Source: Lentibacillus sp. JNUCC-1
GTDB lineage: Bacteria > Bacillota > Bacilli > Bacillales > Amphibacillaceae
Assembly (NCBI RefSeq): GCF_009741735.1
Contig: NZ_WHOH01000001.1
Coordinates: forward strand, 1,550,001 to 1,614,000
Length of the DNA: 64,000 bases
Reading direction: 5' to 3'
The first letter of the stretch is position 1; the number at the start of each line of letters is the position of its first letter. This document shows positions 1 through 64,000 of this stretch, in pieces. Position numbers and translations under genes: made by a program. The notes under the pieces were generated by a model that had not been told where the DNA came from, made no database searches, and saw only the letters and a program-made list of their open reading frames with translations.

Positions 1-1
1 T

Positions 2-574
2 GAGACGTTTTTCAGCGGTTATTATGTAGAATCCAACATTGATATTGTCGATACGCTGTTACAACAGGGTGGTATGACAAGCATGCTGCCGATTGTGGCA
101 CTGCTACTGTTTGCGCTTGGCCTCGGCGGTCTCCTGTATGCCTACGGGTTTCTTGAAGCCATACTCGAGCGTGTGACCGGCTATATCAAAAGCCGCGGTG
201 TTCTCGTGGGTGTCTCGATGTTTACAGGTTATGCCATGATGGGTATTGGCGGTTCGTTTTCGTTTTCGGGTGTCATGACAGGCACACTGCTTAAACCGTT
301 ATTCGAGAAATTCAATCTAAGCCCCGAAAATTTATCCCGCATTATTGAAGATACAGCTACACAAAGTGCACCACTTGTACCATGGACAGCTGGTGGTTTG
401 TTTACAATAGGCGCACTCGGCGTATCGCCGGCAGTATACATCCCGTTCAGCTTTCTTGCCTTTTTGACCCCTATGTTCACACTGATCTATGGCATTACGG
501 GTTATGCAATGAAAGAAAGAAAGCAACTTAAAATGAAAAAAGGCGGCAAAGTTAAAAAGCTAGCCGAAGCTTAA
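2..574 (+). CDS. nhaC: NhaC-family Na+/H+ antiporter, C-terminal part
   Basis: The reading frame is open from the window edge, so the N-terminus lies outside. About 190 residues are visible. They contain several hydrophobic membrane segments and the NhaC-family stretch EDTATQSAPLVPW, in which polar residues interrupt a helix. The protein ends in a basic cytoplasmic tail (KERKQLKMKKGGK). NhaC-type proteins exchange external H+ for internal Na+ and support sodium and pH homeostasis. This fits the ectoine and betaine genes further along. A strong hairpin follows immediately. The family is clear, but the exact substrate (Na+/H+ or malate-Na+/lactate as in MleN) cannot be told from this fragment. 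Confidence 0.85.
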   Translation, partial: ETFFSGYYVESNIDIVDTLLQQGGMTSMLPIVALLLFALGLGGLLYAYGFLEAILERVTGYIKSRGVLVGVSMFTGYAMMGIGGSFSFSGVMTGTLLKPLFEKFNLSPENLSRIIEDTATQSAPLVPWTAGGLFTIGALGVSPAVYIPFSFLAFLTPMFTLIYGITGYAMKERKQLKMKKGGKVKKLAEA

Positions 575-579
575 AATAC

Positions 580-624
580 AAAGGGCCAGGCCCCAGGACT
601 TTTATCCTGAGGGTCTGGCCCTTT
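580..624. terminator. Bidirectional hairpin terminator
   Basis: AAAGGGCCAGGCCC and its complement GGGTCTGGCCCTTT form a long stem between the converging nhaC and wrbA-like genes. A-rich and T-rich flanks allow it to act on both strands. Confidence 0.8.
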
Positions 625-638
625 AACTGTTTTGATCG

Positions 639-1256
639 TTAGGATCCGGCTTTAACGCGTGTTGCGATGCCGATTGTGCGCCGTGTTTGGTGTTTGACAG
701 CTGCTTCAACGTCTTCAACCATTCCGCCGTCGGAGCCTTGGCTGACACTTGTGCCATACGGGTTACCACCCGCTGCAAATACCGAGTCATGGGAATATCC
801 TGTTGGTACGATGATCGCTCCCCAATGCATCATCGACGTATATAAATTCAGGATAGTTGCCTCTTGTCCACCGTGCGGGTTTTGAGCTGACGACATGGCA
901 CTGACAACTTTATTAACTGTTTTGCCCGCACCCCACAGGCCGCCTTGCATGTCAATGAACTGCTTCATTTGAGCTGGGACATTGCCAAACCGTGTAGGCA
1001 CACTAAACAGAATAGCATCGGCCCATTCGATGTCATCAGAAGTGGCGTTGGGCAGATCTTTCGTTGCTTCATAATGTTCCTGCCACGCCGGATTTGACGC
1101 GATTGCTTCTTCAGGAGCCAACTCCGGTACTTTCAGAACTTTAACATTGGCTCCGGTTTCCTGTGCTGCTTCTTCAGCCCAAGTGGCCAGCTGATGGTTG
1201 ATACCTGTCGAACTATAATAAATAACGGCTAAATTAACTTTTGTCATCTGTAACAC
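639..1256 (-). CDS. wrbA: WrbA-type NAD(P)H:quinone oxidoreductase
   Basis: This is a 205-residue flavodoxin-fold protein. The N-terminal phosphate loop YYSSTGINHQLA, the segment PTRFGNVPAQMKQFID and the GNPYGTSVS region are characteristic of WrbA, which reduces quinones by two electrons using FMN and so avoids semiquinone stress. It lies downstream of mhqR in the same direction but has its own promoter with an MhqR-like operator between -35 and -10. A role in quinone detoxification is therefore supported by context as well as sequence. In Bacillus subtilis the MhqR regulon contains azoreductase and nitroreductase genes; use of a WrbA protein here would be a functional substitution (inference). 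Confidence 0.9.
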   Translation of the reverse strand: MLQMTKVNLAVIYYSSTGINHQLATWAEEAAQETGANVKVLKVPELAPEEAIASNPAWQEHYEATKDLPNATSDDIEWADAILFSVPTRFGNVPAQMKQFIDMQGGLWGAGKTVNKVVSAMSSAQNPHGGQEATILNLYTSMMHWGAIIVPTGYSHDSVFAAGGNPYGTSVSQGSDGGMVEDVEAAVKHQTRRTIGIATRVKAGS

Positions 1257-1296
1257 TCCTTCTTTTTTGTGAGGCTTGAAATTACCTCACATTCAT

Positions 1297-1325
1297 ATAG
1301 TACAAATTCGAGATACCATTGTAAA
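1297..1325 (-). promoter_or_regulatory. wrbA promoter with MhqR-like operator
   Basis: On the minus strand TTTACA (1320-1325) and TACTAT (1297-1302) are 17 bp apart. The spacer carries TATCTCGAATTTGTACTA, resembling the published MhqR consensus tATCTcgaAtTCgAGATa with one intact half (TATCTCGAA). Binding there would block RNA polymerase directly. Confidence 0.7.
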
Positions 1326-1352
1326 ATAAAACGACCACTGCCGTTTGGGGAG

Positions 1353-1814
1353 TTATTCCTGCAATGACCGCGCATGATAGCCAAGCTTTTTAAGCTGTCC
1401 GATCATAAATTCTTTTTCATCGGTGGTTAAACCGTCCATGATCTGATGAATGGCCTCAGTGTGCTGTGGGAAAATACGGTTCATTAATTCCTGTCCTGTC
1501 GATGTGATCGCTGCATACGTTACACGTCGGTCTTTTGGACACGCCTTTCGCTCCAGCCATTTCTTTTTCTCAAGTTGGTCAACAACATAAGTCATGCTGC
1601 TGCTGGAAAGCAATATTTTCTGCCCGATTTTCTGTATCGGTTGGTCGCCTTTATGATAAAGCAACTCCAACACAGAGAACTCGGTTAAATTGAGACCGTG
1701 ACTTTTAATGTCCTTAATCACTTGTTTCTCTATTGATTCCAAAGCCCGGGTTAAAACAACGAACAACTTCAGCGACATATTGCGGTCTTGAGGTGTGTTT
1801 TCATGATCTGTCAT
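1353..1814 (-). CDS. mhqR: MarR-family repressor MhqR
   Basis: This is a 153-residue winged-helix protein of the MarR family. The segments SLKLFVVLTRALESI, LNLTEFSVLELLYHKGDQPIQ and CPKDRRVTYAAIT resemble B. subtilis MhqR, which senses quinones and catechols and derepresses dioxygenase, hydrolase and reductase genes. The frame extends upstream, but the ATG at 1814 is chosen because it has a GGAGTG ribosome site, and because the longer form would run through the gene's own promoter and operator. Its targets appear to be itself, the adjacent wrbA and the mhqA dioxygenase gene at 21.8 kb. Confidence 0.9.
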   Translation of the reverse strand: MTDHENTPQDRNMSLKLFVVLTRALESIEKQVIKDIKSHGLNLTEFSVLELLYHKGDQPIQKIGQKILLSSSSMTYVVDQLEKKKWLERKACPKDRRVTYAAITSTGQELMNRIFPQHTEAIHQIMDGLTTDEKEFMIGQLKKLGYHARSLQE

Positions 1815-1835
1815 GTGCGGTTCACTCCAAACAAT

Positions 1836-1882
1836 TATCTCGAATTCGTACCAATTATACGACTGGTGAAACAATCTGTCAA
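1836..1882 (-). promoter_or_regulatory. mhqR promoter and autoregulatory operator
   Basis: On the minus strand TTGACA (1877-1882) and TATAAT (1854-1859) are separated by exactly 17 bp, a consensus sigma-A promoter. The near-palindrome TATCTCGAATTCGTA lies immediately downstream of the -10 (1836-1853), so MhqR probably represses its own gene. Confidence 0.8.
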
Positions 1883-1988
1883 CAACGCCTCATATTCTAA
1901 GTGTACAGATGTGTATAAAATAAGTGCCTGATTGCATAATAACAGGTGATTATAAGAGCATATGTGAGGCCGGAAGGAGGGATCCCAT

Positions 1989-2249
1989 TTGCCGAAACTG
2001 AAAAAGTTTATGATCGTTTATGCCGGTGTGTTTTCTTTGATCTGGGTCGGATATGGCATATATGCAGTAGCGACGCAGCAACCATCCGGCGGGACCGTGC
2101 TTGGATTTGGACTTGGTTTTTCCGTTGTGGTGTGTCTGGCATCATGGCTTGCATACTGGTTAATGGGTCACTACGGCCGCATTGACAGAATGGCAAAGGA
2201 TATTTTGGCTAATCCGGCCAAACACCGCAAACTTGTAAACAAGAGATAA
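1989..2249 (+). CDS. Small two-helix membrane protein, unknown function
   Basis: The 86-residue protein has two predicted membrane helices (about residues 7-28 and 38-60) and a basic tail ending NKR. It starts with TTG at 1989, eight bases after AAGGAGG. An internal ATG in the frame lacks such a site. It precedes the PTS genes by 43 bases in the same direction and may be co-transcribed with them. No family was recognised, and a role in sugar transport is only positional inference. Confidence 0.7.
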   Translation: MPKLKKFMIVYAGVFSLIWVGYGIYAVATQQPSGGTVLGFGLGFSVVVCLASWLAYWLMGHYGRIDRMAKDILANPAKHRKLVNKR

Positions 2250-2292
2250 GGACTAAGCTCTATTTAAATACATCAATATGAGGAGGATTAAC

Positions 2293-2613
2293 ATGGGTCA
2301 AGAATCCATCAAATTAATTATTTTGTGCAGCTGGGGTGCAACATCCAGTCAGCTGGCGAAAAAAGTTCAAGAGGCAGCAGATAAGCGTGGTCTTGAGGTA
2401 ACAGCAGATGCAGGTGGTACTGGTGAGTTTAAAAATAAAGCAAGTGAATACAATGCCGCCCTGCTTGAGCCCCAAGTTCGTCATCTGAAAAAAGAAGTTA
2501 CCCGGATAGCAGATGACGCAGGAATTCCGGTAGAACTTGTTGACCAGCGTGCTTTCGCCCTCATGGATGGCGACAAGGTATTGGATCAAGTTCTCAATAT
2601 GATCAACCAATAA
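2293..2613 (+). CDS. licB: PTS lactose/cellobiose-type EIIB component
   Basis: This is a 106-residue EIIB domain of the lichenan/cellobiose/chitobiose class. The phospho-accepting cysteine lies in the N-terminal loop ILCSWGATSSQ, close to the usual C-x(4-5)-SS arrangement. It relays phosphate from EIIA (3970-4308) to the sugar bound by the EIIC channel encoded next. The start at 2293 is preceded by GAGGAGG. The frame reaches back to 2278, but that ATG overlaps the ribosome site. No phospho-beta-glucosidase gene lies nearby, so the sugar cannot be named. Confidence 0.85.
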   Translation: MGQESIKLIILCSWGATSSQLAKKVQEAADKRGLEVTADAGGTGEFKNKASEYNAALLEPQVRHLKKEVTRIADDAGIPVELVDQRAFALMDGDKVLDQVLNMINQ

Positions 2614-2662
2614 CAGGACAGGCTTCTTTCATAAGAGGCCTGTTCTATAGGGAGGTATCAAG

Positions 2663-3957
2663 ATGATTGATTGGTTAGAAAATCACTTAATGGAACCACT
2701 CGGAAAAATTGCCCAAAATAAATATTTGCAGGCGATCCGTGATGCATTCGTTATTTTCGCTTTGCCAGTGATTATTACCGGGGCAATATTTTTAATTATA
2801 GCCAATCCGCCAACCTCAATCGATCTGGGGATTATTGATGCATGGGCAAATGCCATTGAGCCGATTCAGGCACAGCTGTTATTCCCGTTTAATTTAACGT
2901 TCGGACTGATGGCGCTGACGGTATCGTTTGGTGTCGGGTATAGTTTGGCCATCCGTGAAGATATGGATGCGGTGATGGCCGGTATACTATCCATGCTCGC
3001 TTTCTTCATGACGACCTTTCCGGTAGTCAACCTTGAAGAAGTGCCGTTTGGCGATATTTTACAATACCTTGGTGGACAAGGGTTGTTTGTGGCAATTATT
3101 TTAGGGATTTTAACAACTGAAGCCATGCGCTTTTTAATTAAGAAAGGTTTTACTTTTGAAATGCCTGCGGGTGTGCCGCCATATGTCATGCGTACATTCC
3201 GGGCGCTCATTCCATTTATGCTGATCTTGCCGGCCGTCTGGCTCATAGCTTGGGCGGTGTGGGCGAACTTCGGCAGGACCATTCCACAAGTTGTACTCGA
3301 TCTGTTCAGCCCGCTCGTTGCTGCGTCCAATTCATACTGGGCAGCACTCGGTATGATCCTGCTGATGCTCATCCTATGGGCAATTGGTATCCATGGCATG
3401 AACGTCGTATCGTCTGTGGCCTATCCGTTTTGGATGACACAGCTCGCTGAGAACGCTGACGCTGTTAAAGCGGGATCTGAAGCAACCGGTATCGTGACCG
3501 AGCCATTCTTCCATATGTTCACACATATCGGGGTTCTGGTGCCACGCTTGGACTCGTGATTTTTATGCTGTTCTCCGCTTCGGTTCAACTGAAGCAAGTT
3601 GGAAAAACAGCCATTGTTCCGTCCCTGTTCAATATTAATGAACCTGTCATTTTCGGTTTGCCAATCGTATTGAACCCGATTTTGATTATTCCATTCGTTC
3701 TTGGTCCAACCATTATCGTGACCATTAACTATTTCTTATTTGCAACCGGCATCCTGCCACCGGTTATTTTGCAGCCGCCGTTTACTGTCCCTATTTTCCT
3801 TGGCGGATTCATTGCAACAGGCGGATCTGTCCTTGCCGGTCTGGTCCAGATTATGAATGCCGTGATTGCAGCCGTCATTTACTGGCCATTCTTCAAGAGA
3901 TATGAAAAAGAATTGACAGAACAAGAACAGGCAGAAGCAGAACCAGCACAAAGCTAG
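2663..3957 (+). pseudogene. licC: PTS lactose/cellobiose-type EIIC permease, one-base frameshift
   Basis: Two overlapping frames (2663-3559 and 3556-3957) together encode a full EIIC of about 431 residues with many membrane helices, including the family segments IHGMNVVSSV, TEPFFHMFTHIG and NINEPVIFGLPIVLNP. At about 3529-3532 the sequence reads ATCGGGGTTCTGG. One additional G gives HIGGSGATLGLVIFML, exactly as expected across the junction. The gene is therefore either frameshifted by one G or miscalled in a G run. The surrounding IIB and IIA genes are intact, which argues for a sequencing error. The total length (1295 bases) is one short of a multiple of three. Confidence 0.85.
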
Positions 3958-3969
3958 GAGTGATCAACC

Positions 3970-4308
3970 ATGAATTATGAAGAAATTATGACACAGTTAA
4001 TCCTTCATGGCGGCAACGCACGCGGTTTGTCGTATGAAGCACTGGACGAGGCAGAAGAATTTAATTTTGACGAAGCTGAAAAACTCATGGATGAAGCCAA
4101 TGATGAGTTTCTTGAAGCACACAAGCATCAGACGGCACTCATTCAGAACCAAGACGAAGATGCGGCACCAAGCTTTGTCATGATTCACGCGCAAGACCAT
4201 GTGATGACCGCACAAGCAGAAATGCAGCTGATTAAACGCATGATCGAACATCTTAGAACGACTGAGAAAATCGAAAAGCGTCTGGAAGCACTTGAACAAA
4301 ACAGCTGA
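3970..4308 (+). CDS. licA: PTS lactose/cellobiose-type EIIA component
   Basis: The 112-residue all-helical EIIA has the pattern MIHAQDHVMTA with the phosphorylatable histidine, and an acidic helical N-terminal half. It accepts phosphate from HPr and passes it to EIIB. It begins 12 bases after the EIIC stop with a GGAGTG ribosome site. It is the last gene of the transport operon, since a hairpin terminator follows at 4334. The B-C-A order is that of several Bacillus lic/cel clusters. Confidence 0.88.
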   Translation: MNYEEIMTQLILHGGNARGLSYEALDEAEEFNFDEAEKLMDEANDEFLEAHKHQTALIQNQDEDAAPSFVMIHAQDHVMTAQAEMQLIKRMIEHLRTTEKIEKRLEALEQNS

Positions 4309-4333
4309 GTGACAAGCAGATGACGGGAAAAGT

Positions 4334-4372
4334 ACTGTCCGACCTTCTATACTGAGGTTGGGCAGTTTTTTT
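4334..4372 (+). terminator. Rho-independent terminator of the PTS operon
   Basis: ACTGTCCGACCT and AGGTTGGGCAGT form a stem with one G-T wobble, followed by seven T residues. Confidence 0.85.
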
Positions 4373-4397
4373 AAATAATCATAAGGAGGCGTTTCAT

Positions 4398-5381
4398 ATG
4401 AATCTGGGTGTTATTGGAACCGGGTGGATTACGGAAGCATTTATCGAAGGCGCACAATCTGCTGGGGTGTTTGAACCTCTGGCGGTATATTCCAGGCATG
4501 AGGACAAGGCTGCACAGTTTGCACGGAAACATAAACTTGCATATACATATACAAATCTTGAGCAAATGGCCACAGCGGAGGATATTGACGTTGTTTACAT
4601 TGGCTCTCCCAACGCTCTGCACTATGAACAGGCTGTGCTTTTTTTACAAAACAACAAACATGTCATTTGTGAAAAACCGATTTTCTCCAATACAGCTGAA
4701 TGGGAACAAGCACATCAAACAGCAGAGAAACATGGAGTGTATTTATTCGAAGCGATGCGACATATTCACAGCCCGAATCTTGAGGAGATTAAGAACCGTA
4801 TCGGTGATTTGGGGACAATCCGCAGTGTGATTCTGCCGTTTGTTCAGTACTCGTCCCGTTATGAAAAGTATAAGAACGGCGAGCGGCCGAATGTGTTCAC
4901 AGCGGAATTTTCTGGCGGAGCCTTGGTGGATCTGGGCGTGTATCCGTTAGCATTGGCGGTGGCTTTGTTTGGGAAGCCTGAGGACACTGTTTATTCCCCC
5001 GTACAGCTCGAAACAGGTGTGGACGGGAGCGGTACACTTGTGTTGAAATACCCGAATATGGTCTGTACAATCCTGTGTTCAAAGGTAGCCCAGTCTTATC
5101 AGGCATGTGAAATCCACGGTGACACGGGAACGATGACGTTTGAAGGAGCCAGTGAGATGCACGCGGCTCAACTGATTCGAAATGATACAAAAGAAGCTGA
5201 GGCGCTTGGCACAGAAACATACGCTAACAATATGAATTTTGAAGCTGAAGCTTTTTACCACATTATTCAACATGGGGACAGGGCATATTACGAAAAACTG
5301 AACACGCTCAGTTATACAGTTTTATCCATCACGGAAAAAGTCCGTAAAGAAAATGGGATTGTGTTCGGTGTGGAACAGTAA
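4398..5381 (+). CDS. Gfo/Idh/MocA-family NAD(P)-dependent oxidoreductase
   Basis: The protein has 327 residues. The N-terminal Rossmann fold starts with GVIGTGW and ends with the family's EKP motif (VICEKPIFSN), followed by the C-terminal beta-sheet substrate domain with GGALVDLGVYPLALA. Such enzymes oxidise or reduce sugars and cyclitols. AAGGAGG lies eight bases before the ATG. It follows the PTS terminator, so it is likely a separate transcript. It shares direction with the PTS, which suggests sugar metabolism but does not identify the substrate. Confidence 0.85.
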   Translation: MNLGVIGTGWITEAFIEGAQSAGVFEPLAVYSRHEDKAAQFARKHKLAYTYTNLEQMATAEDIDVVYIGSPNALHYEQAVLFLQNNKHVICEKPIFSNTAEWEQAHQTAEKHGVYLFEAMRHIHSPNLEEIKNRIGDLGTIRSVILPFVQYSSRYEKYKNGERPNVFTAEFSGGALVDLGVYPLALAVALFGKPEDTVYSPVQLETGVDGSGTLVLKYPNMVCTILCSKVAQSYQACEIHGDTGTMTFEGASEMHAAQLIRNDTKEAEALGTETYANNMNFEAEAFYHIIQHGDRAYYEKLNTLSYTVLSITEKVRKENGIVFGVEQ

Positions 5382-5432
5382 TGTGATATGGTATACTGTT
5401 GCATATCCTATTTTGAAAGGACGGAAATGACT

Positions 5433-5653
5433 ATGACATTCGAACACATTCTTCCAGAACTGAAAGCCGGTAAAAAAGTGATCCGGGCTGGATGGGCGGT
5501 CCTGAACTTTATGTGAAGCTTGTCGGAGAAAGTGAACATGACGGGAAGAAGCTGAACCCGTACTTTCTGATCAACGTTGAAGGGGAAGGCTATACAATGT
5601 TCACCCCAACCGTTTGTGACATTTTGGCTGAAGATTGGACGGTTGTGGAATAA
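5433..5653 (+). pseudogene. DUF2829 (Tad2-like) small protein, one-base frameshift
   Basis: The frame from ATG 5433 begins MTFEHILPELKAGKKVIRAGW and is lost after GW. Restoring one G in TGGGCGG (about 5493-5497) gives GGPELYVKLVG and runs to PTVCDILAEDWTVVE with stop at 5651-5653. The N-terminal G-KKVxRxGW and C-terminal LxAEDW patterns are those of DUF2829. That family includes the phage protein Tad2, which sequesters Thoeris signalling nucleotides. Whether this chromosomal copy does so is unknown. The gene is 221 bases long, one short of a full frame, and its stop abuts the next ATG. Confidence 0.7.
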
Positions 5654-6412
5654 ATGAGCGGTATGACGGACTTTTCTGGAAAAGTCGTGTTTGTCACCGG
5701 TGCAGCTTCAGGTATCGGACAGGCTCAGGCAAAAGCATTTCTGGAGCAGGGTGCACGGGTGTTTGGTATGGATCTTGAAGCAAAAGGGCTCCGGCAACTG
5801 GCTGAAGCGCATGGAGAAACATTTCAATTCCATATCGGCAGTGTAGCAGATCAGGCATCCGTGACAGAAGCCGTTCAGAACTGCCTAAACACGTTTGATC
5901 AGATCGACGTCCTGCTCAATACAGCAGGTATTCTCGATGGCTTTGCACCAACCCTCGAAACGGACGAAGCTTTGTGGGATACGATCATGACAACGAATGT
6001 AAAAGGCATGTATCTTGTGACGAATGCGGTACTGCCGAAGATGCTTGCGAGGCGCAGCGGTGTGGTCATCAACATGGCGTCCATCGCAGGCTTTGTCGCA
6101 GGCGGTGGCGGAGCAGCATACACCGCCTCCAAACACGCGATCATCGGTTATACAAAACAGCTGACATATGACTATGCCGCACAAGGAATCCGAGCGAATG
6201 CACTTGCTCCAGGAGCTATTCAAACACCTATGAACGCAGCTGATTTCGAAGGCGATGCCCACATGGCGAAATGGGTGGCCAACGAAACCCCTGCGAAACG
6301 TTGGGCAAGCCCACAAGAAGTTGCGGATCTGACACTGTTCGTAGCCAGTGACCGAGCTAGCTATATGCACGGGGCGGTGCTGCCGCTTGATGGTGGTTGG
6401 ACAGTCCAATAA
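5654..6412 (+). CDS. SDR-family oxidoreductase (FabG-like)
   Basis: This is a 252-residue classical short-chain dehydrogenase with the NAD(P) loop TGAASGIG, a variant NTAG instead of NNAG, catalytic serine in INMASIAG, YTASK as the YxxxK motif and LPLDGGW near the end. It lacks a convincing ribosome site at 5654, where the ATG touches the previous stop, so translational coupling to the DUF2829 gene is likely. M4 (5663) is an alternative start. FabG-like paralogues act on many keto or hydroxy substrates, and the substrate is not evident. Confidence 0.85.
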   Translation: MSGMTDFSGKVVFVTGAASGIGQAQAKAFLEQGARVFGMDLEAKGLRQLAEAHGETFQFHIGSVADQASVTEAVQNCLNTFDQIDVLLNTAGILDGFAPTLETDEALWDTIMTTNVKGMYLVTNAVLPKMLARRSGVVINMASIAGFVAGGGGAAYTASKHAIIGYTKQLTYDYAAQGIRANALAPGAIQTPMNAADFEGDAHMAKWVANETPAKRWASPQEVADLTLFVASDRASYMHGAVLPLDGGWTVQ

Positions 6413-6429
6413 ACGTGATTCAAATTCCA

Positions 6430-6458
6430 TAGACGCCCGATATTCATTCTGTTATAAT
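6430..6458 (+). promoter_or_regulatory. Promoter of queT leader
   Basis: TATAAT at 6453-6458 has a weak -35 (TAGACG, 6430-6435) 17 bp upstream. Transcription would begin just before the riboswitch's first hairpin. Confidence 0.6.
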
Positions 6459-6463
6459 GGTAC

Positions 6464-6549
6464 GGCTGGCCAATGAGCCGGCACTGTGACACTTCTTTCC
6501 TTTGGTCGCAGTTATTACTAAAATAGCCGAACGCTATTTTACAAAGGAG
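6464..6549 (+). ncRNA. preQ1-II-type riboswitch upstream of queT
   Basis: The architecture of the preQ1-II class can be read directly. An optional 5' hairpin pairs GCTGGC (6465-6470) with GCCGGC (6477-6482). P2 pairs ACTGTGAC (6483-6490) with GTCGCAGT (6505-6512). An H-type pseudoknot pairs TTCCTTTG (6497-6504) with CAAAGGAG (6542-6549), which is the ribosome site. A hairpin AAAATAGC/GCTATTTT (6520-6540) lies inside the second loop. CTTCTTTC and TATTAC also match the described aptamer. Ligand binding would hide the Shine-Dalgarno sequence and switch off translation of the downstream transporter. preQ1-II was first described in Lactobacillales. Confidence 0.8.
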
Positions 6550-6560
6550 CTTACTTAAAT

Positions 6561-7082
6561 ATGTCTAAAATTATGACCCAGCCAACCGCCGCACAGCCCT
6601 CACTGACATCCGCATCCGAAATGACTAAGATGGCACTTGTCGCCGCCTTATACGTCACTGTCACCGCCCTTCTTGCCGTGATCAGCTTCGGAGCGATTCA
6701 AATTCGCCTGTCTGAAATGTTCAACTACCTTGCCTTATTCCATAAACGCTATGTCGTTGCTGTTACTGCAGGTGTCGTGATCGTTAATTTCATGTCACCA
6801 ACATGGGTGTTGGACGTGCCCGTTGGCGGAACTGCAACGCTATTGGTTCTTCTGCTGTGCCGTTTGGTCACACGCCGAATTAAAAATGTTGCTGTCAAAC
6901 TTGGTGTCACAGCTGTTATATTCAGTTTATCCATGTTTACAGTAGCTTTCCAGCTTACGATTTTGTTTGATCTTCCATTCTTTTATACTTGGCTCACAGT
7001 TGGAGCTGGAGAATTACTGTCGATGTCTATCGGTGGTATTGTAATCTATTATTTGAGCCAGAAGGTGAATTTAGCACGATAA
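6561..7082 (+). CDS. queT: QueT-type queuosine precursor transporter
   Basis: This is a 173-residue membrane protein with five or six predicted helices. The segment AVISFGAIQIRLSEMFNYLALFHKRY and the later SPTWVLDVPVGGTATLL match the QueT (COG4708) S-component-like family, which imports queuosine precursors such as preQ1. The identification is strengthened by the preQ1-II-type aptamer occluding its ribosome site. It probably uses a shared energy-coupling (ECF) module encoded elsewhere. It is monocistronic. Confidence 0.88.
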   Translation: MSKIMTQPTAAQPSLTSASEMTKMALVAALYVTVTALLAVISFGAIQIRLSEMFNYLALFHKRYVVAVTAGVVIVNFMSPTWVLDVPVGGTATLLVLLLCRLVTRRIKNVAVKLGVTAVIFSLSMFTVAFQLTILFDLPFFYTWLTVGAGELLSMSIGGIVIYYLSQKVNLAR

Positions 7083-7134
7083 TATTAAGCATGCTCAGTG
7101 AAAATTGATCTATGTCAAGGCATAAACCATCTGC

Positions 7135-7159
7135 ACCCCTCATTATAAAAGTGAGGGGT
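7135..7159 (+). terminator. Hairpin after queT
   Basis: ACCCCTCA and TGAGGGGT form a stem around an A/T-rich loop. The downstream T tract is interrupted (CGATTTGATT), so termination may be weak. Confidence 0.5.
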
Positions 7160-7203
7160 CGATTTGATTACTGGAAAATGCCTAAGACATGGAGGGGAGT
7201 CAG

Positions 7204-7539
7204 ATGATGGATGTTTCATTAGCCGTGTTTATCACACAGGCGCCTTTACTGTTCATTGCAGCACTGTTTGTTTTGGCTTTTGCTGTGATGTTAAAAAGTG
7301 TGAAAGCAATTTTACTGGAATTGTTATTGGTGGTGGTCATGATTGGCATTCAGATAACCGCCATGCCTATGCTCTATACAATCATCGGTGCTGTGCAGGT
7401 TCTGGTTGGCCTTTATATACTCTACAGATTCTTCAAGGCTCTTAATTACAACTACCAGCTCATTTTAGAAAAAACACACCAAACCCCGCTCAACATTACA
7501 GACCACGGACAAAACGGCAGCCGCCAATCTTTCTTATAA
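7204..7539 (+). CDS. Small integral membrane protein, unknown
   Basis: The protein has about 111 residues with three hydrophobic segments (roughly residues 8-30, 34-52 and 56-78) and a polar C-terminal tail. The ATG at 7204 is chosen because GGAGGGGAG lies just upstream. The frame's earlier start at 7189 overlaps that site. It is followed directly by the interspersed palindromic element, which begins about 35 bases after the stop. No family was recognised. Confidence 0.6.
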   Translation: MMDVSLAVFITQAPLLFIAALFVLAFAVMLKSVKAILLELLLVVVMIGIQITAMPMLYTIIGAVQVLVGLYILYRFFKALNYNYQLILEKTHQTPLNITDHGQNGSRQSFL

Positions 7540-7575
7540 ATGAATAGACCCTTACGTTTTTGGTGAATAGTAGAC

Positions 7576-8060
7576 ACAAACTGCGAACCAGAGAAAACTT
7601 TAAATGACTGGTTCTGGCAACCGCTCGGGGAAAACACTCCGCGTCCAGTGGGCGCTGCTGAGCCTCCTCGGTCTATCGACCTCCGGGGTCTCACCGAGGC
7701 TTTTCCTCCCACAGGAGTCTCCGTGTTTTCCCCGAGCTGGGTGAGAAGTGTTCACCTTCCTTCCCGCTTTCGTGGGCAGAACAGATGAAAGTTTGAATTG
7801 CGTATAGACATTGATAATAGCCGGTAAACTGAAGTCATTCATACTTGGTTTCGGGCAGAAGCGTCCAAGCCACTGAATTACATAGAGTGATTGGAGCGGA
7901 GGGAAGTCGACTCCTGCGGGAACAGCACGAGTCCGAAGACCCCACAGCGGTGGTCTTTCCGCGAGGAGGCTGAGGCCGTGCCCGCGGAAAGCGACTTCCC
8001 GCAGCATAAATCACGATCCTCTCATAAAATTATAGTGGATCTAATTAGTTCGCAGTTTAC
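7576..8060. repeat. Palindromic interspersed element, copy 1
   Basis: The ends are ACAAACTGCGAAC (7576-7588) and GTTCGCAGTTTAC (8048-8060), inverted terminal repeats matching at 11 of 13 positions. Inside are two imperfectly palindromic GC-rich modules. One is around 7625-7735, with CTCCTCGGTCTATCGACC and GGAGTCTCC. The other is around 7896-8005, with GACTCCTGCGGGA and CCCGCGGAAAGCGA. No intact gene is present, and the ORFs of up to 135 codons here are by-products of the palindromes. Similarity to copy 2 continues about 45 bases beyond the right end. It resembles the non-coding palindromic repeats widespread in Bacillaceae. The 7540-8132 gap holds nothing else recognisable. Confidence 0.8.
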
Positions 8061-8132
8061 AGAAATTGTGCATTAATAAAAGGCAGCGATCTATACGGAA
8101 ACAGCTTTTTTCGAAAAAGTTTTAGTTTCTGA

Positions 8133-8188
8133 TTGAAAATCATTCTCAATTCAGTGTATAATAACGTCCTGGGTGATAATAATTCTCA
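8133..8188 (+). promoter_or_regulatory. Iron-regulated promoter with two Fur boxes
   Basis: TTGAAA (8133-8138) and TATAAT (8157-8162) are 18 bp apart. TGAAAATCATTCTCA (8134-8148) overlaps the -35 and TGATAATAATTCTCA (8174-8188) lies just downstream of the start site. Both fit the 7-1-7 Fur consensus TGATAAT-N-ATTATCA with few mismatches, so the operon should be repressed when iron is abundant. Confidence 0.85.
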
Positions 8189-8214
8189 TAACCAATAAAG
8201 GGAGGCTTTACATA

Positions 8215-9231
8215 ATGAAAAAGCTCGGTTTATTTGTTTTAATCATAATGCTTTTCACGCTGGCGGCTTGCGGTCAGTCCAACAATGAGGGAGGAACCTC
8301 TAATCAAAACGCCAACGGAAATGATACAGATACAAACACCAATGAAGAAACATCTCAAGAAGTTACAATCGAACATGCCATGGACACAACCACATTGGAT
8401 CAAACACCAGAAAATATTGTTGCCCTCGAATATACGTATGCCGAAGACCTGCTCGCTCTTGGCGTGCAGCCTGTCGGACTAGCAGACATAGAAGGGTACA
8501 ACAAGTGGGTTGACATCGAGGCGGAACTTTCTGATGACGTCACAGATGTTGGCACACGTCAGGAACCGAATCTCGAAACAATCGCCCAGCTGGAGCCAGA
8601 TCTAATCATTGCACCGAAATTCCGTCATGAGGGTATTAAGGACGAACTTGAAAAAATTGCGCCAACCGTCTTTTTTGAGGCATATCCTCAGGATGAAAGC
8701 ATCACACAGTACGACGAAATGGTTACAACCTTCAAAACCATTGCTAAAGCTGTGAATAAAGAAGATAAAGCGGAAGAAGTACTCGCGGACTTGGATAATA
8801 AATACAGTGAGGCTAAAGAAGCCATAGATGCAGCAGATCTTTCTACAGATGAATTCGTGCTCACTCAGGCGTTCAGTTCACAACAGGCTCCCGTTTTACG
8901 TGTATTTACACCAAACTCAATGGCCTCGAAGATTTTTGAAAAGATTGGTCTTAAGAATGCGTACGAGCCAGATCAGTTTGAAGTGTATGGCTATTCAACG
9001 CTGAATGTTGAGTCTCTCCCAGCTCTGGAAGATGCGAATTTCTTCTATGTTGTGCAAGATGATGACAATATTTTTGAAAATCAGTTGAAAGACAATGCCG
9101 TATGGAAAAACCTTGATTTCGTAAAAAATGACCGCATGTATCCTCTCGGGGGAGACGCATGGCTCTTTGGAGGACCATTGTCAGCCAAAACTGTCGTGGA
9201 TCAAGTTGTGAATGTTGTGGAGTCTAAATAA
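8215..9231 (+). CDS. Siderophore ABC transporter substrate-binding lipoprotein
   Basis: The product is 338 residues long with a lipoprotein signal peptide ending LTLAACG, an acidic low-complexity linker rich in N, T and D, and a two-lobed periplasmic-binding fold of the FecB/FhuD/YfiY type (ALEYTYAEDLLALGVQPVGLAD near the front of the mature domain). It captures ferric siderophores outside the cell. ATG 8215 follows a GGGAGG site; the frame's upstream extension covers the Fur boxes. The stop overlaps the permease start (TAATGA), indicating translational coupling. Confidence 0.9.
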   Translation: MKKLGLFVLIIMLFTLAACGQSNNEGGTSNQNANGNDTDTNTNEETSQEVTIEHAMDTTTLDQTPENIVALEYTYAEDLLALGVQPVGLADIEGYNKWVDIEAELSDDVTDVGTRQEPNLETIAQLEPDLIIAPKFRHEGIKDELEKIAPTVFFEAYPQDESITQYDEMVTTFKTIAKAVNKEDKAEEVLADLDNKYSEAKEAIDAADLSTDEFVLTQAFSSQQAPVLRVFTPNSMASKIFEKIGLKNAYEPDQFEVYGYSTLNVESLPALEDANFFYVVQDDDNIFENQLKDNAVWKNLDFVKNDRMYPLGGDAWLFGGPLSAKTVVDQVVNVVESK

Positions 9232-11210
9232 TGAATCGCTCTGTTTTGCTGAAAGCCTCTGGATTATACCTCGGAGGCTTTCTTCTCTTGATGCTCATGA
9301 GTTTTATACACCTGACACAGGGACAGGCAGATTACTCGTTTCAGGCATTGTTGACAGAGGTGTGGCAGCCGGGACGTGTGCAGGATATTGTTGTTGGTTT
9401 GCGTCTTCCCAGAGTTGTAATTGGTATACTGGCAGGTGGTGCACTTGCGGTGGCGGGTTTATTTTTACAAACGCTGACAAAAAACCCGCTTGCCTCAGCT
9501 GGGACACTGGGGATTAATGCCGGGGCTTATTTTTTTGTCGTAGTTTTTACGATCTTCATGCCGTCATTGATCGGGAAGCATCCATTTGTTGTATCCCTTC
9601 TCGGCGCAGCGTTTGCGGCTATCGTGGTGATGACACTCGTTGGACGTACGATGGACCCTGTACGTGTGGCGCTGACGGGTATGATTATATCGCTCTTATT
9701 TTCATCTTTCACCGGCACACTGCAATTATTTTATGAAAATGAAACGAACGGTTTGTTTTTATGGGGTTCAGGTACGTTGATTCAGCTTGATTGGTCTGGT
9801 GTCCGGTTTGCTGTGTTATTTGTCATTGGCGGGGCGTTCCTTGCTATACTCCTCGGCAGCAAATTGGATGTGCTGACTCTGGGTGACGATGTTGCGACAT
9901 CCCTTGGCCAGTCGGTAACGAAAGTAAAGCTTCTGGCGTGGGGCACAGCGATTCTGCTCGCGGCTTCAACCGTCAGTGTGGTAGGCCCAATCGGGTTTGT
10001 TGGCTTGATGGCACCGCACATTGTCAGATTCCTGGGTGTCAAGGGCCATCGTGGTCTGGTGTTGCACTCCTTTTTATGGGGCGCTATTCTTCTGGTGGGC
10101 GCTGACGTCCTGGCGCGCCTGCTCACACCGAACCAAGAAATGCCGGTGGGTGCGATGACAGCGATTATCGGCGGTCCTTGGCTGATGTTCTTAGCCTACC
10201 GGGCTGGCAAACAATATCAAAAAAGCGATACCCGTTTGGGCGGATATGAAATTCCCGTGCCTTTCTTCGCGCTGATCAGTCTATTGACCGTGCTGTTGGC
10301 AACCGTGCTTTTCCTGGCCATATCTTTTGGTGGAACTGCATTTCTAACGCTTGAAGAATGGTTGAACGGCTCTATTTTCTCAACATTTATCGTTAATTTC
10401 CGGATCCCGAGAGTGCTCACGGCCTTTGTAGTCGGGATGCTCTTGGCAATGAGCGGGGTTCTTTTGCAAGGCGTCCTCCGCAATCCGCTTGCCGACCCCT
10501 CTGTACTGGGTATTACCTCAGGTGGCGGGGCAGGGGCAATGATCTTTTTGGTCGTTTTTCCGGCTGCCTCTGTAAAATTACTGCCGTTTGCAGCGCTTGC
10601 CGGTTCACTTCTCGCCATGACAATTATTCTGCTGGCCACACGGAAATCCAAATGGAATCCCGTACTCCTGGCACTTGTCGGTGTGGCATTATCAGCTGTG
10701 GGATCAGCGATTATTCAAATATTGATTGTAAGGGCCAAACTCGGCGTGGCTCCTGCTTTGACCTGGCTTGCTGGTTCAACATATGGAAAAGGCTGGGAAG
10801 ACTTGAGGATTGTTGCCTTGGTTGCGCTAGTCGCTATCCCAATCACGGTTTTACTTGTTAGGCGACTTGACGTGCTATCCTTCGGTGATGACGTGGCTAT
10901 GGGGCTGGGCTTGCGCGTATCCGGCACAAAAATCATTGCTATTTTCCTCGGTGTTGCTATGGGGGCAGCAAGCGTGTCGGTTGTCGGAACAATTGGCTTT
11001 ATCGGTTTATTGGCCCCTCATATTGCTAGGCGTATGGTAGGGGTTGAGCATAAAAAGGTGATTATCATCAGTCTATTTATCGGTGGAATATTACTGGTGG
11101 CAGCAGACTTTCTCGGACGCTTGCTGCTTGCTCCGAAAGAAATCCCTTCAGGCCTTGTCGTAGCACTGATTGGGACACCTTATTTACTTTACTTGCTGAG
11201 AAAGATATAA
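9231..11210 (+). CDS. Fused siderophore ABC transporter permease (FhuB-like)
   Basis: The 659-residue protein contains two tandem BtuC/FecCD permease units. Each carries the family pattern of an R-x-PR entry segment (VVGLRLPRVVIG; NFRIPRVLTA), GG.LAxAG..LQ.....NPLA and, near its end, VGPIGFVGLMAPHI or VGTIGFIGLLAPHI. Separate permeases are more common in Bacillus, so the fusion resembles FhuB of proteobacteria. The ATG overlaps the stop of the binding protein gene. No ATPase gene follows, so the importer must borrow a shared FhuC/YusV-type ATPase (inference). Confidence 0.92.
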   Translation: MNRSVLLKASGLYLGGFLLLMLMSFIHLTQGQADYSFQALLTEVWQPGRVQDIVVGLRLPRVVIGILAGGALAVAGLFLQTLTKNPLASAGTLGINAGAYFFVVVFTIFMPSLIGKHPFVVSLLGAAFAAIVVMTLVGRTMDPVRVALTGMIISLLFSSFTGTLQLFYENETNGLFLWGSGTLIQLDWSGVRFAVLFVIGGAFLAILLGSKLDVLTLGDDVATSLGQSVTKVKLLAWGTAILLAASTVSVVGPIGFVGLMAPHIVRFLGVKGHRGLVLHSFLWGAILLVGADVLARLLTPNQEMPVGAMTAIIGGPWLMFLAYRAGKQYQKSDTRLGGYEIPVPFFALISLLTVLLATVLFLAISFGGTAFLTLEEWLNGSIFSTFIVNFRIPRVLTAFVVGMLLAMSGVLLQGVLRNPLADPSVLGITSGGGAGAMIFLVVFPAASVKLLPFAALAGSLLAMTIILLATRKSKWNPVLLALVGVALSAVGSAIIQILIVRAKLGVAPALTWLAGSTYGKGWEDLRIVALVALVAIPITVLLVRRLDVLSFGDDVAMGLGLRVSGTKIIAIFLGVAMGAASVSVVGTIGFIGLLAPHIARRMVGVEHKKVIIISLFIGGILLVAADFLGRLLLAPKEIPSGLVVALIGTPYLLYLLRKI

Positions 11211-11242
11211 GGATCAACTCAATAAAGGGAGTGTGATAGAAG

Positions 11243-12291
11243 GTGAAACAGACAGATACATTTGATGTAACGATCATTGGGGGAGGCGCTGCAGGTCTTT
11301 TTGCCGCATTTTACAGCGGTTTAAGAAGTATGTCCACGAAGATCATTGAAACCACAGGAGAACTTGGCGGCAAAATGCATGTTTATCCTGAAAAAATGGT
11401 CTGGGATGTCGGCGGCCTGCCACCACTTACAGGAGCAGATCTAATTGATAAATCGATTGAGCAGGGTCTCACGTTTGATCCGACCGTTGTCGTTAACGAG
11501 ACGGTCACAGCGATCACCAAAACAGCTCAAGGGCACTTTGTTCTGGAAACAGCCTCAGGCGAAAGACACTATTCCAGAACCGTTATTATTGCTATTGGCA
11601 GCGGCATTCTTGACCCGCATAAACTGGAAGTAGAGGGACTCGGCGAATGTGAAGCCCCTAACATTCACTATGCCGTTCAATCGCTTAAAGATTTTAAAGA
11701 TAAAACGGTCCTTATCTCAGGAGGGGGCAACACAGCCATCGACTGGGCCAATGAACTAGAGCGTGTGGCTAAACACGTTTACTTGATTTACAGAGGAGAA
11801 GCGCTTGGCGGACATGAAGCGATGATTGAACAGCTGCTGGAAGGCTCAGTTGAATTTTTGCCGGAAAGAAGCATTACAAACATTCAAACGAACAGTGGGG
11901 CTACGTTAATCAAGTGGAGCTCAGTCACCAGGCAACCGGCGAAAAGACAACGATGGATGTTGATGACATCATTATCAATCACGGATATAAACGGGATACA
12001 AGTCTGCTGAAAAGCAGTACACCTGCGATTGCTTTGCAGGATGAGCTTTATGTGGCTGGTAATACACACGGGGAAACATCAGTGGAGGGCTTGTATGCAG
12101 CAGGAGATGTTGTGCGCTTTGATGGTAAACTCAAGCTGATCGCAGGCGCCTATCAGGATGCGGCCAATGCCGTCAATAAAGCCAAACAGCTTCTTCAGCC
12201 AGAAGCCCGAAAAGTCGCCATGGTTTCAACCCACCACGACAAGCTGAAAGAACGGAACCGCGCGCTTGTGGATGATATGCTTGATTACTAA
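11243..12291 (+). pseudogene. FAD/NAD(P)H thioredoxin-reductase-like (ferredoxin-NADP reductase type), one-base frameshift
   Basis: Two frames (to 12010 and from about 11914) make one 349-residue flavoprotein. The N-terminal FAD site is IIGGGAAGLFAAFYSG, the NADPH site is VLISGGGNTAIDWANEL, and the C-terminal FAD segment is GLYAAGDVVRFDGKLKLIAGAY. The active-site CxxC of true thioredoxin reductases is missing, as in YumC-type ferredoxin/flavodoxin-NADP reductases. At about 11911 ATCAAGTGG needs one more A to read IKVELSHQATGEK. It follows the siderophore genes closely, so it may supply electrons for iron release, as IruO does in staphylococci (inference). Length 1049 is one short of a full frame. 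Confidence 0.8.
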
Positions 12292-12293
12292 AA

Positions 12294-12317
12294 AAGACAG
12301 CTCTCAGTAGCTGTCTT
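12294..12317. terminator. Shared terminator between converging genes
   Basis: AAGACAGCT and AGCTGTCTT form a short stem with A-rich sequence on one side and ACTTTTAT on the other. It can serve both the reductase and the STAS gene. Confidence 0.75.
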
Positions 12318-12321
12318 ACTT

Positions 12322-13080
12322 TTATATTAACTTCCTAATCATATGCGCCAATGAAGATTGGTAGGTCATATGGAGGGGTAAGTTAAGGTGATGGAGTTGT
12401 TTTGCCAAGTCAGGCTTAATGCCGGTAATATTGATGTGTTTGCCTAGAATTTTTATTGTTTGAAAAAGGGCTTTAAACTGGGAAAGGCCTTCTATTGTGA
12501 CGTCATTCACTGCGGTGAAGTCAAAAATCAATTGACTGGCATCTGTATGATACACATGATGCAATATCCGTTCTTGAACCGCTGCAACTTTTTCCTCGTT
12601 AAGCGTTCCAAATATAGGGATCAGGCCAATATCTTCTGTCACCTTAATGAACGGAGCAGAAAGGCGATTATTCTCTTTTAACAGTGCTTCTGCATGCTCT
12701 TTTTCCTGAAGGAGTTTGATGTCTGTGTCCTGAAGCCTTGTGCGAAGGTCCTTTAATTGACTGGATATAACAGCCGTATCTTGGTTCTTCGTAATCACCA
12801 GAATTTCACCATGATGTTCGTTCTTCCACCCTGCATAGCAATCAGCGAGGGTTATGGTACTTGATTCTGGCTGATGTAAGTTCAGTTCAACTTTGACTTT
12901 GCCTTGATCCGGATGCAGCCACTTTTTGGCTTTATCATGGCTTCCCCTTTCCAGAATGTTGAAAAGAGACACAGACTCGCCAAACATCTCAATTGCTTCC
13001 GCTGAGGCTTCTTGAATGTCCAAATTCTCATCAATAATATATGCTGGTAAAGGGTAAAGTGAATCAAGGCGTGAAATCAA
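12322..13080 (-). CDS. PAS-STAS protein (RsbR-like)
   Basis: The protein has 252 residues. Residues 1-100 look like a PAS-type sensor (LPAYIIDENLDIQEASAEAIEMFG), followed by a helical linker rich in E, K and L (about 105-145) and a C-terminal STAS domain (PIFGTLNEEKVAAVQERIL, LIFDFTAVNDVTIEGLSQF, GIKPDLAKQLHHLNL). RsbR proteins with C-terminal STAS domains form stressosomes that release RsbT and activate sigma-B. A threonine lies at the usual phosphoacceptor region (NDVTIEG). Its start overlaps the end of the cobalamin-binding gene, so the two are translationally coupled. Loss of stressosome membership but retention of a regulator role is also possible. Confidence 0.75.
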   Translation of the reverse strand: MISRLDSLYPLPAYIIDENLDIQEASAEAIEMFGESVSLFNILERGSHDKAKKWLHPDQGKVKVELNLHQPESSTITLADCYAGWKNEHHGEILVITKNQDTAVISSQLKDLRTRLQDTDIKLLQEKEHAEALLKENNRLSAPFIKVTEDIGLIPIFGTLNEEKVAAVQERILHHVYHTDASQLIFDFTAVNDVTIEGLSQFKALFQTIKILGKHINITGIKPDLAKQLHHLNLPLHMTYQSSLAHMIRKLI

Positions 13081-13723
13081 TATTCTTTTCTCCTTTTCTA
13101 TCCTGCTGCAGCCAACTTTGCAGTTCAGTTAAATTTCTCATTGCAAATACTTGATTCGCTGCTTCTGGAGGCACATGATAATGCCCTACAGCCTGGCCAC
13201 CCAGAATAATGTCAGGCTGATGTTCAATCTCTTGCAACTGTTCAATGGTTTCAAGTAATTTTGGCAAACGATAAGATAACGCTGCAGAAACCCCCACTAC
13301 GTCAGGTTTCCATATTTCTATCGCTGTTTTAGCATGGCGAAACGGCAAGTTAGGTCCCATATAGCGCACATTCCACCCATTTTCTCTAAATACGGTGGCC
13401 ACCATTTTCAGACCTAGATAATGTTCTTCTTCCTCAACACCAAACAACATTACTTTTTTGTCGTTTGACTCACCAGTTTGCAACCATTGAGCTTCTATAG
13501 TCGTAATGACAAAATCACATGTGGCGGTGGCTAAATGTTCGTCGGCAACGCTTATTTGATTGGACTCCCAAAGTTTGCCGATATGGTGCATAGCGGGGGT
13601 AATGAGGGTCTCATACAAAGAGACATGGTTTTGATCGTTTATTATTTCTGTTATATAATTAATCGCTTCTTCATCATTTCCTCTTAAAAGATAATGAACC
13701 AATTCTTGTGCATATTCATTCAT
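13064..13723 (-). CDS. Cobalamin-binding protein with CarH-type W-x9-EH motif
   Basis: The protein has 219 residues. A four-helix cap (about 1-80) contains LWESNQISVADEH, which fits the W-x9-EH signature of adenosylcobalamin photoreceptors such as CarH. The Rossmann B12 domain follows: EEHYLG takes the place of D-x-H-x-x-G, VSAALS fits the S-x-L region and LGGQA gives the GG pair. There is no DNA-binding domain, unlike CarH. ATG 13723 has AAAGGAG upstream; the frame extends to 13750 without one. The 17-base overlap with the PAS-STAS gene suggests it passes a cobalamin- or light-derived signal to that protein. This is inference. Confidence 0.8.
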   Translation of the reverse strand: MNEYAQELVHYLLRGNDEEAINYITEIINDQNHVSLYETLITPAMHHIGKLWESNQISVADEHLATATCDFVITTIEAQWLQTGESNDKKVMLFGVEEEEHYLGLKMVATVFRENGWNVRYMGPNLPFRHAKTAIEIWKPDVVGVSAALSYRLPKLLETIEQLQEIEHQPDIILGGQAVGHYHVPPEAANQVFAMRNLTELQSWLQQDRKGEKNIDFTP

Positions 13724-13742
13724 GAGAGACACTCCTTTACGG

Positions 13743-14096
13743 TCAACCATCTGTTAGTAGAACGATGGTATCTTCAAGCTGACGGACACAGGCTTCGGCT
13801 TCAGTTTGTTCCAGCTTTTCGGGGAGTGTAATTTGAAGTCGTTTAAAATTATCAATAATTAAGTCTGTTCCAATTCCTCGTGTGGTTAGCACGGTGTCGA
13901 GCCATTTTGTATAATCACGAAATATATTGCTTTGCTCTAGTTGAATAGCCAACTCTAAATGATTTAAATGGTGTAAGTTATCAGCGATGGTGTGCTCGTA
14001 AACGCTCTCGCCAAACTTATTCCATAGATAAGGGTAGCTTTGGTATATATCATTTGTGAGTGTTTCGGCGATCTGCTGCTTGATGTGCTCGTCCAT
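13743..14096 (-). CDS. Unknown helical protein of the B12/STAS operon
   Basis: This is a 117-residue mainly helical soluble protein with aromatic and leucine-rich helices (YPYLWNKFGESVYEHTIADN; FRDYTKWLDTVLTTRG). Length and helix pattern recall N-terminal domains of RsbRD-type stressosome proteins, but this is a resemblance, not an identification. It is the first of three tightly packed genes (19 bases to the next) transcribed towards the PAS-STAS gene, so a joint role in signal input is likely. A candidate promoter (TTGAAC, 16 bp, TTATTT on the minus strand, about 14125-14155) precedes it. Confidence 0.6.
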   Translation of the reverse strand: MDEHIKQQIAETLTNDIYQSYPYLWNKFGESVYEHTIADNLHHLNHLELAIQLEQSNIFRDYTKWLDTVLTTRGIGTDLIIDNFKRLQITLPEKLEQTEAEACVRQLEDTIVLLTDG

Positions 14097-14168
14097 AACT
14101 TACCTCACCTTGCCGTATATGATCTTTTGAAAATAACATAGATTATGCATGAGTTCAAAGAATACAAG

Positions 14169-15002
14169 CTAAGACATCCAGGAAAAACTGCCGCCAAAGA
14201 CGTCGCGGACATCGTGAACCACGACGAAAGCTTCCTGATCAACCTCATTAATAAGGTTCTTAAGTCTAAACAATTGGTATTTATTGATGATGATATACAC
14301 CATATCTTTTTCCTCTTTCAGATAGCCGCCATAACCTTCAAACACGGTGGCACTCGTTTTCATATGGGTAATAACCGTATCAGCAATCTCTACAGCATCA
14401 CTTGAAATCACGCTGACAGCTTTTCTTGTATCAAGCCCTTCCAGGATGATGTCGGTTGATTTCTTGCCGACAAACAGCGAGACGATCGTGTACATTGTAT
14501 TGAGAGGGCCAATGACAACGATGCCCGAAGCAACAATGGCAATATCGAGAAACAAGTTGGTTCTTGTCAAATCCCAACCGAAATTACGATTGAACATCTT
14601 GGCAATGACCGTTGAACCCCCCATGGAACTGCCCGTCCGCAAGATGAGGCCTGCACCAATTCCGATGAAAAAACCAGCAAAGGCCGCTGATACAAGCGGA
14701 TCTCCAAGCGCACCGACACGTCCCTCAGTTACATAAATGAAAAAAGAGATAAGCGGGGCCGTCAGCAGGGTCAAGCCGATCGTCCGCCTGGGCAGATACC
14801 TGTAACCAATCGCCATGATGACACTTGTGATGACAAAGTTGGTCAACCCGACAGACCAGCCAAATGCATAATGAATAATCATAGAAGCACCCGAAACGCC
14901 GCCCTCCGCCAGTTGGTTTGGAATGGCCAAAACCGTCAATGCCAAAGCATAAATGAATGACCCCACTACAATCATGCCAATGTCGCGCACCCAAGCCTTC
15001 AC
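14169..15002 (-). CDS. YitT-family (DUF2179) membrane protein
   Basis: The protein has 277 residues: five predicted membrane helices in the first 170 residues, then a cytoplasmic DUF2179 domain (KAVSVISSDAVEIADTVITHM onwards). Family signs include LAEGGVSGASMIIHY and the glycine-rich GSSMGGSTVIAKM. Members occur in many paralogues per Bacillus genome, and their substrate is not settled. The start is GTG at 15002 with AAGGGGG upstream. It lies 72 bases upstream of the cobalamin/STAS group in the same direction, so partial co-transcription is possible. Confidence 0.85.
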   Translation of the reverse strand: MKAWVRDIGMIVVGSFIYALALTVLAIPNQLAEGGVSGASMIIHYAFGWSVGLTNFVITSVIMAIGYRYLPRRTIGLTLLTAPLISFFIYVTEGRVGALGDPLVSAAFAGFFIGIGAGLILRTGSSMGGSTVIAKMFNRNFGWDLTRTNLFLDIAIVASGIVVIGPLNTMYTIVSLFVGKKSTDIILEGLDTRKAVSVISSDAVEIADTVITHMKTSATVFEGYGGYLKEEKDMVYIIINKYQLFRLKNLINEVDQEAFVVVHDVRDVFGGSFSWMS

Positions 15003-15193
15003 CTCAATCGCCCCCTTCTTTCTGCCTTAAAAAGATATCAACCGTACTTTTCCCGGAATTTAAATGTGTAAACAAATTGTGACTGCTTATGCGATGGAAA
15101 TGATGATAGCAAAATATGGAACATTTGTCTTCGGAGTTTGACAATTTTATGCCTTGAATCATAATGAAGATACGAACAAAGGGGGGTCCGTTT

Positions 15194-16225
15194 ATGCTTC
15201 AAAAACCAACTAAACTCATGCCGGGCGATACAGTTGCCACTATCAGCCCTTCAGCGGGAATCGCAGGAGAACAAGCACTGCGCTGGCGGTATGACCAAGG
15301 AGTGGAACGCCTGCGAGATGTATTCGGACTCGATGTCGTCGCAATGCCAAACAGCTTGAAAGGTGTTGATTATTTATATGAACATCCGGAAGCGAGAGCC
15401 GAGGACTTGATGCAGGCGTTTGGGGATGACAACATTAAAGCGATCATTACGAACATTGGCGGCAGTGAGAGCATTCGGCTGTTGCCACATATAGATTTCA
15501 GCGTGATACGCAATAACCCAAAGATTTTTATGGGCTATTCAGATGTGACGATCTCACATCTCTTTTGCTTGAAAGCGGGTCTCTCATCGTTTTACGGCCC
15601 AGCGATTATGACTGACTTTGCTGAAAATGTGGCAATGGATCCGTATACGGTTGAGATGGTGCAACGGACACTTTTCACTGATGAGCCAATCGGACAGATC
15701 GCGCCTGCTAAGCAATGGACAAGTGAGCGCCTGGAGTGGGAAATTGCCAATAAATACACACAGCGGACGATGCAGCCAAACTCGGGATATGAACTGCTTC
15801 AGGGCGCGGGTGTCGTAAGGGGGCGTTTGATCGGCGGATGTATACAGGTGCTGGAATTTGCCAAAGGCACAGAGATCTGGCCTGAACCGGAACACTGGGA
15901 CAACAGCATTCTCTTTTTTGAGACATCTGAAGAGAAGCCTGACCCCATGCTGATGACGTATTGGCTCAGAAATTACGCCGCCCAAGGTATTTTACAGAAA
16001 GCAAACGGCATGATTTTTGGGAAGCCCCAAGATGAAGCTTATTACGAGGCATATAAAAAGGCGATCAAAACCGTCATGAGGGAGTACGGACTTGACGATC
16101 TGCCAATCATGTACAACATGAATTTTGGCCATACTGAACCGAAAATGATTCTGCCTTATGGCGCCGAGGCAGAGATCGATTGTGAGAATCAGACATTTGC
16201 AATCTTAGAGAGCGGCGTTCAGTGA
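15194..16225 (+). CDS. S66-family peptidase (LdcA/MccF-like)
   Basis: The 343-residue product matches LD-carboxypeptidase/MccF proteins. The nucleophile serine lies in FMGYSDVTIS, the glutamate in ILFFETSEEKPD and the histidine in NFGHTEPK. LdcA trims muropeptides between L- and D-amino acids, and MccF cleaves microcin C-type toxic aminoacyl nucleotides. Sequence alone does not separate these, but the length and the -FETSEEKP- loop lean towards the MccF side. ATG 15194 has AAGGGGGGT upstream. It is a single gene with no partner. Confidence 0.85.
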   Translation: MLQKPTKLMPGDTVATISPSAGIAGEQALRWRYDQGVERLRDVFGLDVVAMPNSLKGVDYLYEHPEARAEDLMQAFGDDNIKAIITNIGGSESIRLLPHIDFSVIRNNPKIFMGYSDVTISHLFCLKAGLSSFYGPAIMTDFAENVAMDPYTVEMVQRTLFTDEPIGQIAPAKQWTSERLEWEIANKYTQRTMQPNSGYELLQGAGVVRGRLIGGCIQVLEFAKGTEIWPEPEHWDNSILFFETSEEKPDPMLMTYWLRNYAAQGILQKANGMIFGKPQDEAYYEAYKKAIKTVMREYGLDDLPIMYNMNFGHTEPKMILPYGAEAEIDCENQTFAILESGVQ

Positions 16226-16256
16226 AACTTATGTACTCGCATTTGTTGAAAAACTA

Positions 16257-16287
16257 TTGACTCTCACGTTGCGTCAGGCCTTATGGT
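16257..16287 (+). promoter_or_regulatory. MerR-type promoter with 19-bp spacer
   Basis: TTGACT (16257-16262) and TATGGT (16282-16287) are separated by 19 bp, the overlong spacing used by MerR activators. The spacer holds the dyad CTCACGTTGCGTCAG, so the downstream MerR gene is probably autoregulated by DNA distortion. Confidence 0.75.
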
Positions 16288-16310
16288 AGAACGTGAAGGA
16301 GGTCGTATCG

Positions 16311-17057
16311 ATGACAATGAAGGTGAAAGAAGTAGCTGAGCTTGCAGGGGTGAGCGTGCGCACACTCCATCATTATGATGAGATCGGCTTGCTCATGCCG
16401 GATGCGGTGACTGAAGCCGGTTACCGTTTGTATTCTAAGGAAAACCTTGAACGGTTGCAGCAAATTCTGTTTTTCAGAGAGCTTGATTTTCCTTTAAAAG
16501 AGATTCGAACAATGCTGGATAACCCAGCGTTTGACCGTGAAGAAGCTTTGGAACTGCAGCGGAAAATGCTCCTTAAAAAACGCCGGCAGCTGGATGACGT
16601 CATCGATACGATTGACCGCACCATCCAGGGTTTGAAAGGAGAGATTCAATTGACACAACACGACCAGTTCAAAGGATTTCATTTTGACAAAGATCCGTAT
16701 GAGCAGGAAGCACGTGAACGCTGGGGCGACCAAGCCGTTGACGTTTCTAAGGAAAAGCTGAGCCGTTTGAGTGAGAAGGAGCAAGGTGATCTGTCTGTGC
16801 AATGGGAAGATTTATACCGCAGACTCGCAGAATTGCGCGGATATGCAGCGAACTCAGAAGAAGTGCAAGTAGCGATCGGGGAGTGGTACGATTTTCTCAA
16901 TGCCAATTTTGGAACCTACTCACCCGAAGCCTTCGCAGGTCTCGGCCAGCTGTACATGGCCGATGAACGCTTCACAAAAAACATCGACCAATACGGCGAA
17001 GGCCTGGCCCAGCTGATGAGTGAAGCGATGATTGTGTTTGCTGAGAGAAAGAATTGA
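16311..17057 (+). CDS. MerR-family regulator with TipAS ligand domain
   Basis: The 248-residue protein has an N-terminal MerR winged helix (VKEVAELAGVSVRTLHHYDEIGLL), a dimerising coiled coil (about 75-115) and a C-terminal TipAS-like antibiotic-binding domain (SVQWEDLYRRLAELRG to YMADERFTKNIDQYGEGLAQLMSEA). Relatives include TipAL and B. subtilis Mta, which activate efflux when bound to drugs. ATG 16311 has AAGGAGG nine bases upstream. No transporter gene is adjacent, so besides its own promoter its targets lie elsewhere. Confidence 0.9.
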   Translation: MTMKVKEVAELAGVSVRTLHHYDEIGLLMPDAVTEAGYRLYSKENLERLQQILFFRELDFPLKEIRTMLDNPAFDREEALELQRKMLLKKRRQLDDVIDTIDRTIQGLKGEIQLTQHDQFKGFHFDKDPYEQEARERWGDQAVDVSKEKLSRLSEKEQGDLSVQWEDLYRRLAELRGYAANSEEVQVAIGEWYDFLNANFGTYSPEAFAGLGQLYMADERFTKNIDQYGEGLAQLMSEAMIVFAERKN

Positions 17058-17062
17058 AATGA

Positions 17063-17105
17063 CACTGGAACAAAGGGCGATAACCGCCCTTTGTTCCAGT
17101 GTTTT
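17063..17105 (+). terminator. Strong terminator after the MerR gene
   Basis: CACTGGAACAAAGGGCG pairs perfectly with CGCCCTTTGTTCCAGTG around a five-base loop and is followed by TTTT. Confidence 0.92.
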
Positions 17106-17400
17106 AGCATACTTCTATAACACAGTTGACACAAACTGCGAACTAATGAAAACTTGAATGACTGCATCTGGAAACTAACCACATTGAGAGTATCGTGATT
17201 TGCGCTCCGGGAAGTCGCTTTCCGCGGGCACGGCCTCAGCCTCCTTGCCCCGGCAAGGGGTATGTCGACGTTGCCCGCAAAGGGCGGTTTTAGTCGACCA
17301 TCCTTAATGTAACGCTGTGGGGTCTTCGGACTCGTGCTGTTCCCGCAGTCAACCATGTATCGCAAAAAACGCTATACACCACAAGGGGATGAAAATAGAT

Positions 17401-17575
17401 GTAGGGTGGCGATACTAGTGCTACGGCTGGATGAGGAAGGTCGATACTCCTTGGTGCCTTAGAGCCCTACCCGCAGTCTGACTCCTTCGACCACGGCGCA
17501 TCACTTATTGTTGCTCCCTTTCGGGAAGCACTCATGGTAGATTAACCCTATTCTGGTTGTTGCGCCAGCCTTAAA
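17401..17575 (+). ncRNA. Candidate IS110 bridge RNA
   Basis: Bridge RNAs of IS110 elements lie in the non-coding leader and carry paired guides for target and donor. Here CCCGCAG (17470-17476) equals the left target flank up to the core. GACTCCT (17480-17486) is the reverse complement of the right flank AGGAGTC. Next, TCATGGTAG (17532-17540) equals the IS right end plus core. TGGTTG (17554-17559) is complementary to CAACCA just inside the left end. The order target-guides then donor-guides fits the known layout. GTAGGG (17401-17406) can pair with CCCTAC (17465-17470), closing a stem. Exact ends and the folding of the target loop are uncertain, since only three bases separate the two target guides. 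Confidence 0.6.
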
Positions 17576-17606
17576 ATATTTGATGCCGTAGAAAGGATGC
17601 TTTTCA

Positions 17607-18830
17607 ATGGATATACTCATTGAAAGAGCATGCGGTTTGGATGTCCACAAAGACAACATTACTGCATGCATTATCACACCAAAAGGAAAGGAGATTGAAA
17701 CATTTTCAACCAAAACTGTTTATCTGATCGGATTAGTGGATTGGATCAAGGAACACAAATGCACACATGTTGCGATGGAAAGCACGAGTGTCTACTGGAA
17801 ACCAATTGTTAATTTGTTAGAAGCAGAAGATATTGAATTCCTAGTAGTGAATGCGCAACATATTAAAGCTGTTCCAGGAAGAAAAACAGATGTCAAAGAT
17901 GCTGAATGGATTGCTAAGCTTCTTCGTCATGGTTTACTAAAGGCTAGCTTCATTCCAGATCGGAAACAAAGGGAACTACGTGAACTTGTTCGGTATCGTA
18001 GAAGCATCATCGAAGAACGTGCGAGACAACTCAATCGAATTCAGAAAGTCCTAGAAGGCGCTAACATCAAACTAGGTTCTGTTGTTTCTAACATTACAGG
18101 CGTCTCTTCTCTTGATATGCTTCGGTCTATAGCTAATGGCGTTGAAGACCTTGATGTTTTAGCCAATTATGCAAGAGGCGTAATGAAACAGAAAAAAGAA
18201 CAACTAAAACTTGCTCTACAAGGTTATATACAAGATCATCAGCGGTTCATGATAAAGACTATTATAGACCACTATGATTACCTTACTAACACAATAGATA
18301 TGCTTGATGAAGAGATAGCTCAAAGAATGAGTGAATATCAGGAAGATATTGAGCGACTGGATTCAATCCCAGGAATCGCAACAAGAATGGCTGAACAAAT
18401 ACTTGCAGAGCTTGGAACAAATATTAAAAAACAATTTCCTACTGCACCACAAATGTGTTCATGGGCGGGGTTAGTTCCCGGTAATAATGAAAGTGCTGGG
18501 AAACGTAAATCATCTAGAACTAGGAATGGAAATAAATATTTGAAATCTGCATTAATTGAAGCAGCTCATTCACTTCGGGGTTCCAAGACCTATCTCGGAG
18601 CACTCTATCGTCGTACGGCTGCCCGTAAGGGTAGAAAACGAGCAGCAATTGTAGTTGCTCATGCCATTTTACGAATAGCCTACTATCTACTAACTCGTAA
18701 AGAGATGTATGTAGATTTAGGCGAAGATCACTTCGACAAGCAAAGAAAACAATCTATTGTTAACCATTCACTGCGCCGCCTAGAAAGTTTAGGATATACA
18801 GTTGATATTAAGGAACAAGAAGTATCTTAA
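17607..18830 (+). CDS. IS110-family transposase
   Basis: The 407-residue product has an N-terminal RuvC-like DEDD domain (GLDVHKDNITACI with the first Asp; HVAMESTSVYWKP with Glu; GRKTDVKDAEWIAKLLRHG with the Asp pair), a coiled-coil middle (about 180-260) and a C-terminal Transposase_20 domain. That domain has the IPGIATRMAEQILAELG helix-hairpin-helix and the SWAGLVPGNNESAGKRKSS segment that carries the catalytic serine region. It is full length and apparently intact. It acts as a bridge-RNA-guided recombinase on the element's ends. Its codon use is more A/T-rich than that of the flanking genes, consistent with recent arrival. Confidence 0.93.
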   Translation: MDILIERACGLDVHKDNITACIITPKGKEIETFSTKTVYLIGLVDWIKEHKCTHVAMESTSVYWKPIVNLLEAEDIEFLVVNAQHIKAVPGRKTDVKDAEWIAKLLRHGLLKASFIPDRKQRELRELVRYRRSIIEERARQLNRIQKVLEGANIKLGSVVSNITGVSSLDMLRSIANGVEDLDVLANYARGVMKQKKEQLKLALQGYIQDHQRFMIKTIIDHYDYLTNTIDMLDEEIAQRMSEYQEDIERLDSIPGIATRMAEQILAELGTNIKKQFPTAPQMCSWAGLVPGNNESAGKRKSSRTRNGNKYLKSALIEAAHSLRGSKTYLGALYRRTAARKGRKRAAIVVAHAILRIAYYLLTRKEMYVDLGEDHFDKQRKQSIVNHSLRRLESLGYTVDIKEQEVS

Positions 18831-19252
18831 CATCTTACTGATTCTATAGCCATTAGACATTGGCGCTCTCCTACTTTTTTAAAAATGAATGAGCTGCGTC
18901 TACTTTAGTGTTGCCATTTTTAAGTTTTATAGTATTTTTATTTTCATGGTAGGAGTCGACTTCCCTCCGCTCCAATCACTTTATGTTAGTCAGTGTCTTG
19001 AACACCCTGAATACAAAAGTATAGAGGAAGGGGGTACACTCTCATCAAGCTCGAGGGGAACGCGGAGACTCCTGCGGGATACAAAGCCTCGGTGAGACCC
19101 CGGAGGTCGTTAGACCGAGGAGGCTCAGCAGCGCCCGCGGAAAGCGCAGTGTTCCCCCGAGCGACCGCGTGAGGCAGCTATTAGTTAGTTCGCAGTTTAC
19201 GGATACATGTGCTTTAATAAATAGCAAGAATCTGTACGAAAACAGCCGATAT

Positions 19253-19286
19253 AAAAAAAGAGAACCGCACTGGGTGATCTCTTTTT
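19253..19286 (+). terminator. Hairpin with T tract after the palindromic element
   Basis: AAAGAGA and TCTCTTTTT flank a GC-containing loop. It can act on either strand. No clear gene ends here on the plus strand. Confidence 0.5.
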
Positions 19287-19495
19287 CGTCTTTGAGTAAG
19301 CTTCTAATTTAGTTCTATTATTCCTCTTTTAATTCAGACACTAGCGAATCTTGGTTACAAGTACTTGTACTAGAAGTTTTCAATAGGAACATACGATCGA
19401 ATATGGTATACTATATTAACAATAGACTGGCTTCACATGAGGGTTTGCGGCACACGTTCCTTCTGGGGTTTTCCCCATGGAGGGAGGTGATGCAA

Positions 19496-19579
19496 ATGAT
19501 CACGACTGATAACATCATGCTAATGATTTCGTTTGGCATGTTGATTGCAGTAGTCATGTCCGCGAACAACAAAAAATAA
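19496..19579 (+). CDS. Holin-like type I toxin peptide, copy 1
   Basis: This 27-residue peptide begins MITTDNIMLMISFGMLI and ends SANNKK. It is one hydrophobic helix with a basic end, and ALMLMISFGxLI-like cores define the putative holin-like toxin family of Firmicutes type I systems. GGAGGGAGG lies eight bases before ATG 19496; the earlier ATG at 19490 is too close to it. The mRNA shows type I features. CACATGAGGG near its 5' end is complementary to CCCTCATGTG just after the stop, and CCTTC...GGAGG can fold over the ribosome site. An antisense promoter faces it. Confidence 0.8.
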   Translation: MITTDNIMLMISFGMLIAVVMSANNKK

Positions 19580-19709
19580 TCCCTCATGTGCTGTCGAGGC
19601 GCTCTGAGGGATTATTCCTTAACATGTGCCCACCCCTCTTGATGGGGTTGGTCTATTGGAACCGTTCCATGTTAGCGCATGGAGCGGTCTTTAATATGGT
19701 ATGGTGTTC
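19580..19709 (-). ncRNA. Candidate antisense antitoxin RNA, copy 1
   Basis: On the minus strand TTTACA (19739-19744) and TATAAT (19717-19722) are 16 bp apart, giving a start near 19709. The RNA would cover a hairpin (ACCGCTCCATG / CATGGAACGGT) and end at the AATAATCCCTCA/TGAGGGATTATT stem, overlapping the 3' end of the toxin message. This is the standard antisense arrangement of TxpA/BsrG-like systems. The extent is inferred. Confidence 0.65.
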
Positions 19710-19799
19710 TGTAATTATTATACCACATGGACCCGTTTTGTAAACAATTCTGAGGTAACCGAATGATTGACTTGCTATCAGCCGTGCTCATACTTTTAA

Positions 19800-20741
19800 C
19801 TAAATCAACTTTGTCAGCCCAAATATCCCAGGCCTTCTTTCATAGCCTAGTTTCTCATTCACTGATAGCATGGCCTCATTTTCCGAATCATTATGCGTTC
19901 TCATGTATTCAGCATCATTTTTCAAGGCGTATTCTATGGCTTTGACTTTTACCGCTTGGGCAAGGCCTTTTCCGCGATAACGTCGGTCAACGCCGGTCAT
20001 GGAATTATAAACAACCCCTTCTGATTCATCTATGGCCATGGACATGGCGACCCACGTGCCATCATCAACTGCTAAAATAAAACCTTCCTTATCTACATCA
20101 CGTGTCATGTTCATCATCTTTTCATTGTCAGGACGCGGTTTATCCGACATGCCTGGCACATCCTGAACAAGCTTCCACCAGAAGTCCCAAAATTGATGCT
20201 CTATATCAGGGTCTTGCGTGTACTCGGCAAGGGAGGTGAATTTGATGCCTGAAGCTTCCAGATTTTTAAAAAGGGCATCGTACGAGTGGATATCAAACAT
20301 CTTTACGTTTAATCGGGACTCAAAGGAATGGTTGGTGATCTCAAAACCTTTCTGATTCACCCAATCAAGCTCCACGTCGTTATTATCCCGGACCATGGTT
20401 TGAAGCGCTTTGGAATGGCGTTCCCGTGCGAGGGTCTCAATTTCATCCAAAAGCCAGTTGCCAACGCCTTGATGATACCAGTCCTGATCGACTTTGATGG
20501 TCACATCGGCGTAACCCGGTTTCAGAATCGGATCCCAAGGGCCGGACGCATACATGCCAAAGCCAACCATTCTTCCTTCTGGTGTTAAAATACCTAATAT
20601 GTATAAGACCGTTTCTTCTGTTCCTTTTCCCTCCAACATTTTAATGGTATCAGCGTCTGGCAGGTGTTCACTCGACTCACGGACGAGGTCGGCAAAATTT
20701 TTCGAAGTCAGGTGGTGAAGTTTTAACGTCAAATAAACCAT
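19800..20741 (-). CDS. Double-domain GNAT-family N-acetyltransferase
   Basis: The protein has about 313 residues with two GNAT folds. The first holds DQDWYHQGVGNWLLDEIETLARERHS (acetyl-CoA loop Q-x-x-G-x-G/N). The second holds GVDRRYRGKGLAQAVKVKAIEYA (R-x-x-G-x-G/A), which is the stronger acetyl-CoA site. ATG 20741 has AAAGGG nine bases upstream; TTG 20732 is an alternative. The substrate is unknown. It is enclosed between two identical toxin loci in direct orientation, so recombination between them would delete it. Confidence 0.85.
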   Translation of the reverse strand: MVYLTLKLHHLTSKNFADLVRESSEHLPDADTIKMLEGKGTEETVLYILGILTPEGRMVGFGMYASGPWDPILKPGYADVTIKVDQDWYHQGVGNWLLDEIETLARERHSKALQTMVRDNNDVELDWVNQKGFEITNHSFESRLNVKMFDIHSYDALFKNLEASGIKFTSLAEYTQDPDIEHQFWDFWWKLVQDVPGMSDKPRPDNEKMMNMTRDVDKEGFILAVDDGTWVAMSMAIDESEGVVYNSMTGVDRRYRGKGLAQAVKVKAIEYALKNDAEYMRTHNDSENEAMLSVNEKLGYERRPGIFGLTKLI

Positions 20742-20891
20742 CCTTTCTTGCCCTTTCAGAAAATAATAGAAGTTAGTTATGGGAACAAATGTACGAATGT
20801 GATATGCCATAACTACAATAGACTGGCTTCACATGAGGGGTTGCGGCACATGTTCCTTCTGGGGTTTACCCCATGGAGGGAGGTGATGCAA

Positions 20892-20975
20892 ATGATCACG
20901 ACTGATAACATCATGCTGATGATTTCGTTTGGCATGTTAATTGCAGTGGTCATGTCCGCGAATAATAAAAAATAA
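20892..20975 (+). CDS. Holin-like type I toxin peptide, copy 2
   Basis: The peptide is identical to the 27-residue product at 19496-19579, although the DNA differs at several third positions (for example CTG for CTA, TTA for TTG). That suggests purifying selection on the peptide. The same GGAGGGAGG site and the same complementary CACATGAGGG / CCCTCATGTG pair are present. Longer frames starting at 20748 are read-through of the leader and not likely to be used. Confidence 0.8.
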   Translation: MITTDNIMLMISFGMLIAVVMSANNKK

Positions 20976-21107
20976 TCCCTCATGTGCTGTAGCGGCGCCT
21001 TTGAGGGATTACTCTTAAATGTGTGCCCACCCCTCTTGACGGGGTTGGTCTATTGAAACCGTTCCATGTTACCAGCATGGAGCGGTTTTTAATATGGTAT
21101 GTGGTTC
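20976..21107 (-). ncRNA. Candidate antisense antitoxin RNA, copy 2
   Basis: On the minus strand TTTACA (21137-21142) and TATAAT (21115-21120) are 16 bp apart, with a predicted start near 21107. It overlaps the toxin's 3' end as in copy 1. The hairpin AACCGCTCCATGCTGG/ CATGGAACGGTT is slightly longer than in copy 1. Confidence 0.65.
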
Positions 21108-21174
21108 TGTATTTATTATACCACATGGCGTGATTTTGTAAACAATTCTGAGATATTCATCATCCGTTTTTCTA

Positions 21175-21792
21175 TTAGAGATCTCTACTTGCATACCATG
21201 AACGTGCAGCTCTCACTTCTCCGGGTGTCAGCTGATGTCCGTTGTCTTCCCAATGTAACTCGACATGGGCTCCAGCGGTTTGCAGCATGGATGCCAATTC
21301 CTCCGACTCCTCGGGCGCACACAGCGGATCATTGGCACCCGCTGCAATCATGACATGCTTCCCTGACAGATCAGGCAGATCCACGCCGCGGCGCGGAACC
21401 ATCGGGTGATGCAGCACCGCACCCATCAAAGCCTGTTCATAATGGAAAAGCAGGCTCGCGGCAATGTTGGCGCCGTTTGAATATCCGATCGCCAGCACTC
21501 GGTCACGGTCAAATTGATACCGTTCAGCCGCTTCGTCCAGGAATGCATTCAGTTCTTCTGTCCTGAATACCAAGTCTTCTTCATCAAATACCCCTTCAGC
21601 CAGGCGTCTGAAAAAGCGCGGCATGCCGTTTTCGAGAACATTTCCTCTGACACTCAGCACGGTAGCATCGGGATCAATCATCTCCGCCAGCGACAACAAA
21701 TCCTCTTCAGTGCCGCCGGTCCCGTGCAGCAACAATAAGGTCGGCTTTGACGCATCGCTTCCTTGTTTGAAAATATGTTCCACTTGGTTCAC
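21175..21792 (-). CDS. mhqD: MhqD-type alpha/beta hydrolase
   Basis: This is a 205-residue carboxylesterase/phospholipase-type hydrolase with oxyanion segment LLHGTGGTEEDL, nucleophile elbow GYSNGANIA and the Asp/His of the triad in AAGANDPLCAP and DNGHQL. Together with the dioxygenase upstream it corresponds to mhqED/mhqNOD-type quinone-resistance genes of B. subtilis. It starts with GTG at 21792 with GGACGAG upstream and lies 29 bases after the dioxygenase gene, so both share the MhqR-controlled promoter. Confidence 0.88.
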   Translation of the reverse strand: MNQVEHIFKQGSDASKPTLLLLHGTGGTEEDLLSLAEMIDPDATVLSVRGNVLENGMPRFFRRLAEGVFDEEDLVFRTEELNAFLDEAAERYQFDRDRVLAIGYSNGANIAASLLFHYEQALMGAVLHHPMVPRRGVDLPDLSGKHVMIAAGANDPLCAPEESEELASMLQTAGAHVELHWEDNGHQLTPGEVRAARSWYASRDL

Positions 21793-21821
21793 CTCGTCCT
21801 TGTTAGTTAACTTGTCTAGCG

Positions 21822-22808
21822 TTACTTTTCATATTCCTTTTCAAAGATCTTCGTGCTTCTCACCGTATCAATCGGACGGACAAGCTGCTCAATCTTGTCG
21901 CGTTTCGGCTCGAGTGCCGGTGGCAATGAGAGCTTTTCCCCGAGGGTTTCATAGGGCTCGTCTTCCATAAAGCCTGGACCATCAGTCGCAATTTCAAATA
22001 AAATCTGCGGTGCGACTCTAATATACAGCGATCCGAAATAGTAGCGCTCAACATAGCCTGAATTCGGTATACGGAAATTTTTCAGCCACGCTGTCCACGC
22101 TTCGATTTCTGCTTTATCCTGAACGCGGAAAGCCGCATGGTGCACGGTCCCATAGCCTTGTTGCGCCTGTGGACTTGACGGTGCATGTTCAACGATCACC
22201 TGAGCGCCGTTCCCGCCTTCACCTGTTTCAAACAAATCAAGAGCGCCCTCTTGTGCGACATGTCTGAAGTTAAACACCTTCTCAAGGAGCTGTTTAAAAG
22301 CCGCAACCTCAGTCATGCGCAGAAATACCGGGCCGAGGCCTGTAATGGCATACTCGAGTGGAATGGGTCCGTTCTGCCACGGCGTTCCTGCTGGGACACC
22401 GGTATTTTTTTCATCAGAAATCAGTTGATACTTCTGATCATCGAAATCTGTGAACGACAAGGTTTGCTTGCCGAATTGTGTCTGGATGCCTGTATGCTCG
22501 ATCTTAAGCCGGTCAAAACGCTTCACCCAGTAATCCAGGGCGTCATCACTCGGCACACGGAAAGCCGTCTGAGCTATTTCATTCGCCCCGTGCACCCCTT
22601 TAGGCACACCAGGAAAATCAAAAAACGTCATATCTGTCCCCGGACTTCCTGTATCATCGGCAAAAAATAAATGGTATGTCTGTATATCATCCTGATTGAC
22701 CGTCTTTTTCACCAGTCGCATGCCCAGGACTTCTGTAAAAAAGGCATAGTTCTTCTCAGCACTGCTCGTTATGGCTGTGACATGGTGGACGCCTTTTAAT
22801 GGTTTCAT
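21822..22808 (-). CDS. mhqA: MhqA/MhqO-type ring-cleaving dioxygenase
   Basis: The 328-residue protein has tandem vicinal-oxygen-chelate (glyoxalase-fold) modules. It starts with KGVHHVTAITSSAEKNYAFF, with a metal-binding His in HHVTA, a second His in GTVHHAAFRVQD and Glu in ILFEIATDGPGF. Such extradiol dioxygenases open catechol or hydroquinone rings. A perfect MhqR palindrome precedes the gene. It is followed closely by mhqD, so the pair should be induced by quinones together with wrbA at 1 kb. Confidence 0.92.
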   Translation of the reverse strand: MKPLKGVHHVTAITSSAEKNYAFFTEVLGMRLVKKTVNQDDIQTYHLFFADDTGSPGTDMTFFDFPGVPKGVHGANEIAQTAFRVPSDDALDYWVKRFDRLKIEHTGIQTQFGKQTLSFTDFDDQKYQLISDEKNTGVPAGTPWQNGPIPLEYAITGLGPVFLRMTEVAAFKQLLEKVFNFRHVAQEGALDLFETGEGGNGAQVIVEHAPSSPQAQQGYGTVHHAAFRVQDKAEIEAWTAWLKNFRIPNSGYVERYYFGSLYIRVAPQILFEIATDGPGFMEDEPYETLGEKLSLPPALEPKRDKIEQLVRPIDTVRSTKIFEKEYEK

Positions 22809-22838
22809 AATTGAGCCTCCTGTTTTCGTTGCAGTTGA

Positions 22839-22887
22839 TTATCTCGAATTCGAGGTAATTGTATAACAGAGTGCAGTGCGGGGTCAA
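22839..22887 (-). promoter_or_regulatory. mhqA promoter with palindromic MhqR operator
   Basis: TTATCTCGAATTCGAGGTAA (22839-22858) is a near-perfect palindrome matching the MhqR consensus. On the minus strand it lies directly downstream of TTGACC (22882-22887), 16 bp, TATACA (22860-22865). Confidence 0.85.
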
Positions 22888-22939
22888 TGAAAAGAGGTTG
22901 GCTTTGTGGCCTTATGTGTTTTGACTTGGTTGAGTGAGG

Positions 22940-23076
22940 ATTTATCCAGGTTTTAAGAGCTTTATCCAGAAATAATTTCACATATCCAGGTTTTTCTAGG
23001 TGTTTTCCAGAAATATGGGCGTTTATCCAGACTTTTCATCCATATATCCAGGAAAACGAGTGATATATCCAGACTC
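22940..23076 (-). repeat. CTGGATA array 1 (21-bp period)
   Basis: Read on the minus strand, seven CTGGA(TA) cores recur every 20-21 bp with variable sequence between. Preferred contexts are aaaaC-CTGGATA and tt-TCTGGATA, followed by TATG or AAxx. One unit is decayed (CTGGAAAA). The array fills the gap between the mhqA promoter and the 23.2-kb gene. It is the only one of the four without a GGGAAGTGACAGGCAC repeat beside it. No other feature is seen between 22890 and 23160. Confidence 0.8.
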
Positions 23077-23160
23077 CTTCTGTGTAGGCGGATTCCGTAT
23101 CGGACGTGGTATCAGTGCAATGACTCGTAGAACGGATAAAATTATCGATCCCATTTCGAC

Positions 23161-23691
23161 TCAACCTCTTTCGTATGATGGCTGCTCTGTTTCACTGTTA
23201 ATGGCGTTTTGTAAAGCTAATACAGATGCGATGGCCTGGCTCCATTCCGCAATCATGTCGACCAGTTCCTCATCAACACCTTTAATTTTAATGGCCGACA
23301 GAAACTGTCCATAGACGTCCAAAAAGGATTCCAGCGTGAACCCTTCTTCCCATGCATCTGGCAAAAGCACACCCGCGCCTAGCGTTGAAATCAGATTTCC
23401 TTTTTTACCAATTTCCGCCTTAACCGTTTCGCTAGCAGGAGCCAAAACCCCCATGGCACTCACAGCATTTCCTATAGAGCCAAGATGGGCACCCGTTTTT
23501 TCTAAAAAAGAGCCCTCTTCGCTGTCTGTGATTAAAGCCGACCCTGTGCTCTGTAAAACATTCCCCCATAATTCAAGCTGTGTGCGCATTTTCGCATCTT
23601 TTACCAAAGCTGGCGTCGCTGCCACTGCCGACATCGTTTGGCCTATTGCGTTTAACCAGTACCCTAAAAGACCTTTAGTTCGATCATCCAA
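23161..23691 (-). CDS. Repetitive amphipathic protein (DUF6944-like)
   Basis: The protein has about 176 residues built from four or five degenerate helical repeats of roughly 35-40 residues, each around a W/L-x-N/A-x-x-G core: LGYWLNAIGQTMSAV, LELWGNVLQSTGSAL, TGAHLGSIGNAVSAMG, KGNLISTLGAGVL. It lacks a signal peptide and cysteines. TTG 23691 is preferred because GGAGGGGG lies just upstream; the frame's ATG further out overlaps that site. Such Bacillus proteins are annotated as DUF6944 repetitive proteins, and no function is established. The family call is from memory. Confidence 0.65.
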   Translation of the reverse strand: MDDRTKGLLGYWLNAIGQTMSAVAATPALVKDAKMRTQLELWGNVLQSTGSALITDSEEGSFLEKTGAHLGSIGNAVSAMGVLAPASETVKAEIGKKGNLISTLGAGVLLPDAWEEGFTLESFLDVYGQFLSAIKIKGVDEELVDMIAEWSQAIASVLALQNAINSETEQPSYERG

Positions 23692-23813
23692 AACACCCCC
23701 TCCCCGAAACAAGACTTATGCTATCCTATTCAAAGCATTATGATTCGATCGTGTATGTGCCTTGAATGACGAATAAGTCGTCTCACTGAGAATTTCGGGG
23801 AAGTTCGCATGTA

Positions 23814-24185
23814 TCATTCGGCTCGTTGAAGAAATTCCAACCGATTCCCGAATGGATCATCAACATAAAAACGCTCAGCACCTTCGAGCGGCTCATCGTC
23901 CTTCACTTTCACACCGGCGTCCACGAGTTTTTCCCGCAAGGCTTCTAAATGATCGACACGGAAAGCTGGATGTGCTTTTTTAGCAGGGTTGAACGGTTCT
24001 TGGATCCCAATATGCAGTTGATGCGCTCCACATTGAAACCATACCCCGCCGCGTTTGGCCAAGTTTTCCGGTTTGGGGATTTCCTCCATCCCAAGAATCC
24101 CTTTGAAAAAACGCCGTGCTTCGTTTTCGCTTCCTTTTGGTGCTGCCAGTTGCACGTGATCAATTCCTAAGAATGAATACAACAT
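23814..24185 (-). CDS. VOC-family (glyoxalase/bleomycin-type) protein
   Basis: This is a 123-residue single vicinal-oxygen-chelate protein: GIDHVQLAAPKGSENEARRFF at the start, VWFQCGAHQLHIG in the middle, DDPFGNRLEFLQ at the end, with metal ligands His, His and Glu at the family positions. ATG 24185 has AGAGGA eight bases upstream; the frame's extension overlaps the gene before it. The 31-base gap to the amidohydrolase indicates an operon. It could be a lyase, isomerase or drug-binding protein. Confidence 0.82.
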   Translation of the reverse strand: MLYSFLGIDHVQLAAPKGSENEARRFFKGILGMEEIPKPENLAKRGGVWFQCGAHQLHIGIQEPFNPAKKAHPAFRVDHLEALREKLVDAGVKVKDDEPLEGAERFYVDDPFGNRLEFLQRAE

Positions 24186-24216
24186 AAAACACCGTCCTCT
24201 TTCAGATCCCAGCTCT

Positions 24217-24978
24217 TCAAATGTTGGAGCTAGGTGACTTAAAGTACCATTTAAACGCATTCGTATACATGATCTTATCGACAGCTTCCTCATCAAATAA
24301 TTGTTGAATCAGCTCAATGTCTGTGTAAGTAAAAGGTCTTTTCGCCCTTGTAGATGGCAAATCAGTGCCAAACATCAGAGCATCCGGGTTCATATCATAG
24401 ATTGAGGTTAAGGCGTTCTCTATGTTCAATCCAACACGCCCAAAACCAGTCGCTTTAACGCGTATACCTTTTGCCACAAGCTTTAGTAAATGAGGTAATC
24501 CTTCTTCAGATAACCCTAAATGATCAATTGATACCGCGGGTAATTTTTCAATAGTTGATGCGATATCAGGCAAGTGCTTGGCATCTATGTAAAGTTCGCT
24601 GTGCCATCCAACAAGTTCATGCACACGCCTGGCAAAATAATCGAGCTTTGACACATCCTCTGAACCGCCTCGCTTGATATTGAACCGCAATGCCCGGACT
24701 CCAGCGTTATGTAGGCTTACAATTGCCTCATCTGTCACAGTGTGCGGTAACTGTGTTACACCACAAAAAGCCGGCCCCATCTGTTTAAGGGCTTTCAATA
24801 AGTAGCTTTGATCGAATCCCTGAAAAGATCCAGATACAATTGCACCGCCAAGTACATTCAGATCGGCAATTTCTTTTTGATAATCACTCACAACATAGCT
24901 CGGTGGCGTGTACCCCTGATTTTCTTTAATTGGAAAGTTATAATCAATAATATGAAAATGCGCATCGAAAATCCTCAC
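24217..24978 (-). CDS. Amidohydrolase-family TIM-barrel hydrolase
   Basis: The 253-residue protein starts with DAHFHI (metal-binding H-x-H), has ALRFNIKRGG, a catalytic His region AVSIDHLGLSEEG, and MFGTDLPSTRAKRPF carrying the C-terminal Asp. These are hallmarks of the amidohydrolase_2 group that includes 2-pyrone-4,6-dicarboxylate lactonase and decarboxylases. It is first in a two-gene unit with the VOC protein. The substrate is unknown; aromatic-acid or lactone chemistry is plausible. Confidence 0.82.
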   Translation of the reverse strand: MRIFDAHFHIIDYNFPIKENQGYTPPSYVVSDYQKEIADLNVLGGAIVSGSFQGFDQSYLLKALKQMGPAFCGVTQLPHTVTDEAIVSLHNAGVRALRFNIKRGGSEDVSKLDYFARRVHELVGWHSELYIDAKHLPDIASTIEKLPAVSIDHLGLSEEGLPHLLKLVAKGIRVKATGFGRVGLNIENALTSIYDMNPDALMFGTDLPSTRAKRPFTYTDIELIQQLFDEEAVDKIMYTNAFKWYFKSPSSNI

Positions 24979-25125
24979 ATCAATGTTTCCTCCCTTTCAC
25001 ATATCCTGCTTCCATCATACCGTGATTGTGTCATCAGTTAAAATACTAATTTCGTAACTAATGGTATAAGTATTTGTTATCACAGTGCAGGCTTGAAAAC
25101 TGGGTATACCCCTATGAAAAGACCG

Positions 25126-25710
25126 CTAATCGAGTGGTAGGTTTATATGCTGAATACTGACCATGTTCCAATTTGACGTCCAATTCTTCTTTACTAAACG
25201 GTCCTCATAAATCATTGCACGCTTCTTGACTTGCGTGAAATACTCAGTTGGCCTCACTTGTAAATTCAAAATATCTTCAACGCCATGCGGGGCAGCTAAT
25301 ATTAAGTTGTCATGCTCGTCCAACTTCACCCCAAGTGCTGTAGCCGTTTCAGGAAATTTAGAAATGGCATCGACAGCGGATGCGTATGGGGGAATGTCGT
25401 TTACGATGTGCATCCTTGCTTCATTTTTCACCGACCAGGGTTCATGAGGGTGTCTATTCGTCAGCTCTTGCTCTAGCCTTTTCTCTTCAGTTTCATCTAT
25501 ATTAGCTTCGTCATAGTAAATCACATCAATATCCATTATAGGCGTCCGTTCGCTGTAGCCATGTAACGCATCCCAAATTTTCGACCGAATAAAACCTGCG
25601 CACACCCACCAATCCGGTAAACTGAGTGATTTTGCCGCAGCCAAAACATACATCATCCAATCATCTTCACGAATTAAAGTTAAGATATCTTGTTCGTTTT
25701 TAAGCTCCAT
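25126..25710 (-). CDS. Nucleotidyltransferase-family protein (YkwB/DUF925-like)
   Basis: The product is 194 residues long. CAGFIRSKIWDALHG and DIDVIYYD form a nucleotidyltransferase-fold core (G-x-x-R and D-x-D), followed by NEARMHIVNDIPPYASAVDAISKFPETATALGV, a stretch typical of the uncharacterised DUF925-type family. ATG 25710 follows GGGGGG by five bases. It starts 15 bases after the ASCH gene, so the two are probably co-transcribed. The substrate is not known. Confidence 0.75.
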   Translation of the reverse strand: MELKNEQDILTLIREDDWMMYVLAAAKSLSLPDWWVCAGFIRSKIWDALHGYSERTPIMDIDVIYYDEANIDETEEKRLEQELTNRHPHEPWSVKNEARMHIVNDIPPYASAVDAISKFPETATALGVKLDEHDNLILAAPHGVEDILNLQVRPTEYFTQVKKRAMIYEDRLVKKNWTSNWNMVSIQHINLPLD

Positions 25711-25725
25711 ATCAAAACCCCCCAC

Positions 25726-26181
25726 TCACTTGTAAACCACCTCAAACTGCTCACACACAACGGGAATTTTAGTATGAAACACGAGATTAACGCTTTCAAG
25801 TTCTTTTTTGAAAAAAGTTTCATGAACACTGCGCCAATAGTTCAACGAGCGGTCCCCTTCACCTTCCATATATGCATGTTCTTCAGTCACTTCATCGAAT
25901 GGCATGACTTCTAAGGAGATGGTTTTGGCAATTGCAACAGCTTCGCCTTCCCCGTTAAGAATTACGTTATGGAGCCCCACATGCGGCAGAGGCTCGTTTT
26001 CCAGTTCATAAAGCATATAATTAGATGCAGTTGCTGTCTTCGTTCCTGCTAACACCAATTCGGCAAGTTCATCAGCCATGTCTTTTGAATCACCAAAAGC
26101 CCATGCCTCGTACTCCTCCGGTGCATCTGGGTTTATTTTTCGATAAGCGTTCCATAGTTCGTTGGCTGTTTTACATGTCAT
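25726..26181 (-). CDS. ASCH-domain protein
   Basis: This is a 151-residue ASCH (PUA-like) protein with the G-x-K-x-x-T pattern in LAGTKTATASNYMLYE and a C-terminal EGDRSLNYWRSVHETFF, both usual for the family. These small domains bind RNA or act as N4-acetylcytidine amidohydrolases (as YqfB does). The GAGGTG ribosome site is placed well. It is the first gene of a pair with the nucleotidyltransferase. The 26182-26438 interval holds no recognised gene beyond the two outward promoters. Confidence 0.85.
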   Translation of the reverse strand: MTCKTANELWNAYRKINPDAPEEYEAWAFGDSKDMADELAELVLAGTKTATASNYMLYELENEPLPHVGLHNVILNGEGEAVAIAKTISLEVMPFDEVTEEHAYMEGEGDRSLNYWRSVHETFFKKELESVNLVFHTKIPVVCEQFEVVYK

Positions 26182-26438
26182 TGTATTTCATCACCTCTTA
26201 GTAGTGTTCATATGGGTTGTTCTGCCCTTAGTAATTGTGGCGTAAATATTTAAATAGTAGGACCGCTTCATAAGCTTCGATTTTAGAAAATCGCATTTAC
26301 ATGATTATGCCACATTTCCTACAAATTTGTGCCAATATTAAGCGTTATGGTTAGTGTGATTCCCCCCTTTGGGATCGAAAAATCTACGGGTTTTTCGGTC
26401 CATACATAATAAAAGGTCGGACTTTGAGGAGGATGGAC

Positions 26439-26657
26439 GTGTTTAAACCAGATCAAAATAAGGCTCATTTTGGTGATATCATCGAGTTTGAACAGGCGGG
26501 CGTTTTAGTGAGAGGCAAAGTCCTGCCATCGAATACAAAAAACAGCATTATGGTGGACATATCAGACGTGAAGGATTATGAAGACTTGAATCACGGTTAT
26601 ACAAACACCATTGTCCACCACGAAAATTACAGGGTTATTGAGACGGCAAGGGATTGA
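26439..26657 (+). CDS. DUF2187 (YkvS-like) small protein
   Basis: The 72-residue protein contains FGDIIEFEQAGVLVRGKVLPSNTKNSIMVDI and ends TIVHHENYRVIE, matching the KOW-like beta-barrel of DUF2187 proteins (B. subtilis YkvS). The GTG at 26439 is chosen because GAGGAGG lies about eight bases upstream; the ATG at 26433 is only one base from that site. A nucleic-acid or ribosome-related role is suspected for the fold but unproven. Confidence 0.78.
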   Translation: MFKPDQNKAHFGDIIEFEQAGVLVRGKVLPSNTKNSIMVDISDVKDYEDLNHGYTNTIVHHENYRVIETARD

Positions 26658-26668
26658 CTGTCTGCTTT

Positions 26669-26697
26669 TTGACAAAACCCTTTTTTCGATCTATCTT
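26669..26697 (+). promoter_or_regulatory. Consensus promoter for a very short transcript
   Basis: TTGACA (26669-26674), 17 bp, TATCTT (26692-26697). Transcription starting near 26704 would reach the terminator at 26767-26810 after about 105 bases. Confidence 0.65.
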
Positions 26698-26734
26698 GTA
26701 CTCTATATACGAACAGCTGAAGGAAAAGTTACAA

Positions 26735-26767
26735 ATGAATCGATATGAAAAGATGAAACGAATGTAA
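26735..26767 (+). CDS. Candidate 10-residue micro-ORF (MNRYEKMKRM)
   Basis: ATG 26735 is preceded by AAGGAAAAG at an acceptable distance and the ORF stops at 26765-26767, exactly where the terminator stem begins. It sits alone between a consensus promoter and a strong terminator. The peptide is basic and has no known relative that I recognise. The transcript may instead be a small regulatory RNA with the ORF incidental. Confidence 0.35.
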   Translation: MNRYEKMKRM

Positions 26768-26810
26768 AACCCGAACAACGGACCATTAGAAATGGCGTTG
26801 TTCGGGTTTT
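26767..26810 (+). terminator. Strong hairpin terminator
   Basis: AACCCGAACAAC and GTTGTTCGGGTTTT form a 12-bp stem ending in a T tract. It may also serve the cwlJ gene on the other strand. Confidence 0.85.
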
Positions 26811-26889
26811 GTTGTTCAGGCCTTTTTGCTGCTGGGATGTTTTTGCGAAGATGTGGGATGAGGAGGGGCTGGGTAACGCTTTCTGCTTA

Positions 26890-27330
26890 TTAGCCCATAT
26901 AAACTGCATCACATGTATCTGCTTGCGGTTCGTAAAAACAATGGAGTTTGTATTGGCCTGTAAATGGCTGACCATACCAGGTGGGTGGGCATGGCGCATA
27001 TGGATTGAAGTACCAGAGGGCGTACTTGGATGGGTGCTGCCGCCATCTGTCCAAGGTGCGCCTAGCCAACCGTTTGTCGACTTCTCTTGCTCGATTGTAA
27101 AAGACATTGCCTTTCTGAACGGCTTCGAATGAATAGTTGCCGCCCTGGATCTGATAGATGACATCAGAAATGGATCTCAAGTCCTGAAAGTCCAGACAAT
27201 TGGCGATGGCCCGGTTCACTACCACATTCCCCACCATCAGCATGCCCAGCTTGCCCTCCCCCTCTGCCTCAGCCCGCATCATCCTCGCCACCAGATTAAC
27301 GTCACTTTCCGTGTACTTGACTCTTGGCAC
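26890..27330 (-). CDS. cwlJ: Spore cortex cell-wall hydrolase CwlJ-like
   Basis: The 146-residue Hydrolase_2 (SleB/CwlJ) domain has no signal peptide, as in CwlJ. The family features are VARMMRAEAEGEGKLGMLMVGNVVVNRA (with the conserved glutamate), YQIQGGNYSFEAVQKG and ALWYFNPYAPCPPTW. CwlJ degrades spore cortex during calcium-dipicolinate-triggered germination, so the organism sporulates. GTG 27330 is favoured because GAGAGG lies eight bases upstream. No gerQ partner is adjacent. Expression would be expected from a mother-cell sigma factor, not verified here. Confidence 0.88.
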   Translation of the reverse strand: MPRVKYTESDVNLVARMMRAEAEGEGKLGMLMVGNVVVNRAIANCLDFQDLRSISDVIYQIQGGNYSFEAVQKGNVFYNRAREVDKRLARRTLDRWRQHPSKYALWYFNPYAPCPPTWYGQPFTGQYKLHCFYEPQADTCDAVYMG

Positions 27331-27404
27331 AATCATCACCTCTCAGATCAATATATGAGCAAACCCCCACAAAAATGAAAACAACATACAAAAGGACAAC
27401 CCCT

Positions 27405-27480
27405 TCGACAAAAGTCGACATAAACCGGGAAGTGACAGGCACTTGTCGAAGGTGCCTTTTGTCGAGGGGTGCTTGTCGGG
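27405..27480 (+). repeat. GGGAAGTGACAGGCAC repeat, copy 1
   Basis: Two CGACA-type half units (TTCGACAAAAGTCGACATAAACC) lead into GGGAAGTGACAGGCAC, then TTGTCGAAGGTGCC forms partial inverted repeats with it. Intergenic, downstream of cwlJ's start region and upstream of the 27.5-kb gene. Confidence 0.85.
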
Positions 27481-27537
27481 GGTCTTGTGCTGTGGTAAGA
27501 TTTTTTGGGAGTTGTGTTTATTGGGGGGGAGTTTGTG

Positions 27538-28419
27538 GTGCGGGAGCGTTTTTTGTGGATTGGGATATTTGTGGTGGTGGTAAGTGTGGCGGGGAATTAT
27601 ATGTTTTTTGATTCCAAGCAGCTGGACCAGCCTATTTTTCTTGATCATTATTATACAGAGGAAATTTATGATCTGGAGGGTACCGTCGATCTGACTTTTT
27701 ATTACATCACGAACAAGCAACAGCCGAAAAGGGTTGCTTTTGTGGATATTGACGGGGTTGAGGCCTATCCCGTTTATGATCAGCATGGGTTTTTCTTGAA
27801 TGATGAGCCTCAAATTCATTATGTGCAGGAGTTCAGCCATTATTATATTGTTCCGGTGACGATTGAGATTTCAGCAGATCAAATACCCATTGAAGCAGGG
27901 TCAGATGAAACTTGGATGTTTGAAACGATGCATGTTACGTTTTCGGACCGGGAGAAGGTTAAGGCTTCGATTGGCAAAACAGAGATCGCCCATCACCAGG
28001 GAAGCCCTGATGTATTTGATTTCTCCTCGGGCTCGAGCAGCAGTGACGGGACAAGTGAGACCTCTGTCACCGTCTTGCAAGCCGCTAACATAGAAGACGT
28101 TTTGATTCCTTTTGCGGACGAGATCAGCGACGAACTGAGTGTTAAAATTGACGTGGGAATGTCTCGCCCGGATGAAGCGCTCGACGTATCAGAAGCGGGC
28201 TCACTGCCTTTAACCGTAAAGAAGGATGATCGCCTTCGAGTTTTTACAAAGGTCATCTCGGATCGCACAAGTTTCTTAGAATTGGGTCTGAAAATCAAAG
28301 GCACAATAGACAACGGAGAAGCTTTTACGGAAAATGTTTATGTGAATGATATGGCTTATTTCCCAGAAAATGAAATCGCCGATATCATTGCAGAAAAGAA
28401 AGCAGGTGACTCGGATTGA
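27538..28419 (+). CDS. Membrane-anchored protein of unknown function
   Basis: The product is about 293 residues long. One N-terminal hydrophobic segment (FLWIGIFVVVVSVAGNYMFF) serves as anchor or uncleaved signal, followed by a mostly beta-rich extracellular part with a serine-rich stretch (FSSGSSSSDGTSETS). GTG 27538 follows GGGGGGAG. Its stop overlaps the TTG start of the next membrane gene by four bases, so the two proteins are likely to work together. No domain was recognised. Confidence 0.7.
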   Translation: MRERFLWIGIFVVVVSVAGNYMFFDSKQLDQPIFLDHYYTEEIYDLEGTVDLTFYYITNKQQPKRVAFVDIDGVEAYPVYDQHGFFLNDEPQIHYVQEFSHYYIVPVTIEISADQIPIEAGSDETWMFETMHVTFSDREKVKASIGKTEIAHHQGSPDVFDFSSGSSSSDGTSETSVTVLQAANIEDVLIPFADEISDELSVKIDVGMSRPDEALDVSEAGSLPLTVKKDDRLRVFTKVISDRTSFLELGLKIKGTIDNGEAFTENVYVNDMAYFPENEIADIIAEKKAGDSD

Positions 28420-29009
28420 GAACTGCTTATGGACGCATGTTTTGGGGATTTATACTGGTGCTGATTGATATAAACATTCCTATTGATCTATTGCCTGATC
28501 CGATTGGCTTTTTATTAGTATGCTCCGGTGTATCGGTTCTGATCGAGCAATTCTCTGGGGGAAGGAAAGTACATATAACGGGGATCATGCTTGCGATTGT
28601 GTCGGTTCCGACTGTATTTATTCCGCAAAATACAGTAACGGACCTCATCACCATGTGGGGGATTTATTATTTTGCTTTGGGCGTATTGAAATTGGTGCTC
28701 GTCTTCTATGTGTTTCAGCTGATGATCGCGAATGCGCGGAAGCTGGGAGATCCGCAGCTTGTTAAAAGTACAACCAGCGCAATGAGGATCTATGCCGTCA
28801 CATTTATTGCTGCTCATATTGCCATACCCTTTACGATTAACACATACGGCAGCGCGTTGATGACCATAACAACGCTTAGCACGGGGGCGACTTTGATTGT
28901 CGAAATCATATTCCTTTATCAGTTGCTCAAATTTCGAAAACTGGGTGGTGATGATGGGGGTGTGGAAGCAGAGGCTTGTTTGAAGGATAAGCGTGTAGAT
29001 GAGACTTAG
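28416..29009 (+). CDS. Multispanning membrane protein, unknown
   Basis: The 197-residue protein has five or six predicted membrane helices and a short charged tail. The motif DINIPIDLLPDPIGFLLV near the N-terminus is proline-rich and occurs in uncharacterised Bacillus membrane proteins. TTG 28416 overlaps the previous stop (ATTGA), giving translational coupling. Function unknown. Confidence 0.72.
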   Translation: MRTAYGRMFWGFILVLIDINIPIDLLPDPIGFLLVCSGVSVLIEQFSGGRKVHITGIMLAIVSVPTVFIPQNTVTDLITMWGIYYFALGVLKLVLVFYVFQLMIANARKLGDPQLVKSTTSAMRIYAVTFIAAHIAIPFTINTYGSALMTITTLSTGATLIVEIIFLYQLLKFRKLGGDDGGVEAEACLKDKRVDET

Positions 29010-29079
29010 AGCTTCATCGGAAATATCTTTTATGCGAAAATTAGGTAGGGCTCTCGCCAACCATAAATTATGTGTAAGC

Positions 29080-29127
29080 AAAAAGTAGTATGGACCGTCT
29101 GGTGGACAGAATCATACTACTTTTTTT
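29080..29127. terminator. Terminator overlapping the end of the HicA-like gene
   Basis: AAAAAGTAGTATG and CATACTACTTTTTTT form a stem with T tracts on both strands, placed between two converging genes. Confidence 0.85.
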
Positions 29128-29337
29128 CGTTAAACTCTTCTTCTGTAACCTGCAATTGTTTTTTCAAAATTCTTTTCATAAATGACCTCTTACTTCCCCG
29201 GTTCCCCTCGAGATCTTTGTCCTTTTAACCGTTCCATCCTCCATTAGTTTCCTGAAGTAAATATGATGACCTTTCTTTTTGAACTCTTCCCAGCCATCTC
29301 TTCTGCAAAACCGTTCTATTTCTCTCCAGCTGGGCAT
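29117..29337 (-). pseudogene. HicA-like toxin, one-base frameshift
   Basis: From ATG 29335-29337 the frame reads MPSWREIERFCRRDGWEEF, then KKKGHHIYFRKLM with the HicA-type catalytic histidine (G-x-H) and ISRGTGEVRGHL, then stops. Adding one G to TTATGAAAAG (about 29175-29179) converts the stop to HLWKRILKKQLQVTEEEFNEKK, the expected family C-terminus, ending at 29117. The gene is 221 bases, one short of a full frame. HicA toxins are double-stranded-RNA-binding-fold mRNA interferases. It overlaps the antitoxin gene by 22 bases. Confidence 0.7.
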
Positions 29338-29747
29338 TGGATTAAACCTTTAACCTCTTCAGGAGTACTTTGTGCCAGGACATTTAAAATATAGGGGAGG
29401 TGGTCCTGTCTATTCAAGGAATTAAAATACAGGTTAAAATTGTCTTGATATTCATTTGCATATTCAACGAGTTCGTCTACCACTAAATCAAGTGCTTCTT
29501 GTTTGTTATCACCATTTTCAACAATATCAAATCGCTCGAGTGAAGCTGTCATTGTCCCATCTTTTTCTTCTAAAAAACGCACTTTATATTCTAGATTCGA
29601 AAAAGCTGCTTTGAGATGGTCTATGCTCAATGCAGCCCAATAGTCTCTGTTCCGTTTGACAAACTTAGGGCCTTCGCGAACAATATCATCATTAAACTGA
29701 CTCCAATGTTTGCGGACATCAGTAGCATTAAGTGCTGTCATATGCAT
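29316..29747 (-). CDS. Antitoxin of the HicA-like pair (Phd-like front, HicB-like rear)
   Basis: The product is 143 residues (141 if M3 is used; AAAGGAG is better spaced for M3). Residues 3-45 (TALNATDVRKHWSQFNDDIV and FVKRNRDYWAALS) resemble the Phd/YefM antitoxin fold, which binds DNA. Residues 50-100 (VRFLEEKDGTMTASLERFDIVENGDNKQEALDLVVDELVEYANEY) resemble HicB-type partial RNase H domains that neutralise HicA. It precedes and overlaps the toxin gene, as antitoxins in such modules often do. The combination of folds is my reading and would need a profile search. Confidence 0.65.
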   Translation of the reverse strand: MHMTALNATDVRKHWSQFNDDIVREGPKFVKRNRDYWAALSIDHLKAAFSNLEYKVRFLEEKDGTMTASLERFDIVENGDNKQEALDLVVDELVEYANEYQDNFNLYFNSLNRQDHLPYILNVLAQSTPEEVKGLIQCPAGEK

Positions 29748-29822
29748 CGACTCCTTTCACCTCCTATAATATCATATTATGTACATTGTGTAATTCAACC
29801 TACTAAGAGCCCTCACAAACCT

Positions 29823-29898
29823 TCGACAATAGTCGACATAAACCGGGGAGTGACAGGCACCCTTCGGACGAAAGGTGCCTGTCACTCCCCGGTTTTTC
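29823..29898. repeat. GGGAAGTGACAGGCAC repeat, copy 2 (hairpin form)
   Basis: CGACATAAACCGGGGAGTG... and its reverse complement CACTCCCCGGTTTTT are both present, so AACCGGGGAGTGACAGGCAC folds against GTGCCTGTCACTCCCCGGTT in a very long stem followed by T residues. It probably terminates the TetR gene or its neighbour. Confidence 0.85.
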
Positions 29899-30512
29899 TA
29901 TGGTTTGAGGCCTTGCATGATGTATGTGACTGTTGTTTTGATTTCTTCGGTGTCGTTCCAGGTTTTATTGGGTTGGATGATGAAACGGGTCATCAGGAAA
30001 CCCATGATTGTGGGGGCGACCAAGCGGATGATTTGTTCGTTGTCGAGATCCCGGAATTCACCTGTTGCCTTCAAGTGCTCCAAGGTGCGATTCATGGCGG
30101 GGTAGACTTTTTCCATAAATGTGCGCTTGTAAGTGCTCTGGATCTCCGGCTGGAAAGCGAGCTCCTGGAGCACAATTTTGATAACCGGCAGATTCTGCTT
30201 CACGAACTCAAAACGATTTTGGATGAAATGGAATAGAAAATCCTCTGCACTAGGATGGGATTTCCGGAATACTTCATCGACAAATTGATCAGCAAATACT
30301 GGTGCAAGAGATTGGATAATCACAGGGTGCACAATGGCAAACAGCAGATCCTGTTTTGTTTTGTAATGCCGGAAAATGGTTCCCTCGGCCACACCTGCGC
30401 GCTTGGCGATCTCACTCGTCGATGTGGCGGCATACCCCTTTTCCGAAATCAGCTCGATGGCCGCCTGTACGATCTGCCTCTGCTTGGGCGTCATCTGTTC
30501 CTCGTTTATCAT
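29898..30512 (-). CDS. TetR/AcrR-family regulator
   Basis: The 204-residue protein has an N-terminal helix-turn-helix (ATSTSEIAKRAGVAEGTIFRHYKTKQDLL) typical of TetR repressors, followed by an all-helical ligand domain. It is the last gene of a unit with an ABC-2 permease and ATPase (gaps of 13-14 bases), and a GTGAGT-GATT-ACTCAC palindrome precedes that unit. It is therefore the likely repressor of this exporter. Confidence 0.9.
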   Translation of the reverse strand: MINEEQMTPKQRQIVQAAIELISEKGYAATSTSEIAKRAGVAEGTIFRHYKTKQDLLFAIVHPVIIQSLAPVFADQFVDEVFRKSHPSAEDFLFHFIQNRFEFVKQNLPVIKIVLQELAFQPEIQSTYKRTFMEKVYPAMNRTLEHLKATGEFRDLDNEQIIRLVAPTIMGFLMTRFIIQPNKTWNDTEEIKTTVTYIMQGLKP

Positions 30513-30525
30513 CTCAATCCCTCCT

Positions 30526-31545
30526 TTAAATTCTACGGTGTTTTTTTAATGCGGTGATGTTCAGCGTCAGAAAAACGACGAAGAATCCGATCAAGACACC
30601 GATCTCCAGCAGCGAGTCGCCCATCCCCTGCCCGCGCAGCATGATCGCTTTTAGGGCGTCACTTCCGTAAGTGAGCGGCATGACTTTGGAAATCACGTGA
30701 ATCCAGTCCACCTGCTCTGTTGAAAAGATACCCGAGAAAAACACTTGCGGCACGATGACGATCGGGATGAACTGAATCATCTGGAATTCATTTTTGGCAA
30801 ACGCCGACAGCAATGTGCCGAGACTCTGTGCCACGAGTGCGAGCAGAATGGTGATGACAAGCACGCTGATGATCGACCCTTCCATGTACATGCCGAGCGC
30901 GTAAACGGCATACAGGACAATGAGGACCGACTGAATGACGATGAAAATGCCGAAACCGCCGAGATACCCAAGTACGATTTCCCATCTTTTCAAAGGGGTT
31001 GCAAGTAGTCGCTCAAGTGTGTTCTGGGTTCGTTCCCGCAAAAACGTCACGCCGCTCAGCAAGAATACAAAAAAGAATACAAACAGCCCGACAAGTGCTG
31101 GTCCGCTGTTATCAAATGCTTTCAGATCATCTGATCCGTGCAGAAAGTTGACCTCGGTGTCCGTCGCCTTGGGGTTGAGGGTTTGCATCCCCTGGCTGAG
31201 TACCTGCTGAACCCGTTTTGTGGCGGTTGGATTGCTCCCTTCCATTGTAATCTGAAGCTCACCGTCCGTCAGCCGGATATGCGCATCCGCTTCATTGGCT
31301 TTCAGTGCTGTCTCTGCCTTATCGATGCTCATCGTTTCGAGCGTTGCATCTTCTTTTTTTAAAGCATCAGTTAGTTGATCGGGCACATCGGTCAGCAGAA
31401 TGGTAGGTTCATATTTTTCAATGTCCAGAACCACCCAGAGCAAGGTCAGAACAAAGAGTGGCGCTACGACGAGCAATGCCAGCGACCGCTTATCATTTAC
31501 AAATTGCTGAACAACCCGTTTCATAATTGACCATATTTTCATCAT
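30526..31545 (-). CDS. ABC-2 type exporter permease
   Basis: The 339-residue protein has one N-terminal helix, an extracellular domain of about 140 residues and five C-terminal helices, with the ABC-2 signature region FLRERTQNTLERLLATPLKRWEIVLGY. This topology matches YhgE/YbhR-like drug or lipid exporters. It is encoded between its ATPase and the TetR regulator. The substrate is unknown. Confidence 0.9.
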   Translation of the reverse strand: MMKIWSIMKRVVQQFVNDKRSLALLVVAPLFVLTLLWVVLDIEKYEPTILLTDVPDQLTDALKKEDATLETMSIDKAETALKANEADAHIRLTDGELQITMEGSNPTATKRVQQVLSQGMQTLNPKATDTEVNFLHGSDDLKAFDNSGPALVGLFVFFFVFLLSGVTFLRERTQNTLERLLATPLKRWEIVLGYLGGFGIFIVIQSVLIVLYAVYALGMYMEGSIISVLVITILLALVAQSLGTLLSAFAKNEFQMIQFIPIVIVPQVFFSGIFSTEQVDWIHVISKVMPLTYGSDALKAIMLRGQGMGDSLLEIGVLIGFFVVFLTLNITALKKHRRI

Positions 31546-31559
31546 CTCACCTCATTTCG

Positions 31560-32300
31560 TTATGATTTCCCTGTTGGCGTCCAGTTCCCTTGGCCAAAAT
31601 GGAGGAAAGCCTCTTCCAGTGTTGATTGATGACTCTTTTGCTTCAATTCGCTCGGGGAGCCTTGAGCAATGGCATATCCGTCCCGCAGCAACGCTAGGTT
31701 GTCACATTTTTCAGCTTCATCCATCACATGCGTTGTGATGATTATCGTGGTCCCTTTCTCCTGCAGCGCCTTCAGATCCTTCCAGATCGACGCCCTGAGC
31801 ACAGGGTCAATCCCAACTGTCGGCTCATCTAAAATCAACAGCTTCGGATCGTTTAAAAGCGCCACTGCCAGTGACATCCGTCTAAGCATCCCACCAGAAA
31901 ATTGCTCCAGTCGTTTATCAAGATTGCTTTCAAGATCCACAATCTGCGCGACCTCCCTGATCCGCGCCTTGCGTTTTTTACCCGGAATGCCATACACCCC
32001 CGCAAAAAAGGCGAGGTTCTGCCGAGCGGTCAAATCTGTATATAGGGCATCAGCCTGGGCCATGTAGCCAATATCCTTCATCACTTTCAGACTCGGAATC
32101 TTCTTTCCCGCGATCATCACCATCCCACTCGTTGGCTCAAGCAGACCAATCATGACTTTTACAAGCGTTGTTTTGCCCGAACCAGATGGACCTAGCAGGC
32201 CGAACAGCTGACCTTCCGGAATGGAAAGCGAAATGTCTTCTAGGACCGTTTCGTTTTTGAAAGACTTTTGAACATTTTTGAGAAGGACATGTGGTGTCAT
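31560..32300 (-). CDS. ABC exporter ATP-binding protein
   Basis: The 246-residue ATPase has Walker A GPSGSGKTT, signature LEQFSGGMLRRMSLAVALL, Walker B LLILDEPT and the switch histidine in IITTHVMDEAE. ATG 32300 has AAAGGAGGTG upstream. The frame extends to 32348, but that part covers the operator. It powers the permease encoded next. Repression by the TetR protein of the same unit is expected. Confidence 0.93.
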   Translation of the reverse strand: MTPHVLLKNVQKSFKNETVLEDISLSIPEGQLFGLLGPSGSGKTTLVKVMIGLLEPTSGMVMIAGKKIPSLKVMKDIGYMAQADALYTDLTARQNLAFFAGVYGIPGKKRKARIREVAQIVDLESNLDKRLEQFSGGMLRRMSLAVALLNDPKLLILDEPTVGIDPVLRASIWKDLKALQEKGTTIIITTHVMDEAEKCDNLALLRDGYAIAQGSPSELKQKSHQSTLEEAFLHFGQGNWTPTGKS

Positions 32301-32332
32301 TGAGAGCACCTCCTTTGAGTGAGTGTTTGAGT

Positions 32333-32385
32333 GTGAGTGATTACTCACTTTGTTTTAGATTACCAAATAATAAGGTGAATGTAAA
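32333..32385 (-). promoter_or_regulatory. ABC exporter promoter and TetR operator
   Basis: On the minus strand TTTACA (32380-32385), 17 bp, TAATCT (32357-32362). The perfect palindrome GTGAGT-GATT-ACTCAC (32333-32348) lies just after the start site, with a run of related GAGTG half-sites beyond it. Confidence 0.75.
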
Positions 32386-32470
32386 CCAAAGTATGGGGTG
32401 GCTTTATGCTTATATCCACATCTATAGAAACATCAGCCCCTATCGTTTATAATGAACAAAAACCGCCCTC

Positions 32471-32545
32471 CGACTTTCGACATGAGTCGACAAAAGTCGG
32501 GGAGTGACAGGCACTTTTTGTACAAAAAGTGCCTGTCACTTCAAG
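32471..32545. repeat. GGGAAGTGACAGGCAC repeat, copy 3 (hairpin form)
   Basis: CGACATGAGTCGACAAAAGTC leads into GGGGAGTGACAGGCAC. AAGTGACAGGCACTTTTTG is mirrored by CAAAAAGTGCCTGTCACTT, giving a long stem between the diverging exporter and DoxX-like genes. Confidence 0.85.
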
Positions 32546-32566
32546 GGGTTATGAGGTGGGGTTGTT

Positions 32567-32956
32567 ATGAAGTTGTTTTTTCGTGGGTTGTATTCGGCGA
32601 TCTTGTTTGGCGCCGGGGTTTTGCATTTTGTGCGGGAGCCTGTCTTTCGGAGGATTGTTCCAAAAGCACTGCCTTTTCGGCGGGGCATCGTATTGATTAC
32701 TGGTGTTTTTGAATTGATGTTCTCAGTTTTGCTTTGGGTGAAAAAGGGTCAGCAGATTACGAGTAAACTTCTGGCGTTATTTATGGTGGCCGTGTTCCCG
32801 GCAAATGTATATATGGCTGTGAAAAAAATCGCTGTTCGCCCTGGTGATAATGCGAATCCGTGGCTATTATGGCTGCGGTTGCCGTTACAAATTCCATTGA
32901 TCGCAGGCGCTCTGACCCTTGGGAGAAGAGATCACAGCGAAACAGCGAAAAGTTGA
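32567..32956 (+). CDS. DoxX-like small membrane protein
   Basis: This 129-residue protein has four predicted helices with VLHFVREPVFRRIVPKALPFRRG, the loop typical of the DoxX/YphA-like family. Members are associated with oxidative stress or quinone metabolism, but there is no defined reaction for this subgroup. GAGGTG precedes ATG 32567, and a clean terminator follows. Confidence 0.75.
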   Translation: MKLFFRGLYSAILFGAGVLHFVREPVFRRIVPKALPFRRGIVLITGVFELMFSVLLWVKKGQQITSKLLALFMVAVFPANVYMAVKKIAVRPGDNANPWLLWLRLPLQIPLIAGALTLGRRDHSETAKS

Positions 32957-32960
32957 GTTA

Positions 32961-32997
32961 AAAAAGCCCGCGGGATTCAATATCCGCGGGCTTTTTG
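32961..32997 (+). terminator. Terminator of the DoxX-like gene
   Basis: AAAAAGCCCGCGGAT-type arms: AAAAAAGCCCGCGG pairs with CCGCGGGCTTTTT around GATTCAATAT. Confidence 0.92.
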
Positions 32998-33342
32998 TCA
33001 CTCTTTTTGGCATGCTTAGTAAGCGATCCCGATCCGTTTTCCAACGAATCGTGCACTCTCTATCTGAGCGTAAGCAAATGCAGCCGTATCCTGAACGCTG
33101 ATTTTCTTGCCACCCTCAGGCAGCACATCTGCTTCTACACGATAAACCCCTGTTTCTTCTTCATCCGGTAAATACGTCGGACATACGAGGGTCCAATCCA
33201 GATCTGACACTTTTAATCTTTGATATGCCGCCAGATGGTCTTCAGCAGCGGTCGTAGATTTTCGCTTGGACTCTGAAGACTGGAAACGGTAGATGTTCGG
33301 GTTTCCTCTGCTATTGAGGATCCCAGCTGTACCAATCGCAAT

Positions 33343-33600
33343 TTGACACTCCCACAGCTAAAGCAGTGGGATTCTCGAGTGCTAAGACGTTCGCAGTCCC
33401 TTTCGGTTTTGAACTAGCCTCAAGTTAAGGGGGCTGCCATGGCCCCGTCCAACTGCGTTATGAATTGTACCGCAATTGGCGGTATACCTGTTACCGGTAC
33501 ACGAGTTATATAACTTGTTTATGTTTGGAGATGCCTGACAGGGCTTTTGCGATATTGATGCTTGCATTTAAATCCGCGTGGTTTTTATAGCTGCACTTTT
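33343..33600 (-). ncRNA. Candidate omega (re)RNA of TnpB with guide in the flank
   Basis: TnpB guide RNAs derive from the 3' end of tnpB and the right end of the element, and read into the flank. Here the right-end hairpin and TCAA (33343-33346) would be followed by guide sequence starting ATTGCGATTGGTACAGC (33342 downwards). That guide matches the empty allele of the interrupted gene next to its TTAC. The 5' boundary is not determinable by eye. Confidence 0.55.
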
Positions 33601-34576
33601 TACATTTGAACATCAAACCATTGCGGTTTTGCTTGTCACAATTTCCACATTTACATGTTTGCGATGTATAATTTGGCACGACATATTCAACCGTGATGCC
33701 TGCCATTTCTGCTTTATACTGAATGAATGTCTGAAGCTGATGGAAACTCCAATTGTTTAGGTTTCTGCCTGCTTCTTTTTTTGATTTAGCCATGCGAATA
33801 CCTGTCAAATCTTCCATTCTGATCAGTCCAACACCGTTGGACCTGGCAAACCGTATGATTCGACGGGATATGGTATGATTCATTTCTCTCATCCAAAGGG
33901 ACTCTTTATCTTTTGATTTTTTGATAGCTTGAAGTTTTTTCAGCTTGCCCAGCTTGCGTCTTCTTGAAGAAAATCTTCTTCTTTTGAAGGCTATTTGATT
34001 GCCTTTAAAAAATAAACTTTTCGTGCCGACACTGCATGTGGCGATGTTTTTCAACCCAAGGTCAATACCCAATACCTTCTCATTGGTCGTTTTTTCTACG
34101 TCATAGGAAATGGCAATTGTCACAAACCAGCGGCCTCTCTTTTTAAAAAGGTCAACCGTACCTTGTTTGGCTTCACCGTTTAAAACCTTATCGAGCCATT
34201 TTTGCTGAAACGGTCGGACGACCAAAGGCACGCCGATGCGTTTTTCAAGTGTCGGGAAGCTGATTTTATAAAGGCTGTCATATTCTATTTTGGCGTTTTG
34301 GTTATTGAAAGCACACCAAAGTCGTTTATATTTTTTCGCTTTTTGGTGTCTCTTTTGACTTTTTACATCCCGAATCGTTTGATTAACAACTGCTGAGGGC
34401 AGTTGTTTGTTGGATGAGAACAGCTTGAAAACTTTGGATGTCGCTTTGTTTAGATCGTCATAAGTTAAAAGCCAATTAGCGAAATCCGTGTTTGTTTGTG
34501 TCATTGTTTGATACACATTTTGTTTTTCTATTGTCGGCTTTAGCAATTCTACTTTCAGAGAAATTGTTGGCACCAT
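33506..34576 (-). CDS. tnpB: TnpB RNA-guided nuclease (IS605 OrfB)
   Basis: The 356-residue protein has all catalytic landmarks: RuvC-I Asp in LGIDLGLKNIATCS, RuvC-II Glu in LIRMEDLTGIRM, a zinc ribbon CKCGNC...FKCKKC, and RuvC-III Asp in NHADLNASINIA. The basic N-terminal half (KSQKRHQKAKKYKRLW) binds the guide RNA. It starts with GAGGAGGTG upstream and appears intact. It would cut DNA matching the element's flank next to the TTAC motif, favouring retention of the element. Confidence 0.93.
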   Translation of the reverse strand: MVPTISLKVELLKPTIEKQNVYQTMTQTNTDFANWLLTYDDLNKATSKVFKLFSSNKQLPSAVVNQTIRDVKSQKRHQKAKKYKRLWCAFNNQNAKIEYDSLYKISFPTLEKRIGVPLVVRPFQQKWLDKVLNGEAKQGTVDLFKKRGRWFVTIAISYDVEKTTNEKVLGIDLGLKNIATCSVGTKSLFFKGNQIAFKRRRFSSRRRKLGKLKKLQAIKKSKDKESLWMREMNHTISRRIIRFARSNGVGLIRMEDLTGIRMAKSKKEAGRNLNNWSFHQLQTFIQYKAEMAGITVEYVVPNYTSQTCKCGNCDKQNRNGLMFKCKKCSYKNHADLNASINIAKALSGISKHKQVI

Positions 34577-35116
34577 TTCACCTCCTCAACTCTATTATAT
34601 CAAATGAAGAACATATGTTCCAGTTTTATTTTAATTGTTTTGACCCTACTATTTTTAAGATCATGTCTTAATATATTCGCTCTCATCCCACACCTGAAGG
34701 AATGGGCTTTCCCGCTCATTAGTACGGTAACGATGGATGTGGTGTGCATTCATAAGGCGGATCATATTTGGTGTGTATCTGGATAGGGTGTTATTTTTGT
34801 CTGTGTTCAACGCGCAGAAAACAACTTCGATCGGACAGACTGACATAGCCTGTTCCAGCGTTGCCATATCAAGCACATCCCCCTCAATTACCTGGAGATT
34901 CGCGTGTTGGGTTGATAACTTCTCTGGCGAACGGACAACGGCGACAACATGATGGCCGTCTTGCAGCATTTTATCCAAAACACTCCCACCAACTCGCCCG
35001 GTCGCACCTAACAAAAGAATATTCAAAAGACCCCCTCCTTCACTTTTCTGCACAGTAGCGCTAGTAAAAGAAGTATACCAGACCTCAGTCGCCATTTGAA
35101 AAAACCCCACTCGAGG

Positions 35117-35180
35117 TTCGACATTAATCGACATAAATCGACATAAATCGGGAAGTGACAGGCACTGCGGTGGCACTGCG
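35117..35180 (+). repeat. GGGAAGTGACAGGCAC repeat, copy 4
   Basis: Three CGACATAAAT units precede CGGGAAGTGACAGGCAC, the longest lead-in of all copies here. Located between the diverging split gene and the NERD gene. Confidence 0.85.
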
Positions 35181-35297
35181 AGGGGGCGCTGGGAGAGGAC
35201 TGGGGAAAACCTTGATTTAGAAGGAGTTTTTGACTGAGGTGTTGTATATAACAATCATGGAAACTTTTACCCAAAAACTGAATAAGGCGGGAGATTT

Positions 35298-35987
35298 ATG
35301 TTTGCTGTTGCGTTTGTGGTGTTTTTCTTATTAACGTTTGGCTTGCTTATGTTGGTTTTTTATTTGAAATTCTCTGCTTCTGATTATCAGGAAGCGAGTG
35401 GCAATCCTTTTCTAAAGACCATCCTGGACAAGGGGAATTATGGGGAATACTTGACGTTTGTCGCTCTCGAGAAACTGAAATTCCCGCACAAGCTGTTAAC
35501 CAATATATATATAGAAAAAGAGGATGGTAAGACGACGGAAGTGGATTTGGTTATGCTTTCTGAGTGGGGCGTTTATGTTATTGAATCGAAAAATTACAGT
35601 GGCTGGATTTTCGGAAATGAAAAGAACCGGAACTGGACGCAGAGCCTGCCTAACCGGAGAAAATATCGCTTTTACAACCCGATCCGGCAAAATCAAGGCC
35701 ATATTCGTGCTATTAAACATGCCCTTGGCACCAAAATCGATGACATTTTTACATCGTACATTATTTTCAGCAAGCGATGTCAGCTGAAAAAAATCACTGT
35801 TACCTCCCCGCATGTGAAAGTACTCAACAGACAGCATCTGGCACGTGTGATCAAACGCGACATCAAACGGAGCGAAAAGATATTATCACAAAAGGAAGTC
35901 GATCAATTTTATAGAATCTTAAAGGAAGGTGCGAATGCTGATGATGCGGTAAAGTCAGCACATATTGCGGCACTTCGGGCAAGATGA
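35298..35987 (+). CDS. NERD-domain membrane-anchored protein
   Basis: The 229-residue protein has one N-terminal membrane helix and then a NERD (nuclease-related) domain: GNYGEYLTFVALEKL, VDLVMLSEWGVYVIESKNYSGWIFG (D-x-x and E-S/A-K catalytic-like triad) and NPIRQNQGHIRAIKHAL. NERD proteins are thought to process DNA, but biochemical proof is scarce. The gene stands alone with GGCGGGAG upstream. Confidence 0.85.
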   Translation: MFAVAFVVFFLLTFGLLMLVFYLKFSASDYQEASGNPFLKTILDKGNYGEYLTFVALEKLKFPHKLLTNIYIEKEDGKTTEVDLVMLSEWGVYVIESKNYSGWIFGNEKNRNWTQSLPNRRKYRFYNPIRQNQGHIRAIKHALGTKIDDIFTSYIIFSKRCQLKKITVTSPHVKVLNRQHLARVIKRDIKRSEKILSQKEVDQFYRILKEGANADDAVKSAHIAALRAR

Positions 35988-36038
35988 GTTTGGTGCCAGT
36001 CTCCTCGCATGTTAAGCGCGCGGAAACTGACACCTCGT

Positions 36039-36224
36039 TTAACGGTTCGGTTCACTTCGCCACTGTGATTCCACATTTTCATAGCTGTTTATATCACTGG
36101 TTTTACTTTTTAAGATGTCATAATACTTATCCGCTCCCAGCCCACCTTCATCAATCATCCTCGAGATCTCTTCTGTCCGCATCTCATTTTCCCTTTGGAT
36201 CATGCGACGACCATGCTCAGACAT
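36039..36224 (-). CDS. Small charged protein, unknown
   Basis: This 61-residue acidic/basic helical protein begins MSEHGRRMIQRENEMR and has GGAGGAG placed nine bases before the ATG, so it is likely translated. It has no membrane segment or cysteine. No family was recognised. Confidence 0.5.
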   Translation of the reverse strand: MSEHGRRMIQRENEMRTEEISRMIDEGGLGADKYYDILKSKTSDINSYENVESQWRSEPNR

Positions 36225-36407
36225 GTTCAGTCTCCTCCCTGTGAATGATTTTGTTATTATCTAAATTTTAACATATTTTTATGCTGTTTGCATGGAAATG
36301 GTTTGGGCGTTATTGGGACAATCTCTTAACAAGAAAGGTTTTATGAAACTTTCGTATAAATAAATCGTATTATTATTAATGATGAAAAAATATAGAAGGT
36401 GAATAAA

Positions 36408-36596
36408 ATGTATGAGTACAAGTTTGAAAAGGTTGAGTTAAAAGGATTCTTCACGAAACCTCAAGAGGATCATCACGAAATCATACGTGAACATGCAAAA
36501 GACGGCTGGAGATTGGTTCAGATTTTTGCGCCTAGCACAAGCTCCTATGGCATGGCGAGTTATTTTGAGCTGATTTTTGAAAGAGAAGTTCAGTAG
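36408..36596 (+). CDS. DUF4177 small protein
   Basis: The 62-residue protein YEYKFEKVELKGFF...DGWRLVQIFAPSTSSYGMASYFELIFERE matches DUF4177, short two-layer proteins common in Firmicutes with no assigned role. The ATG at 36408 follows GAAGGTG. It lies 32 bases before the lipoprotein gene and may share its transcript. Confidence 0.8.
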   Translation: MYEYKFEKVELKGFFTKPQEDHHEIIREHAKDGWRLVQIFAPSTSSYGMASYFELIFEREVQ

Positions 36597-36628
36597 AGAA
36601 TCTCGGCTTATAATTAGGGGGCATTGAC

Positions 36629-37206
36629 TTGAAAAAATATTTGGGCTTTCCAATCTTGTTACTGGTGGCACTCTTTTTGAGTGCTTGTTCAGCGGAGCCT
36701 TCTGTTGAGCTCGTTGATGCGGATGTGCAGATTGTGAAAGATAAAGCGTTGCTTGGCTCGATTAGCATCACTGAAGGAGAAAGAGAAGGTGAAGCGCTGA
36801 TTCCGACAGCGTTGTATTACGAATTCACGATCGAAAATGCAGGCAGCGCCACCCTGGGAACAGCCGATGCATACAAAGGATTGAATTTTAGAATTGAGCC
36901 TAAAGAGGAATTGCAATCGACTTCAGAGGCGCTCATCGGCTTCAATGTTTTTAATCCCGAAGAATATGAGGAAAGCGGGGTTGGATATGGCAGTACGACT
37001 TCATCCATTCTTGAATCCGGCGAAGAGGCTGAAAATGCGCTTTACTATGACTTGGGCGTAAGCGAAAAAATCCTACCGTGCCACTTCTGGTGCCTTCAAG
37101 AGAGACTTTGGATGAGCTTGAAAATCATGCACTAGACGCATTTCTAGTTGTAACAATAGAAAATGAAGAAATAGCGAAATTTGACTTAGATAACTTTAAA
37201 AATTGA
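36629..37206 (+). pseudogene. Lipoprotein of unknown function, one-base frameshift
   Basis: TTG 36629 follows AGGGGG. The lipobox is LFLSACSAE. The domain runs through VQIVKDKALLGSISI and YYEFTIENAGSATLGTAD, suggesting a beta-sandwich. After GVSEK the frame fails. One extra A in GCGAAAAAATCC (about 37064-37069) restores EKNPTVPLLVPS and continues to NEEIAKFDLDNFKN with stop at 37204-37206. The gene is 578 bases, one short of a full frame. No function was recognised. Confidence 0.65.
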
Positions 37207-37238
37207 ACCGAGATGGCTCCGCTTGGCCAATCCCTCGG

Positions 37239-37649
37239 TTATCTGTATTGAGTCAGCTTGCGATATTCTTTTCTGGAGAGATGTCGATGAGAATAAGACA
37301 AAACAGTATAATCGGCCTCCGCTTTCCCTGGTATGCGTAGGGTCATGCGAATGAACTTGTGCGGCGGGTTATGTGGGCCTTCAAAACCGATGACGCTCAA
37401 GGTGACATCATATGGATCATCTCCAGTTATTTCTTCTATTCTTCCAAATTCAAATAACTGGTGATCACCATGATGCCTCATCACATCAAAGATCGTTTCA
37501 CCAAGACTTCTCAGAAAGGCCTTTTCCATTAAACTCGGAGGTTGATCCAGAGGGATGACTTCAGTTTCTGCCCTGGCATCTATTGTTGGGCTTGAAAAAC
37601 CAAGTAAAAGAACAACAATCGCGACTGTGGAAATGATCATTTTATGCAT
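37239..37649 (-). CDS. DUF3888-type secreted protein
   Basis: The product is about 136 residues. The signal peptide MHKMIISTVAIVVLLLGFSS is followed by a mature domain with PPSLMEKAFLRSLGETIFDVMRHHG, typical of DUF3888. ATG 37649 is used because the upstream frame extension has no Bacillus-like features and overlaps the divergent small gene. The ribosome site (GGCGGG) is modest. Members are uncharacterised and secreted. Confidence 0.7.
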   Translation of the reverse strand: MHKMIISTVAIVVLLLGFSSPTIDARAETEVIPLDQPPSLMEKAFLRSLGETIFDVMRHHGDHQLFEFGRIEEITGDDPYDVTLSVIGFEGPHNPPHKFIRMTLRIPGKAEADYTVLSYSHRHLSRKEYRKLTQYR

Positions 37650-37749
37650 GGGTACACCCGCCTTTTTGCAAAATAGAGTGCCCTTACCAGTCCAATTTAT
37701 GCTTACTAAGACAGTGTAAAACGGAAAATGATTAGGGGGGACGACATTG

Positions 37750-37905
37750 GTGATGCCGGTTTTTCTTGTCATGGGTGTATTGTTCCTGGCGGTGATCTTA
37801 GGTTGGGCAACCAGAAAGTCCAACATCAAGCACGCGCCCAAGGTTGAAGTACTCATATACGGAGCCGTGGCTGTGCTGTTTGTAGGTTTGTGGATGATTC
37901 AATAG
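37750..37905 (+). CDS. Small membrane protein (51 residues)
   Basis: The frame contains two hydrophobic helices joined by the polar loop TRKSNIKHAPK and ends WMIQ. A run of six G residues (37735-37740) gives a good ribosome site for GTG 37750, with TTG 37747 and ATG 37753 as alternatives. It lies 20 bases before the DUF4188 gene and is likely co-transcribed. It overlaps only the unlikely extension of the opposite gene. Confidence 0.6.
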   Translation: MMPVFLVMGVLFLAVILGWATRKSNIKHAPKVEVLIYGAVAVLFVGLWMIQ

Positions 37906-37925
37906 ACGTGAGGAGTGACCGCATC

Positions 37926-38405
37926 ATGGGGAAGCGAATTTTCAGTGGGCGTTATACAACTGAAAATCAAGACGATCTTGTCATTTTCATCTTTGGCATG
38001 CGTGTTAACAAATGGTTTGCTGTTCATAAATGGCTGCCGGTCTTTTCAGCAATGCCGCCTATGATGAAAGAACTGAGAGAGAATCGGGATAAGCTTGGGT
38101 TTTTGTCTATGGAAACTTATTTTGGACTGCGGACGACAGTCATGATTCAGTATTGGCGCTCTTTAGAGGATCTTTTGTCATATGCAAGAAACGATAAGCA
38201 TTTGATCGCATGGCGGGACTTTAATCGAAAAGTCGGAAATAACCCCGCAGTCGGTATCTTCCACGAAAGCTATCAGGTTAAGAAAGAACATTACGAATCT
38301 GTTTATGGAAATATGCCGCTGCACGGATTGAGCAAAGCACTGCCGCAAATACCGATTACAAATACATCAAACGGTGCAAGAAAGCGGTTAAAAACGACTC
38401 CCTAA
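37926..38405 (+). CDS. DUF4188 (monooxygenase-like) protein
   Basis: The 159-residue protein RYTTENQDDLVIFIFGMRVNKW... with IQYWRSLEDLLSYARND and GIFHESYQV is a dimeric alpha-beta barrel related to DUF4188 and phenylacetaldoxime dehydratase-like monooxygenases. GAGGAGTG precedes ATG 37926. The function is not known. The stop is followed immediately by an inverted GGGAAGTGACAGGCAC repeat. Confidence 0.82.
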   Translation: MGKRIFSGRYTTENQDDLVIFIFGMRVNKWFAVHKWLPVFSAMPPMMKELRENRDKLGFLSMETYFGLRTTVMIQYWRSLEDLLSYARNDKHLIAWRDFNRKVGNNPAVGIFHESYQVKKEHYESVYGNMPLHGLSKALPQIPITNTSNGARKRLKTTP

Positions 38406-38447
38406 TGGTGCCTGTCACTTCCCGGTTTTTGTCGGTTGGTGTCGAAT
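38406..38447 (-). repeat. GGGAAGTGACAGGCAC repeat, copy 5 (opposite orientation)
   Basis: GGTGCCTGTCACTTCCCGGTTTTT follows the DUF4188 stop directly and ends in T residues, with GTCGGTTGGTGTCGA beyond. It is the only copy in this orientation that is not half of a hairpin. Confidence 0.85.
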
Positions 38448-38528
38448 TCATGGTGTGTTAGATGTAGCTGAAACTTGTCTTCTACAGGCCCGTCTAATGT
38501 TCAAAATTCTTTTTAGGGAGGCTGAACT

Positions 38529-39131
38529 ATGAAAAGGTTTGTATTCCTTTTGATATTTGTATGTACGGGGGTTTTTTTGGCTAGTTGCGATTCGAACGAT
38601 AAAGACGAACAAAACAATGCCACTACTGTGGATGAACAGATAGGAAAAGTTCTGTACGAAAACGGTGATCAGACCATTGAATTGGCAGCAAGTGAAAAGA
38701 ATCTCCCTGCAAAATTTGAGGATTTAGCGTTGGAAAGAGAAGAGGTGCCACATTTTCAATATTTGATCAAAAAGGCTGACACACAATCCGAATATGAAGA
38801 TGCGTGGGGGTTTTATGAACTTGATGGCAAAGCGCCGAACATCGATTTTGACTCAGAAAATGCTTATTTCATCGGAATGTATGAGTCTGGTGAAGGAGAT
38901 GGAAACTGTCCAGCGATAATCAAGGATATTCAATTGGACCGTGACGCCAAGGCAATGAAGGTGTTCATAGTTGAGCTAATAGGCCCGAACGATGGCTGTG
39001 ATGAAATGGCAACCCCAAGAACACACGTCGTAAAAGCAAACAAGGATATTTCCCAGGGAATAGAATCGATCACGATGGTTGAAGAATATATAAATAATCC
39101 AATTGAAACCGAGGTTCCTGTTGGAAATTAA
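38529..39131 (+). CDS. Lipoprotein of unknown function
   Basis: The protein has 200 residues with lipobox [10 protein letters not shown], an acidic spacer, then a globular domain containing a conserved-looking pair of cysteines (GNCPAIIKD and [13 protein letters not shown]). GGGAGG precedes ATG 38529. No domain was recognised. It is followed after 23 bases by the DUF2200 gene. Confidence 0.75.
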
Positions 39132-39154
39132 GATCAAACAAAGGAGGGCTCATT

Positions 39155-39502
39155 TTGGCTAAGCACAAAATCTACACCATGCCTTTTGCTGATGTTTATC
39201 CGCATTACATTGCAAAGGCAGAGAAAAAGGGACGCTCGAAAGCAGAAGTCGATGAAATTATCCATTGGCTGACGGGGTATGATCAAGGGGACTTGGATGT
39301 ACAATTAGAGAACCAGACTGATTTTGAGACTTTTATTACGGACGCCCCACAATTGAATCCAGCACGAAAAAAGATCAAAGGAGTGATTTGCGGTGTTCGG
39401 GTGGAAGAGATTGAAGAAGCGATCATGCAGGAAATCCGCTACATGGACAAGCTGATCGATGAACTCGCCAAAGGAAAATCGATGGAAAAGATTTTGCGAT
39501 AA
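39155..39502 (+). CDS. DUF2200 protein
   Basis: The 115-residue protein [38 protein letters not shown], ending [30 protein letters not shown], is DUF2200, a widespread family of unknown function. It starts with TTG 39155 after AAAGGAGGG. Confidence 0.85.
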
Positions 39503-39514
39503 AAATAGGTCTTT

Positions 39515-39542
39515 TGTAACATTTTCTTAATCGTTTTGTTAC
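39515..39542 (+). promoter_or_regulatory. Possible WalR half-sites before the 3D-domain gene
   Basis: TGTAAC (39515-39520) and TGTTAC (39537-39542) both fit the TGTWAH hexamer recognised by WalR and are 22 bases apart, on one DNA face. The canonical spacing is TGTWAH-N5-TGTWAH, so this is only suggestive. yocH, a homologous gene, is a WalR target in B. subtilis. Confidence 0.35.
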
Positions 39543-39603
39543 TGTATTCCTGCTGCTCCTTTGTTATGATGTTCCTTGTGTACGACAAAGGAGGGGCCTT
39601 ATA

Positions 39604-40143
39604 ATGAAGAAATTCGCTGCATTTTTTGCTGCAATATTATTTACCTTTTGTGCAACCGCAATAGGTGTTTCGGCTCAAGAAGATGAGGTAAAAATAGGAG
39701 ATAACTTTAACGCATTCTTAAATATTAACGATATCACAGACGATGAACTGGTTCATATACAAGGACTGAAACATACGAGCATCAACTCAAAACAACCATT
39801 GAAATTTTTTGAAACAGAACAAGCCGATCACGTAGAAGTCAACGCCCCGAAAGGTAAAACGATCCCTGTTACGGCAACGGCTTACACCGCTTCATGTGAC
39901 GGCTGTTCAGGCACCACTTATACAGGGGTTGATCTGATTGCCAATCCGGACGCCAAAGTGATTGCTGTTGACCCAGATGTCATTCCACTTGGGTCAAAAG
40001 TATATGTAGAAGGCTATGGCTACGCAACCGCCGAGGATATTGGCAGTGCTATCCAGGGCGACAGGGTCGATCTGTTTATCCCGTCTGAAAAACAAGCATT
40101 TAAATGGGGCAGGCAATCTGTCGATGTTACCATTCTTGATTAA
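39604..40143 (+). CDS. Secreted 3D-domain protein (YocH-like cell-wall enzyme)
   Basis: The 179-residue protein has a signal peptide (cleavage near SAQ-ED), a linker, then a C-terminal 3D domain with the three aspartates spread over TAYTASCDGCSG, VIAVDPDVIPLGSKVYVEGYG and ATAEDIGSAIQGDRVDLFI. 3D domains resemble MltA lytic transglycosylases and cut peptidoglycan glycan chains. Unlike YocH it has no LysM repeats. The front region offers WalR-like half-sites, consistent with wall-stress control. A terminator follows. Confidence 0.85.
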   Translation: MKKFAAFFAAILFTFCATAIGVSAQEDEVKIGDNFNAFLNINDITDDELVHIQGLKHTSINSKQPLKFFETEQADHVEVNAPKGKTIPVTATAYTASCDGCSGTTYTGVDLIANPDAKVIAVDPDVIPLGSKVYVEGYGYATAEDIGSAIQGDRVDLFIPSEKQAFKWGRQSVDVTILD

Positions 40144-40147
40144 TAGA

Positions 40148-40182
40148 AAGGTCCAGGGCAATAGATCCCTGGGCCTTTTTTA
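40148..40182 (+). terminator. Terminator after the 3D-domain gene
   Basis: AAGGTCCAGGG and CCCTGGGCCTTTTTT form a stem with one bulge followed by T residues. Confidence 0.85.
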
Positions 40183-40206
40183 TTTGGGTTGTCCAAACCT
40201 CAAACA

Positions 40207-41145
40207 CTATTTCAGATAAACCCACTGTCCGTCTTGCGTATGGCGCCCGAGTTCCCCTTTTGCCCGCAAGTATTCCAGGTGCGAAAGGGTTTCCCCGATG
40301 GCAAAGCGGGTTTCATGGATGGTCAGTTCTTTGGGAAATAATTTCTGGCATACATCATATACACGGCTCGACTTTCCAACAGCTGTCAGTGTTTGATCGA
40401 GCCGCTGTTCGTGGTGGGCCATGATCTCATCGATCCGGTCGTTCGCCCCGTAAAAGGGCCTGCCATGTGATGGTATGACCAGCTCAGCATCCAGCTTTTT
40501 CATTTTTTCAAGGGAAGCCAGATAGGTTGCCAGCGGATTCGGATCCCCGTGGAACCAGTATGAAATGTTCGGAGTGATTTTCGGTAAAATATGATCTGTT
40601 GAAAACAACACCCGCTGCTCTTTGTTATAAAAAGTAATCAAACCATCCGAATGTCCAGGGGTAAAGATCACCTCATACACATAGCGGCCAATGACGACCT
40701 TTTCCCCTTCCTCGAAATGGTGATGGACCGCCGGATAAGGCGTGACACGCGGCACGAACGCTTTGGTATTTTCAATCATTTGACCAGCAATGTCTTCGGG
40801 GATCGCCGCCACCTTGTAATTCTCCGCAAGTGTATTGAGGAAGTCCATGTCCCATGCCATTTGTGCCGCCTGCTCATCTATTTGTGTCATGGCCAATTTG
40901 GCTCCCGTCTTTTGCTGCAACTGGCCTGCATATCCAAAGTGGTCGGGGTGATAGTGTGTGAGCAAGATATTCGTGACGTCTTTTCCCGCCAATTCCTTTT
41001 CCCATCTGCTTGCCGTTTGTTCGTTATGTAAACCGGTATCGATCACGGTCCAGCCATTCTCCCCTTCCGCAAGAAAACAATTCACATGATTGAGTCGGAA
41101 AGGCAAATCCAGCCGAACGGATTGTACGCCTAAATGTTCGAGCAT
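40207..41145 (-). CDS. Metallo-beta-lactamase-fold hydrolase
   Basis: The 312-residue product has the zinc motif LLTHYHPDHFGY, FTPGHSDGLITFY and VIPSHGRPF, followed by a C-terminal winged helix-like extension (TRFAIGETLSHLEYLRAKGELGR). This composition is typical of LACTB2/YobT-like MBL hydrolases. ATG 41145 has GAGAGGTG upstream. The substrate is unknown (thioesters and glutathione conjugates are typical of relatives). Confidence 0.85.
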   Translation of the reverse strand: MLEHLGVQSVRLDLPFRLNHVNCFLAEGENGWTVIDTGLHNEQTASRWEKELAGKDVTNILLTHYHPDHFGYAGQLQQKTGAKLAMTQIDEQAAQMAWDMDFLNTLAENYKVAAIPEDIAGQMIENTKAFVPRVTPYPAVHHHFEEGEKVVIGRYVYEVIFTPGHSDGLITFYNKEQRVLFSTDHILPKITPNISYWFHGDPNPLATYLASLEKMKKLDAELVIPSHGRPFYGANDRIDEIMAHHEQRLDQTLTAVGKSSRVYDVCQKLFPKELTIHETRFAIGETLSHLEYLRAKGELGRHTQDGQWVYLK

Positions 41146-41304
41146 TTTACCACACCTCTCTGGAAGCGTATTCCTATTCATTATAACGGAGTCTTACGTT
41201 CGTTAAAATATTTCAGCCTTCTTATAACAATCCGCTTTGTGCTAAAATAGGAGTAGATTCAAGCGTATTTCGCGCATGTGATCTTCATGAGGGAGAGGTT
41301 AGGC

Positions 41305-42522
41305 TTGAGTAAAAATCGAAGCATTATAGACCAGAAAGACTTTAAAAATATGCTGGCAGCCATTGAGGGTATGAAAGAGGACGCAGCAAAAAGAGAGGCG
41401 CTGCTTCTCTGGCGGAAAATTCATAGCCCAATCCGGCTCGATGAAGCATTGGCACGGTTGACGAAAGACGAACTGACAAATATTCGTCAGCAGTTGGACA
41501 TCCAGAGGGCCAGCTCTTTGAGAAAAGCTGAGCTCATCGCTTTGTTGACAGACGCGATTCAGGGCAGGTTCGAATCTATCCTTGCGAGACTGGACATTGA
41601 TGCTTACCGTATGATTGAAAAGGCAGCTCATCATGGCGGGGCTCTAGCGGCTGCGAACTTTGAAATCAGTCAGCTCAGGTTTCTTGGAACATACGGGGTT
41701 ATGTTCACCGGTGAAGACGAAGGAGATAAATTGGTTGTGTTGCCATCCGAACTGGTTGCCCTTTTCCACGAGATTGACCATGCGCGTGTTAAAGACCGGG
41801 TCCAGAGAAATACTGAGTGGATTCATATGACACAAGGGCTCTTGTACTTTTATGGCACACTTTCCACCGCACAATTGATTGAAAAAGTAACACAGTATTC
41901 GAGCTATGATATGGATGAAATGGATTTTCTTAAAGTCATACATGATGCGAAATCATGCTATGAATACATCAAGTTTGATGAGAACGGTGTTTCGTATAGG
42001 GAGGTTAACGACCCGGAGCACATTGCCTACACTCACCGGACGCGTGAAGATGTACCATTTTATCCATTTACGAGGGAGGAATTGTTGAGAGCGGGGGTTC
42101 CAGGGTATGTCGACCGCAACAAAAGCTACCGGCAGTTCTTTGAATTTTTGACCGGGCACTATGATATTAACAACGATGAGGCAGATACTTTACTCGAATC
42201 TTCCCAGCTGGCGATTCGAAACAACCGGAGCCTCAACGATCTTATATTAGACGCTCAGCAAACATTTGAATTTAGTAGCGAAGACGAACTGCGAAGATTT
42301 ATCGATCAATTTATTTTAATGTTTAATAACACAAGGGTATGGGTTTTAAAAGGCTATACACCCGTGCAGCTTCGAGAATTTGCTGAGGAAAAGGAGAAGG
42401 CATCTTCACAATCACAGCCAAAGGACAATGTCATTTCATTTAACTCCCGGAAAAAGATTGGGCGAAACGATCCCTGTCCATGCGGCAGCGGGAAAAAGTT
42501 CAAACATTGTTGTGGTAAGTAA
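41305..42522 (+). CDS. SEC-C motif protein
   Basis: The 405-residue protein has a long helical body of unknown family including a Rho N-terminal-like helical piece (LRKAELIALLTDAIQ), and a C-terminal zinc-binding SEC-C motif IGRNDPCPCGSGKKFKHCCGK. SEC-C tails bind zinc in SecA and many accessory proteins. TTG 41305 is selected for the GGGAGAGG site; the frame's earlier start lacks one. It is followed within 14 bases by a zinc-finger membrane protein gene. Confidence 0.82.
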   Translation: MSKNRSIIDQKDFKNMLAAIEGMKEDAAKREALLLWRKIHSPIRLDEALARLTKDELTNIRQQLDIQRASSLRKAELIALLTDAIQGRFESILARLDIDAYRMIEKAAHHGGALAAANFEISQLRFLGTYGVMFTGEDEGDKLVVLPSELVALFHEIDHARVKDRVQRNTEWIHMTQGLLYFYGTLSTAQLIEKVTQYSSYDMDEMDFLKVIHDAKSCYEYIKFDENGVSYREVNDPEHIAYTHRTREDVPFYPFTREELLRAGVPGYVDRNKSYRQFFEFLTGHYDINNDEADTLLESSQLAIRNNRSLNDLILDAQQTFEFSSEDELRRFIDQFILMFNNTRVWVLKGYTPVQLREFAEEKEKASSQSQPKDNVISFNSRKKIGRNDPCPCGSGKKFKHCCGK

Positions 42523-42536
42523 GGAGGTCGTTTTTA

Positions 42537-42848
42537 ATGCCAACTTGCGAAGTGTGTGAACGAAAATGGACTTGGAAGCAAACCGTTAAAAAGACATCAA
42601 CTTTAGATCATGAGATGAGTTGCCCATATTGTGGGGAGAAGCAGTATCAGACACAAAGGTCCAAACTGAAAGTCAGCTTTCTGACGGCTATCGTTTTATC
42701 GCCGCTCTTGATTCAATTGTTCTTTGATGTGCCGGGAGTTATCCTGCTCAGTCTATTTCCAGTTCTGGCTGCTATTGCTTTTCTTTTGCATCCGTTTTTG
42801 GTGGATTTAAGCAGTGATGAGAGATATTTTGATTTTTATAAGAGCTAG
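42537..42848 (+). CDS. Small zinc-ribbon membrane protein (TIGR04104-like)
   Basis: The 103-residue protein has an N-terminal zinc ribbon CEVCERKW...CPYCGEKQY and two C-terminal membrane helices. AAGGAGG lies just after the SEC-C stop, so translation is coupled. The TIGR04104 putative zinc finger family has this shape. No function is established. Confidence 0.8.
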   Translation: MPTCEVCERKWTWKQTVKKTSTLDHEMSCPYCGEKQYQTQRSKLKVSFLTAIVLSPLLIQLFFDVPGVILLSLFPVLAAIAFLLHPFLVDLSSDERYFDFYKS

Positions 42849-42918
42849 TAAATGGTGCCAGGCCTCCCCACACGGTAAAGCGTTGACAGAGTGGGGTGAC
42901 TGACACTACAAGTGCAGT

Positions 42919-43020
42919 AAAAACCTGGATAAACGATTCGGAAACCTGGATATATGGGGTAAAATTCTGGATAAAACGAAAAAATCCTGGATAAGCTGGC
43001 CAAAAACCTGGATAAACGAA
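42919..43020 (+). repeat. CTGGATA array 2 (21-bp period)
   Basis: Five units of exactly 21 bp: aaaa-CCTGGATA plus nine variable bases, then gaaa-CCTGGATA, aaat-TCTGGATA, aaat-CCTGGATA and aaaa-CCTGGATA. The nine-base tails differ in each unit. A 58-base gap separates it from a GGGAAGTGACAGGCAC copy. Confidence 0.88.
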
Positions 43021-43078
43021 TCCCCGCCAGATCCTGAAATTGCCATACTGACAATCCTATTCCGTTCACGCCTCACTT

Positions 43079-43117
43079 TCGACATAAACCGACATAAACC
43101 GGGAAGTGACAGGCACC
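43079..43117 (+). repeat. GGGAAGTGACAGGCAC repeat, copy 6
   Basis: CGACATAAACCGACATAAACC precedes GGGAAGTGACAGGCACC and ends at the stop codon of the MFS gene (43119). Confidence 0.85.
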
Positions 43118-43118
43118 A

Positions 43119-44300
43119 CTAGGGTATTGCTTTTTCCCGGTTCATGAGCAGGACGATGAGGACGGCGGTGAGCATGCCAACGATTAGGTAGAACAGGGAG
43201 ACATGGGGGAATGTTTCGATGAACAGTCCTCCGAGAAATGGCCCGATGATGCTGCCGAGGCTGAAGCAGACGCCCACCAGGATGTTGCCGGCTGGGAGCA
43301 AGGCTCTTGGCAGCAGGTCTGTCATGTAAGCAATGCCGAGTGAAAACGTGGACCCCACCGCCATACCTGACACGGCAAATAAGATAAACAGCGCGACAAC
43401 TGAGGATTCCAGGACCCCTGCCAGCGTGAAGCAGATAATGCCGGTGAAAAAGACAGCAATCAGTACTTTCCGGCGCCCCAGTCGGTCACTCAAGGCGCCC
43501 AACGGCAATTGCGTGACCACACTTCCGAGCGCAAACAGCGGGATAATCAGGGATAGCGCCCCGACGTCATGCCCGATCCGCAGTCCGTACACCGGAAAAA
43601 TACCATGCAGCGTTGCTTCGAGAATACCGTATGTAAATCCCGGCAGCATCGCCACCCAGGCAATTTTCAGCGTTTTAGCGATTCTTCTGGTAGAGCCAAC
43701 TGTCTTGAAGCTGTCTTCCTCTATATCCGGCCGCTCATTGCGCACTAGGAAAATTAACAACCACATGGTCATGCTGAGGGCAGCAGAAAGCATAAATGGC
43801 AATGCTTCATTAACTTCGACAAGCCTTGTCAACAGAGGCCCCATTGCAAACCCGAGTCCGAACGACAGCCCGTACAATGCGACACTTCTGCCGCGTGTTT
43901 TTTCCGAAACGGTTGTCGTAATCCAAGTCTGTGACCCGAAGTGCAGCATTTGATCCCCGATGCCAATCAACAGACGCAGCACAAACCAAAAAATCAGCGA
44001 ATCCCATAGCGTAAACGAAAACAGCGACACAAAGACCAAGACGCCTCCGAGCACGATAAACGGCTTGTACCCCATTTTCATCATCGGCTTTTCCATAAAG
44101 GGCGATGCCACGAGGATGCCAATATATAATGCGGTCGCATGGATGCCGTTCACCGAGGAACTGATACCCGCATGTTCAAAAATAATTGCAATCGTCGGCA
44201 TCAGCATCCCTTGGGAAAATCCCGATATGCCAACAATGCCGATTAAAATCCAAAACCTTACATTTGCAGAGACCAAACAAAACAACTCACTTTCTAGCAA
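43119..44300 (-). CDS. MFS transporter
   Basis: The 393-residue protein has twelve predicted membrane helices. MFS motif A appears in the loop GALSDRLGRRKVLIAV after helix 7 and in degenerate form after helix 2 (EKPMMKMGYKPFIVLG). The fold and length resemble drug efflux or small-molecule exporters of the MDR type. Its stop is only one base from a repeat copy. No regulator is adjacent, so the substrate is unknown. Confidence 0.88.
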   Translation of the reverse strand: MLESELFCLVSANVRFWILIGIVGISGFSQGMLMPTIAIIFEHAGISSSVNGIHATALYIGILVASPFMEKPMMKMGYKPFIVLGGVLVFVSLFSFTLWDSLIFWFVLRLLIGIGDQMLHFGSQTWITTTVSEKTRGRSVALYGLSFGLGFAMGPLLTRLVEVNEALPFMLSAALSMTMWLLIFLVRNERPDIEEDSFKTVGSTRRIAKTLKIAWVAMLPGFTYGILEATLHGIFPVYGLRIGHDVGALSLIIPLFALGSVVTQLPLGALSDRLGRRKVLIAVFFTGIICFTLAGVLESSVVALFILFAVSGMAVGSTFSLGIAYMTDLLPRALLPAGNILVGVCFSLGSIIGPFLGGLFIETFPHVSLFYLIVGMLTAVLIVLLMNREKAIP

Positions 44301-44388
44301 TTAGCGGAATAGGGCCAGGCCCCGCATTTCCACGTGTACAAACACGCATGTCGTTGTAGTACTAAACCTATTATTGCATCATGATAAA

Positions 44389-44456
44389 GACCGCTCCATG
44401 CTGGAACATGGAACGGTCAACATAGACCAAATACCCGATACGAATCCAGTTAGCTG
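44389..44456 (-). ncRNA. Candidate small RNA with the toxin-locus hairpin
   Basis: On the minus strand an extended -10 TGGTATAAT (44463-44471) with weak TTTCTT -35 would start RNA near 44456. It runs through TTTGGTCTATGTTGACC and ends in the hairpin GACCGTTCCATG / CATGGAGCGGTC (44389-44418) followed by TTT. This stem and the GGTCTAT segment are shared with both holin-like toxin loci at 19.6 and 21.0 kb, but no toxin ORF is present. It could be a stand-alone RNA or a locus remnant. The rest of 44301-44600 holds only a repeat copy. Confidence 0.4.
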
Positions 44457-44518
44457 AGTTGTATTATACCATCAATCACCCGGACAAGAAACGCCTTTCA
44501 ATAAATATGCACCACCCA

Positions 44519-44572
44519 TTCGACATAAACCGACAAAAACCGGGAAGTGACAGGCACTTCCCGGTTTTTCTC
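44519..44572 (+). repeat. GGGAAGTGACAGGCAC repeat, copy 7 (self-complementary)
   Basis: CGACATAAACCGACAAAAACC, then CGGGAAGTGACAGGCACTTCCCG. CGGGAAGTG pairs with CACTTCCCG and T residues follow on the plus strand. Confidence 0.85.
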
Positions 44573-44600
44573 TTTCCGATTTTTTCGCTTCCTATTTATC

Positions 44601-45467
44601 CTACCAGCCGCGGTCTTGCATTCTTTCTTCGGTGCTGAGTGTGGATATTTCTATGCCTTTCATGGCTGCTCCGAGGTCTTTTGAGAGTTTGCCGATGAGT
44701 GCGTAATCTTGGTAATGTGTTGTCGCTTGGACGATCGCTTTGGCGAACAATTCTGGTGTTTCAGATTTGAAAATACCGGAACCGACAAATACACCGTCTG
44801 CGCCGAGTTCCATCATTAAAGCCGCATCAGCCGGCGTTGCAACACCGCCTGCCGCAAAGTTCACGACCGGAAGTCTCCCTTCCGCTTTAATCTGTTTGAG
44901 CAACTCATAAGACGCGCCGAGGCTTTTGGCTTCGGTCATCAACTCATCATCATTCATGCGCGTCACTTTCCGCACTTGTGCATTCACTTTTCGCAAATGA
45001 CGCACTGCTTCCACGATGTTTCCAGTCCCAGGTTCACCCTTTGTCCGCAGCATTGATGCCCCTTCTCCGATCCGACGGGCAGCTTCTCCCAGATCACGAC
45101 AGCCGCAAACGAACGGCACATTATAATCACTTTTCAGAAGGTGGAACTCCTCATCTGCCGGCGTCAGCACTTCACTCTCGTCAATATAATCAACGTTCAT
45201 AGCCTCGAGCACCCGCGCTTCCGAAATATGGCCAATGCGCACTTTTGCCATCACCGGGATGCTGACCGCCTGCACGACTTCTTCCACGATCCGCGGATCC
45301 GCCATTCGCGCCACGCCACCCGCTGCACGAATGTCAGATGGCACCCGCTCTAAAGCCATGACAGCAACTGCACCCGCTGCTTCTGCAATTTTCGCTTGCT
45401 CTGCATTAATGACGTCCATAATGACGCCACCTTTAGGTATTTCGATAAAATCTTTTTGGTTTCCCAT
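44601..45467 (-). CDS. pdxS: Pyridoxal 5'-phosphate synthase subunit PdxS
   Basis: The product is about 288 residues of TIM-barrel protein closely resembling Bacillus PdxS ([68 protein letters not shown]). It joins ribose 5-phosphate, glyceraldehyde 3-phosphate and ammonia into PLP. ATG 45467 has GGAGTGG upstream. The glutaminase partner gene pdxT, normally next, is absent here; the gene is followed by a repeat copy. pdxR diverges upstream. Confidence 0.95.
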
Positions 45468-45526
45468 CTGTGCCACTCCATTCAAAGTTGTGTTTGACTG
45501 CTCTATTGATTATTATAGAAAATAAG

Positions 45527-45546
45527 TGACCCTATTAAAATGGTCA
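45527..45546. promoter_or_regulatory. Palindrome in the pdxS-pdxR divergent region
   Basis: TGACC (45527-45531) and GGTCA (45542-45546) are inverted repeats ten bases apart. They overlap the start regions of both genes and sit upstream of a TATAAT-containing pdxS promoter whose -35 is poor. This suits activation by a MocR-type regulator. Confidence 0.5.
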
Positions 45547-45603
45547 GTTTCACATCTTTTAATGATACCAGATTCAAAATCAACTATGGTGGGGATGATC
45601 GAT

Positions 45604-47007
45604 ATGGATATGTTAGCGTGCCACTTAAAACGAGCACCGGGCAGTCCTTTATATGAGCAATTATACAATTTTATCAAAGCGGAAATTACAGAAGGACGGC
45701 TGGCATACGGTGCCAAGCTCCCTTCGAAACGGAAGCTTTCCGAGTTTTTAGAGGTCAGTCAAAATACCGTAGAAAATGCGTACGCTCAGTTGGCGGCGGA
45801 AGGGTATATTGAAGGTTTGCCCCGTAAAGGCTACTTTGTCCTCGCCTATGAAGACTTGGAGTATGTACAGCCAGACGCCGGGGCGCCACATGAGCAACCG
45901 GCCGAGGAACAATCTATTGCCTACTATTTTCACCCCAGCCGCATTGACACAGAGCATTTTCCTTTTGCCCAATGGCGAAAATATGCACGGGACACGATTG
46001 ATCCTATTCACCAATCGTTGCTTTGGCTTGGCGATAAACAAGGCGAAAAGGCATTGCGGGAACAAATTGCGCATTATTTGTACCATGCACGCGGCGTGAA
46101 GTGTACAGCTGAGCAAATTATCGTTGGTGCAGGGAGCGATGTTCTCCTGCAGCAGCTCATTTTTTTGCTGGATCAACATACGGTTTACGGCGTCGAGAAC
46201 CCTGGTTATCATGTCATCCTCAATATTTTGGACCGTTACCACAATCACGTGCATCCGCTCGATGTTGATGCGGATGGCGTGAAAATAGAATCTGTTGAGC
46301 GCACGAACATTGACGCGGTTTACGTGACCCCTTCCCATCACTTTCCATATGGGGCTGTTCTGTCCGTTAACCGCCGTATCAAACTGCTGAACTGGGCAGC
46401 CGAAAAAGCGAACCGCTATATTATAGAAGATGATTATGACAGCGAATTTCGTTACAGCGGAAAATCAATCCCATCGTTGCACAGTATGGACCACCGGGAG
46501 AAAGTCGTTTATTTGGGATCATTCTCCAAATCGCTAATCCCTTCACTCCGGATCAGCTACATGGTCCTGCCCAATCATTTGCTGGAAAAATATAAAACAA
46601 AAGCCTTGTCCTACTATCACTGTTCAGTATCTAGAATCGACCAGCATATCTTGTCCCAATTCATGCAAGACGGCGAGTTTGAAAAGCATCTCAATCGCAT
46701 GCGAAAAGTCTACCGGCGGAAATTGGAAAAAACACTGGACATCCTGAGACCATATCAAAACACCGTCGACGTCATCGGCGAACACTCTGGACTCCACATG
46801 GTGCTCAAGGTGAAAAATGGCATGACAGAGCAAGAACTTGTAGAGCGGGCGTGGAACGAGCGGATTAAAATTCACCCGCTCTCATCCTACCTGCTTGAAA
46901 AAGAAGCCGACCCATCACCGAAAATGATCCTCGGCTTTGCCGGCATTCCAGAAGCTGAATTAGGAACCGCACTTGAAATGCTTTTGAAGAGCTGGGGGAT
47001 TGCGTGA
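45604..47007 (+). CDS. pdxR: MocR-family regulator PdxR
   Basis: The product is 467 residues. The N-terminal GntR winged helix (GSPLYEQLYNFIKAEITEGRL, LPSKRKLSEFLEVSQNTVENAYAQLAAEGYI) is followed by an aminotransferase-like domain with the PLP lysine in VVYLGSFSKSLIPSLRISYM. PdxR proteins activate or repress PLP synthesis genes according to PLP level, and divergence from pdxS supports this. ATG 45604 is chosen for spacing from GGTGGGG; longer starts would cover the divergent promoter. Confidence 0.9.
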   Translation: MDMLACHLKRAPGSPLYEQLYNFIKAEITEGRLAYGAKLPSKRKLSEFLEVSQNTVENAYAQLAAEGYIEGLPRKGYFVLAYEDLEYVQPDAGAPHEQPAEEQSIAYYFHPSRIDTEHFPFAQWRKYARDTIDPIHQSLLWLGDKQGEKALREQIAHYLYHARGVKCTAEQIIVGAGSDVLLQQLIFLLDQHTVYGVENPGYHVILNILDRYHNHVHPLDVDADGVKIESVERTNIDAVYVTPSHHFPYGAVLSVNRRIKLLNWAAEKANRYIIEDDYDSEFRYSGKSIPSLHSMDHREKVVYLGSFSKSLIPSLRISYMVLPNHLLEKYKTKALSYYHCSVSRIDQHILSQFMQDGEFEKHLNRMRKVYRRKLEKTLDILRPYQNTVDVIGEHSGLHMVLKVKNGMTEQELVERAWNERIKIHPLSSYLLEKEADPSPKMILGFAGIPEAELGTALEMLLKSWGIA

Positions 47008-47074
47008 GGGCGTGTTGGTGAGGCTGAGGAGTCGGGGGCGCACATTCTGGGTCGCGTTTCAGCTCGACGCAGCG

Positions 47075-47212
47075 AAAACCTGGATATATGGTGTGAAATT
47101 CTGGATATGTGCTCTGAAAACCTGGATATACCGACCAAACATCTGGATAAGAGGTCAGTAATTCTGGATAAATCAAAATAATTCCGGATAAGTGAGCAGA
47201 AAACCTGGATAA
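47075..47212 (+). repeat. CTGGATA array 3 (21-bp period)
   Basis: There are seven units: aaaa-CCTGGATA-tatggtgtg, aaat-TCTGGATA, aaaa-CCTGGATA, aaca-TCTGGATA, taat-TCTGGATA, aatt-CCGGATA (20 bp) and aaaa-CCTGGATA. All but one are exactly 21 bp. The first unit is identical in all 21 bases to the first unit of array 4 at 62.6 kb. A repeat copy begins five bases later. The interval 47008-47074 shows one decayed unit (ATTCTGGGT). Confidence 0.9.
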
Positions 47213-47217
47213 CCCCC

Positions 47218-47290
47218 GTTCGACATAAATCGACATAAACCGGGAAGTGACAGGCACTTGTCGAGAGAGGCACTTGCCGAAGTGGGTGCT
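47218..47290 (+). repeat. GGGAAGTGACAGGCAC repeat, copy 8
   Basis: TTCGACATAAATCGACATAAACC, GGGAAGTGACAGGCAC, then TTGTCGAGAGAGGCACTTGCCGA with degenerate echoes of GGCACTT. It follows array 3 directly. Confidence 0.85.
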
Positions 47291-47343
47291 TTTCGAAGCG
47301 GATACTTGTTGGCACAGGGGTAGCCTCTTCTGGAGCTTCCCTC

Positions 47344-48069
47344 TTATGTCTCTACCGAGGCGACGCAGCGTTCTATAAATTCGAGTACGTCGTCTGAGAT
47401 TGGGTACAGCCCTGTTTCCTCGGCAGGCCGTTTTCGAATTTCCCAGAACTTCTCTTCCAGTGCCGCGTCGCCCTGGAATGCTTCATTTGAGAGCTCGTTG
47501 ATCGTAGCAGCGATTCGCGCGCCTTCTTCTGATTCTGGTTTAACGCCGTTCTCAATGCACCAATCAATCTGTCGCAGCAATGAAATATACTGTTGTGTCT
47601 TCTCATCATTGTGACTGAGATTCGGAAGCACGGCTTTCAAGAGCTCTTGTTCATCCTCCTGAAAATAATCAATCCACTTTTTAGAGTTATGCTGTGCGTT
47701 TCGTACAAGCTCTGAAACGTGCTCCCAACGCAACTCCTCCTCAAGCTCAATCATATTGATCAGCGAAGTGGTATTGGAAATACTGCTTTGCAATTCCGCC
47801 AGTTGCTCCTGCAGATAATTATAATGCGAGATCAGAATTTGTTTATAGGACAACTGATCCAGGACGCCACGAATGTCCTCCAGTGGCAGCGAAATGGATT
47901 TTAGAATCATTATTTTTTCCAATTCAAAGAAGTCTTCCTCTGAATAATAGCGTTTCCCATTTGCGTCCTTATAACTGGGGTTAAGCAAATTGATCTGATC
48001 ATAATACCGAAGCGTCCGCACGGAAATATTTCGTTGTTTGGCCAGTTCGCCCGTAGTCCATCGTTTCAT
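47344..48069 (-). CDS. MerR-family regulator
   Basis: The 241-residue protein has the MerR DNA-binding head (WTTGELAKQRNISVRTLRYYDQINLL), a coiled coil and a helical C-terminal sensor domain resembling TipAS-like regulators. ATG 48069 follows GAGCGGG. It diverges from a membrane protein gene whose promoter has the MerR-type 19-bp spacer, so that gene is the probable target. Confidence 0.88.
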   Translation of the reverse strand: MKRWTTGELAKQRNISVRTLRYYDQINLLNPSYKDANGKRYYSEEDFFELEKIMILKSISLPLEDIRGVLDQLSYKQILISHYNYLQEQLAELQSSISNTTSLINMIELEEELRWEHVSELVRNAQHNSKKWIDYFQEDEQELLKAVLPNLSHNDEKTQQYISLLRQIDWCIENGVKPESEEGARIAATINELSNEAFQGDAALEEKFWEIRKRPAEETGLYPISDDVLEFIERCVASVET

Positions 48070-48093
48070 TTTACCCGCTCCTCGAAAAAAAGC

Positions 48094-48124
48094 TTGAAGG
48101 TTACGCAGCGTCACCCATTATAGT
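48094..48124 (+). promoter_or_regulatory. MerR-type promoter of the divergent membrane gene
   Basis: TTGAAG (48094-48099), 19 bp, TATAGT (48119-48124). The spacer contains the symmetric ACGCAGCGT centred between the elements. Confidence 0.75.
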
Positions 48125-48192
48125 TGGATTATATCATACAAAAAATCAGCTTGCGGTATACATCGATGGGAAAATTAAGGGGAAGTGTTGAA

Positions 48193-48732
48193 TTGAATTT
48201 TGTTGGCTGGATGATTGTGATCAGTGAAGTGGGATTTTGGGTCCTCATTTTGGCTGGACTTTTGACACGTTACATTTTTAAATTAAATCGGCTTGGGCTC
48301 TTTTTATTAGCTCTGACACCTGTTATCGACGCTATATTGCTGATCGCGACGAGTGTAGACTTATATCGAGGAGCAACCGCAACACAAGTGCATGGCGTTG
48401 CTGCGATTTATATCGGCGTTTCTGTTGCGTTTGGGAAAAGTATGTTCGCCTGGGCAGATGAGCGTTTTCAATATTATGTCATGAAACAAGGGCCGAAACC
48501 GGTTAAACGATACGGCATGGATTATGCAAAACACTATTTTAAAAGCTGGGGACAGCATGTATTGGCATATCTCATCGGTGCCGGTATATTATTTGGACTC
48601 ATCTATTTGATTAACGATCCTTCCCGAACCGAAGTCCTCTCCGGGTTCTTAAAAATATGGACGCTGGTACTAGGGATCGATTTTATATTTGCGGTCAGCC
48701 ATTTCATATGGCCGACAAAAGCCAAGGGTTGA
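48193..48732 (+). CDS. Membrane protein controlled by MerR
   Basis: The 179-residue protein has four or five predicted helices. It starts with TTG 48193 after AAGGGG; a longer frame begins at 48124 inside the promoter. Between helices it carries a basic cytoplasmic loop (KQGPKPVKRYGMDYAKHYF). The family is not recognised. Its promoter architecture implies induction by the adjacent MerR protein, perhaps in drug or envelope stress. Confidence 0.7.
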   Translation: MNFVGWMIVISEVGFWVLILAGLLTRYIFKLNRLGLFLLALTPVIDAILLIATSVDLYRGATATQVHGVAAIYIGVSVAFGKSMFAWADERFQYYVMKQGPKPVKRYGMDYAKHYFKSWGQHVLAYLIGAGILFGLIYLINDPSRTEVLSGFLKIWTLVLGIDFIFAVSHFIWPTKAKG

Positions 48733-48789
48733 TTCGCATAGGTCTATAGGGGGGCAGTTTTCCCCCTCTGACCACAAGACAACTGGTAT

Positions 48790-49740
48790 CTATTCAATAT
48801 CTTTTGTCCACTCAGCAATCATGCTCTGATTGTCTTCCACCCATTTTCTTGCAGCTTCTTCGGCCTCCATGCCTTTGTGGGTCATGTCCATCACTTCGCC
48901 CATATCCTCTGCCGTCCATTCAAATCGTTCTAAAATCTTATAGGCGGCCGGAGCATCTTCTTTGAACCCTTTTCGTGCCACTGCATGTTTGCTGTCTGCA
49001 TCTCCGAAAAGGTTGTCAGGATCATCAAGATATCTCAAATCCCATTCGATGAAAGCCCAATGTGGCTCCCAGAGTGTTACTATAATCGGTTCTTTTGCGT
49101 CAATCGCACGTTTTAACTCTGCAGTCATACCCGCACCGGAACTGCTTTGCAATGTCCACGCATCTAACCCGTATCCTGGCATCACATCATTTTCCGTGAT
49201 GTTCATTTGCCCTGAACCGGGATCGATGCCAACGATTTTCCAATTCACTTTGTCCCCGATACCATTCGTGTTTTCCGCCATATCTTTAATCGAATCTATG
49301 TCTACATACTCGGGAACCGTCAGCCCCATTGTGACACTGTCTTCAAGGGTTTTGCCAATATCAACAATGTCATCACCATACTCATCCCAGTAATCAGCGT
49401 GTGTATTCGGTAACGTCACGGAACCCATGTTAAAATCGGCTGACCCACTGGCGATCCCTGAATACAACGCACCAGGCTCCACTTGTTTTAAGTCAATCTC
49501 ATAGCCGACGTCTTCCAAAATGACTTTAGCCACGTTGGCACTGGCGATTGCTGTGGCCCATGAAACATAGGGAAGTGACAGCTCTTTTTGACCAAGTTCA
49601 ATCGTTGTTGTATCGTTTTCTTTCTGATCAGCATTGTCATCTGCTCCATTTTCTTGCGAGTTGTTATCCTGACCACATGCAGAAATGAGCGCTGTACATA
49701 CAATGATGACCAATCCAATCATGATGATTTTCTTCTTCAA
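48790..49740 (-). CDS. Glycine-betaine-type ABC transporter binding lipoprotein (OpuAC-like)
   Basis: The 316-residue lipoprotein (lipobox LISACGQD) has an acidic linker followed by an OpuAC domain: LPYVSWATAIASANVAKVILEDVGY, DIDSIKDMAEN and the aromatic-rich LWEPHWAFIEWDLRYLDDP. Tryptophans that form quaternary-ammonium boxes in the family are abundant. TTG 49740 follows AAGGAGG. No permease or ATPase is adjacent, so it must pair with a transporter elsewhere. It lies next to the ectoine genes, pointing to osmoprotection. Confidence 0.88.
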   Translation of the reverse strand: MKKKIIMIGLVIIVCTALISACGQDNNSQENGADDNADQKENDTTTIELGQKELSLPYVSWATAIASANVAKVILEDVGYEIDLKQVEPGALYSGIASGSADFNMGSVTLPNTHADYWDEYGDDIVDIGKTLEDSVTMGLTVPEYVDIDSIKDMAENTNGIGDKVNWKIVGIDPGSGQMNITENDVMPGYGLDAWTLQSSSGAGMTAELKRAIDAKEPIIVTLWEPHWAFIEWDLRYLDDPDNLFGDADSKHAVARKGFKEDAPAAYKILERFEWTAEDMGEVMDMTHKGMEAEEAARKWVEDNQSMIAEWTKDIE

Positions 49741-49788
49741 ACATCATTCCTCCTTTAAGATATATTGAATAAAATCACGAGAAAATTA

Positions 49789-49852
49789 TTCGACATATAA
49801 CGACAAAAAACGGGAAGTGACAGGCACCTTTCTAACGAAAGGTGCCTGGGGT
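49789..49852. repeat. GGGAAGTGACAGGCAC repeat, copy 9 (hairpin form)
   Basis: CGACATATAACGACAAAAAACGGGAAGTG... followed by AGGCACCTTTC and GAAAGGTGCCT. The stem AGGCACCTTTC-TAAC-GAAAGGTGCCT lies between lysC's end and the opuAC start. Confidence 0.85.
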
Positions 49853-49871
49853 TGTTCTGGGTTCCGGTTGT

Positions 49872-51086
49872 TTATGCTTCGGCGAGGCCGAGGGTTTGGT
49901 GTAGTGCGTTCATGGTGACTTTGAGGTCTTTGTCGTGGACGAGGACCCATATGGTTGTATGGCTTTCGGCTGATTGCAGTACCTGCACGTCGGAGTTTGT
50001 AAGGGCCCCGTTTATTTTGGATGAGACGTCAGGCACACCGGTAATCTCTGGCCCGACAGCACATACCTTGGCACAGTTCTGAGTGATTTCGGGTTCATAC
50101 CCCAATGAGTCCAATATCTGAACTGCTTTATCCATCAACTTGTGTGGGATGGTATAAATCAGTTTCGACTGTGAAACATTGATGAAATCGACCGATATTC
50201 CTGCGTCGGCCATCGCTTCGAAGACTAATGTTTGATGGTGATTGATTTCGTCGTTGATGACAATCTGAATCTGGGTGACTTCTGACATATGGGCAATGCC
50301 TGTCATCAACTGAGCAGTCCGGCTTTCAGTCTCAGTTTCTTTCGTTTCGGTAATCAACGTGCCGGTTTCCGAGGAATAGTTGGAGCGAACACGCATTGGA
50401 ATTTTATCTTGCATCGCGATTTCCACCGCATAGGGATGCACAACCTTAGCCCCCTGATAGGCTAAATCACAAATCTCTTTGTAAGTAACCACATCAAGCA
50501 GACGTGCATCATCAACGACGCGCGGGTCTGCTGTCATGATTCCACTGACGTCGGTGAAAATTTCAATGCGTTCAGCTTTCAAAGCAGCTCCCAACGCAGC
50601 AGCCGAGGTATCACTTCCTCCCCGCCCGAGGGTGGTTATGTCACCTTGCTCGGTCCTGCCCTGGAATCCCGCCACGACCACCACGTCATGTGTTTTGAAT
50701 TCATGCATCAAGCGCTTCGTTTCGATCCGTTTAATGGTCGCTTCTGTAAAATGGTCATCTGTGATAAACCCAGCCTGAGCGCCGGTCAGGGCTGTCGCTG
50801 ACACATCACGTTTCCCCAACTCATTTGCCATCTTGACCGCTGAGATCGTTTCACCGCAGGACACCAACAGATCAAGCTCCCGATCGGAACTGTTCTGCCC
50901 CAAGTCATCCACCAGACCGAGCAGCGTATCTGTCGCATATGGATCCGGGCTCCTGCCCATCGCTGAAACAACGACGGCAACTTTATAACCCGCTCCCACA
51001 GCCTCTTTAATATGACCTGTAACATGTTCACGACTTTCAGCAGTTTGAACAGAAGTTCCACCAAACTTTTGCACTAAAATATCCAT
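49872..51086 (-). CDS. lysC: Aspartokinase of the ectoine operon
   Basis: The 404-residue protein has a kinase domain (VQKFGGTSV, FQGRTEQGDITTLGRGGSDTSAAAL) and two C-terminal ACT domains (VTQIQIVINDEINHHQTL; KVCAVGPEITGVPDVSSKI), as in DapG-type aspartokinases. It phosphorylates aspartate, the first step towards aspartate semialdehyde for ectoine. AGGGGGAA precedes the ATG. There is no lysine riboswitch in the 77 bases upstream, so control is probably through ectoine-operon transcription. It follows asd closely. Confidence 0.93.
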   Translation of the reverse strand: MDILVQKFGGTSVQTAESREHVTGHIKEAVGAGYKVAVVVSAMGRSPDPYATDTLLGLVDDLGQNSSDRELDLLVSCGETISAVKMANELGKRDVSATALTGAQAGFITDDHFTEATIKRIETKRLMHEFKTHDVVVVAGFQGRTEQGDITTLGRGGSDTSAAALGAALKAERIEIFTDVSGIMTADPRVVDDARLLDVVTYKEICDLAYQGAKVVHPYAVEIAMQDKIPMRVRSNYSSETGTLITETKETETESRTAQLMTGIAHMSEVTQIQIVINDEINHHQTLVFEAMADAGISVDFINVSQSKLIYTIPHKLMDKAVQILDSLGYEPEITQNCAKVCAVGPEITGVPDVSSKINGALTNSDVQVLQSAESHTTIWVLVHDKDLKVTMNALHQTLGLAEA

Positions 51087-51163
51087 GCTTTCCCCCTACT
51101 TTTATCATTGATAAAAAATTGCAATTGCTTTATAACGTACATCTCAAGAAAACCTGTCATTAA

Positions 51164-52210
51164 TTAAGACTGTCCGCTCCCCGCCAATTTTTCAGCGATT
51201 TGAACCGTGTTCAATGCTGCTCCTTTCAGCAGGTTATCGGAAACGACCCATAAATGAAATCCGCGATCATTGTCCAAGTCTTTACGAATCCGTCCTACAA
51301 ACACGTCATCTTTTCCTTCAGCACTGAGCGGTGTTGGATAGAGCTGACTGTCCGGATCATCTTCAAGCACAACACCCGGCGCATCTTTTAAAATCCGTTT
51401 AAGATCCGCAACGGAAACACCATCTTGCTCCACCTCAATATAGATGCTTTCCGCATGCGAACGGAAAATAGGCAGGCGTACACAAGTGGCAGATACGGCT
51501 AAATCCGGCATGTGAAGCAGTTTTTTCGTCTCGTTCACCATTTTCATTTCCTCAAAGGTGAACCCGTTATCTGTGAAAACATCAATCTGCGGCAGCGCGT
51601 TGAAGGCGATCGGGTAATGTTTCTCGTCCCCTTTAACCGGAAGAACAGAACTGGTCATGTCTTCACCTTTTAAAAATTGTCCTGTTTGTGCTGCCAGCTC
51701 TTCGTTTGCCTCAAGCCCCGCTCCCGAAACAGCCTGATACGTTGAGACAATGATCCGTTTCAAGCCAAAATGCTGTTTGAGCGGATTTAATGCCGTTACC
51801 ATCTGGATCGTTGAGCAATTTGGATTGGCAATGATGCCGTTATGCTTATCCAAATCCCCATGGTTGACTTCAGGCACAACGAGCGGCACATTTTCATCCA
51901 TTCGAAAAGCACTTGTATTGTCAATCACGACCGCGCCACTACTGACAGCCGCCTCGGCAAGCTGGCGCGATATCGAGCCGCCTGCAGAAAATAATGCAAT
52001 ATCAATGTTTTCGAAGCTGTTCGGTGTGGCCTCTTCAATCGTAAGTTCTGTATCACGGAATGTGACTTTTTTACCTTGAGACCGTTTAGATGCAAGCAAT
52101 TTCATAGTGCCGATCTGCAAGGATGACTTTTCCAGCAAACGGATAATTTCCTCGCCAACCGCCCCTGTTGCACCGACAACGGCTATGTTTTTAGACTCTT
52201 TATCGACCAA
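51164..52210 (-). CDS. asd: Aspartate-semialdehyde dehydrogenase
   Basis: The 348-residue protein has NADP loop VVGATGAVGEEIIRLLE, catalytic cysteine in GIIANPNCSTIQMV and the C-terminal LPIFRSHAESIYIEVE with the active-site His. It makes aspartate 4-semialdehyde, the substrate of EctB and of lysine, threonine and methionine synthesis. TTG 52210 follows AAGGAG by nine bases. It sits between ectC and lysC as in extended ectABC-asd-ask clusters. Confidence 0.95.
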   Translation of the reverse strand: MVDKESKNIAVVGATGAVGEEIIRLLEKSSLQIGTMKLLASKRSQGKKVTFRDTELTIEEATPNSFENIDIALFSAGGSISRQLAEAAVSSGAVVIDNTSAFRMDENVPLVVPEVNHGDLDKHNGIIANPNCSTIQMVTALNPLKQHFGLKRIIVSTYQAVSGAGLEANEELAAQTGQFLKGEDMTSSVLPVKGDEKHYPIAFNALPQIDVFTDNGFTFEEMKMVNETKKLLHMPDLAVSATCVRLPIFRSHAESIYIEVEQDGVSVADLKRILKDAPGVVLEDDPDSQLYPTPLSAEGKDDVFVGRIRKDLDNDRGFHLWVVSDNLLKGAALNTVQIAEKLAGSGQS

Positions 52211-52250
52211 TGTATATAACTCCTTTTTCTGCAGTTATACGTCATGTGTT

Positions 52251-52287
52251 CCAATCGGCGAGGAGGGCGCGCCTCCTGCCAATTGGT
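52251..52287. other. GC-rich hairpin between ectC and asd
   Basis: CCAATCGGCGAGGAGG and CCTCCTGCCAATTGG form a long imperfect stem around GCGCG. No T tract follows on the minus strand, so it is more likely an mRNA stabiliser, processing site or partial attenuator than a terminator. Confidence 0.55.
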
Positions 52288-52318
52288 CTTCATAGACTTT
52301 TTCAAAAAGGCTGCTTAA

Positions 52319-52708
52319 TTAAGCCTCCAATAGAGGATAGACGCCCTCTTCATCATGCGTTTCTTTTCCGGTTAATGGCGGGTTAAACACGCAGATCATC
52401 CGCATGTCTTCTGTGCCGCCGCGCAAATAATGTTCATCATGCTCATCTAACGCATAGACGGTACCGCTCTTGATGGGATACACCTTTCCATCGCTGACGG
52501 TTTCAATCTCGCCGTTACCTGCAATACAATACACAGCCTCAAGGTGGTTTTTATACCAGATATGTGTTTCGGTGCCTGCACGAATAATCGTATCGTGCAG
52601 CGAAAAACCCATATTATCTTTGGTCAAAAGCAGACGTCTGCTCGACCAATTTTCTGTTGATGTTTCATCCTCTGACCCGATAACTTCTTCAAGCGTTTTT
52701 ACTAGCAT
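52319..52708 (-). CDS. ectC: L-ectoine synthase
   Basis: The 129-residue cupin has [29 protein letters not shown] and [28 protein letters not shown], conserved in EctC, which cyclises N-gamma-acetyl-diaminobutyrate to ectoine. ATG 52708 overlaps the ectB end by 20 bases and has GGGAGG upstream. The longer frame start is inside ectB. Confidence 0.96.
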
Positions 52709-53999
52709 GCATAGGCCTCCCAACCACTGTATTCAGTACGTGTTTAATACTTTCCTCGATAATTTCAAAACCTTTATCCAAACCTTCTTTGTCTATGACC
52801 AGCGGCGGCAGAAGTTTCATAACTTCATCGTCTGATCCGGAGGTTTCCATGATCAGGCCACGTTCAAAGGCGGCATTACATATTTTTTCCGCCACGCCGT
52901 CACCTTCCCAGGCAATCCCCTGCATCAGACCTCGACCGCGTAATTCACCTTTAAGGTCTGGATATTTAACGAGCAATTCTGCCAATTTTTCGCTGACATA
53001 GTCCCCTTTTTCTCGAACAGACTGACTGAATTGGTCATCCTTCCAAAACGACAGCGCCTCAGTTGCTGTAACAAACGCAAAATTGTTGCCGCGGAATGTT
53101 CCGTTATGTTCCGCAGGGCTCCATGTGTCGTGTTCAGGTTTGATCAAAGTGATCGCCATTGGAAAACCGTAACCGCCGATTGATTTCGAAAGGCAGATTA
53201 TGTCCGGCTGGATCCCTGCTGGTTCAAAACTGAAGAACGTTCCCGTTCGGCCATTCCCAGCTTGAACATCGTCAACAATGAGCAAGATGTCCCAGCGCTT
53301 GCAAATCGCTTCAATTTTTTGCAGCCATTCAAAACTGGCAGCGTTAATACCGCCTTCTCCCTGAACAGTCTCCAAAATAATCGCTGCAGGGATTTCAACA
53401 CCGCTGCTTCCGTTTTCCAGCATTTTTTCCAGGTAAACGGCTGAGTCCAGCCCCTCCATGTAGTTGTCAAAAGGCATGGCAACTGTATTGGTTAATGGAA
53501 TTCCGGCACCTTTGCGTTTCGCGTCATTCCCTGTGACAGAAAGCGCTCCGATCGTCATTCCATGAAACCCATTCGTGAAGCCAATAACTGTTTTGCGACC
53601 TGTGTTTTTGCGGGCAAGTTTCAGCGCACTTTCAACTGTATTGGCACCCGTCGGCCCAGTGAACATGATTTTGTAATCCATATTTCTTGGCTTTAGAATG
53701 GTCTCGTTGAACTGTTCCAAAAAGTCTTTCCGTGCCACGGTGCCCATATCCAAACTATGAGCAATCCCGTCGCTTTTAATGTATTCAATCAGTTTCTCTT
53801 GCATTTGATCATTGTTATGTCCGTAATTAAGGGTCCCGGCGCCAGCAAAAAAGTCAATGTACTCATTGCCGTCAACGTCCCAGATCTTATATCCTTTTGA
53901 ACTTTTGAAGACCGTTGGAAAGCTCCGGCTGTAACTGCGCACCTGAGATTCCAACTCTTCAAAAACGTGCATGGGTGAATCCTGTTCTAAAACAGTCAT
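52689..53999 (-). CDS. ectB: Diaminobutyrate-2-oxoglutarate aminotransferase
   Basis: The 436-residue class III aminotransferase has the PLP lysine in [16 protein letters not shown] and substrate-loop [10 protein letters not shown]. It converts aspartate semialdehyde to 2,4-diaminobutyrate with glutamate. AGGAGG precedes ATG 53999 at normal distance. In typical clusters ectA lies immediately upstream; here about 700 bp with a palindromic element intervene, so ectB may rely on read-through or an internal promoter. Confidence 0.96.
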
Positions 54000-54077
54000 T
54001 AAAATGTATCCTCCTATTTTTTACTAACTTTTATTTAGGCTTGAAAGGTAGTTGCTTTTACAGTTCCGATAGTCGGC

Positions 54078-54659
54078 ACAAACTGCGAACGAGAGAACCT
54101 CGCTCATACTCAAGGTGAGAGAATCGTGATTTGCGCTCCGGGAAGTCGCTTTAACTTTATCACAGCTCAAGTGCGACATCTGTTCAAGAAACCCACTTTC
54201 ACAGTGTCTTCTAGCCGCGGGCACGGCCTCAGCCTCCTTGCCCCGGCAAGGGGTATGTCGACGTTGTCCGCAAAGGACGGTTTTAGTCGACCCTCCTTAA
54301 TGTACCGCTATGGGGTCTTCAGACTCGTGCTGTTCCCGCAGGAGTCGACTCCCCTCCGCTCCAATCACTTCATGTTAGTCAGAGCTTGAGCCATACCTCT
54401 CCCAAAAGTTATAAGAAAGGAAGCACTCCTCACCAAGCTCGGGGAAAACACGGAGACTCCTGTGGGATGCAAAGCCTCGGTGAGACCCCGGAGTGCGATA
54501 TAGGGGAAGAAAGGCTAAAACCGCGACGTCCTGTCGCAACCCCTTCATGACCCACATCCTGTGGGCCCGAGGCTCAGCAGCGCCCGCGGAAAGCGCAGTG
54601 TTTACCCCGAGCGACCGCAGGAGGCAGATATAGCGAGCTCAATTACATCGCAGTTTATG
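54078..54659. repeat. Palindromic interspersed element, copy 3, between ectB and ectA
   Basis: The ends are ACAAACTGCGAAC (54078-54090) and TCGCAGTTTATG (54648-54659). Against copy 2 it has two extra pieces at hairpin positions: about 64 bp after GGAAGTCGCTTT (54154-54217), and about 80 bp starting after GACCCCGGAG (54493-54572) with its own stems GCGACGTCCTGTCGC and CCCACATCCTGTGGG. It retains the site CCCGCAG-GAGTCGAC that IS110 used in copy 2. The whole 54000-54702 gap is occupied by this element and short flanks. Confidence 0.82.
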
Positions 54660-54702
54660 GATATCGTGCCTTCTTATTGCAACAACCTTTATAAAAATGC
54701 CT

Positions 54703-55230
54703 TTATTTAAAAGGTCCAATGAGATGCATGAGTTCATCTTCATGTCCCTCTTCAGGGAAATCTTCGGCGGTAAAGCAGTCAGACACTTCGATGTTTGTGT
54801 CTAAGCTCCGTGCCAAACCGTTGAATAGCTTGCGTGATGGGGTGTTCGAGGGTGATACGGTCGCCTCTACATAGCGAACATTTTCACAAATGTCGCGCTC
54901 CAAAATATGATGCAGCATCTTAGAAGCCAAACCTTTTCCTCGTTGTTCACCGTCGACAGCAACTTGCCAAATGAACAATTTATCAGGTGATGCAGGTTTG
55001 ATGAAGCCAGAGATAAAACCGACAATCTGACCATCAGCCTCTACCACCACAGATGTATCGCTGAAGACAGAACACCACATCAGGTAGCTGTATGAGGAGT
55101 TTAAATCAAGCACTCCTGTTTCTTTGATCAATGTCCATACGCCTGCCCCATCATCTAAAGTGGGCTCGCGAAACGTTTCCATTGCCTCTGTTTTACTTAC
55201 CGTTGCGCTTCTTGCTGGGATGAAAATCAC
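54703..55230 (-). CDS. ectA: Diaminobutyrate acetyltransferase
   Basis: This GNAT protein of up to 175 residues has EctA hallmarks TGVLDLNSSYSYLMWCSVFSDTSVV, FIWQVAVDGEQRGKGLASKML (acetyl-CoA loop) and EATVSPSNTPSRKLF. It makes N-gamma-acetyl-diaminobutyrate for EctC. The start is unclear. GTG 55230 overlaps the GGAGG site, the in-frame ATG is as late as 55182, and an ATC at 55221 is spaced best. The promoter TTGACT-16-TATATT lies upstream. It is separated from ectB by the palindromic element. Confidence 0.92.
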   Translation of the reverse strand: MIFIPARSATVSKTEAMETFREPTLDDGAGVWTLIKETGVLDLNSSYSYLMWCSVFSDTSVVVEADGQIVGFISGFIKPASPDKLFIWQVAVDGEQRGKGLASKMLHHILERDICENVRYVEATVSPSNTPSRKLFNGLARSLDTNIEVSDCFTAEDFPEEGHEDELMHLIGPFK

Positions 55231-55284
55231 CTCCGTTTTTTTCGCACTTGTGATGTGCTGAGAATAACTTAACGCATGTATTTC

Positions 55285-55312
55285 AATATAACAGTATTAA
55301 AATTAGAGTCAA
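55285..55312 (-). promoter_or_regulatory. ectA promoter
   Basis: On the minus strand TTGACT (55307-55312), 16 bp of A/T-rich sequence, TATATT (55285-55290), with about 50 bases of leader before the ribosome site. No obvious operator is visible. Confidence 0.65.
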
Positions 55313-55626
55313 AATCGGTTAATTGAGATATTTAACCATATATGTTCATTAAACTTGCTGGAGGGAGCTTGATCTTTATAAAGACTTAATTGCTCCGAAT
55401 TAGAAGCGTATGCGCCGAATTTCTCTAACCCAATTTATGGAAGTGCGTTTCGGAATCGCCCTTAAAGTGTTGATATGACAAGGTTTATTAGAGGTTCTAC
55501 AAAAATCATAAATATTGATATTTCTCTTCAAGAAAAAATTTTTGGTTTTTTATATCCAGCGGTGCGTTTATTAAGGAGGTATGATCACCCTCCTTCATAA
55601 AAAATTAACGTAACCCGTTTATTTAT

Positions 55627-55668
55627 TTCGACAACAATCGACATAAACCGGGAAGTGACAGGCACCGC
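55627..55668 (+). repeat. GGGAAGTGACAGGCAC repeat, copy 10
   Basis: TTCGACAACAATCGACATAAACC followed by GGGAAGTGACAGGCACCGC. It lies in the 55231-55777 intergenic space, which otherwise shows only a hairpin AAGGAGG-TATGATCAC-CCTCCTT (about 55575-55596) and a TATAAT box at 55739-55746 for the next gene. Confidence 0.85.
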
Positions 55669-55777
55669 TCCACAGGTACCGCCCCAGCGCTGGGACCATC
55701 TCGTGGGACCACTCCGCACATAGTTACCACGTTTGTGGTTATAATATCGTGTATTCATTTTTAGGAGGGTTGTGGGT

Positions 55778-56797
55778 ATGGAGGGTAAGCGAATTAATTT
55801 GACTTCTGGGGAGATTGGGTCTCTTTGGACTGCTTATATGAATGAAAGTATGACAAAGCAGGTCATGGCTTTTGTGCTGCAGCACATTGAGGATACGGAC
55901 ATCAAGCCTGTCGTTCAGGCCTCCTATCAAATGTCCATCAATCAGGTTGAACGTTTGTTGGGTATTTTTGAAAAAGAAGATTTTGCAGTTCCAGATGGAT
56001 TCACGGAACAAGACGTCAACATGCAGGCACCTTGGCTTTTTTCTGATGTTTTTTGCCTGATATATGTAAATCATATGACAAAAGTTGGAATGGTCTTTTA
56101 TAGCGGAATCGTTGCCATGATCGATCGAGAAGACATACGGAATCATTTTACTCAGGCTTTGACTGAGGCGTCCAGCTTATATAATCAGTCAAAGGATGTC
56201 ATGCTCTCTAAAGGGGTGAATAGCAGACCACCAAGCATAGAAGTTCCCAAGAAAAGTGACTATATTGATCAAAAAGATTACTTTAGCGGGTTAAAACCCT
56301 TTAGCAACAAACGACCATTAAACGCTATTGAAATCTCTTATTTGTATGGGAATGTGCTGACAAATGAACTGGGGTCCAAATTAAGCATGGCATTTGCCCA
56401 AACCTCTCCGTCCAAGGAGGTTCAAGAATTTATGATTCGTGCCAAAGAAATTTCAGAAAAACACATTCAAATTTTCACGGATACATTAATGCAAGAAGAT
56501 ATTTTTACACCACAGGCTCCAGATGTCAGTGTCAGTGAATCAACGACACAAACTTTTTCAGACAAAATGATGATGTTTCATATCAACCTGCTTGAAGCAG
56601 CTGGGATCGGAAACTATACCACAGCCGGTGCCGCAAGCCAACGGAGCGACCTCATGGTTAACTATGAACGCTTATCACTAGAAGTTGCCCGTCTGGCCAA
56701 GAGTGGTGCTGATATCATGATCAAGAACAACTGGCTTGAAAAACCGCCCACTCCGAAAGATCGTGAAAAATTGATAAAGCAAAAACATGATGAATAA
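55778..56797 (+). CDS. DUF3231 protein (two tandem domains)
   Basis: The 339-residue helical protein is built of two similar halves: LTSGEIGSLWTAYMNESMTKQVMAFVLQHI in the first, LNAIEISYLYGNVLTNELGSKLSMAF in the second. Each is a ferritin-like four-helix DUF3231 unit common in spore-formers. The ATG at 55778 is spaced best from AGGAGG; GTG 55772 is an alternative. The function is unknown. A hairpin terminator follows. Confidence 0.85.
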   Translation: MEGKRINLTSGEIGSLWTAYMNESMTKQVMAFVLQHIEDTDIKPVVQASYQMSINQVERLLGIFEKEDFAVPDGFTEQDVNMQAPWLFSDVFCLIYVNHMTKVGMVFYSGIVAMIDREDIRNHFTQALTEASSLYNQSKDVMLSKGVNSRPPSIEVPKKSDYIDQKDYFSGLKPFSNKRPLNAIEISYLYGNVLTNELGSKLSMAFAQTSPSKEVQEFMIRAKEISEKHIQIFTDTLMQEDIFTPQAPDVSVSESTTQTFSDKMMMFHINLLEAAGIGNYTTAGAASQRSDLMVNYERLSLEVARLAKSGADIMIKNNWLEKPPTPKDREKLIKQKHDE

Positions 56798-56819
56798 GCA
56801 CAAGGAGCAAACTCACTAA

Positions 56820-56848
56820 ACCTAACCCCTACCGAACGGGGTTAGGCT
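56820..56848 (+). terminator. Hairpin after the DUF3231 gene
   Basis: CTAACCCC and GGGGTTAG pair around TACCGAAC. The T tract is poor. GGGGTTAGGCTGC recurs near 58230, so this hairpin may be part of another short repeat. Confidence 0.6.
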
Positions 56849-56900
56849 GCATCAGAAAGTAACAAAAATGAATGACGTTTAATCATCATTTTTAAATCAA

Positions 56901-56933
56901 AAAAGCCAGAGCTATCGGGATAGCTCCAAGCTT
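56901..56933 (-). terminator. Terminator of the PAS histidine kinase gene
   Basis: On the minus strand GGAGCTATC and GATAGCTC form a stem, followed by TGGC and TTTTTT. Confidence 0.8.
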
Positions 56934-56935
56934 AG

Positions 56936-57997
56936 TTACTGTTCCGCTACCACGGGGATCTTAATTGTAAATGTCGTTCCTTTTCCTTCTACACTGTCGA
57001 CATGAATTGTTCCATTATGATTCTGCACGATGTTACGAGTTACCTTTAATCCCAAACCCGTGCCTTTTTCTTTCGTCGTGTAAAAGGATTCCCACATTCG
57101 GTCCAGTTGTTCTTGAGACATACCTTGCCCAGTGTCTGAAATGGTGAGCGTTGCTTCATTGCTACTGGTTTTGTGTACAGCAACAGCAATCTTACCATGA
57201 TTGTCAGTCGCATCAATAGCATTAACGACAATATTTAATAATGCCTGCTTGAGCTGAACTTCATCACCGTACACGTCTATGAATTCCGTGTCATGTTCCA
57301 GGGAAATGCCGATATGTTTCTTTTCAGTTTTAGCTTCTACAAGCGTAATCATATCTTTGGCAACTTCAACCACATTGAGATGCGCAAAGTTCTGATCGTG
57401 TCGTTTTGCAAAAAACAACAGATTGTTGGCGATCTTTTCAACGCGTTCAACTTCTTTGGCCATTGTCTCTGTATAGATTAGATGTTTTCCCGAAACTTCA
57501 TGACGGATCAAATCCAGAAATCCTTTAATAATAGTTAAAGGGTTGCGCACCTCATGAACAATTGAAGCTGCCAATTCTCCCATAACTGCCATTTTTTCCG
57601 ATTCCATTGTCACACGTTGCAGTTCAATTTTATCTGTGATGTCCTGGGCAACAGCTTGTATCATTGTTATACCATTATGGCAAAAAGCACCTGAACTGAT
57701 TTCAACAGGAATGATATTTACTTTTGCATCCATCACTTCTACCTGGATGGGACTGGAAAGTTTACCGCCTTCCTTAAGTACATTCAGCCGTTCTTCACAA
57801 AGATCATGATAATCTGAAAGGATAAACTCATGATAACTGTTGTTTAGAACCTCTTCTCTCTTCTCAGCCTTCAATAAATGGAGAGCAGCCTTATTGATAT
57901 ACACTATTTCTGCATCCCTTATTATAAACGTCGCTGCTGTAGAGTGCTCGAGTAACTGATGAAAATCTAATTTTGTGCCATCTACCTCCGTAATCAA
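56936..57997 (-). CDS. PAS-domain sensor histidine kinase
   Basis: The protein has 353 residues: a PAS domain (about 8-120, HSTAATFIIRDAEIVYINKAALHLL), HisKA with the phosphoacceptor in ASIVHEVRNPLTIIKGFL, and HATPase_c with N-box NIVVNAIDATDN, G-boxes ISDTGQGMS and GTGLGLKVTRNIV. It has no membrane segment, so it is cytoplasmic, as are the sporulation kinases KinA/KinE, and no response regulator is adjacent. TTG 57997 has GGTGGGGGG seven bases upstream. It may feed the sporulation phosphorelay (inference). Confidence 0.9.
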   Translation of the reverse strand: MITEVDGTKLDFHQLLEHSTAATFIIRDAEIVYINKAALHLLKAEKREEVLNNSYHEFILSDYHDLCEERLNVLKEGGKLSSPIQVEVMDAKVNIIPVEISSGAFCHNGITMIQAVAQDITDKIELQRVTMESEKMAVMGELAASIVHEVRNPLTIIKGFLDLIRHEVSGKHLIYTETMAKEVERVEKIANNLLFFAKRHDQNFAHLNVVEVAKDMITLVEAKTEKKHIGISLEHDTEFIDVYGDEVQLKQALLNIVVNAIDATDNHGKIAVAVHKTSSNEATLTISDTGQGMSQEQLDRMWESFYTTKEKGTGLGLKVTRNIVQNHNGTIHVDSVEGKGTTFTIKIPVVAEQ

Positions 57998-58171
57998 GCA
58001 GATTCCCCCCACCTTTGTTCATGACTTTAACAATTAAAAATGAAAACTACTATACTATTCAATAATATAAATGGTATGCGTAGTTATGTAAAGGCTTTCA
58101 TATTGTTATTTGAATCACAAGCGTCGTTAAGCTTAGAATGGAATCGATTAGGCATACGCTCCGGCAATACC

Positions 58172-58222
58172 ATTCGACATAAACCGACACAAACCGGGAA
58201 GTGACAGGCACTTGTCGAATTC
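58172..58222 (+). repeat. GGGAAGTGACAGGCAC repeat, copy 11
   Basis: TTCGACATAAACCGACACAAACC, GGGAAGTGACAGGCAC, TTGTCGAATTC. TTCGACA and TGTCGAA form an outer inverted repeat. Intergenic between the kinase start and the end of the GGDEF gene. Confidence 0.85.
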
Positions 58223-58261
58223 TACCGAGCGGGGTTAGGCTGCTTGAGTAATTTCCCTCTC

Positions 58262-59557
58262 TCATTCTCCTAATTTATATGAATTTCTTCCAGCTTTTTT
58301 TGCTTGGTAGAGGGCGATGTCGGCGCTTTTTAGGATTGAGAAAGCGGTTATGTCAGGTTTGGAAGCCGTTGCGATTCCCATACTTGTGGTCACATCCAGG
58401 TGATAGCCATTAATATGCCACGGCAGTTGAATTGCCTTTTGGATATCTTCGGCAATTGAGACAGCATGCTCCATTGAACCGACAACAGGCAGGAGCGCTA
58501 TAAACTCATCTCCGCCAAGCCTCGCGACCATATCGCACTCCCGCACAGACGCATGCACTCTTTCGCCAAATTCCTTAATCACTTCATCGCCCATATCATG
58601 GCCCAATTCATCATTTATGAATTTAAAGCGATCAATATCCATCATAATAATCGCTAAGCCGTCGTGATGACCATCCAATTGTTCCAAACACTCAGTTAAA
58701 CGCTCCATGAACAATCGCCGATTCGGCATGTTCGTTAACGGATCGTGCAGGGCAGCATATTCAAGTTTTGATTCGTAATCCTTCTGCAAGCTGATGTCCC
58801 TTGTAACGACAACCAAATCTTTCAAGTTATCTTGCTGATCAAATACAGGTGTCCCACGGGATTCGACCCACACGGTTTGGTCGTCTGAATTATATTGCTT
58901 CAAACGAATTGTGAAAGATTGATCATAATCAATTGCTTGTGTAATAGCTTCCTGAGCCCGTGCTTGGTCTTCCGGATGAACATTATGCAAAAATGACTGA
59001 CCGACATAGGCTTGATGATCATGTCCCAACACCTCTGTACACGATGGTGAAGCGTATTTAACCATCCCATTCGCATCCAATAGCATAATCATATCCTGAG
59101 CATTTTCAGCAATAATCCGAAACCGTTTTAAGTTCTCTTCTAACTTTTCCCTCGCTTCTCTCTTTTCAAGCTCAGCTGTCTTTTCTTTGGTGACATCCTT
59201 GATAACGGCTACTATTAAATAAAGCCCTTCCTGTTCATCAAAAAGGGGTGTTAACGCAACTTCCGAAAACCGTTTTTCGCCAGAAGGGGAGAAAAAAGAA
59301 TCATCATAGGTTACAGCGCTTTGTGTGGACAGAACTTTGTTGTAATACTTATACAAGATTTGTATGATCTCGTGCGGCATAACCTCTCGAATTGTTTTTC
59401 CTAAGTCCTGTTCGCTAATACCAGTCTTTTTTCTGGCAGGGCGATTTACAAATTCATAAATAAAATCAGACTGGTCGGTGACCCGCATCACAAATACCAT
59501 ATCTTTGAGGCCATCCATCAATACTTTATGTAAACCACCCGCAATTGAGGGATTCAT
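58262..59557 (-). CDS. PAS-PAS-GGDEF diguanylate cyclase
   Basis: The protein has 431 residues: two PAS sensor modules (about 5-125 and 135-255; the second has IAENAQDMIMLLDANGMVKYASPS) and a C-terminal GGDEF domain with an intact active site RLGGDEFIALL and an upstream inhibitory RECD (R-x-x-D). It should make cyclic di-GMP and be subject to product inhibition. ATG 59557 has GAAGGTGAAGAG upstream. There is no membrane anchor and no EAL domain. Confidence 0.92.
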   Translation of the reverse strand: MNPSIAGGLHKVLMDGLKDMVFVMRVTDQSDFIYEFVNRPARKKTGISEQDLGKTIREVMPHEIIQILYKYYNKVLSTQSAVTYDDSFFSPSGEKRFSEVALTPLFDEQEGLYLIVAVIKDVTKEKTAELEKREAREKLEENLKRFRIIAENAQDMIMLLDANGMVKYASPSCTEVLGHDHQAYVGQSFLHNVHPEDQARAQEAITQAIDYDQSFTIRLKQYNSDDQTVWVESRGTPVFDQQDNLKDLVVVTRDISLQKDYESKLEYAALHDPLTNMPNRRLFMERLTECLEQLDGHHDGLAIIMMDIDRFKFINDELGHDMGDEVIKEFGERVHASVRECDMVARLGGDEFIALLPVVGSMEHAVSIAEDIQKAIQLPWHINGYHLDVTTSMGIATASKPDITAFSILKSADIALYQAKKAGRNSYKLGE

Positions 59558-59854
59558 CTCTTCACCTTCTTTAGTGTGCTTCCTTATCTTTATTTTATCA
59601 TACAAAACGCGCATGTTCGATGGAACAGCCTAGTAGGACAAGGCTTGATACAAGTCAAGTAATGAATAACCTCTCATTGGAGCGTACAAGTTGAAATAAT
59701 ACAAATCAGGAACTGACAGTCTGCATTTCCGCCCAATTAATGTTCATTCCTCCAAAACTTAACATGATCACCAGTTTGAGTGGCGAGAGGTTTTATTATA
59801 GTATGCTTAATGGAAAAAGACATCGCTGTTCAAACATACAAAGGAGTGATTCCC

Positions 59855-60778
59855 ATTACATTTAAAGTAAAACGTAAATCAATTATCCAGCTGGCAATTG
59901 CCTTGGCAACAATTTTTGTAATTGCAGGATGTGGCAACAATGACAACGCTGATGAAAAAAGCACTGATCAAAATGCCAGCAATGATACCTCCAACGAAAA
60001 AACTTCAATTACTGTTGGACTGGATCCTTACGACTATTCCACCGTTCCAGCTTATTTATCCCAGGTGATTTTAGAGCAGGAAGGGTATGACGTGGAGATT
60101 CAGGAAGCCGAAGTCGGCATTCTTTACCAAGCCCTTGCCAATAAGGATATTGATGCATATGTCGATGTATCCCGACCCAAACTGCACGAGTCATATATTG
60201 AAAAATATGATGACCAATTTGTAACAGCCGGCACGCTCATTTCTGATCTCCCTCTTGGCGTTGCCGTCCCGAAATACTTGGAAGACATTAACAGCATTGA
60301 AGATGTTATCGAAAACGCTGAGATGTTTGATAACAAAATATATGCCATCGAACCGGGAAGCGGTATGGGTGAAACCACCGTGGCCATGGTGGAAGACTAT
60401 GGTATGGATGATTTTGAGATCAGCAATAGCAGTACTGCCGCAATGCTTGCACAAGTTAAACGCGCTACAGACAAAGAAGAGCCAATCGTGTTCAACGCAT
60501 GGCGCCCCAACCCTATGTTCGTGTACTACGACATCAAATTCCTCGATGACCCTAAAGGCACATGGAATCATGACGATGTTGAAGTCGGTGTCATCCCAGA
60601 ATTTGAAGAAGAATCACCAACGGCGTACACACTCTTTTCAAATATGAGCCTTGATCTTGATATGATAGAGGAATGGATCATCGGAATTAACGACGAAGAT
60701 AAAAAGCCAAGAAAACTCGCTGAGGAATGGGTAGAAAATAACCCGGATGTCGTTGATAAATGGCTTGAGAAGCAGTAA
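59855..60778 (+). CDS. Second OpuAC-like binding lipoprotein
   Basis: The product is about 307 residues: signal and lipobox IFVIAGCGNN, an acidic linker, then an OpuAC domain (ITVGLDPYDYSTVPAYLSQVILEQEGYDVEIQE, YAIEPGSGMGETTVAMVEDYG, FNAWRPNPMFVYYDIKFLDDP). No ATG, GTG or TTG is well placed. AAAGGAG is followed eight bases later by ATT at 59855, the likeliest start; ATG 59810 would give an unusually long signal peptide. Like the 49-kb paralogue it has no adjacent permease or ATPase. Confidence 0.85.
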   Translation: MTFKVKRKSIIQLAIALATIFVIAGCGNNDNADEKSTDQNASNDTSNEKTSITVGLDPYDYSTVPAYLSQVILEQEGYDVEIQEAEVGILYQALANKDIDAYVDVSRPKLHESYIEKYDDQFVTAGTLISDLPLGVAVPKYLEDINSIEDVIENAEMFDNKIYAIEPGSGMGETTVAMVEDYGMDDFEISNSSTAAMLAQVKRATDKEEPIVFNAWRPNPMFVYYDIKFLDDPKGTWNHDDVEVGVIPEFEEESPTAYTLFSNMSLDLDMIEEWIIGINDEDKKPRKLAEEWVENNPDVVDKWLEKQ

Positions 60779-60784
60779 ATTTCA

Positions 60785-60822
60785 AAAGACCCGGAAGCCT
60801 TAAATGGCTTCCGGGTCTTTTT
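60785..60822 (+). terminator. Terminator after the OpuAC-like gene
   Basis: AAAAGACCCGGAAGCC pairs with GGCTTCCGGGTCTTTTT around TTAAAT. Confidence 0.95.
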
Positions 60823-61017
60823 AGTAGTTGAGCGAATAACACGACGGATACCGGTTCATTTTGTATTACAAATTCTCTCTATTTTTCTTCAAAAAAACGC
60901 TGTCTTAAAAAGTTTTATGGTATACTTGTTTTTATAATATGGAAATATTCAAAAACATTACTCCGAGGGAGCATGACCTCACTTTCAGTTGTCTTCAAAA
61001 AATAAAGGAGGGATACA

Positions 61018-62348
61018 ATGGCAGAATCACCAAGCAAGGAAATTAAAGTAGAGTTCCTGTCAGACGTCACAATTGGCAACCACATTGTTTACACCTTTAA
61101 CAACATGGAAAAGTACCTGGAAAACGCCACCTCATACATCGCCGAGGGGATAGATCAAAACCAATTCAACATTCACATCGGATACCCTGAACATTTTGAT
61201 GTTATTAAACACAAACTTGAGGAAGCCGGTTATTCTAGAGATCAGGTCCAGCACGTTATTTTTGGGGACTCTGACACGTTTTATGGAATTGATGAAGCCT
61301 TTAACGTTAAGGCCATTAGCCAAAACGCCGGGGAGATCCTCGAACCGCTCTTTCAAGAACACAGACCCATTCGTGCTTGGGGCTTGGTGAAATGGAAACC
61401 ACAGGACCCTAAAGTGCTGACGCAAAATTTAACATTATACGAGCAAGAATATGACACTTTAATCTCCCAAAAAGAACAGATTATGAGTCTCTGTGCATAT
61501 GACGAGAAAACTCTACCATCAGAATTGATGAATGAGCTCTTAAAAACGCATGAATACCATATGACAGATACACATTTAACCTATTCTCACCTGTATCAGA
61601 AAAAGCCTGTCCAAACGCCATTCATTTCGGAACAAATTGAATTACTCAATTCAGAGGAGAGCGAAAAAATCAATTATGAAAAATTACACCTGGCGGGAAC
61701 ATGGCCTCAAATATCTCCCACGTATTTCGCAATCCGCTTGCGGTTATGAAGGGATATCTGCAATTAATTGACAAAAGCAATGGCAGCGAGCAACAAACCA
61801 AATACCTGAAAACAATCAGCGCTCAGGTGAACAAAATCGAACACATAACAGCTGAGTTTGCGGCACTTGCCGAACCTCATCTAGGTGCCCAAAAAGAAGT
61901 CAACGTCACTCAGCTGTTTGAAAACGTGAAAAATCATATGGAACCGCAAGCACTTGCCAAGTCTATCACCATAAGCGTAGAGACAGAGCATGACACTTGC
62001 ACCATTATATGTGACGAAGTAAAAATGAAACAGGTCTTCATCAACTTAGTCAAAAATGCCATTGAAGCTATGGATCAAGGCCATATCACACTTGAAGCAA
62101 AAGAAGCCGCTCCTCATTACTTTAATTTATCGGTTTCCGATAACGGCCCAGGTATCCCGGATCATATTTTTAATCAGCTGGGACAACCCTTTCTCACAAC
62201 GAAGCCAAATGGCGCAGGTTTGGGATTGTTAATATGCAAAAAGATTGCAGAAGCCCATGGCGGTCAATTGATGGTAGACAGCGAGGTTGGCAAAGGGACA
62301 AAAGTTACTGTAAGTTTATTGAAATCGGAGACAGTTGAACGAGGGTAA
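61018..62348 (+). pseudogene. MEDS-domain sensor histidine kinase, one-base frameshift
   Basis: Two frames (61018-61749 and about 61700-62348) form one protein of about 443 residues. Residues 1-200 are a MEDS/DcmR-type sensory domain (GNHIVYTFNNMEKYLENATSYIAEGI, WGLVKWKPQDP). HisKA follows with SNISHVFRNPLAVMKGYL and HATPase_c with NLVKNAIEAMDQ, VSDNGPGIPD and GAGLGLLICKKI. At about 61698 GGGAACATGG needs one more A to read LAGNMASNISH. AAGGAGGG precedes the ATG. The gene's 1331 bases are one short of a full frame. MEDS domains sense methylated or hydrocarbon signals in other taxa. Confidence 0.82.
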
Positions 62349-62643
62349 AAAAGAACAAAAACGACTTGAGCACCCCCAAGAGCATTAGCCAGCATATGTA
62401 GTGACTTTTTTTGTCATGAGACGTTATGACTTATGACTCGAGGGGTAGGCGTTGGAGTGAAATGGAACTTAAGCTTAAGATTAAGTACATCCTTGATTAA
62501 CATTCTTTTAACCATTCATCACATCATATACACTGCTTATGAGTAAGGTACCAGATCATTATATCGTTTTCTCAAAACAATAGGTGTAGGGCATGGATCA
62601 GATGAATAGGAGGGCTTGGCGCCGGCCCTCCTACCCGTGGAGC

Positions 62644-62763
62644 AAAAACCTGGATATATGGTGTGAAAACATGGATATATGTCATCAAAACCCGGATATA
62701 CCGCCAGAAATTCTGGATAAGGGTGCGGAAGTTCTGGATAAGTTGGAAAAAACCTGGATAAAC
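62644..62763 (+). repeat. CTGGATA array 4 (21-bp period)
   Basis: There are six units: aaaa-CCTGGATA-tatggtgtg, aaaa-CATGGATA, aaaa-CCCGGATA, aaat-TCTGGATA, aagt-TCTGGATA and aaaa-CCTGGATA, of 20-21 bp. A repeat copy follows four bases later. The preceding 62349-62643 interval shows no gene or clear regulatory signal, only a GC-rich GGCGCCGGCC stretch at 62619-62630. Confidence 0.88.
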
Positions 62764-62766
62764 ACC

Positions 62767-62800
62767 ATTCGACAAAAACCGGGAAGTGACAGGCACCGCA
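62767..62800 (+). repeat. GGGAAGTGACAGGCAC repeat, copy 12
   Basis: CATTCGACAAAAACC followed by GGGAAGTGACAGGCACCGC, abutting array 4 and ending 15 bases before the stop codon of the rhodanese-MBL gene. Confidence 0.85.
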
Positions 62801-62814
62801 GTCGTGCACCGCTT

Positions 62815-63939
62815 CTACACGGCGCACCTGTTGGGGCCTACTTCCATTTCTCTCCGTTCGTCTTCTTCTGGTTTTTTCTTGCCCATGTTGGTCTTTCTGA
62901 TTTCTTCATGGCTGTTTGGCTGTGGCGGCAAGTTGTCTGTGACAAGGTCCTTGAATTTTTCTCTCTCTTCTACCTGCAAGCGTTCATTCTGTTGATAGAG
63001 ACGGCCCAGCTGTTCCTGCACCGTGCCATCGTCATTGATTTCTTGCATTTCACCAAAATGACCGGGCAGGACCATTAAATCCTGAGACAGTTCTTTATAG
63101 CGTTCATATAAGGTCTGATAAAGATCATCGACCCACTCATCTGCTTTACCGGCCAGATCCGGACGGCCTATCGACTCAATGAACAAGGTGTCGCCTGTCA
63201 TAACGTATTGGTTGTCCACGATAAGACTTGTGCTCCCTGTGGTATGGCCAGGTGAGTGGAAAGCATTGACTTCAATTGAGTCGCCAACAGTAAAGGTTGT
63301 GCCATCTTCCAGCTTATTATAATCGTAGGTCAGGCCTTCATCATCCTGGGATGGAAAATAATAATTGGCCTCTGAATCCTTCGCCAATATCTTCCCGCCT
63401 GAAATATGATCTGCATGGAGATGCGTGTCCACGACCGTTGTGATGGAGGCCTGTTTGTCTTTCGCGAAGTTCTTGTAGACTTCCGTCATTCTTACAGGAT
63501 CGACAACGAGCGCCTCCCCATTAGCAATAACCATATAGGAGAGACAGCCTTTCCCGATTCTGAGAAACTGGTAGAGTTCCCCACCATCCGAAAAATCACC
63601 AATCTTCACAGGTTCCAAATGTTCACTCCAAGCAGTCATGCCGCCTTCCAGATAGGTCACATTGTCAATCCCGGCTTCTTCCAGGATTTCAACACCTTTT
63701 TGAGAGGAAATACCCCTGGCACATACCACATAAATCGTCTGATTGTCAGGACGTTGTTTTTCCACGGTTTCCGTTTCATTTTCCAGTTGTTTAAAAGGGA
63801 TGTTCATGCTGGTAACATTTCGCCCTTGTATGGACCAATCATTATAATCATCTTCCCCGCGAATATCCAGCAGGAATACGTTCTCGTCAGCAAGTATCTT
63901 TTGAGCCAATTCTTTTGCGGTTATAGGTTGTAATGACAC
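62815..63939 (-). CDS. Rhodanese / metallo-beta-lactamase fusion (persulfide dioxygenase-like)
   Basis: The 374-residue protein has an N-terminal rhodanese domain (about 3-105, active cysteine in VVCARGISSQKG) followed by an ETHE1-like metallo-beta-lactamase domain with THLHADHISGG, HSPGHTTGS, TGDTLFIESIGRPDLAG and LPGHFGE. Such proteins oxidise or transfer persulfide sulphur. CstB-type enzymes have the opposite domain order. GTG 63939 is eight bases from AAGGAG and is the likely start. The C-terminal charged tail ends CAV, just before a repeat copy. Confidence 0.88.
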   Translation of the reverse strand: MSLQPITAKELAQKILADENVFLLDIRGEDDYNDWSIQGRNVTSMNIPFKQLENETETVEKQRPDNQTIYVVCARGISSQKGVEILEEAGIDNVTYLEGGMTAWSEHLEPVKIGDFSDGGELYQFLRIGKGCLSYMVIANGEALVVDPVRMTEVYKNFAKDKQASITTVVDTHLHADHISGGKILAKDSEANYYFPSQDDEGLTYDYNKLEDGTTFTVGDSIEVNAFHSPGHTTGSTSLIVDNQYVMTGDTLFIESIGRPDLAGKADEWVDDLYQTLYERYKELSQDLMVLPGHFGEMQEINDDGTVQEQLGRLYQQNERLQVEEREKFKDLVTDNLPPQPNSHEEIRKTNMGKKKPEEDERREMEVGPNRCAV

Positions 63940-64000
63940 CTTCATCACTCCTTTTTAAAAATTGATGACTGTGTTGCGGTATACATATTATGGCTGTTTA

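Follow-up and report, generated by a model that had tools for sequence, protein, structure and literature searches.

The window, the whole stretch of 64,000 nucleotides of Lentibacillus sp. JNUCC-1 that was analysed, contains an intact IS110-family element, and the evidence is very probably explained by a bridge RNA upstream of its transposase gene with a guide frame inverted relative to that gene. As read from the sequence, the guide order in the target loop is right-then-left, opposite to that of IS621 and ISEc21 and like that of the IS1111 group. Comparison among copies and relatives was also the source from which we read the ends, the target, the left guides, the right target guide, the RNA fold and the existence of short copies composed of the RNA and two ends.

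Element, ends and target site

The features that define the insertion are the following.

17347..18952, + strand: intact IS110-family element, core AG at 17347-17348 and 18951-18952 (junctions against the empty site; six full copies of 99-100% identity)
18941..18952, + strand: right end TTTTCATGGTAG of the element (junction reading and copies in the genome)
17137..17346, + strand: left part of the interrupted host repeat (limits by eye)
18953..19203, + strand: right part of the interrupted host repeat (limits by eye)
54335..54346, + strand: empty target site CCCGCAGGAGTC inside the intact host repeat at 54069-54656 (sequence match)
19067..19078, - strand: second empty target site, directly right of the element (12-mer search)
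7909..7920, - strand: third empty target site in the window (12-mer search)

The left junction reads TTCCCGC-AG-TCAACCATG and the right junction TTTTCATGGT-AG-GAGTCGACTT. Compared with the empty site, CCCGC-AG-GAGTC, the dinucleotide AG stands at both ends of the element; a fixed target and a shared dinucleotide core without longer duplication are characters of IS110-family insertion. An earlier note on this DNA had already placed the ends, the AG core and an empty site near 54.3 kb, and the junction comparison and the empty copy at 54335-54346 agree with it.

The interrupted host sequence is a dispersed Bacillaceae repeat; a target in a dispersed repeat had been proposed in the note. The intact copy showed at least 67 matches in the genome (40 of 213 candidates were scored), and the target 12-mer CCCGCAGGAGTC was found uninterrupted 122 times (65 forward, 57 reverse), against 0 for the reversed control. 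Two copies of the 12-mer often lie in opposite orientation some 120 bp from each other, as at C1:140417 (+) and C1:140537 (-), and many host repeats thereby provide two sites. IS621 targets REP sequences, and the dispersed-repeat target of the present element is parallel to this. The Rfam family Bacillaceae-1 RNA (RF01690) matched the interrupted host repeat at 17247-17309 (-) and the intact copy at 54499-54565 (+), on opposite strands. At 20816-21083 (+) of the window there is also a BsrG match, presumably a type I toxin-antitoxin RNA, with 56.5 bits against a cut-off of 55.

Copies in the same genome

Through searching the assembly (3.69 Mb, 3 contigs), we found six full copies of 99-100% identity and seven short copies of about 399 bp, which keep the leader (97%) and the right end (74-76%) and contain nothing of the transposase. 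GAGTC follows AG on the right in all 13 insertions. CCCGC stands on the left in 11 of the 13, and the other two each have one mismatch (CCCGG in L005, CCCAC in L012); beyond those site bases, L008 deviates from the usual repeat in its right flank and L012 in both flanks. Since all 13 insertions lie at the programmed AG and GAGTC site, no copy occupies an unrelated core, which agrees with the specificity claimed earlier. A stretch of about 38 bp of left end (89%) was detected within a host repeat at C1:1721708-1721745 and is perhaps a remnant of an element.

Transposase and relatives

17607..18830, + strand: transposase/recombinase gene, 407 aa (Pfam PF01548 2.7e-39, PF02371 8.2e-20; NCBIfam NF033542 3e-84)

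The protein carries the DEDD_Tnp_IS110 and Transposase_20 domains by which the IS110 family is recognised, and the IS621 chain 8wt6 matched the DEDD/Transposase_20 recombinase at 8.3e-17. Residues D12, E58, D95, D98 and S296, which we take to be the catalytic positions, are invariant in 14 rows. In a tree of 33 rows, the clade with IS5075 (support 100/99), a reference we take to be an IS1111 group member, does not include the transposase; IS621 is on a long, weakly placed branch, with only part of its sequence used. The subterminal inverted repeat was 6 bp by eye (ACCATG at 17352-17357 and CATGGT at 18945-18950) and shorter in relatives.

A transposase match at E 1e-30 or better was present in 23 of 150 related genomes, the own genome counted. 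The scan of one genome per species gave at least 80 named loci; 79 elements were parsed, 63 of them with both flanks, and 55 remained after near-duplicates were removed. The common end rule was AG, four or five bases and then a CATG-like word on the left, and a TTTTC..G..AG-like word on the right. As the rule demands AG, elements with other cores are absent from the parsed set. For two groups of 37% identity (G007 and G049) ends could not be assigned. One further locus was a Citrobacter IS110 (32%).

Predicted bridge RNA

17421..17591, + strand: predicted bridge RNA, from CTACGGCTGG to CCGTAG (31-sequence consensus fold and pair counts; extent inferred)
17480..17486, + strand: GACTCCT, stem strand closing the target loop as GGUC/GACU (consensus fold, constancy)
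17495..17566, + strand: donor loop with closing helix GGCGCA/TGCGCC (helix 4, paired in 100% of cells)

The single leader folded no better than its shuffles (z of the energy 0.92; 162 of 200 shuffles did as well or better), so the structure was taken from an alignment of 31 sequences. In this consensus 97.7% of cells are paired and two-sided changes number 24 cells against 5.9 in shuffles; when slid, the structure paired 28-41% of cells, a control that favours a structure derived from the same sequences. The target-loop closure GGUC/GACU is paired in 98.4% of cells. The neighbouring stem tried in its place, GGUCG/CGACC, reached 92.9%; covariation is not decisive between the two. In the Rfam search of 17100-19300 at E up to 1, the only match was the Bacillaceae-1 RNA of the host repeat and the leader gave none; the search of three further loci (L048, L128 and L094) returned only group II intron matches, in L048.

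A bridge RNA or seekRNA is characterised by a conserved fold whose internal loops pair with target and donor; here both target halves and the left donor are accounted for. The domain matches, the guide covariation given below and the consensus fold together bear out the proposal of an IS110 element with a bridge RNA encoded in its leader.

Target guides

17470..17476, + strand: left target guide CCCGCAG, equal to left flank plus core, 3' side of the target loop (covariation, permutation)
17445..17451, + strand: right target guide TACTCCT, 5' side of the target loop (covariation, permutation, nearest-pair test)

When every RNA column was scanned against every flank position, columns 111-119 covaried in the same sense with the left flank (best z 17.9), and columns 87-95 were complementary to the core and right flank (best z 7.5). 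In the set of 55 non-redundant relatives, the left guide agreed with the flank of its own element at 4.62 of 5 bases, where permutation gave 2.39 (z 13.9, 0/5000), and the 5'-side right guide scored 3.67 against 2.79 (z 8.5, 0/5000). Both signals persisted without the GAGTC clade (n=38), with z 12.1 and 0/5000 for the left guide, and 3.42 against 2.75 (z 5.9, 0/5000) for the right one. Since the right guide directly adjoins the hairpin in some clades and lies one base off in others, several registers were allowed in its test, with equal freedom for the permuted pairs.

Relatedness was controlled with 27 disjoint nearest pairs having different targets, of which 23 spoke for the left guide, none against and 4 were ties; the 5'-side right guide had 14 for, 3 against and 10 ties (p 0.0064). 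The right guide is clearest in L127 (right target AG-ACATTCC, guide GGAATGTCT), L131, L111 and L137. Right-guide matches of only 2/5 were seen in five of the 55 rows (L103, L105, L106, L123 and the dimer junction L054+942), and low left-guide matches in L054+2541 (1/5), L138 (2/5), and L123 and L131 (3/5 each).

On the right, TACTCCT of the 5' side of the target loop is complementary to the top strand, AG-GAGT(C), apart from a single distal mismatch; on the left, the 3' side has the top-strand sequence itself. This order was also found by eye in a 43%-identical element with core AA (G057), which has the left guide CTTGAAAA on the 3' side and TTCTTTT on the 5' side, and in an Acidobacteriota element (L164; 5/5 left, 3/5 right).

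Donor guides

17532..17540, + strand: left donor guide TCATGGTAG, equal to right end plus core (covariation z 12.1)
17554..17559, + strand: TGGTTG, in a helix with AACC at 17544-17547 (helix 6, 98.1% paired; one pair CG/UG/UA)

The left donor guide matched the right ends at 0.98 (z 12.1; guide and end belong to the same element), and in relatives guide and right end change together, to CATGGGAG. For the right donor guide, two segments were tried and neither covaried clearly with the left end. TGGTTG gave z 0.4-0.5 at the register proposed in the earlier note, and z 3.5 with 45% match at a shifted register among the relatives; the 5'-side candidate near TGACT gave z 2.8 and 24% match, likewise among the relatives.

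The two left guides named earlier, CCCGCAG and TCATGGTAG, are upheld, following the left flank and the right end of the IS across relatives, and so is the idea that specificity is readable from DNA. The two right guides named there, GACTCCT and TGGTTG, did not hold, and the covarying segment at 17445-17451, across the loop from the left guide, had been overlooked. The possibility that the matches lie inside paired stems proved true of just these two. The earlier note had recognised a real bridge-RNA element with the left half of its code correct, and what it took for the right half are two structural segments.

Alternative readings

In a canonical IS621-like bridge RNA, CCCGCAG and, three bases later, GACTCCT would be the target guides and TGGTTG the right donor guide. 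For this reading speaks the perfect fit of GACTCC to the right target in the GAGTC clade (5/5), where the window's own 5'-side segment has one mismatch (4/5) and GACTCCT none; GACTCC also slightly exceeded permutation in all 55 rows (3.15 against 2.97, z 2.6, 41/5000), and TGGTTG complements CAACCA of the element's left end and reaches z 3.5 when its register is shifted. However, outside the GAGTC clade (n=38) the GACTCC score fell to 2.61 against 2.51 (z 1.2, 795/5000), and the nearest pairs gave 2 for, 4 against and 21 ties. The segment TCTGACTCC is constant in 54 of 72 elements, which include both target classes (72 of 128 contexts were used; 10 were unreadable and the remainder lacked an end or flank). 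GACU is bound in the closing stem with GGUC and TGGTTG in a helix with AACC, and at its own register TGGTTG stays at z 0.4-0.5, so the "unusually close target guides" of the earlier note turn out to be one guide and one structural segment. We take the perfect match of GACTCC in the GAGTC clade to be most likely coincidental, with the palindromic target (GAGTCGACTC) contributing to it, and regard the canonical reading as very unlikely. A second alternative accepts the guides and places the functional RNA on the antisense strand, which would make the order IS621-like. A generic promoter scan is compatible with this, since it showed no excess on either strand (4 found, 3.8 expected), but G-U cells outnumber A-C cells by 22:1 in helices H1, H3, H4 and H5 and by 46:2 in H6, which favours the sense strand for a fold that had itself been chosen for that strand. 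Of 51 elements tallied, 39 also have a TATACT-like hexamer a short way ahead of the sense RNA (hexamers picked by eye). An antisense working RNA therefore seems to us most improbable, and the sense RNA with inverted guide frame is preferred.

Bridge-RNA-only elements

Searching with a covariance model of the RNA gave matches in 11 of 159 genomes at the level of the family and in 54 of 397 at that of the order (the sets overlap), and 128 unique contexts from part of the matched regions were examined. A transposase match lies downstream in 99 contexts and is missing in 29, two of which had under 500 bases available. Among the matches examined, 17 of these 29 are complete elements, 342-399 bp long and spread over 12 genomes. 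Elements of the same sequence were counted once even where they lie at different places, so the seven short copies of the own genome represent four contexts. After duplicates were removed, 11 RNA-only elements could be scored: the left guide fits its flank (4.73 against 3.76, 1/5000) and the right guide fits weakly (3.55 against 3.15, 191/5000).

The left donor guide was readable in 13 of 18 short contexts from eleven other genomes, being TCATGGGAG in 12 and ACATGGTAG in one (L259). For 10 of the 12 contexts with TCATGGGAG the right end was found, and it is CATGGGAG in each. In three genomes (G015, G055 and G195) the full elements examined have CATGGTAG in the guide and also in those right ends that were found, and the short copies end in CATGGGAG. 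As judged from these sequences, the left donor guide and the right end of many RNA-only elements are rewritten together. We infer that both addresses of such an element are specified by its RNA and that a recombinase compatible with it would act in trans.

The short copies may otherwise be dead deletion remnants that were never moved in trans. They have no transposase; in one genome (G068) the RNA model finds a single copy, a short one, and the genome is without transposase match at E 1e-30; and the right end was not found in 10 of the 29 transposase-less contexts, in two for lack of sequence. Against this, the seven short copies of the own genome have both ends complete and lie in seven places, all with the programmed site, differing from one of them (L010) by 0-2 bases, with one copy 1 bp shorter. 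They are not a simple deletion of the IS, as the RNA part is 96.7% and the right end 73.8% alike, and the differing right ends of short and full elements in the three genomes above also speak against remnants. We consider the remnant explanation unlikely and continue with short elements moved in trans.

Possible natural re-addressing

Two elements of Thermoanaerobacter wiegelii (L134 and L135, around 2727-4330) are inserted inside GTTTCAATTCCTTATAG-GTAGGCTAAAAAC, a sequence seen again beside L134, which we take to be the CRISPR repeat of this species. Their left guide CTCATAG and right guide TTACCT each match at 4/5, which suggests RNA-programmed targeting of the repeat. IS110 insertions that split CRISPR arrays were described in 2016 for other Thermoanaerobacter, including one IS110 dimer and a MITE (PMC4852346); they likewise lie within the array repeat, and the portion of that paper available to us gives no guide mechanism, whereas the guides found here offer a reason for such insertions.

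Two other elements (L115, at 246, and L166, at 2728) have the left guide CATGGTAG and look like insertions at the right end of another IS110 of the lineage, one IS being aimed at another. In L054 (942-4142) two tandem copies share one AG core, as if one copy had inserted into the circle junction of the other.

Proposed mechanism and meaning

We propose that the leader, read in the direction of the transposase gene, forms a bridge RNA in which the target loop precedes the donor loop. The 3' strand of the donor loop, TCATGGTAG, would pair with the right end and core, and the recombinase would join a RE-AG-LE circle to CCCGC-AG-GAGTC. The guide frame would run opposite to the transposase gene, with the RNA kept upstream of it, and the same transposase probably moves the 399-bp copies of RNA and ends in trans. 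Transcription, RNA-protein binding, the circle, the order of strand exchange and mobilisation in trans are conjectured here from sequence.

We lean towards a broader view that joins three things: a third IS110 layout with upstream RNA and inverted frame, self-addressed RNA-only elements of about 375-400 bp, and natural re-programming. If true, guide frame and gene direction were uncoupled in IS110 evolution, and natural programming has taken the lineage to dispersed repeats, to CRISPR repeats and to its own relatives' right ends. Since the RNA names target and donor, any recombinase able to recognise the scaffold could serve the RNA-only elements, even if its own ends differ. Such elements also prompt us to ask whether two ends and a bridge RNA suffice as a mobile unit. 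Programmable DNA-editing tools are being built on bridge recombinases from a few IS110 members that share one guide order. Applying the IS621 layout to a new member would yield wrong guide bases, as happened in the earlier note.

Comparison with known systems

IS621 is alike in its left-end RNA upstream of the gene, in the target loop followed by the donor loop and in guides covering the core (PMC11208160; PMC11208158, as far as these texts were available). It is unlike in the target loop: the right guide is 5' and the left guide 3' in the present element, and the core on the gene's strand is AG here and CT in IS621. The order and strand sense that the earlier note had found matching IS621 are accordingly reversed against the available text of PMC11208160. 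When the site is read on the bottom strand, as GACTC-CT-GCGGG, the IS621 layout is restored including the CT core, so the guide frame appears inverted relative to the transposase gene with the RNA still upstream.

In the accessible part of PMC11187229, the ISEc21 seekRNA has the guide order of IS621, with the bottom-strand match first; it shares with our element the upstream non-coding region and guides for both strands, whereas here the top-strand complement comes first. Of the IS110-group characters, the guide-bearing non-coding region upstream of the gene is thus present, and the order of bottom-strand match 5' and top-strand complement 3' is not. IS1111-type elements (ISEc11, ISPa11 and ISKpn4) carry the top-strand complement before the bottom-strand match, as here, with the RNA downstream, although exceptions to the downstream non-coding region are reported in the same part of that source. 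Unlike them, our element has its RNA upstream and a transposase outside the IS5075 clade, with a subterminal repeat of 6 bp and 407 aa against repeats of 7-17 bp and 330-350 aa in that group.

The copies of about 399 bp are MITE-like, being short and transposase-less with complete ends and several copies beside a full-length relative. They differ from MITEs in carrying a structured RNA with target and donor guides, and so would bring their own address rather than only end repeats.

Our literature search, which covered neither bioRxiv nor figures and supplements, found no report of upstream RNA with right-then-left order or of bridge-RNA-only elements; one of the six further RNAs figured by Durrant and co-workers may share the upstream right-then-left layout. 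The upstream RNA, the IS1111-type guide order and a transposase outside the IS1111 clade together form a layout that matches neither group.
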